Below are positions 1 to 20,922 of a stretch of DNA of 20,922 nt, piece after piece. A program made the translations under genes and the position numbers. The notes below the pieces were generated by a model. It did not search any database. It worked only from the letters and a program-made list of their open reading frames with translations, and had not been told where the DNA came from. Within the stretch, counting starts at the first letter, position 1; every line of letters begins with the position of its first letter. The DNA is from a virus, in the IMG/VR virus record IMGVR_UViG_3300012928_000055, positions 1 through 20,922 of that record; one strand, written 5' to 3'.

Positions 1-3000
1 AAAATTCTGAGCTGAATTTTGTAATACTGTTATAAAATTATCAACAGTATCTTCACCTACTCCACCAGTAGATGTTTTTACATTTATACTACCATCAGCA
101 TTAAATGTATTATTAGTAGCTGTGGGTGTAAATACAAATCTCATTGCATGAGAAGATGTCATTACTTCATTAAGATTATTTTGAGATGCAGTAAAAGACA
201 ATGTAACTTTTGTCATTGGTTGTGAGAATGAATCAAATTCAAATGAAGCTGTTGGTCCAATTGGATGACGAACTGGTGCGTTTTCTAAATGTAAAATTCT
301 ATAAGGATTATATCGAGAAGCTCCACCTACTTGGTGATGGCAATTCCAATTTTTAGGAGTGTATGTAAGAGTTGATCCTGAGTATTCGCCATTATAAAAC
401 TCATCTTGATAATCATGGAATGAAGTTGAATACATTCCTTCTTTAGTATCTATAAATTCAAACCATCCTTGTTGAGATGCCCATTTATTAGGATCATTAT
501 TTATTAAATCTAATACTTGTAATGCAGATTGTGTTTCATTATAAGATATCCAAGGTGTGGAACCACTTGCTAAAGTTGGGGCCTGTAATTCAAATTTAAC
601 AAATTTACCTCCAAATTCAATTTGATGGTTTGCAATTATATAATTTGCATTTGTTACTTTTATATGAAAAGTTAAAGCTTCATTATTATAAACAGGTACA
701 TAATCATCTGTTTCATATTCTAAATATGAAAATGATTGAGTTGTGTGTGCATAACCAAATGTTGAACTATCAATTACTCCTCTTTTATTTGATCTTACTT
801 CAATAACAATATTACCATCTCCAAAAGCAGAACTTCTCATTTTATCAGATAAAGTAATACCATATCTAAAATTAGTAATTATATTATTAAGAGGAACTAT
901 TGAACCCGAGTTATTAGATTGAGCTGAAAATTGACTTCCATTTTCATCAAATTGTGATTCTAAAAAATAAGGTACAACATTTTTATTAATAAATGTATTC
1001 CAAAATCCTGTTGCAGATGTTGCAGATCCATTAGCTAATTGTGTAAAAGTATTTTCTAGAGATGATGTAACTGCTGGTGAATCATAAAATTCTTTACCAT
1101 AAAAATAAGCAGGAGTTAAATCTAAACTGTTATTATCTATACCAGCTAATTGTGTAGAACTACTTGCCATTATACCAGGCATAATTGAGCGAAGAGTATC
1201 AATGCCCCCTACATTTTTATTTGGTATTTCTATTCCATTACCAAAACCACTATACCAAGGATAAGTATTAGCTCTTGAAGCTGTATATAATGAATTTAAA
1301 GAATTTAATGGTGTATTACTATAAATAGAATTTAGGGAAAATAATCCTGATCCAGCACTAGGTCTAATTATAGTTTCATTTCCACCTTGAAAATTACTAA
1401 CAGAACCTGTTATTTGTAAATTTCTAAATACCATAGGACTATTAAATCCTGTTATTGTTGCTTCATCAACTAATCCTCCGTAAAGAGATGATGTAGCATT
1501 ATTTAACGATCCTGTTTCGGGAGTTTTTGCTATTGTAGTATCTGGAGTAATAGATGCTAATTTATGTCTATTTCTTTCTAATAAATGAGGTTTAATTATT
1601 ATACCTGTATTTAAACTTGTTCTAGCAGGCATATAATTTTTAATAGCTTTAAATAAAGATGTTTCATAAAATTTAAGTAATCTATTATAATCAAATTCAT
1701 TTTCAACTCTTGTAGGTCTTTTTACACCACCACTTAATATACTACCTGATATATTAGCTTGAGGACTATAAATGTTTACACCTTGGTATTTTTTAAAATA
1801 ATCTTCAGCTATTTTAGTTAATCCTGGGTATCTATCTCCTGACTGTGATAATTGTCTTGGGTCTCCAATTATGTTTGATACTACACCATGACCATATGTT
1901 GCTATAATATCATCATTGATTTCATTTTGAAATGAAAAACCAACTTCTAATGAATTTATATTTTCACTATAACTTTGACTTTGAATTGGATTTTGTTGAA
2001 CTGAACGTTGGTATGTTAATACATTTCCATATTCATTTCTATCTAAAACTTGGATTTTATTATTAATTCTATTTCGTAAACCAGCTGCTGGTTGATCTAA
2101 ATAAACTACCTCATTTACAGGTTCTAAATATGATGCCGATATTGACATTGATGCAGGCCCATAATTATTTAAAATTCTATAATTAATATTAAAAGTACTA
2201 CTTGTAAAAAAAGTATTAGCTTTATTTATAAAAGAAGATGTATATAATGAAGCTATTGGACCTTGACTTTTTCCATCACCATAACTAGGATGAACTGATC
2301 CTAAAGCTCTACCTAATTTTTTTCTATTAGTAGTAGATTCAAAAGGTGCTATATTTCCATAATAAAACTGATGAATAAAATAAGTATTATTATTATAATG
2401 ATGTGAAGCTGTTGCTTTTCCCTGAGCCGTGAATTCTAATTCATTTCCTAATGGAGCTCTAAAAGATAATAAATCATATGATGAAAAAGATCCTGTAAAT
2501 CTATCTTTCATTCCTTGAATAGATTCTGGATTCATTACATAATCATTAAATGCTGATTGACTTATTGCTCTTCTATAATATCTTAATTCCTGAAATGATC
2601 CAGAAAGACTATCTCCTAGTAATAATCCTCTATCTTGAACTAAGATTCCAGGGGCACCAATAAAATTAAATGGTAGTATAGTTCCTGCAATTGCTATTGA
2701 ACCTGGTAAAAGTAAATGCGATTCTCCAACTTCATTCATACTTGCATCATCACCAACACCACCAGCTGCTGCTTCCATCTTATTCCATGCTTCATTTACT
2801 GATGCTGTAGTTGCCCCAAAAGACATTGTAGTTATTCCTGTATATTTAATTGAATTACCATCATAACCATCATAACCAATTTGTCCTACTCTTAATTCAA
2901 AAGTTTGTGCTGTTTCATTTTCAGTACTTTGGCTTATATGTGTTAATCTTTGAAATTGAACTGACCAAAAATCTCCATTAAAAAATGGTAAATAAATTGG

Positions 3001-5379
3001 AGGAGATTTAAAATATCCTGTTCCAGATGCTCCTTGTGCAACAGATCCTGATATTACAAAAGACATACTAGCATAAGTATTAAAATCAGAATTAATTGAT
3101 CCTGAATAAGTACCTTTAGCTGATCCTGATTGTTCTAACATTATTCCAAATTCACCATGTCCTAGTGTAGGTGTACTAGCGCCGGTACTATATGGATTAC
3201 CTTGTTTTAATAAAAGAGATCTTGAAATATTAGTTGTAGCTCCTACTTTTTCTGCTGGTTTAAATCTAAATTGAATGCAATCTGCTGGTGATAATTCTCT
3301 TGTATTAACATCAAGGAAATTACCTGTTAAACATTGCCACGGTACTGATACACAGGCACTAGTTTTAGATACACCAAATTTAGCAACACTTTCAGTATTT
3401 TTAACAGCATAACTTGTAAAAGCTGTACTATATCTATCTTGAAATAGATCATAGTCATTTTCATCATCTTTATTTTTACCTCCAAATTCACTAATACGTA
3501 ACATTGTAGCAGGTACTCCCCAAATATTTATTAATTGTCTTAATCCTGTTATAGTTCCTTTTCTTTTTACTAAAGAAACCATATTAGCAAAAATTCTTTT
3601 ATATATTTCTTGTCCATGATTATTAATTGGATATGGACTACCAGGATCTAATAATTGAACTATAAATCCTAAAGTTGTAAAATCTTCATCATAATAATTA
3701 ATTACTGAACCTGAAGTTACATTTATATAATTAGTTATTAATTCTTGTCCTGAACCTGTTGGGGGTAGTACTCCTATTTTATCTTCATCAAATAATTGAG
3801 AGTTAAAAGTATTACCATAAGTATTCCAACCCATACTTGTTATGGCTTCATCAGCCATTTCTAAAGGAAGTACAGAACCTGTTAAAGCATTAGATGTATT
3901 TCTAATATCATTTAAAGCTTCTGTATAAAGATACATTTCATCAAATGACTGTCCCACCATATTAACAAACTTAATATATGGATCGTTACTTGTGTCTGAA
4001 GTAATAAAAGGTGGAATTAAATGAAATAAATAATCTTTATTATTATTATCATATAAAGAAGCAGAATATAACATATTTCTACCTGTTCCAAAAAATGGAT
4101 CATTTTCATTTGTACTTCCAAACCAATTTTTTATTACTGAACTTGAAACTGAATATAATTCATAAGGATATACTGATCCTGTTTTAGGCCATGAATTTGA
4201 ACCTGTTAAAAAATATAAGAAATAATCATAACCATCAAATTCTTTTATGGTTTTAACAATATTAGTTTCTTGTGTAGCTTTACTTTGTGAATATTGAGTA
4301 GAAGCTGTTACATCACCTGTTATAGTATTTAATGCTTTTAATTCTGCTTTATAATTTTCAATAGATGTAACTTTTTGATGAAAATTTCTTAATCTTTGTT
4401 CAGCTGAAGAAAAATGTACAAAATTATTCCAATCATCATAATTGGGGTTTACAGGAACACCCCTTTGATTTTTTATATTTTCTAATAATTCTAAAGATTG
4501 TGAATTTTTTGTATTATTTAAGTCTGAGAATGATTTAAATACTGTTGAATTATTTACTTTATCTTTAAAATCAAGGTTAATGTTAGGACCTGCTAATAAA
4601 TTAAATGTATCTACAGTACCTAAATCCTGGGTAAATTTTACTTCATATGCTGCTGTTTCTCCTACTTTACTAACAATAGAACATTGATCTAATAACTTAT
4701 ATCTTGCAGGTAATGCTTTATATAATTTAATTAATATAGATGCTTCACCATTTTCTGTTAATTCTAATTGACAGTTTACAGCTATAAAAAGTTGGTTTTG
4801 AGTAAAATTTAAATAATATTCATCACTATAATTTTCATCATTTAATCTTGCTTTAAATAAATCAAATTTATTTTGTATTTCATTATTTAATATAAAATTA
4901 TTATTTAACCTTATTTCAGTTCTATCAGATGAAATTTCTGATATAAAATATGGTTGTTTTGATCCAATTTCATATTTAAGAAAATTATATAATGCAAAAT
5001 AATCCCCAGTAGAGTATCCTTGCATAAAAACATCATTGATAGGATCAACTTCTAATTCAGTTATAGGTGTAACCCCTGTTTGTGAATATTCATCTGCTGT
5101 ACTAACACCATCTCTTCCTAAATCAACTAAACTTCCATTTTCATCTACAGTTGTTTGTTGTGTTTGGGATGGAATTGTATAATTTTGAAAATTTGGATTA
5201 GAATAAAGTAATGTTTTTCCATGTGTATATATAAAAAATTCTACATTATCTATTTCAGGAGTAAATGACCCTGTTATTATAGATGAAGGAACTACTGCAT
5301 CTAATCCTAATTCATAACCCTGATAAAATAATTCTTGGGCATTTACTGGAGCAATTGAGGATGAAATTGGTATAGCCAT
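1..5379 (-). CDS. giant tail/baseplate-associated structural protein, 3' end outside window
   Basis: The frame is open from ATG at 5379 to the window edge, 1793 codons without a stop, so the C-terminus is missing. The start reads MAIPISSSIAPVNAQ and follows an A-rich leader. The protein is rich in Ser, Thr, Asn and Gly with many TGS/SGS tripeptides, typical of beta-rich virion proteins. Around residues 700-950 there is a segment ending in SFQELRYYRRAISQSAFNDY, which resembles the closing strand and loop of LamG/concanavalin A-like domains (pattern: G.(I/F)(D/Q)E(V/L)R.Y.RA(I/L)S). It is the last gene seen in the virion operon, 6 nt after its upstream neighbour. A role at the baseplate periphery or in host-surface binding is inferred from size, composition and position; no catalytic motif was recognised. 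Structural protein is fairly sure, the exact role is not. Confidence 0.8.
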   Translation of the reverse strand, partial: MAIPISSSIAPVNAQELFYQGYELGLDAVVPSSIITGSFTPEIDNVEFFIYTHGKTLLYSNPNFQNYTIPSQTQQTTVDENGSLVDLGRDGVSTADEYSQTGVTPITELEVDPINDVFMQGYSTGDYFALYNFLKYEIGSKQPYFISEISSDRTEIRLNNNFILNNEIQNKFDLFKARLNDENYSDEYYLNFTQNQLFIAVNCQLELTENGEASILIKLYKALPARYKLLDQCSIVSKVGETAAYEVKFTQDLGTVDTFNLLAGPNINLDFKDKVNNSTVFKSFSDLNNTKNSQSLELLENIKNQRGVPVNPNYDDWNNFVHFSSAEQRLRNFHQKVTSIENYKAELKALNTITGDVTASTQYSQSKATQETNIVKTIKEFDGYDYFLYFLTGSNSWPKTGSVYPYELYSVSSSVIKNWFGSTNENDPFFGTGRNMLYSASLYDNNNKDYLFHLIPPFITSDTSNDPYIKFVNMVGQSFDEMYLYTEALNDIRNTSNALTGSVLPLEMADEAITSMGWNTYGNTFNSQLFDEDKIGVLPPTGSGQELITNYINVTSGSVINYYDEDFTTLGFIVQLLDPGSPYPINNHGQEIYKRIFANMVSLVKRKGTITGLRQLINIWGVPATMLRISEFGGKNKDDENDYDLFQDRYSTAFTSYAVKNTESVAKFGVSKTSACVSVPWQCLTGNFLDVNTRELSPADCIQFRFKPAEKVGATTNISRSLLLKQGNPYSTGASTPTLGHGEFGIMLEQSGSAKGTYSGSINSDFNTYASMSFVISGSVAQGASGTGYFKSPPIYLPFFNGDFWSVQFQRLTHISQSTENETAQTFELRVGQIGYDGYDGNSIKYTGITTMSFGATTASVNEAWNKMEAAAGGVGDDASMNEVGESHLLLPGSIAIAGTILPFNFIGAPGILVQDRGLLLGDSLSGSFQELRYYRRAISQSAFNDYVMNPESIQGMKDRFTGSFSSYDLLSFRAPLGNELEFTAQGKATASHHYNNNTYFIHQFYYGNIAPFESTTNRKKLGRALGSVHPSYGDGKSQGPIASLYTSSFINKANTFFTSSTFNINYRILNNYGPASMSISASYLEPVNEVVYLDQPAAGLRNRINNKIQVLDRNEYGNVLTYQRSVQQNPIQSQSYSENINSLEVGFSFQNEINDDIIATYGHGVVSNIIGDPRQLSQSGDRYPGLTKIAEDYFKKYQGVNIYSPQANISGSILSGGVKRPTRVENEFDYNRLLKFYETSLFKAIKNYMPARTSLNTGIIIKPHLLERNRHKLASITPDTTIAKTPETGSLNNATSSLYGGLVDEATITGFNSPMVFRNLQITGSVSNFQGGNETIIRPSAGSGLFSLNSIYSNTPLNSLNSLYTASRANTYPWYSGFGNGIEIPNKNVGGIDTLRSIMPGIMASSSTQLAGIDNNSLDLTPAYFYGKEFYDSPAVTSSLENTFTQLANGSATSATGFWNTFINKNVVPYFLESQFDENGSQFSAQSNNSGSIVPLNNIITNFRYGITLSDKMRSSAFGDGNIVIEVRSNKRGVIDSSTFGYAHTTQSFSYLEYETDDYVPVYNNEALTFHIKVTNANYIIANHQIEFGGKFVKFELQAPTLASGSTPWISYNETQSALQVLDLINNDPNKWASQQGWFEFIDTKEGMYSTSFHDYQDEFYNGEYSGSTLTYTPKNWNCHHQVGGASRYNPYRILHLENAPVRHPIGPTASFEFDSFSQPMTKVTLSFTASQNNLNEVMTSSHAMRFVFTPTATNNTFNADGSINVKTSTGGVGEDTVDNFITVLQNSAQNF

Positions 5380-5385
5380 TTTTTA

Positions 5386-5787
5386 TTAATTTGGATTATT
5401 TGGATCAGATGGTCCATCTTCAGTATCTTCAAATCCTGCTGCTCCTATAGCGTCTCCTATATTTAAAGCATCATTCATTATTCTTAAATTTTCTTCTCTT
5501 AATGCTGCTATTTCTTCTAATAAATCTTCAATTTGTTGATTGATAAATTCTGAGTTAGCATATTCTAAACTTGTTTTTCCAAGATATTCATGAGATTCTA
5601 CATCTCCAAATTTAGGTATAAGATAAAAAAATTTCTCATATAATAACCAAAAATCTCCCAAAGTAGCTAAATTAATATCAAAAAAACTAGGATCAGGAGT
5701 AGTTACTAATTGTGAAAATTGTGTATCTACAGTTTCATTAAATTTTTCTTTATCAAATACATTTCTTTTTACGTCTACTTTTTTCAT
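5386..5787 (-). CDS. small hypothetical virion-operon protein (133 aa)
   Basis: Acidic protein of 133 aa with no family I recognise. The N-terminus is basic (MKKVDVKRNVFDKEKF); the middle has an aromatic stretch (FWLLYEKFFYLIPKF); residues about 84-110 form a Leu/Glu-rich helix (INQQIEDLLEEIAALREE) likely to be a coiled coil; the tail is Gly/Asp/Pro/Asn-rich and probably disordered. Its ATG overlaps the TGA of the 386-aa gene upstream (ATGA), so the two are probably translationally coupled. It ends 6 nt before the giant structural gene. Position suggests a minor structural or assembly protein, for example a small partner of the giant protein, but this is inference only. Confidence 0.8.
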   Translation of the reverse strand: MKKVDVKRNVFDKEKFNETVDTQFSQLVTTPDPSFFDINLATLGDFWLLYEKFFYLIPKFGDVESHEYLGKTSLEYANSEFINQQIEDLLEEIAALREENLRIMNDALNIGDAIGAAGFEDTEDGPSDPNNPN

Positions 5788-6944
5788 CCATTTATTACTT
5801 TAAAGTTAATATTTTCATCAAATACCTGAGTAGTACCATCTAATTGAGATTTTATTAAAACAGTATAATATCTTTCTGGTTCTAACCCATTCATGTATAT
5901 ATCAAAATAACTACTTTTATCATCAGCACTAATTTTAGTATAAGTACTATCAAAATCTATAACATATTCATTTGTTTCTGAATCTTTGATTGCATAAAAT
6001 GATGCTGTTGGTAAATAAAAGTTAGTTGTATAAATTGAACTTGTTGAAAAAGTTCTAGTTGGGTATTTTGGAATAGCAGCTATTCTAAATCTTTCAATAC
6101 TTTGTGTAAAATATGTATTTTGATTATTATATATTGATATAAATGCTTCGGCATCTGTTAGTATTGTGTTTGTTGATGATCCTGTATTAAAAGAATAATC
6201 ATCAAATTTAAAATCTAAATGTGGGGGATATATTGTATGTGTATCAATAGAATAATACCTAAGTGTAGTTTCTGCTGATTGAGAATTAACAAATTCTACT
6301 GATGATGTTTGTTTTATTAAAAATCCTTCATTAGGTATGTCTCCACCAGTAATACTTTTAGATTGACTAATCCAAACTTTAACAGTACTTGTAACATCTA
6401 CATTTATATCTATAGGATCAGAATAACTTAAAACTTGAGTTTGTTCAACATTATTACCAGATGCTGAACCTGTAAACCATGTACATCCTCCTATCCCTCC
6501 TACATTAGTATTATATGATGCTGTTGTTCTAGCATTTAAAGCTCCAGTTATCCATTTATTTGAACCTGATGAATTTGTAAATACCCAACTTACTCCATTT
6601 TCTGTTATAGGTTCTGTTCTAAATTTTCCAGTTCCTAAATCCCAACTTTGAGATATAGGATATATTTCTAAAGTTGTATTTTTATTTAAACCTGTTACTA
6701 ATGCAGCATAATTTCTTAAATTAATTTTATAATTTCTTTTAGCAATAGTAGATGATGTAACATAAGTATCAAATAAATTATTAATTTCTGTTTGGGAAAA
6801 TTTTATTAAATATCTACTAGTTTGACCCTTAGAATTTTTTAAATATGTAGATGCTTCTAATATTTGATCTAATCCTGTATTCATTTCAGGATATTCACTA
6901 TATATTGTAGCGTCTTTTGTCGGATATATTTTATATACTGCCAT
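5784..6944 (-). CDS. putative virion protein with DNRLRE-like N-terminal domain (386 aa)
   Basis: The N-terminus reads YPTKDATIYSEYPEMNTG, then LEAST and RYLIKFS. This spacing (a D-A-x-I/V strand, an N-x-G turn, then R-x-L-I-K-F) is the pattern of DNRLRE/carbohydrate-binding-like beta-sandwich domains often found in phage and surface proteins. The rest is rich in Ser, Thr, Asn and Tyr with TGS/SGS tripeptides and many predicted strands. No enzyme motif is visible. It sits between the repeat protein and a 133-aa protein in the virion operon and shares an ATGA overlap with the latter. The start ATG at 6944 follows a run of A residues without a Shine-Dalgarno. A tail or baseplate accessory role is inferred; the DNRLRE assignment is by eye. 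Confidence 0.75.
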   Translation of the reverse strand: MAVYKIYPTKDATIYSEYPEMNTGLDQILEASTYLKNSKGQTSRYLIKFSQTEINNLFDTYVTSSTIAKRNYKINLRNYAALVTGLNKNTTLEIYPISQSWDLGTGKFRTEPITENGVSWVFTNSSGSNKWITGALNARTTASYNTNVGGIGGCTWFTGSASGNNVEQTQVLSYSDPIDINVDVTSTVKVWISQSKSITGGDIPNEGFLIKQTSSVEFVNSQSAETTLRYYSIDTHTIYPPHLDFKFDDYSFNTGSSTNTILTDAEAFISIYNNQNTYFTQSIERFRIAAIPKYPTRTFSTSSIYTTNFYLPTASFYAIKDSETNEYVIDFDSTYTKISADDKSSYFDIYMNGLEPERYYTVLIKSQLDGTTQVFDENINFKVING

Positions 6945-6955
6945 TTTTTTTAATT

Positions 6956-7597
6956 TTAAGGTATGTCAACTGCACTAGGATCCATACTCATATCTGTTCC
7001 TGTTATATCTTCATTTGATGGTTCCTGTGTTTCAGATGTTGGTGGTGGTATTTCAGGTACTCCATTAACACTTTGAAAATAAGGATTATCTACGTTCCAT
7101 CTTTGGATTGGAATAGGACCATCAACTGTTGAACCATTTAATAAATTTACATTTCTATATTCTCCTGTTGGTATATCAGAAGATATTCTATTAGGTCCAC
7201 CAGTACCTCCTTGTGCTACTCCTGCTGCTTCATCACTATTATCTAATCCTGTTATTCCTAATTGAGTTTGAGCGTTTTGAAAACTAGTTTCACCTAATGT
7301 TCCTTGATTTTCTGTATAATATGGGTTATTTGGAGTATATTTTTGTTCAAATCCAGAAGCTGGGTCGTTTATAGGACCTCCTTCAGGTTCATCACTTGTT
7401 AAATCCAAATTTGTTTTATTATATTGTTCCATAAGTGGACTTTCTGGTTGTAATTCTCCTTGTGAAGGATATTTACTACCTGGTAGATATTTGTGAACAA
7501 AGCCAGATAAAGTATCTCCAATAGGTCCTCCTATTTCTAGATTACTTTCTAAATCTAAATTTGTTTTATCGAATGAATTTTTTAAACCTTCTGCCAT
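6956..7597 (-). CDS. repeat-containing structural protein (213 aa)
   Basis: Unrecognised protein built around a tandem repeat of about 50 residues. Copy 1 (residues 9-45) and copy 2 (59-95) share KTNLDL, then GGPI.D, SGF, KY.P and P/Y near the end. A degenerate third copy (about 148-175) keeps NVNLL, DGPIP and NPYF. Outside the repeats it is rich in Gly, Pro, Asn and Gln with few hydrophobic residues, so it is probably extended or disordered. No signal peptide or membrane segment. It lies 11 nt downstream of gp6 and 11 nt upstream of the DNRLRE-like gene, which makes a virion linker or adaptor plausible. Each copy could bind one subunit of a multimer, but nothing in the sequence proves this. 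Confidence 0.78.
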   Translation of the reverse strand: MAEGLKNSFDKTNLDLESNLEIGGPIGDTLSGFVHKYLPGSKYPSQGELQPESPLMEQYNKTNLDLTSDEPEGGPINDPASGFEQKYTPNNPYYTENQGTLGETSFQNAQTQLGITGLDNSDEAAGVAQGGTGGPNRISSDIPTGEYRNVNLLNGSTVDGPIPIQRWNVDNPYFQSVNGVPEIPPPTSETQEPSNEDITGTDMSMDPSAVDIP

Positions 7598-7608
7598 AAT
7601 TATTTTTT

Positions 7609-9465
7609 TTAAAATCCAACTACCCTTCCTATTATATCACTATTTGGATATTTTAATTCAAATACCATAGGATCTAATGATGGGTATACTATATCATTAA
7701 TTGTTGCTCCATCTATATCATAAGCAAAATCAGAATATCCTAATGAGGCTCCCGTTTTATTTGTTATTTTTACATCTTGAACAGTTTGAACACCTTCTAC
7801 TTTATCTAATAAAATAAACATATCTTTTATAATAATAGGAGTATCAATATTCCAATTATCAATATTAAAATGTGCTTTTAATGCTTCAATACAAGCAAGT
7901 ATTACACTATTATTGTTAAAGTTTGGTAAAACTATTATGTCAAATTGTACTGCTATATTAATTATGTATCCATCTTTAATAGTAATAGCATCACCTATCA
8001 TTCTATACTCAGATAGATATGTTTTTAAATTTTGTTTTAATGTTGAAGATGGAGATCTTAAATGTTTATTATTATCATAAGATAATACATACATATCTAA
8101 TAAAGATGGTAATGTTCCTGTTTCATACTCTCCTACTTTTGAAGGTTTTACACAAGCTTTAGCTATAGTACCTAAATTAGCAGGCATTGATAATGCTCTT
8201 ATTAAATAATCTTGTTCGGTAACTGTTCTTAATTGATTTTGAAAATTTCCTAAAGCATTTTGTCTAATTTCATCAGTAGTATCACCATCAGATCCCCCAT
8301 CTGCTGCTTTATCATTTGTAGCAGCAACTGAGTCAAATACTGTTTGTGCTAAAGCTCCATTTAAATTAGGATTAATAAAAACTATACTATTTTTATCTAT
8401 ATTAACTAAATCCCCAGCATTAACATTAGATGCTAACCCTCCTCCTGTTAAATATCTAACTGTTAAAGTTGTATTAGCGGGTGCTACTCCATAAGTATCT
8501 GTAAACATGAAATTTAATGGAGAAAATGCTGCTGTTAATTTATCTTTTGAAAAAGGTAAACCCGTACCTACATTATCTGGGTTAGGTATCATATCTTCAT
8601 CATTATCACTTACTGTTCCTGCCCCAAATTCTAATTGCATTACCGTAGGACTCAAAAATCTTGTTGTAAATCTTTTTTGAGTTCTTTTCATTGACAATAT
8701 TTTAGGAGTATCACTATTTACAGCATTGGGGTCATTAGCTGTGTTATTAGTTATTGTATTAAATACACTATCTTGCGCTAAATTATCTACTTCATACCAG
8801 GTATTACCATTTGTATCAACTATGTCTAATACGTTTATAATGTTAGCTGCTGTTATTGTTCTTGTTGCAAATCTTGATGGTGAACCAAATACTAATGGTA
8901 CTGTGTTTATTGTTGCTGATATAGCTTTACGAGTTTTTTTCAATAACCACATATTAGGTTCTGTACCAGTTAATGAATAAACTGATACTATTGTTGGGTC
9001 CTGTGAACTACTTACTGAAAAATCTATTTCATCTTCAATTATAAATTTTAAACTAGAATTAGATTCAGCTGTTACTTGAGTATTTGCTGGTACTTTTAAT
9101 GCATAGTCAAAATCAGGAACTTTTGATGTACCTGATGTTTTAGCTGGTACTTGTTGAAAGACTGTTATTTCAACTGAAGCTGCAGATGTTACTTTAGGTT
9201 TATAACCTAACATATAAGCTAAATTATATAAATTTGAATCTTGTTGAGCATATTGTATAAAAGTTTCTTGAACCTGATTATCTAAATAAAAAGATAATAC
9301 ATCCCCCACATAAGAAGCCATTTCAATAAATAACATCCCTGTTGATGAGTTTGAAAAATCATTAAAAGTATCTGGGAAATATGTTTGAGAATAATCAATT
9401 AATCCATTTCTTAATGAATTAAAATCTCTATTTGTATATTTTACTATTCTACTTAAATCAGCCAT
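7609..9465 (-). CDS. 6: baseplate wedge subunit, T4 gp6-like (baseplate J family)
   Basis: Structural subunit of the contractile-tail baseplate wedge. The N-terminus (IVKYTNRDFNSLRNGLIDY, then FNDFSNSSTGMLFIEMASYVGDVLSFYLDNQ) is the hallmark of gp6/baseplate J-like proteins: a short helix, an F.D...S..G....E..A...D..S.Y.D pattern, then a Q..S...LA..LGY motif (here QQDSNLYNLAYMLGYKP). The C-terminal third includes the conserved NQLRTVTEQDYLIRA stretch and a V.GV..V.D-like region (VEGVQTVQDVKI). Length 618 aa compares well with about 660 aa for T4 gp6. In T4-like phages gp6 dimers link wedges into the baseplate ring and contact gp25, and here the gp25-like gene is directly upstream (2 nt apart). 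The assignment is secure at family level. Confidence 0.93.
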   Translation of the reverse strand: MADLSRIVKYTNRDFNSLRNGLIDYSQTYFPDTFNDFSNSSTGMLFIEMASYVGDVLSFYLDNQVQETFIQYAQQDSNLYNLAYMLGYKPKVTSAASVEITVFQQVPAKTSGTSKVPDFDYALKVPANTQVTAESNSSLKFIIEDEIDFSVSSSQDPTIVSVYSLTGTEPNMWLLKKTRKAISATINTVPLVFGSPSRFATRTITAANIINVLDIVDTNGNTWYEVDNLAQDSVFNTITNNTANDPNAVNSDTPKILSMKRTQKRFTTRFLSPTVMQLEFGAGTVSDNDEDMIPNPDNVGTGLPFSKDKLTAAFSPLNFMFTDTYGVAPANTTLTVRYLTGGGLASNVNAGDLVNIDKNSIVFINPNLNGALAQTVFDSVAATNDKAADGGSDGDTTDEIRQNALGNFQNQLRTVTEQDYLIRALSMPANLGTIAKACVKPSKVGEYETGTLPSLLDMYVLSYDNNKHLRSPSSTLKQNLKTYLSEYRMIGDAITIKDGYIINIAVQFDIIVLPNFNNNSVILACIEALKAHFNIDNWNIDTPIIIKDMFILLDKVEGVQTVQDVKITNKTGASLGYSDFAYDIDGATINDIVYPSLDPMVFELKYPNSDIIGRVVGF

Positions 9466-9467
9466 TT

Positions 9468-9878
9468 TTATGTATTTAATTCTATGTTTAATTCATCAAT
9501 AGTTCCTGTATTTTTAACTTTATATTCTAATATAAAATTTATACTATTATTATCATCACTTTTTAAAAAAGTTGTTGAAACAACATCTACCATAGGAAAC
9601 TCTATTGCAACTTGATCTGTAATTCTTTCTTGTAATATATCTTCAGATCCTTCTGTTATTCCTTCAAATATTAATTCTCTTAAATTAGCACCAAATTCAG
9701 GTCGCATAACTCTTTCACCCTTATTAGTTAATATCCAATTAATTAAATTAGCTCTAACAACATCTCTTGTAGTATAAGTAGGATTAAATACAGCATTTCC
9801 TGATAAAGGAAAACTAAAACCTAATCCTGTACTACCAGTATTAGTTGTATCTATTATTTGCTGTATTATTTGTGCCAT
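9468..9878 (-). CDS. 25: baseplate wedge subunit, T4 gp25-like (GPW/gp25 family)
   Basis: A 136-aa protein matching the GPW/gp25 family: FSFPL near the N-terminus, then VRANLINWILTNKGERVMRP followed by EFGANLRELIFE, which is the conserved L.T..GER...PEFG.LR..(I/L)FE core. The C-terminal half has the usual amphipathic helix (ILQERITDQVAIEFPMV) and a strand-forming tail. T4 gp25 is 132 aa and starts sheath polymerisation at the inner baseplate; it shares a fold with small lysozyme-like tail proteins but is not considered an active lysozyme in tails. It sits immediately upstream of gp6, matching T4-like baseplate modules. The start ATG follows a T/A-rich leader lacking a Shine-Dalgarno. High confidence. 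Confidence 0.95.
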   Translation of the reverse strand: MAQIIQQIIDTTNTGSTGLGFSFPLSGNAVFNPTYTTRDVVRANLINWILTNKGERVMRPEFGANLRELIFEGITEGSEDILQERITDQVAIEFPMVDVVSTTFLKSDDNNSINFILEYKVKNTGTIDELNIELNT

Positions 9879-9880
9879 AA

Positions 9881-10240
9881 TTATTTATTCATTAATCCCA
9901 TTATTTGATCTAGCCCTACATTACCTTTAGGTAATTCTCCATTTGCTACATCCATGCTTTTATTTGGCACAAATGTTTGTGCTTGTTGGGAAGTAAATTG
10001 TCCTGCTGTTTCACCTAAAATATTTTTATAAGCATCTCTTTTTTCTTGAGGAGACATTTGAGGTTGTGAATTCATCACAGGTGATTGTGGTGTAGGTATA
10101 GGAATATTAGATTCTACCATAGGTTGTGGTTGAACTATTTTTGTTCCTTTAACTGCTTCTAATAAAATTTCTTTTAATTCTTCTTGAATTGTTTCTTTTA
10201 CTACTTCTTTAATCGCTTTTTTTAATGCTTCTAATTTCAT
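9881..10240 (-). CDS. small hypothetical virion-operon protein with amphipathic N-terminal helix (119 aa)
   Basis: Not recognised. Residues 1-33 (starting MKLEALKKAIKEVVKETIQE) form a strongly charged, Lys/Glu-alternating amphipathic helix, probably a coiled coil. Residues 36-65 are Pro/Gln/Met/Ser-rich and likely a flexible linker. The C-terminal part (QEKRDAYKNILGETAGQFTS, then a Gly/Leu/Met-rich tail) may hold one more helix. It ends 2 nt before the gp25-like gene. The leader carries TATAAAAA about 10 nt upstream of the ATG, close to the T4-like late motif TATAAATA but with one mismatch. Small helix-plus-linker proteins in this place may act as assembly factors or minor baseplate parts; that is speculation. 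Confidence 0.75.
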   Translation of the reverse strand: MKLEALKKAIKEVVKETIQEELKEILLEAVKGTKIVQPQPMVESNIPIPTPQSPVMNSQPQMSPQEKRDAYKNILGETAGQFTSQQAQTFVPNKSMDVANGELPKGNVGLDQIMGLMNK

Positions 10241-10277
10241 TATGTTATTTTTTTATAAATATTAAATAATCTAAATT

Positions 10278-11138
10278 TTACAACCAAGGTGCATTCGGGT
10301 TTGATACTTCTACCCATGCTACTCCATTCCATTTTACCTTTTTAAAATGTCTTAAAATTCTAGTATCACCTTCATTAGGTATTCCTGTTGGTCTTTCAGG
10401 ATCATCTGGCTTTCTACTAAATAATCCATTAATAAATAATCCTGTACTAGGATCTATTCCATCAGAGTTTGGATCATCATATACATTTGCACCTAATATT
10501 TCTATATTTTGACCAGTTGCATTTTGTCCTACTCCTAATCTAACAAGACCACCATGATTCCCTACAAATACAGGTCCTACTCCTTCTTTATAATTCCATT
10601 CTGTTATATTTAATTCACCATTATCCCAATAAGTCCAAGCTATTTCATAAGCTGCTTGTCGTTGTACATTAACACCTTCTTCCCAAGTATCATTTTTAAA
10701 TCTTTTATTTTGTACTGCTCTTCTTACAGTATGTAAAAAATGATTATTAGTTGGGTCATATTCTTGTGAATTTTTTAAACCTCTTCTACCTAATTTATAA
10801 GCTTTATCGAAAATTTCTTGTGCTTGTTCATCACTAGCACCAAATGTTGATTTAATCCAAGATTTTAAATTTCTTCTTCCTGTTTGAAATGACCAATTAA
10901 TACTATCTATTGCTTTTTCTAATACAGGTACACCTTCATTAATAGCTTTATCATAAATCCAATGACCTTCTCCAGCTTCAATAGCTTGTATATGTAAATC
11001 CCAAGCTATATCATATATTTCATTAGCCCATGTAGTGTGCATATCAAAAGGCATCCAATCACCATATGTTTTTGATTGTATTTGAATTAAACTTGTATCT
11101 CTTTTTAATTCTTTTTCATCTGGTAATACTTCTTCCAA
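10278..11138 (-). CDS. hypothetical virion-operon protein (286 aa), uncertain start codon
   Basis: Not recognised. The N-terminal two thirds is helical and rich in Trp (WMPFDMHTTWANEIYDIAWD; INWSFQTGRRNLKSWIKSTFG; AYEIAWTYWDNGE) with basic patches (KLGRRGLKN, RRAVQNKRFKND). The last 90 residues change to Gly/Asn/Asp/Pro-rich, probably beta-structured (VGPVFVGNHGGLVRLGVGQN, ending in WNGVAWVEVSNPNAPWL). No ATG is available near the 5' end: the frame opens right after the previous gene's TAA and the first plausible start is TTG at 11138, four codons downstream; ATT at 11150 directly behind the stop is the other option. A structural function in the tail is inferred from position between two virion genes. 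Confidence 0.72.
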   Translation of the reverse strand: MEEVLPDEKELKRDTSLIQIQSKTYGDWMPFDMHTTWANEIYDIAWDLHIQAIEAGEGHWIYDKAINEGVPVLEKAIDSINWSFQTGRRNLKSWIKSTFGASDEQAQEIFDKAYKLGRRGLKNSQEYDPTNNHFLHTVRRAVQNKRFKNDTWEEGVNVQRQAAYEIAWTYWDNGELNITEWNYKEGVGPVFVGNHGGLVRLGVGQNATGQNIEILGANVYDDPNSDGIDPSTGLFINGLFSRKPDDPERPTGIPNEGDTRILRHFKKVKWNGVAWVEVSNPNAPWL

Positions 11139-11150
11139 AGGTGGAGGAAT

Positions 11151-12362
11151 TTAACTTAAATCTAAATCTCCTAAATTTAGAGTATCTATTCTAAACTTCA
11201 TTTCATTAACAAGAACTTCAACTGAAGAACTCCATGAATAATCATTAAATAACATTTCAGGATTTAATGGAATAAGTGGTTCTTCTGATGAAAGATCTCT
11301 TTCAAGTGCTTTTTCTGCTGTAATTCTTCTTCTTGGGAGGAATGAAGTAGTACCTGTTTCAATTTCCATTCTAAGGTACCAACCATTATAAAATAATCCA
11401 GGAGGATTCATTAATAATTCTAATAAAGCTTCTTCAGATAAAGCATTATCTTCAGCAGTATCAAATGGTCCTGTGTCTAATAATGTTAAATTTATTTCTG
11501 ATGCTAATGCTTCATTTGCTGCTTGTTTTGCTGTTTCTTCATTTGTTTGTGCCCAAATTCCATTATCAGAATTATCAGGTGGATATTTATTTTTATTATC
11601 TTCCTGTGCTGAATAATATTCTATTACTTTTACTATATCACCTTTTAAATATTGTTGGTCATCTTTCCATTCATCTGTTTTTGGAGTAGAATCTAATAAT
11701 TCCCAATTAGAATTTTCCGGTGATGTTGGATTAGAATTTGTACTAGTTTCTATAGCTTCATAATATCTAGTTACTGAAACTTTATTACCAGTTCCATCTG
11801 TTCCATCTGCATTAGGGTCTGAAAGTGCTTTATAATCTTTTACAGGTGACCATTCTATACTATCATTTACTTCTTCTATAAGACAATTACCAATACTAGT
11901 ATCTATACTATTTAAAGTAGTTATTGCAGCTTGTAAAAATTTATTAATAAACTTTAAAGCTATAGGAATACCTCCTATTTGACTTTTACCTGTTTTTACT
12001 ATTTCTCCTAATAAATCTAAAACATCAGATAATGTAGTAAGTACATTTGCAGGAATACCAGCTCCAGGAGGAACTGCTACAGGAAAAGGTAATTTTTTAA
12101 TTATTTTTATTGCTATATCTAAAGCAGTTAATATATTATCTACTGTAGTTGCTGTTTTATCTAAAACTGCAATTGGTTTTGCTATTGTTTCTAAAGCAGA
12201 CTGGATTTGATTTTTTTGGGCATTTAATGCTATTATTTCTTCTTTTGGAGGACAACCTTCTATTTGGAATTTTTCTTTTATACCTTGTAAAGCCCCATCA
12301 AACTTAAGTAAATTTATACAAGTTTTAAGTGTTAATTTTATTATTACTTTTTCTAATGCCAT
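11151..12362 (-). CDS. putative baseplate/tail protein with two carbohydrate-binding-like modules (403 aa)
   Basis: Residues 1-165 are helical and hydrophobic (ILTALDIAIKIIKKLPFPVA; IPIALKFINKFLQAAITTL) with Cys at 15, 37 and 160. Residues 171-223 and 231-272 look like two tandem modules of the chitin-binding/CBM5-12 type: each has W...Y, a V-rich strand, YY.A, then NP or PP and a closing W. The second is clearest: W232, Y238, KGD at 240-242, YYSAQ at 249-253, PPD at 261-263 and W270. The tail (FLPRRRITAEKALERD, then SWSSSVEVLVNEMKFRI) is mixed. Its ATG overlaps the TAA of the gp5-like gene by one base (TAATG). Such modules in baseplate proteins are usually thought to bind cell-surface glycans; that role is inferred. 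Confidence 0.8.
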   Translation of the reverse strand: MALEKVIIKLTLKTCINLLKFDGALQGIKEKFQIEGCPPKEEIIALNAQKNQIQSALETIAKPIAVLDKTATTVDNILTALDIAIKIIKKLPFPVAVPPGAGIPANVLTTLSDVLDLLGEIVKTGKSQIGGIPIALKFINKFLQAAITTLNSIDTSIGNCLIEEVNDSIEWSPVKDYKALSDPNADGTDGTGNKVSVTRYYEAIETSTNSNPTSPENSNWELLDSTPKTDEWKDDQQYLKGDIVKVIEYYSAQEDNKNKYPPDNSDNGIWAQTNEETAKQAANEALASEINLTLLDTGPFDTAEDNALSEEALLELLMNPPGLFYNGWYLRMEIETGTTSFLPRRRITAEKALERDLSSEEPLIPLNPEMLFNDYSWSSSVEVLVNEMKFRIDTLNLGDLDLS

Positions 12363-13582
12363 TATTTTGTAAATGATACTTTAGATTTAAACAATTCAGT
12401 CATAGCTATACATTTTTCTAATTGTATTAAAACGGGAGCTGCTGTAGCTGCTATAGCTGGGTTAGGCATACCAGGTGCTATTACTGTAATAGGTAATTCT
12501 TCCATTAATGATGATAAATTAGTACATAATGTTTTAAATTCTTTTAAAAATTTATTACCTAATATAATAGGTTCTGTTGCATTTTTTGCTCCTAACATAA
12601 CAAATTTTGTATCTGCTACAACCATATTAGGTGCATCAATATTAACACTATCATTTGTATTTAAATTAATTGATTTTTCAGCACTTAATAATATGTGATC
12701 AGATTTAGCATTAAATAATAATCTTCCTGATGATAAAATTACTTGATTTTCATCAAATTTATCAGGTTTAGTAGGTTGCATAAAATATGATTTATATTTA
12801 TCTGCTGCTACTTCGATTGGTATTTGTTGTGTTGAAGTTAAATAAATTGATGTTGGATCTTCATTAATATCTTCTACTTGTGGTATCCAAGGATCATTAC
12901 CATCATCAGCCTGACCATTTCTTATAATCATAAGAGGATCTCCATCTTCCCCAGCATCTGACCATGGATTTTGTGGTGATGAATTTGCAGAAGTACTTCC
13001 AAATCTCATACTTTGGCCCCATCTTCCTTCATGTAAAACATCTCCTTCAAAAGGTTGAACATTTCTAACATTTAAATTTTCTTGAAATCTTTCTCCTAAA
13101 TCAATATCTGTAGAACCATCAGATACTCTTCTTACTAAACCTGCTTCAGTTTGATCATAATCATTTTTTTGATTTTCATTTTCAACTAAATTACTAGGAA
13201 CAGCATTATGATGTACACTATTCCAAACATTTATAGGTCTAAAATAATAAAAATCTGTATCAGTAGTATTATTTTGGGTATTTTCATTAGCTAATCCTAT
13301 TACATAAACATATTCATTTATTGTAGGTATACATTTTTGATCTGGGAATAATGGTTTTGCAAAAGGACAAACACCTAAATCTTTAGTATCTCTTACATTT
13401 ATAGGTTCAAATTTTATTCCTCCAATAGCATTCCATTGTCCTTCCTCATCAAATATATCAGGATCATCTGTATCATTTAATAATACAAATCTAACCCTAA
13501 CACTTTGTATTGTTGGACTTCCGGGTTTTGGACCCATAAATCCTTTTAGGGGTGAAACACCTGTTACTTGTCTAATTGCCAT
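12362..13582 (-). CDS. baseplate hub/spike protein, gp5-like without lysozyme domain (406 aa)
   Basis: Residues about 20-125 read as an OB-fold-like start (SVRVRFVLLNDTDDPDIFDE, GIKFEPINVRD, then a P..NEYVYVIGLAN strand). Residues 178-196 contain FEGDVLHEGRWGQSMRFGS, a signature I associate with gp5 hub proteins of marine T4-like phages. Residues 280-345 carry short alternating strands (SSGRLLFNAKSDHILLSAEK; SINLNTNDSVNID; MVVADTKFVMLG), as in the triple-stranded beta-helix spikes of gp5C/VgrG. There is no sign of the central lysozyme domain present in T4 gp5 (575 aa). It starts in an 11-nt overlap with the 119-aa gene upstream. Role: centre of the baseplate, piercing the outer membrane. Family assignment is good but made by eye. 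Confidence 0.82.
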   Translation of the reverse strand: MAIRQVTGVSPLKGFMGPKPGSPTIQSVRVRFVLLNDTDDPDIFDEEGQWNAIGGIKFEPINVRDTKDLGVCPFAKPLFPDQKCIPTINEYVYVIGLANENTQNNTTDTDFYYFRPINVWNSVHHNAVPSNLVENENQKNDYDQTEAGLVRRVSDGSTDIDLGERFQENLNVRNVQPFEGDVLHEGRWGQSMRFGSTSANSSPQNPWSDAGEDGDPLMIIRNGQADDGNDPWIPQVEDINEDPTSIYLTSTQQIPIEVAADKYKSYFMQPTKPDKFDENQVILSSGRLLFNAKSDHILLSAEKSINLNTNDSVNIDAPNMVVADTKFVMLGAKNATEPIILGNKFLKEFKTLCTNLSSLMEELPITVIAPGMPNPAIAATAAPVLIQLEKCIAMTELFKSKVSFTK

Positions 13583-13931
13583 CTTTTTTATTTTCTTTGG
13601 ATAATTTTTCTAATCTTTCCATTTCATCCAATAATTCTTGTTTTTCTTCATCCGATATACCTAATTCTCCATCTTCACCTGTTGTTTGAAGTGCTCTCTG
13701 AATAATAGTAGCCATTTTAATTAGCTGTTCATCATTTTTTACTCCAATTTCTAAATATTCTTTAATTAAAGGAACTATTAAAGTAGCATCACCTATTTCT
13801 TGAATAAGAGGTTTTAATTCAGAAATTAAAGCTGAAATTTGTTTTTTCTTTTGAGTTTGATTATCGTAAATTTCATTAAGAATATCTGAAAATTTTTTAT
13901 TTCCAAATATAATTGAATCCAATTGTCCCAT
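13572..13931 (-). CDS. small helical hypothetical protein, first gene of the virion operon (119 aa)
   Basis: Not recognised. It is almost wholly helical: ILNEIYDNQTQKKKQISALI, then SELKPLIQEI, a hydrophobic middle (ATLIVPLIKEYLEIGV) and an acidic coiled-coil tail (SDEEKQELLDEMERLEKLSK). It overlaps the gp5-like start by 11 nt, so the two proteins are probably made in fixed proportion. The ATG at 13931 lies only 5 nt after a TATAAATA motif, so if that motif is a late promoter the transcript would be nearly leaderless. No other Met occurs early enough to serve as an alternative start. A chaperone or assembly partner of the hub protein is one possible reading from overlap and helical character. 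Confidence 0.78.
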   Translation of the reverse strand: MGQLDSIIFGNKKFSDILNEIYDNQTQKKKQISALISELKPLIQEIGDATLIVPLIKEYLEIGVKNDEQLIKMATIIQRALQTTGEDGELGISDEEKQELLDEMERLEKLSKENKKDGN

Positions 13932-13936
13932 AGTTT

Positions 13937-13944
13937 TATTTATA
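13937..13944 (-). promoter_or_regulatory. candidate T4-type late promoter TATAAATA
   Basis: The minus strand reads TATAAATA, identical to the T4 late promoter consensus recognised by gp55. It lies in the 30-nt gap between the gp55-like gene and the virion genes, where a late promoter would be expected. The motif is half of a 12-bp perfect palindrome (13937-13948), so the plus strand carries it too, with no gene to drive on that side. The genome is so AT-rich that TATAAATA also occurs by chance, for example inside the giant gene, and the ATG is only 5 nt away, so this stays a candidate. Confidence 0.45.
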
Positions 13945-13961
13945 AATATGAGAAAATTAAA

Positions 13962-14774
13962 CTATTTAGATGGAAAATAACCATATTCGTAATAGAATAA
14001 ATATTTTTCTTTAAAAACTTTATGTAATCTATTAGCTATTTTAGTTATTTTAGGAGTTTTAACATCAATCATTTCTCTAATATAGATGTATAATGCTTTT
14101 TTATTAAAAACATCAATTGCTTCTCTTTTTCTAAATAATTCTAAAATACAATCAGCTATTTGTGCATCATATTCTTTGGAAAAATATTTATAAATGTTAT
14201 CTGTCATATATTGAACATATTCATCTATAAAAAATGATAATCTATCTCCTTCTTTAAATCCCTTTTGGCTTAATTCATCACCTTCAAAACCATCACCCCT
14301 TTCTGAGAATTTAATTATAGTTTCATCTAATTTAGATGATGATTTAATAAATGGAGAAGAAGTATCTAGGTTTTGATAATTACTAATATCCTCTACAGAT
14401 ACTTTATCTATTTTTTTCTTATAATTTTTTTGGTTATATACTATTAACCATCTTTTTACAATAGTACCAAAATAAGAATAAGCTTTTGCACCTTTAGCAG
14501 GATCAAATAAATGGATTTTATCTAATAAAAATACCATTATTTCATGTTGTAAATCTTCTAAATTTTCAACATCATCTGTGTAGTAAAATTTAAAAGTATG
14601 AATTATATTTTGAGTTAATTTATAAAAAGGATAATGAATATGTTCTTGATAAATTAAACTTTTAGTACCTGGTTTTCTTGTTTTATTATAAAGTACTATA
14701 GCGTCTTCAGTTTCTTGTGTAAAATAATTTTTCTTTTGTTTTTTATTTCTATTTTTTCTTATAATGTTATCCAT
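13962..14774 (-). CDS. 55: late-transcription sigma factor, T4 gp55-like
   Basis: Predicted to replace or compete with host sigma on RNA polymerase and direct it to late promoters. After a very basic N-terminus (RKNRNKKQKK) comes YFTQETEDAIVLYNKT, a stretch I associate with gp55 of T4-like phages. Residues 70-112 (DLQHEIMVFLLDKIHLFDPA, then KAYSYFGTIVKRWLI) match sigma region 2: a DL.(H/Q)E....L...I..FD...G.AY.YF.T.(V/I)...L pattern. Residues 240-258 (TPKITKIANRLHKVFKEK) look like a short helix-turn-helix. It is longer than T4 gp55 (270 against 185 aa), with an acidic insert around 135-180. It precedes the virion operon directly. A more general sigma-70-like protein is the alternative; the sigma assignment itself is fairly strong. 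Confidence 0.82.
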   Translation of the reverse strand: MDNIIRKNRNKKQKKNYFTQETEDAIVLYNKTRKPGTKSLIYQEHIHYPFYKLTQNIIHTFKFYYTDDVENLEDLQHEIMVFLLDKIHLFDPAKGAKAYSYFGTIVKRWLIVYNQKNYKKKIDKVSVEDISNYQNLDTSSPFIKSSSKLDETIIKFSERGDGFEGDELSQKGFKEGDRLSFFIDEYVQYMTDNIYKYFSKEYDAQIADCILELFRKREAIDVFNKKALYIYIREMIDVKTPKITKIANRLHKVFKEKYLFYYEYGYFPSK

Positions 14775-14778
14775 AATA

Positions 14779-15057
14779 TTAAACTTTTCTTATTTTGAAT
14801 TCATTTAATATTTTTTGAATGTTTTTAACATTTTTAAAAAAGAAACCTATTTCATCATCTGCCTCAAATCTCCCTAATTGATCTAATTTTTTTAATTTTT
14901 CATCTGAAATTTCAATTATTTTTGAGATTTTATCTAAATATTTCATATATTCTACTAATACATCTTCTTGTCTTTCATTCTTTTTAAGAAGATTAAAAGT
15001 CGTAAATACTAAAATTACGACTATTACTGATAATAATGTTATTACTAAAGTTTCCAT
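14779..15057 (-). CDS. small membrane-anchored coiled-coil protein (92 aa)
   Basis: Residues 3-24 (TLVITLLSVIVVILVFTTFN) form one clear transmembrane helix, followed by LLKKNERQ, which predicts the C-terminal part in the cytoplasm. Residues 30-90 are helical and charged with Leu/Ile at heptad spacing (YLDKISKIIEISDEKLKKLD; FFKNVKNIQKILNEFKIRK). There is no lipobox and no cleavage site. The ATG overlaps the TAA of the HD-domain gene by one base (TAATG), and it ends 4 nt before the sigma-factor gene. The topology resembles small anchored phage proteins such as inner-membrane spanins or lysis regulators, but a spanin would face the periplasm, so this is not claimed. Function unknown. Confidence 0.8.
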   Translation of the reverse strand: METLVITLLSVIVVILVFTTFNLLKKNERQEDVLVEYMKYLDKISKIIEISDEKLKKLDQLGRFEADDEIGFFFKNVKNIQKILNEFKIRKV

Positions 15058-15836
15058 TATAAATTATCTAACATACTTTTTAAACCTGTACTTCCTATAT
15101 TACTTAATGCTTTAGATTTTACAGAAGTACTTTTTTTATTATTATCTAATGTAAAATTTTTCTTTTGGGTAGCCAAGTTATCTTTAGAAAACTTAGGTAA
15201 CCATTCTTTTTCAAATTCAATTCTAGCAGCCATCATATCAGCCTGATGTAAAATAAAAGGTAAAGCAGTTCTTGGTTTTTGTTCTGGCATCCATCCTTTT
15301 AAATATTTTTCATTAGCTGTATCATATAAACCATCATGTGTTTGAATAGCTAACATTTCATTAAAGTTATACTTAATATCGTGTGATTGTAATAAAAATA
15401 ATCCTCTATCAGGAACAGATGCAAATGGTACTTTATTATTAAACATATAATCTTCTCCTAGTTTTTCTCTTCTCCATTTATCGGTTTGAGGAATATAAGA
15501 ATCTTGTTCTTCATCTCCCATTTTACCTAAATCATGATTAATAGCTGAAAATACTAATTCTTCAATTGTAAAAGTAGTAATATCTACACCTTCTTCTTTC
15601 CAAATTTCATATTGTTTAAGAGCACAACGAACTACTCTATTAACATGATCTACATACCCACCTGGAAATGCATTATGATACTCTTTTTTATGAGCAGCAG
15701 GCATTAATATAAGACGATCTTCAAATTTTTTATAAAATGCAAGTAATTTTTCTTTTCTATCTCCTGAGATATGTTCTTCAATGTTAGTTAAGAATATTTC
15801 CCAATTTGCTTGGATTATTTCTGCTGATAATTTCAT
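15057..15836 (-). CDS. HD-domain metal-dependent phosphohydrolase (259 aa)
   Basis: Carries the HD-superfamily metal-binding set: H54 and H64 in EYHNAFPGGYVDHVNRVVR, the HD doublet H101-D102 in NHDLGKMGDE, a possible extra H167-D168 in IQTHDGLYD, and D200 in LHQADMMAARIE. Such enzymes cleave phosphoesters in nucleotides or nucleic acids; the substrate cannot be read from the sequence. The order H...HD...D and the H-A-F-P-G-G-Y-V-D-H-V stretch resemble the HD part of YhaM-like 3'-5' exoribonucleases, but there is no N-terminal OB domain. The C-terminal 40 residues are basic and Ser/Asn-rich, probably flexible. It is coupled by TAATG to the membrane protein downstream. A role in host RNA or nucleotide turnover during infection is inferred. 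Confidence 0.85.
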   Translation of the reverse strand: MKLSAEIIQANWEIFLTNIEEHISGDRKEKLLAFYKKFEDRLILMPAAHKKEYHNAFPGGYVDHVNRVVRCALKQYEIWKEEGVDITTFTIEELVFSAINHDLGKMGDEEQDSYIPQTDKWRREKLGEDYMFNNKVPFASVPDRGLFLLQSHDIKYNFNEMLAIQTHDGLYDTANEKYLKGWMPEQKPRTALPFILHQADMMAARIEFEKEWLPKFSKDNLATQKKNFTLDNNKKSTSVKSKALSNIGSTGLKSMLDNL

Positions 15837-15851
15837 AACTTTTATTTTTTA

Positions 15852-16067
15852 TTATCTGTTAAGATTTGATTGGACATTTATTTCATGTCCTGAGAATGGT
15901 TCTCTAGCTATCATTGATTTTAAATTATCTAATTTATCCTCAATATTTGATATTTCATTTTTAAAATTTTCTGCTGTAGTGCCTGGTCTTCCAACCATAG
16001 TATCTAGAACTTTAAGTCTACCTTCAATTCTTTCAATTTCTCGATTTATTGTTTCTCTTCCTATCAT
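15852..16067 (-). CDS. small coiled-coil hypothetical protein (71 aa)
   Basis: Not recognised. Two helical segments with heptad hydrophobics (REIERIEGRLKVLDTMVG and ENFKNEISNIEDKLDNLKSM) are separated by a GRPGTT turn, suggesting a helical hairpin that could dimerise. No membrane segment or enzyme motif. The start follows an A/T-only leader. It ends 15 nt before the HD-domain gene and is the first gene after a 113-bp gap, so it probably opens the transcription unit that continues through the HD gene and the sigma factor. Confidence 0.72.
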   Translation of the reverse strand: MIGRETINREIERIEGRLKVLDTMVGRPGTTAENFKNEISNIEDKLDNLKSMIAREPFSGHEINVQSNLNR

Positions 16068-16180
16068 ATTATATTATTTAGTTTATTTATTATTATCCTA
16101 ACCCCCTTATTTCCTCTATATTTTCTATTTTCTCAAAACCCCGTATCCATAATGTATACATGATTTTTCTGGTATCCAAA
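16068..16180 (-). promoter_or_regulatory. intergenic region with palindrome and weak flavobacterial-type promoter candidate
   Basis: This 113-bp gap holds a perfect 10-bp palindrome, ATGTATACAT, at 16152-16161, and two direct copies of GGATAC on the minus strand flanking it. A TTTG just upstream followed after 20 nt by TACATTAT is a weak fit to the Bacteroidota pattern TTTG / TAnnTTTG, overlapping the palindrome. This could be a promoter with an operator for the small gene, HD gene and sigma-factor unit downstream. Evidence is pattern only. Confidence 0.3.
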
Positions 16181-16603
16181 CTATATTTTAAGAAAATCAA
16201 TAATTTTTTGAAGATGTGCACATTTTTCATATTCTTCAGTTTCTATCCAATATGAAATTCCTAATTCTAATGATGTTTGTAAATATTCATCTTTATAATG
16301 GTTTATAGCATGGAGATGAGAAGAGTTTTTTAAATCTATTTTATTTATATATTTCCAAGCCCTATTGTATGTAATATATTCACCAGCTTCTTTCATATCT
16401 ATTATATCTAATTCAGAATTAGACTTTTTAAAGAATTGAAGAAATTTTTTATTAAAATTAATATGATTTAAAATTAATTTCTTATACATTCCTACCCAAT
16501 AAATAGGAGTTTCTTTAAAATCAATAAACGATTTAGCAGTATCTGTTCCATCTAAATCATCATGTGATCCAAATAGCCCAAATATATTATCTACATTTAT
16601 CAT
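16181..16603 (-). CDS. hypothetical protein with UVR-like C-terminal helical hairpin (140 aa)
   Basis: Not assigned to a known family. The N-terminus (MINVDNIFGLFGSHDDLDGT) is short and acidic; the middle has basic aromatic helices (VGMYKKLILNHINFNKKFLQ; YITYNRAWKYINKIDL). The last 25 residues, WIETEEYEKCAHLQKIIDFL, fit the UVR motif pattern (A...E.YE.AA.LR..I..L) found in UvrB/UvrC and in McsA-like adaptors, with Cys-Ala in place of Ala-Ala. That hairpin usually makes protein-protein contacts. The start ATG at 16603 follows TATTTATAATAAA and no Shine-Dalgarno. The UVR resemblance is suggestive only, and the rest of the protein gives no clue to function. Confidence 0.78.
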   Translation of the reverse strand: MINVDNIFGLFGSHDDLDGTDTAKSFIDFKETPIYWVGMYKKLILNHINFNKKFLQFFKKSNSELDIIDMKEAGEYITYNRAWKYINKIDLKNSSHLHAINHYKDEYLQTSLELGISYWIETEEYEKCAHLQKIIDFLKI

Positions 16604-16635
16604 TTTATTATAAATATAGAAATTATGTGGATTTA

Positions 16636-16818
16636 TTACTTTTTTGATAGTTTATTTTTCTTTACTTTGTCTAATGCATACGCCCATTTAGATCTTGTAT
16701 CCTTATAGTAATGTTTATCTTGTTTAGACATTTTTTCTAACTGGGCATCAAATTCTTTTTTAATACCTAGTTTTTTAACTTCATAATGGGTTTCCCACCA
16801 AAAATCTTCCCAAGCCAT
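16636..16818 (-). CDS. small basic hypothetical protein (60 aa)
   Basis: Sixty residues, Lys-rich and Trp-rich at the N-terminus (MAWEDFWWETHYEVKKLGIK) with a basic tail (KVKKNKLSKK). No family recognised, no membrane segment. It lies 2 nt downstream of the 95-aa coiled-coil gene and shares its direction, so the two are probably co-transcribed. Codon use is AT-rich like that of neighbours and the gene leaves no large gap, which supports it being real. Confidence 0.7.
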   Translation of the reverse strand: MAWEDFWWETHYEVKKLGIKKEFDAQLEKMSKQDKHYYKDTRSKWAYALDKVKKNKLSKK

Positions 16819-16820
16819 TT

Positions 16821-17108
16821 TTATTTATCTTTATGAGGTTTTTTATGGTCAAATCCTTTCCAATCTTGATCAGAAAGATCTCCTTCATTTTTAATATATT
16901 CTAATTCTTCTTCCTTTTCTTCGATTTTTAATTCCAAATCATAAATTTGATCTTTTATTTTTTGATAACTATCTTTTACATCTATCATATCAGGATTATC
17001 AGGATGATAGTCCCATAAATCCCCTTCAATTTTTGATAAAGAAATTATTTCATTTTTGAAATTTAATATTTTATTTTCTATTTTTTCTATTCTTGTCATA
17101 ATGCTCAT
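16821..17108 (-). CDS. small coiled-coil protein (95 aa); longer upstream start rejected
   Basis: Starting at ATG 17108 gives MSIMTRIEKIENKILNFKNE, followed by a charged coiled coil (QIYDLELKIEEKEEELEYIK) and a Lys/His/Asp tail. The same frame stays open back to an ATG at 17243, but those 45 extra codons would read through the tmRNA tag region and its terminator hairpin (MKWQWLLKKHPALTANKDHV...), with composition unlike the rest, so I reject them. ATG at 17099 (MTRIEK) is another possible start. The leader TTTAGGTATATTT just before 17108 is A/T-rich. Function unknown; the coiled coil suggests a dimer. It is the first gene after the tmRNA terminator. Confidence 0.72.
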   Translation of the reverse strand: MSIMTRIEKIENKILNFKNEIISLSKIEGDLWDYHPDNPDMIDVKDSYQKIKDQIYDLELKIEEKEEELEYIKNEGDLSDQDWKGFDHKKPHKDK

Positions 17109-17144
17109 AAATATACCTAAAGATTTAACAATAACCAAATTATA

Positions 17145-17172
17145 ATAAAAAGAGCAACCGAAGTTGCTCTCT
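17145..17172 (-). terminator. intrinsic terminator at the end of the tmRNA gene
   Basis: On the minus strand an 8-bp perfect stem AGAGCAAC / GTTGCTCT (17170-17163 with 17158-17151) closes a TTCG tetraloop with a C-G closing pair, the extra-stable UUCG type, and is followed directly by TTTTTATTAT. This is a textbook Rho-independent terminator and marks the 3' end of the pre-tmRNA. Confidence 0.92.
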
Positions 17173-17220
17173 AGGATTTTGACGACGTGATCCTTGTTTG
17201 CCGTTAGCGCTGGGTGCTTC

Positions 17221-17253
17221 TTAAGCAGCCATTGCCATTTCAACTTGTTCGCC
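17221..17253 (-). other. tmRNA tag reading frame, GEQVEMAMAA-stop
   Basis: The resume codon is taken as GGC at 17253, giving Gly-Glu-Gln-Val-Glu-Met-Ala-Met-Ala-Ala and TAA. Tags starting Gly-Glu are what I recall for Bacteroidota, where others start Ala. The Ala-Ala end fits the protease-recognised tail, with Met-Ala-Ala instead of the common Leu-Ala-Ala. The stop sits in a hairpin TGCTT/AAGCA (17227-17223 with 17219-17215). The frame is open further upstream, so the resume point is inferred from the tag family and length. Confidence 0.78.
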
Positions 17254-17314
17254 AGTTAATTGCGTGTTGACCTTCCTTATACCCTTACTTACTGTCAAAT
17301 GCCTTTACATCCCC

Positions 17315-17334
17315 ATATCGTGTAAATTTTTTAG
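17315..17334 (-). other. tmRNA intervening segment removed on processing
   Basis: Twenty AT-rich nucleotides joining the two ends of the acceptor stem. In the precursor they would form the loop that closes the stem. Known permuted tmRNAs lose the equivalent segment by tRNA-type processing (RNase P at the 5' side of G1, 3' trimming after the discriminator); the same is assumed here. Confidence 0.75.
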
Positions 17335-17396
17335 TGGAGATGCCGGGAGTCGAACCCGGGTCCAAATAAGCAGCTAATACAAGTACTAGCGGTCCC
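17335..17396 (-). other. tmRNA acceptor piece (encoded first)
   Basis: About 62 nt holding the 3' strand of P2, the T-arm and the 3' acceptor strand. The 5' limit near 17396 is set by the outermost P2 pairing (GACC at 17394-17391) and the adjacent TATATTTA box. The mature 3' end should be A17335 plus CCA added by the host nucleotidyltransferase, because the genome reads CTA there. Confidence 0.8.
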
Positions 17397-17398
17397 TA

Positions 17399-17406
17399 TA
17401 AATATA
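17399..17406 (-). promoter_or_regulatory. candidate -7 box of the tmRNA promoter (TATATTTA)
   Basis: TATATTTA on the minus strand is the same -7 box as in the two 34-bp promoter cassettes and lies just upstream of GGG at 17396-17394. A start about 7 nt downstream falls at the outermost P2 base pairs. No TTG is visible at the right upstream distance, so transcription could also come from the previous gene. Confidence 0.4.
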
Positions 17407-17417
17407 TTAAAGATCTA

Positions 17418-17690
17418 TTAATTTTCCCCATCATAATCAGAATTATCATAAGAATCTTCTATTTTAGGAAATTCTTTAATTTTATTCTTATAACGAATTG
17501 ATAAATCATCTTCCTCTACTTCTGGATAAGGGATATATGATTCTTCTTGTTCAAATAATTCTTCACTATCAATATCAGCATTAATTTTTATATTAGTTTC
17601 AGCCATTATTTCTAATGAATGTGCTATACTTTCTAATGATTCTTTAATTGATCCTACATTAAAATAAAATTCTCTTTCATATGATGTCAT
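17418..17690 (-). CDS. acidic hypothetical protein (90 aa)
   Basis: Not recognised. The N-terminal half is helical (MTSYEREFYFNVGSIKESLE; SIAHSLEIMAETNIKINADI), the C-terminal half is very acidic and Tyr/Ser-rich (EDSYDNSDYDGEN at the end), probably disordered. The strong negative charge is reminiscent of small DNA-mimic or inhibitor proteins of phages, but there is no specific match. It ends about 20 nt before the tmRNA acceptor piece and starts just after a strong hairpin. The start ATG at 17690 follows AAAGTTTATATT without a Shine-Dalgarno. Confidence 0.72.
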   Translation of the reverse strand: MTSYEREFYFNVGSIKESLESIAHSLEIMAETNIKINADIDSEELFEQEESYIPYPEVEEDDLSIRYKNKIKEFPKIEDSYDNSDYDGEN

Positions 17691-17715
17691 AATATAAACT
17701 TTAAAATTTTCGCCA

Positions 17716-17739
17716 CCAAAAGCCCTTACGGGCTTATGG
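17716..17739 (-). terminator. strong GNRA-loop hairpin after the DUF932 gene
   Basis: On the minus strand CCATAAGCCC and GGGCTTTTGG pair over ten positions with one U-U mismatch around a GTAA (GNRA) tetraloop. It stands 56 nt after the DUF932 stop. The run of T lies inside the stem rather than after it, so it may be an imperfect terminator or an RNA 3'-end/processing hairpin. A second, weaker hairpin TCTAC/GTAGA lies at 17762-17777. Confidence 0.5.
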
Positions 17740-17794
17740 CTGGTTTCAGAAGAGATTTACATCTACAACGCGGTAGAACACATGATAGACCATT

Positions 17795-18607
17795 TTAACA
17801 ATATTCAAGAGCTAACTCATAAAGACCTTTATTAATCTTCATATCTTGCTTAAAGTTTTTAATTTCACGAGCTTTTCTAGCTTTACCAGCTGAGCGGTAA
17901 TCGAAATCTCCTTCAATTAACTTTTCTTGAACTACATTAAATACTGACCAAAGATCTTTTCCTGAATCTTCTTTTCTAACAGGAGTAACAAATGAATCTA
18001 AATCAATAGAAATTCTATTCATTTCTTGATCTGTAAATCTACAATTTAATGCTTTTTTAGCAAAATCTAAAACTGCAGCTTGTTCAAGTTCAACTGCTTT
18101 CATTTTATTCATTGATTCTACAGTTAATGGTAATTTTTCAACCATATCTTTAATCATATCCTGTAGATCTTCAAATGAATAACCCATATGACGCATTTTA
18201 ACGTCTTCAAATTTTTCATCAGCAATAACTAACCCATTTTCACAAATTAATCTAAATAAACCTGCAGTAAAGGTAAATGCATTTTTACCATCATGAGAGT
18301 TAGTTAATAAAATTTGAGGATAAACTGTATCACCATCATCACCATTAATGACGATATCATCATTTCTAAACGTTAATAAATGTTTTTGAAACGATTTAGT
18401 TGATTGTTTTCTTGCTTTTACTTCTTTAGCATCTATAACTTTCCAACCTAAAGTTTCCATATCATCAATAACCCTTTCAGTAGGGATATGTGTATAATGT
18501 TTAGAAACTTCGCTTGATGGTTTTTCAGTAAAAACTGAGGGTGCAAGTGATTTAATGTTTGCTTTACTTAAATACTTTGCTTTTTGAATTTCATCTTTAT
18601 TAATCAT
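17795..18607 (-). CDS. DUF932 family phage/plasmid-like protein (270 aa)
   Basis: Matches DUF932 by eye: an N-terminal HYTHIPTERVIDDMETLGWK-type segment, a central LLTNSHDGKNAFTFTAGLFRL followed by ICENGLVIAD (the N.SHDG..A..F..G.FR..C.NGL pattern typical of the family), and a helical C-terminus (WSVFNVVQEKLIEGDFDYRS, then KARKAREIKNF). About 270 aa fits family members. DUF932 proteins are widespread in phages, plasmids and integrative elements; their biochemical role is not established. The gene has its own promoter: the 34-bp cassette with a TTG and TATATTTA, giving a leader of about 30 nt, so it is probably transcribed early by host RNA polymerase. A strong hairpin follows it. Confidence 0.88.
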   Translation of the reverse strand: MINKDEIQKAKYLSKANIKSLAPSVFTEKPSSEVSKHYTHIPTERVIDDMETLGWKVIDAKEVKARKQSTKSFQKHLLTFRNDDIVINGDDGDTVYPQILLTNSHDGKNAFTFTAGLFRLICENGLVIADEKFEDVKMRHMGYSFEDLQDMIKDMVEKLPLTVESMNKMKAVELEQAAVLDFAKKALNCRFTDQEMNRISIDLDSFVTPVRKEDSGKDLWSVFNVVQEKLIEGDFDYRSAGKARKAREIKNFKQDMKINKGLYELALEYC

Positions 18608-18641
18608 AACTATTTAATTTTAATTTATAACCTATTTATTT

Positions 18642-18676
18642 ACCTAAATATACGAAAGATTTCCTGGGGAGCCAAG
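18642..18676 (-). promoter_or_regulatory. promoter cassette copy A, upstream of DUF932
   Basis: The minus strand has TTG at 18675-18673, 20 nt, then TATATTTA at 18652-18645. This fits the Flavobacterium/Bacteroides housekeeping pattern TTG-N17-23-TAnnTTTG except for the last base. The 34 bp (18642-18675) are 33/34 identical to copy B at 19438-19471, including the spacer with CTCCCC, which suggests a conserved regulator site besides the two boxes. Confidence 0.75.
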
Positions 18677-18692
18677 TTACTACACAGGAGCT

Positions 18693-18827
18693 TTAATATT
18701 TTCTTGTATTAATACCATGAATTTCTTGTCTTAAGAGCTCTAATTCTCTCATACCTTCACCAAACTGCCCACTTTCAAACAATTCTTGAATCATTGTAAT
18801 TTTTCTATATAATTGATCTTTATTCAT
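18693..18827 (-). CDS. small helical protein (44 aa)
   Basis: Reads MNKDQLYRKITMIQELFESG, then QFGEGMRELELLRQEIHGIN and TRKY-stop. It is an amphipathic helical hairpin with a Gly turn in the middle, of the kind seen in small phage regulators; no family recognised. Its ATG lies inside the end of the 51-aa gene upstream (8-nt overlap, ATGAATAA), which is good evidence that both are real and coupled. It stops just before promoter cassette A. Confidence 0.7.
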   Translation of the reverse strand: MNKDQLYRKITMIQELFESGQFGEGMRELELLRQEIHGINTRKY

Positions 18828-18975
18828 TATTTAAAGAATTAGTCCATAATCTAAAAAATCCAATTAAAAATAACATTACTGCTATTCCTACATTTCCTTT
18901 ATCTAACATTAATGATCCTATTACTAATAAGTAAAATGGAACTTCTAGTTTAAAAATTAATGGCATTTTTTTCAT
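18820..18975 (-). CDS. small membrane protein with two predicted TM segments (51 aa)
   Basis: Reads MKKMPLIFKLEVPFYLLVIG, then SLMLDKGNVG, AVMLFLIGFFRLW and an Asn-rich end. Residues about 9-24 and 29-44 are two hydrophobic helices joined by a short charged loop (DKGN), so a helical hairpin in the inner membrane is likely. It starts 4 nt after the lipoprotein gene stop and overlaps the 44-aa gene. Its position next to a surface lipoprotein suggests a shared envelope function such as superinfection exclusion, which is inference. Confidence 0.7.
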   Translation of the reverse strand: MKKMPLIFKLEVPFYLLVIGSLMLDKGNVGIAVMLFLIGFFRLWTNSLNNE

Positions 18976-18979
18976 AACT

Positions 18980-19411
18980 TTACTGAATTTTAATTAATAT
19001 TTCTTTTTCAATCTCATCACCATAATTATCAACTTTGGCGACTATATTTAAAGTATCTCCTAAAAATTGTGGGTTTACATATACCATTTGGTGTCCTATA
19101 CCGTTGTCGTTTGCATAAGTACTGTAATTAACACATTCATCCCAAACTGTATCTGCCCATACTATAGTATAAAACTGATCTGGGGATGACCAAAATACTC
19201 TTTCTTGAGGAATAGATTCAAAATCTACTTTAATATAACTATTACTAACATAACCACTATCATTTGCGGGATAATTATATGTGTATATATTTCCATCATA
19301 ATCTAAATCTACTGAAAGTTCTAGATACGATTCAGGGTTAATATATCCTTCATCTTTTTCACAAGATGTAAAGATAAAAGCAATACATGTAAATAATAAT
19401 AATAATCTCAT
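18980..19411 (-). CDS. phage-encoded lipoprotein with possible surface-export signal (143 aa)
   Basis: MRLLLLFTCIAFIFTSC is a lipoprotein signal peptide: one basic residue, a hydrophobic core and a lipobox FTSC with the modified Cys at 17. The next residues, E-K-D-E, are close to the acidic/Lys lipoprotein export signals that send Bacteroidota lipoproteins to the cell surface. The mature part (about 126 aa) is acidic and Tyr/Asn/Asp-rich with alternating strands (YLELSVDLDYDGNIYTYNY; DTLNIVAKVDNYGDEIEKEI), like small beta-sandwich surface domains. It has its own promoter (cassette copy B) and lies outside the virion module, so expression early in infection is likely. Surface lipoproteins made by phages often block superinfection; that role here is inferred. 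Confidence 0.85.
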   Translation of the reverse strand: MRLLLLFTCIAFIFTSCEKDEGYINPESYLELSVDLDYDGNIYTYNYPANDSGYVSNSYIKVDFESIPQERVFWSSPDQFYTIVWADTVWDECVNYSTYANDNGIGHQMVYVNPQFLGDTLNIVAKVDNYGDEIEKEILIKIQ

Positions 19412-19437
19412 AACCTTTATTTATATTTTTTAAATAT

Positions 19438-19472
19438 ACCTAAATATACGAAAGATTTCTTGGGGAGCCAAA
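19438..19472 (-). promoter_or_regulatory. promoter cassette copy B, upstream of the lipoprotein
   Basis: TTTG at 19472-19469, 20 nt, then TATATTTA at 19448-19441 on the minus strand fits the Bacteroidota -33/-7 pattern TTTG / TAnnTTTG with one mismatch. It differs from copy A at one position over 34 bp. A start near 19434 would leave a leader of about 23 nt. A TATAAATA also occurs at 19425-19418, 6 nt before the ATG, probably as part of that leader. Confidence 0.78.
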
Positions 19473-19475
19473 TTT

Positions 19476-19485
19476 TTTCGCGAAA
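19476..19485. promoter_or_regulatory. 10-bp palindrome TTTCGCGAAA upstream of cassette B
   Basis: A perfect palindrome lies 4 bp upstream of the -33 box of copy B and 20 nt behind the stop of the 23-codon ORF. CGCG is rare in this AT-rich region. It could be an operator for the lipoprotein promoter; cassette A lacks it, so it would act on only one of the two. Confidence 0.3.
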
Positions 19486-19505
19486 GTCTTCAAAAAATGT
19501 GTAAT

Positions 19506-19577
19506 TTAAAAAGGTTGATCAGGATACCAATCATCCCAAACGTCTTCTTCAGAAGGATCTCTTCTACAATCATTCAT
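19506..19577 (-). CDS. possible acidic mini-protein (23 aa)
   Basis: ATG at 19577 gives MNDCRRDPSEEDVWDDWYPD followed by QPF and TAA. It fills the gap between the zinc-ribbon gene and the lipoprotein promoter, is very acidic and contains three aromatic residues near the end. Too short to test by composition; it may be a real phage micro-protein or a chance frame. Confidence 0.4.
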   Translation of the reverse strand: MNDCRRDPSEEDVWDDWYPDQPF

Positions 19578-19594
19578 ATTTAAATACGTATATA

Positions 19595-19783
19595 TTATTC
19601 CCATTGTCTTTGATATTTAGTACGTTGATCTACCATAACATATTCAACAACATCATTTTTACCACAATGAGGACAATTTAATCTTTCTAAATTTAGAGCT
19701 TCATTTATTTTCCACTCTCCATCACATTTCCTATCAGAGCATTTATAGATGTAAGTATGTCGTATAAAAACTTTATGCGCCAT
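19595..19783 (-). CDS. small zinc-ribbon protein (62 aa)
   Basis: Contains C15-x4-C20 (KCSDRKC) and C37-x2-C40 (CPHCGK), four cysteines in the arrangement of a zinc ribbon, with strands between them (GEWKINEAL). A compact metal-stabilised fold is therefore likely; small phage zinc ribbons often bind nucleic acid or a polymerase, but no specific match is seen. The start overlaps the end of the Nudix gene by 11 nt, so the two are probably coupled. The C-terminus (DQRTKYQRQWE) is charged and may be a helix. Confidence 0.82.
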   Translation of the reverse strand: MAHKVFIRHTYIYKCSDRKCDGEWKINEALNLERLNCPHCGKNDVVEYVMVDQRTKYQRQWE

Positions 19784-20180
19784 AGTTAAATATTTTACGT
19801 AAACCTTGGTCTAATTTGTGAGGTATTGTACCTTTAGTAAAATAACCAAAATCTATGTGTTCTTCATTTAAAATTGGTTCTAAACGCTTATCTAATTGAT
19901 ATCCGTATATATAATATCCACCACCTTCGTGGTTAGTAGTAGTAAGAAGTAAATGGGGTTTACGAGCTAAACGAATTTTGGTTTCTTCATAAACTTCTCT
20001 TAATGCTGCTTCAAGAGGTGACTCACCTTCTTTAATATGTCCTTTAGGAATTGACCATCTTGAAGGATAAATTAAGGATTTTGGACCAGATCTTAAGCAT
20101 AATAAATATTCACCATCGTATTCCATTAATATGCCTGCAGTTGATGTTGTATCCCCCATAAGTTCCTTTAATCTAATCAT
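19773..20180 (-). CDS. Nudix hydrolase (135 aa)
   Basis: Has a nearly full Nudix box at residues 47-69: GHIKEGE, seven residues, then REVYEETKI, fitting G-x5-E-x7-R-E-U-x-E-E-x-G-U except that Lys replaces the last Gly. The Mg-binding glutamates E62, E65 and E66 are present. Upstream strands (TAGILMEYDGEYLLCLRSG; RWSIPKG) are typical for the fold, and 135 aa is a normal single-domain length. Substrates of the family are nucleoside diphosphates linked to another moiety, including damaged nucleotides, sugar nucleotides and RNA caps; which applies cannot be told. Phage Nudix enzymes such as T4 NudE adjust nucleotide metabolism. It is followed by the overlapping zinc-ribbon gene. Confidence 0.92.
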   Translation of the reverse strand: MIRLKELMGDTTSTAGILMEYDGEYLLCLRSGPKSLIYPSRWSIPKGHIKEGESPLEAALREVYEETKIRLARKPHLLLTTTNHEGGGYYIYGYQLDKRLEPILNEEHIDFGYFTKGTIPHKLDQGLRKIFNYGA

Positions 20181-20190
20181 TAGGATATGG

Positions 20191-20550
20191 TTATGATATT
20201 TGTATTTTTGTCATTTCTCCTGTTGCTCTTAAACGGTAGGAGTTAGCTGGAATAGTTGCGTCTGGTGTAAATCTTAAATTACGAGTACCAGGAGGAACAG
20301 AAATTGACCATTTATAGTCGGATTCAACTACGGAATCTAATGTTTCGAAAGTTGGGGCAGATGTTGCTGATAAAATTCCTGTAACTTTTTGGGATGTACT
20401 ATCATATTCTTGTGAGGAATTTTTAACTGCTTCTAATGTAAAGTAAATACTAGAATTAGAACTATTTATAAATCTAAAGTTTTTATTTCCTGTTAGTTCT
20501 TCTCCTAAAATACCTGCTCCTCGTAATTCTGATTTTGCGTAAGTTGCCAT
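20191..20550 (-). CDS. small beta-rich hypothetical protein (119 aa)
   Basis: Not recognised. Ser/Thr/Asn-rich with alternating strands (FRFINSSNSSIYFTLEAVKN; SDYKWSISVPPGTRNLRFTP; NSYRLRATGEMTKIQIS) and no signal peptide, membrane helix or enzyme motif. The pattern is that of a small beta-sandwich, as in head decoration or tail accessory proteins. Its ATG overlaps the stop of the gene upstream (TAATG) and it ends 10 nt before the Nudix gene, so it belongs to this transcription unit. A virion protein is the best guess; certainty is low. Confidence 0.75.
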   Translation of the reverse strand: MATYAKSELRGAGILGEELTGNKNFRFINSSNSSIYFTLEAVKNSSQEYDSTSQKVTGILSATSAPTFETLDSVVESDYKWSISVPPGTRNLRFTPDATIPANSYRLRATGEMTKIQIS

Positions 20551-20922
20551 TATTTCATCATTTTATTACCCATGTCATTACCTTGACTAACACCACTATT
20601 CATTCCTTTTACTATACTACTAATAAATGATGCTCCAAGTCTCATAAAAGGATTTCCTATTTCATCTAATCCTAATTCTTTGCTTTGTTTTTCCCAAGTT
20701 TTTCTAACGATTAATTGATCTTTTTCACTTAAGTCATCATAATCTAATCCATATATTTCATTAGCTACACAATTCCAATCGTTTTTAAGAAAAACTGGGT
20801 CATCTTTTAAGGCTGCACTTTCACGTTTACATCTAAATTTACCAAGTAATCCTAAAGTTCTTTTTACTTGTCTATCAATCCAATCATTAGTGTCTTCATA
20901 CTCTCTTATATGTGTTACTTGT
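20550..20922 (-). CDS. hypothetical protein, 5' end outside window (123 aa seen)
   Basis: The frame is open from the window edge to TAA at 20552-20550. The visible C-terminal part is helical and charged (IREYEDTNDWIDRQVKRTLG; WNCVANEIYGLDYDDLSEKD; LIVRKTWEKQSKELGLDEIG) and ends in a Gly/Ser/Met/Asn-rich tail (SIVKGMNSGVSQGNDMGNKM). No family recognised. The stop overlaps the next start by one base. N-terminus and therefore function are not visible. Confidence 0.75.
   Translation of the reverse strand, partial: QVTHIREYEDTNDWIDRQVKRTLGLLGKFRCKRESAALKDDPVFLKNDWNCVANEIYGLDYDDLSEKDQLIVRKTWEKQSKELGLDEIGNPFMRLGASFISSIVKGMNSGVSQGNDMGNKMMK

Follow-up and report, generated by a model that had tools for sequence, protein, structure and literature searches.

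The locus described here raises two questions: whether a phage gene in which the 3' half of a tRNA-like domain stands before its 5' half is a circularly permuted tmRNA gene, and from which tmRNA lineage such a gene was derived. The window, i.e., the whole stretch of DNA that was analyzed, comprises 20,922 nt from a marine phage (IMG/VR record IMGVR_UViG_3300012928_000055), and the gene lies on its minus strand at 17396-17174.

Gene order and structure of the permuted tmRNA

A preliminary description, made from the sequence, had claimed a circularly permuted tmRNA gene at this place and had proposed a covariance-model search. This claim was borne out by three approaches that agreed with each other: ARAGORN reported a tmRNA* (permuted) at 17130-17426, the Rfam permuted tmRNA model RF04321 (tmRNA_permuted) gave a full-length match at 17394-17221 with 66.6 bits (E 4e-11, cut-off 47), and the predicted pairs covaried among relatives. 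A few gammaproteobacterial genomes (L372, L373, and L374) also just passed the RF04321 cut-off, with 47.8-49.3 bits, and at least L372 and L373 were one-piece according to ARAGORN; since one-piece loci can pass, the score alone is no proof of permutation, and the gene order was therefore read directly. Reading along the minus strand, one meets the T arm and the 3' acceptor strand (17363-17336) ahead of the 5' acceptor strand GGGGATG (17314-17308), and the two halves are paired across the intervening segment. The series of elements runs from 17406 to 17147, with a promoter-like motif first and an intrinsic terminator last (Table 1). No CCA is encoded after the discriminator A at 17335, where CTA is found instead, and CCA is also not encoded in most family members.

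Table 1. Elements of the permuted tmRNA gene, in window coordinates
Feature	Position	Strand	Basis or remark
Promoter-like motif TATATTTATA	17397..17406	-	directly upstream of the RNA
Acceptor piece	17335..17396	-	5' end inferred; covariance model, ARAGORN, covariation
P2 3' strands	17394-17391, 17383-17378, 17370-17364	-	within acceptor piece
GGAC and T arm	17363-17343	-	within acceptor piece
3' acceptor strand CATCTCC	17342-17336	-	discriminator A at 17335
Intervening segment, 20 nt	17315..17334	-	order and acceptor pairing; predicted to be removed
5' acceptor strand GGGGATG	17308..17314	-	7 bp with 17342-17336, including G3-U70
D-loop analogue TAAAGGCATTTGACA	17293..17307	-	TTTGACA, as in Bacteroidia one-piece tmRNAs
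P2 5' strands, three-part (AAGTAAG, TATAAG, GGTC)	17269..17290	-	covariation
Spacer from P2 to resume codon, 15 nt	17254..17268	-	too short for PK1
Tag frame GGC...TAA, GEQVEMAMAA*	17221..17253	-	ARAGORN; relatives
Helix H5 at stop codon (TGCTT-AAG-AAGCA)	17215..17227	-	covariation
H-type pseudoknot 3' of tag	17174..17204	-	ACGGC (17204-17200)/GTCGT (17186-17182); GGAT (17193-17190)/ATCC (17177-17174)
Intrinsic terminator, 10-bp stem and T run	17147..17172	-	chance expectation, 0.5 in that 1.6 kb

An unconstrained minimum-energy fold recovered the acceptor stem, the T arm, and the P2 core, and a 5-bp T stem is present in the window's RNA. When 43 named pairs were scored in an alignment of 50 distinct relatives (A1), 91.4% of the pair cells were formed, and 191 two-sided changes were observed, as compared with 58.6 in shuffles and 5-43 when the partners were slid, supporting the earlier contention that the pairing is more than sequence resemblance. 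Chance or a tRNA fragment was ruled out as an explanation by this covariation together with the conservation of the tag. The perfect 7-bp acceptor stem, the G3-U70 pair, and the three-part P2 that had been reported are all present, with the correction that the register of the third P2 helix, P2a, changes among sub-lineages; the matched-partner signal of this helix was modest, with a mean longest helix of 6.06 against a shuffled mean of 5.66 and a maximum of 5.98 in 1000 shuffles. G3-U70 was retained in 49 of the 50 relatives and, with the discriminator A, predicts an alanine acceptor identity. Four features go beyond the preliminary description: the missing upstream pseudoknot, the pseudoknot after the tag, the stop-codon helix, and the lack of an encoded CCA. 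In the pseudoknot after the tag, covariation was seen in both stems, with two-sided changes at six of nine pairs (helices 7 and 8); H5 shows covariation between the third base of the last alanine codon and the base paired with it (C-G 27, U-A 18, G-C 2).

Instead of one pseudoknot (PK1) upstream and another (PK2) downstream of the tag, the window has the downstream one only, and P2 is separated from the resume codon by 15 nt, which leaves no room for PK1. From the 5' acceptor strand to the resume codon we counted 55-69 nt in the window family and 59-65 nt in isolated phages, whereas this distance is typically 84-85 nt in alpha- and betaproteobacterial permuted genes and about 95 nt in Bacteroidota one-piece genes, the values outside the phage lineage spanning about 84-96 nt. 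Pseudoknots are typical of tmRNAs rather than strictly defining, as plastid and mitochondrial forms without them also exist, and two-piece tmRNAs typically retain PK1 and PK2 (PMC3985003); since the window family and the isolates lack PK1, its loss is a shared derived feature of their lineage. Tagging in E. coli requires PK1 or a hairpin replacing it (PMC3968760), and for this reason the tagging activity of the PK1-less RNA is only predicted.

With regard to transcription, most of the 50 relatives have ATATTTAT, a sequence related to TATATTTATA, at the corresponding position. In eight sequences, TATATTTAT occurred 13 times in the 60-nt non-coding stretches upstream of coding-strand ORFs, against 1.2 expected, a value that is not corrected for composition and thus retains the AT-rich intergenic bias. 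This concentration upstream of ORFs in the window's phage group suggests that the permuted tmRNA gene probably has its own promoter.

The phage, its relatives, and their tags

Baseplate wedge proteins mark the window as part of a T4-like phage with a contractile tail. The preliminary description had assigned it Bacteroidota-type features, and in agreement, the four proteins tested (gp6-like, gp25-like, HD-domain, and DUF932) all scored best, among isolates, with Flavobacterium phage immuto, at 35-53% identity. On the basis of these similarities, and of isolated Bacteroidota phages with the same type of gene, we take it for a phage of Bacteroidota, probably of Flavobacteriia. We searched immuto and Microcystis phage Mel-JY01 for a permuted tmRNA, and none was seen. 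The baseplate wedge protein of Mel-JY01 (L331) is 43% identical to that of the window, as is the case for immuto's, and the stated cyanobacterial host of this phage may deserve checking. Downstream of the baseplate genes, positions 1-5379 of the window encode a protein of 1793 aa, for which neither Pfam nor PHROG gave a match.

Relatives were collected by pattern scans of IMG/VR, most of them via a pattern containing TTTGACA. The close form was found on 34 contigs and the broader permuted TTTGACA pattern on 110, many of which were ARAGORN tmRNA* while some were other tmRNAs or chance matches. Homologues of window proteins accompanied 66 of 111 pattern-scan loci, most frequently the HD-domain protein (64) and a sigma-like protein (51), and a search with the neighbouring DUF932 protein returned 34 viral contigs, of which 10 carry the permuted gene as well. 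Altogether, more than 60 marine phage contigs have the window-type gene, so that the same gene order was indeed present in related contigs, where it had been suggested to look, and the gene is one member of a large family and not an isolated case. A DNA similarity search against phage records gave only T-arm-sized matches to the window's gene. One relative (L053, from L053:2374 onward) is without the 5' acceptor strand and the D region and retains a long tag; this loss is either a deletion in the phage or a misassembly.

Permuted tmRNAs of the same style were found in Maribacter phage Panino, Chryseobacterium phage MA9V-3, and the crAss-like phages cr114_1, cr50_1, cr273_1, and cr60_1, whose records are annotated merely as 'SsrA'. 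Panino, MA9V-3, cr50_1, and cr114_1 passed the RF04321 cut-off; cr273_1 and cr60_1 were below it. Like the window's gene, these are permuted, PK1-less, and Bacteroidota-like, and they belong to the same lineage as far as tested; they differ in their tags (GKVMNVSFAPTVRQFA, GNVIDINKYVAKLEVAA, and GNFYVTDYTRIAA) and in having longer intervening segments. RAGATH-9, RAGATH-22, and RAGATH-20 RNAs lie about 1 kb or less from the permuted tmRNA in crAss-like phages (L335:518-685, L337:357-523, and L339:663-764). Cellulophaga phage Calle_1 (L333:683-1042) has a one-piece tmRNA, with a predicted tag of 22 aa whose end is not a usual degron.

The host phylum had been described as normally having one-piece tmRNA, and this proved accurate: a one-piece match over the cut-off was found in 60 of 61 cellular Bacteroidota genomes, and a permuted one in 1 of 395. 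In that single case, the permuted match lies among phage replication genes, and the genome has a one-piece tmRNA of its own as well. We also scanned genome contigs to see whether the permuted gene could have come from cells, and this candidate origin was rejected: among the 38 stretches retrieved, those inspected looked like one-piece genes with a chance TTTGACA downstream, with the exception of one phage-like contig assigned to a Pelagibacter MAG, whose tmRNA region is identical to that of the relative L057 (L170/L199). This is likely a phage contig that was binned into the MAG.

The window's tag, GEQVEMAMAA, has 10 aa, starts at a resume codon, and has a hydrophobic end, with its stop codon inside H5. 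All 61 short-tag relatives encode 10 aa, and positions 7-10 are A-M-A-A in every one, third bases having changed synonymously; all three stop codons (TAA, TAG, and TGA) occur, and pN/pS for the tag is 0.40. By analogy with E. coli (PMC3968760), the tag's AMAA end is similar to the degron of the LAA type that ClpXP recognizes. Extended tags, about four times the usual length and misread by ARAGORN, were also observed: one of 37 aa, e.g., GKQVNTTIASIFASLSAIRSLSQETIVAKEQVFAMAA, in seven distinct relatives (L047, L048, L051, L053, L057, L069, and L071), and an unrelated one of 36 aa in L008, L009, L010, and L064. Their length is constant, and all end in MAA (AMAA or LMAA). Codon-level selection on the long tags was weak (pN/pS 0.83, with 0.65 and 0.88 in the other frames), and their predicted translation therefore relies on the open frame and the constant length.

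Origin of the permutation

To place the family, three homologous segments (5' tRNA-like, resume region, and 3' tRNA-like) were compared with 155 cellular tmRNAs, a panel with one beta sequence and with the cyanobacterial permuted type represented by its Rfam model alone. The nearest sequence was a Bacteroidota one-piece tmRNA for 67 of 67 window-family genes and for 7 of 7 isolate or prophage genes, and in no case an alpha or beta permuted one. Taken singly, the segments mostly agreed with this; the comparison of the 5' segment is biased because the search pattern for most relatives contained TTTGACA, and the resume region, which lies outside that pattern, alone gave 61 of 67. Leave-one-out controls were correct for most rows, e.g., 26 of 30 Bacteroidia and 23 of 24 alpha rows, some cellular rows being misassigned.

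In a maximum-likelihood tree of 90 columns, in which most forks were weakly resolved, the phage genes fell among Bacteroidia, and the alpha and beta permuted genes formed a separate supported clade, with one long-branched alpha row apart. Constraining the phage permuted genes and Bacteroidia to one clade had no cost (likelihood 7.9 above the free search), whereas forcing all permuted genes together cost 21 log units and was not rejected by the AU test (p=0.27) on this 90-column alignment. Among the lineage-specific Rfam models, the best for the window was beta_tmRNA, with 40.5 bits (threshold 84), and the genes of the window, MA9V-3, Panino, and the crAss-like phages remained below the alpha, beta, and cyano thresholds alike. 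Seven other phage permuted tmRNAs reached the beta threshold (L299, L302, L304, L306, L312, L317, and L327).

The features of the RNA were then compared type by type. With the alpha (RF01849) and beta (RF01850) two-piece tmRNAs, the window shares the gene order, the acceptor stem, the T arm, G3-U70, the P2 that joins the two pieces, and a tag frame in the second piece, but the D and T loop sequences differ, the resume region has GCN there and GGC in the window, and the window is below both gathering thresholds. With the Bacteroidia one-piece tmRNAs (RF00023), it shares the TTTGACA D region, TTTGGAC before the T stem, the TAA(C/T)TGGCGAA resume region, and the G-E start of the tag; it differs from them in its permuted order, the absence of PK1, a reduced pseudoknot domain, and the tag itself, GEQVEMAMAA as opposed to a GENNYALAA-like one. 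The preliminary description had left the choice between an independent origin of the permutation and a transfer between phages. These comparisons favour the former, with a Bacteroidota one-piece tmRNA having been permuted independently, over transfer from the known permuted lineages, although the AU test did not reject a single origin of all permuted genes.

It is rather unlikely, in our judgment, that one of the known two-piece lineages (alpha, beta, or cyanobacterial) passed on the permutation via another marine phage and that the sequence later converged on, or recombined with, a Bacteroidota tmRNA. This reading draws on the same AU test and on the fact that permuted tmRNAs of other types are common in marine phages: Methylophilales phage Melnitz and Pelagibacter phage Mosig carry permuted tmRNAs, as the window does, and these have been tied to the alphaproteobacterial lineage (PMC9004378). 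Unlike the window, Mosig is over the alpha threshold (67.6 vs 50), and its RF04321 score is 93.6. Mosig's tag, GEDNFALAA, and its resume region, TTTTTAAATGGCGAAGAT, match the Bacteroidota one-piece tmRNA L293, and the whole (L340:938-1276) scores as alpha type; the sequence is a possible mosaic, and the occurrence of such mosaics would suit an inherited permutation. However, the window family is closest to Bacteroidota in each tRNA-like half as well as in the resume region, the alpha permuted T loop (GGGGGCAGTACCC) and D region are different, the members tested miss every lineage-specific threshold, and PK1 is absent.

Predicted function and implications

We consider it likely that the gene encodes a working two-piece tmRNA of a T4-like Bacteroidota phage, which was permuted independently from a Bacteroidota one-piece tmRNA and lost PK1. 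Gene order, structure, covariation, conservation of the tag, distribution, and Bacteroidota-like sequence were observed here, and the number of permutation events is deduced from them. Processing, charging, and delivery by SmpB are steps of established tmRNA biology, and the pathway that we infer from transcription to tagging would run as follows. One short transcript would start at a promoter of the gene itself and end at its terminator. It would be cut after the discriminator by the 3' tRNA processing of the host, with subsequent addition of CCA, and before GGGG by RNase P, so that the intervening segment (17334-17315) is removed while the two pieces stay joined through the acceptor stem and P2. 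AlaRS would charge the acceptor piece via G3-U70, and SmpB would deliver the charged RNA to stalled ribosomes; this SmpB would come from the host, as smpB was found in 0 of 15 phage records searched, including the window and several fragments. GEQVEMAMAA would then be added to the stalled protein, and the freed protein degraded.

The missing PK1 and the lack of a phage smpB would also be compatible with a decoy RNA that occupies SmpB or AlaRS and inhibits host trans-translation without tagging, for which the tRNA-only tmRNA of mycobacteriophage DS6A is a suggested precedent (PMC4131195, PMC11915505). We regard a decoy as improbable: the tag frame, its degron-like end, the stop codon, and the stop-codon helix are kept with synonymous change, and a decoy needs none of these. 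Even less credible, and in our view very improbable, is a decaying or non-expressed relic of a host tmRNA. The truncated L053 would fit this idea, but purifying selection acts on the tag and the structure over many contigs, and the gene has its own terminator and a promoter-like motif.

Phage permuted tmRNAs as such are already in the literature: among 133 distinct tmRNA structures from phages, 53 were classed as two-piece, and almost all of these were marine or aquatic (PMC9004378); the tmRNA database paper recognizes three main permuted clades, i.e., alpha, beta, and cyanobacterial (PMC11915505). In the collection of open papers that was searched, with subscription papers mostly outside this scope, we found no account of a permuted lineage of Bacteroidota phages, of PK1-less two-piece phage tmRNAs, or of crAss-like phages with a permuted tmRNA. 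The family therefore appears to be a large and undescribed one of Bacteroidota phages, including gut crAss-like phages. With somewhat less assurance than for the window's own gene, we think it probable that it represents a further independent two-piece lineage beyond the alpha, beta, cyanobacterial, and mitochondrial ones, born in Bacteroidota phages, spread across T4-like, crAss-like, and other phages, functioning without PK1, and with tags of 36-37 aa in some members.

If this is true, permutation can arise and persist in viruses while the host phylum keeps its one-piece gene, and the further lineage would be confined, so far, to phages of one phylum. Natural PK1-less tmRNAs would provide material to test the role of PK1. 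Moreover, crAss-like gut phages and marine Bacteroidota phages would bring along their own ribosome-rescue RNA and degradation tags, apparently to work with the SmpB of the host.
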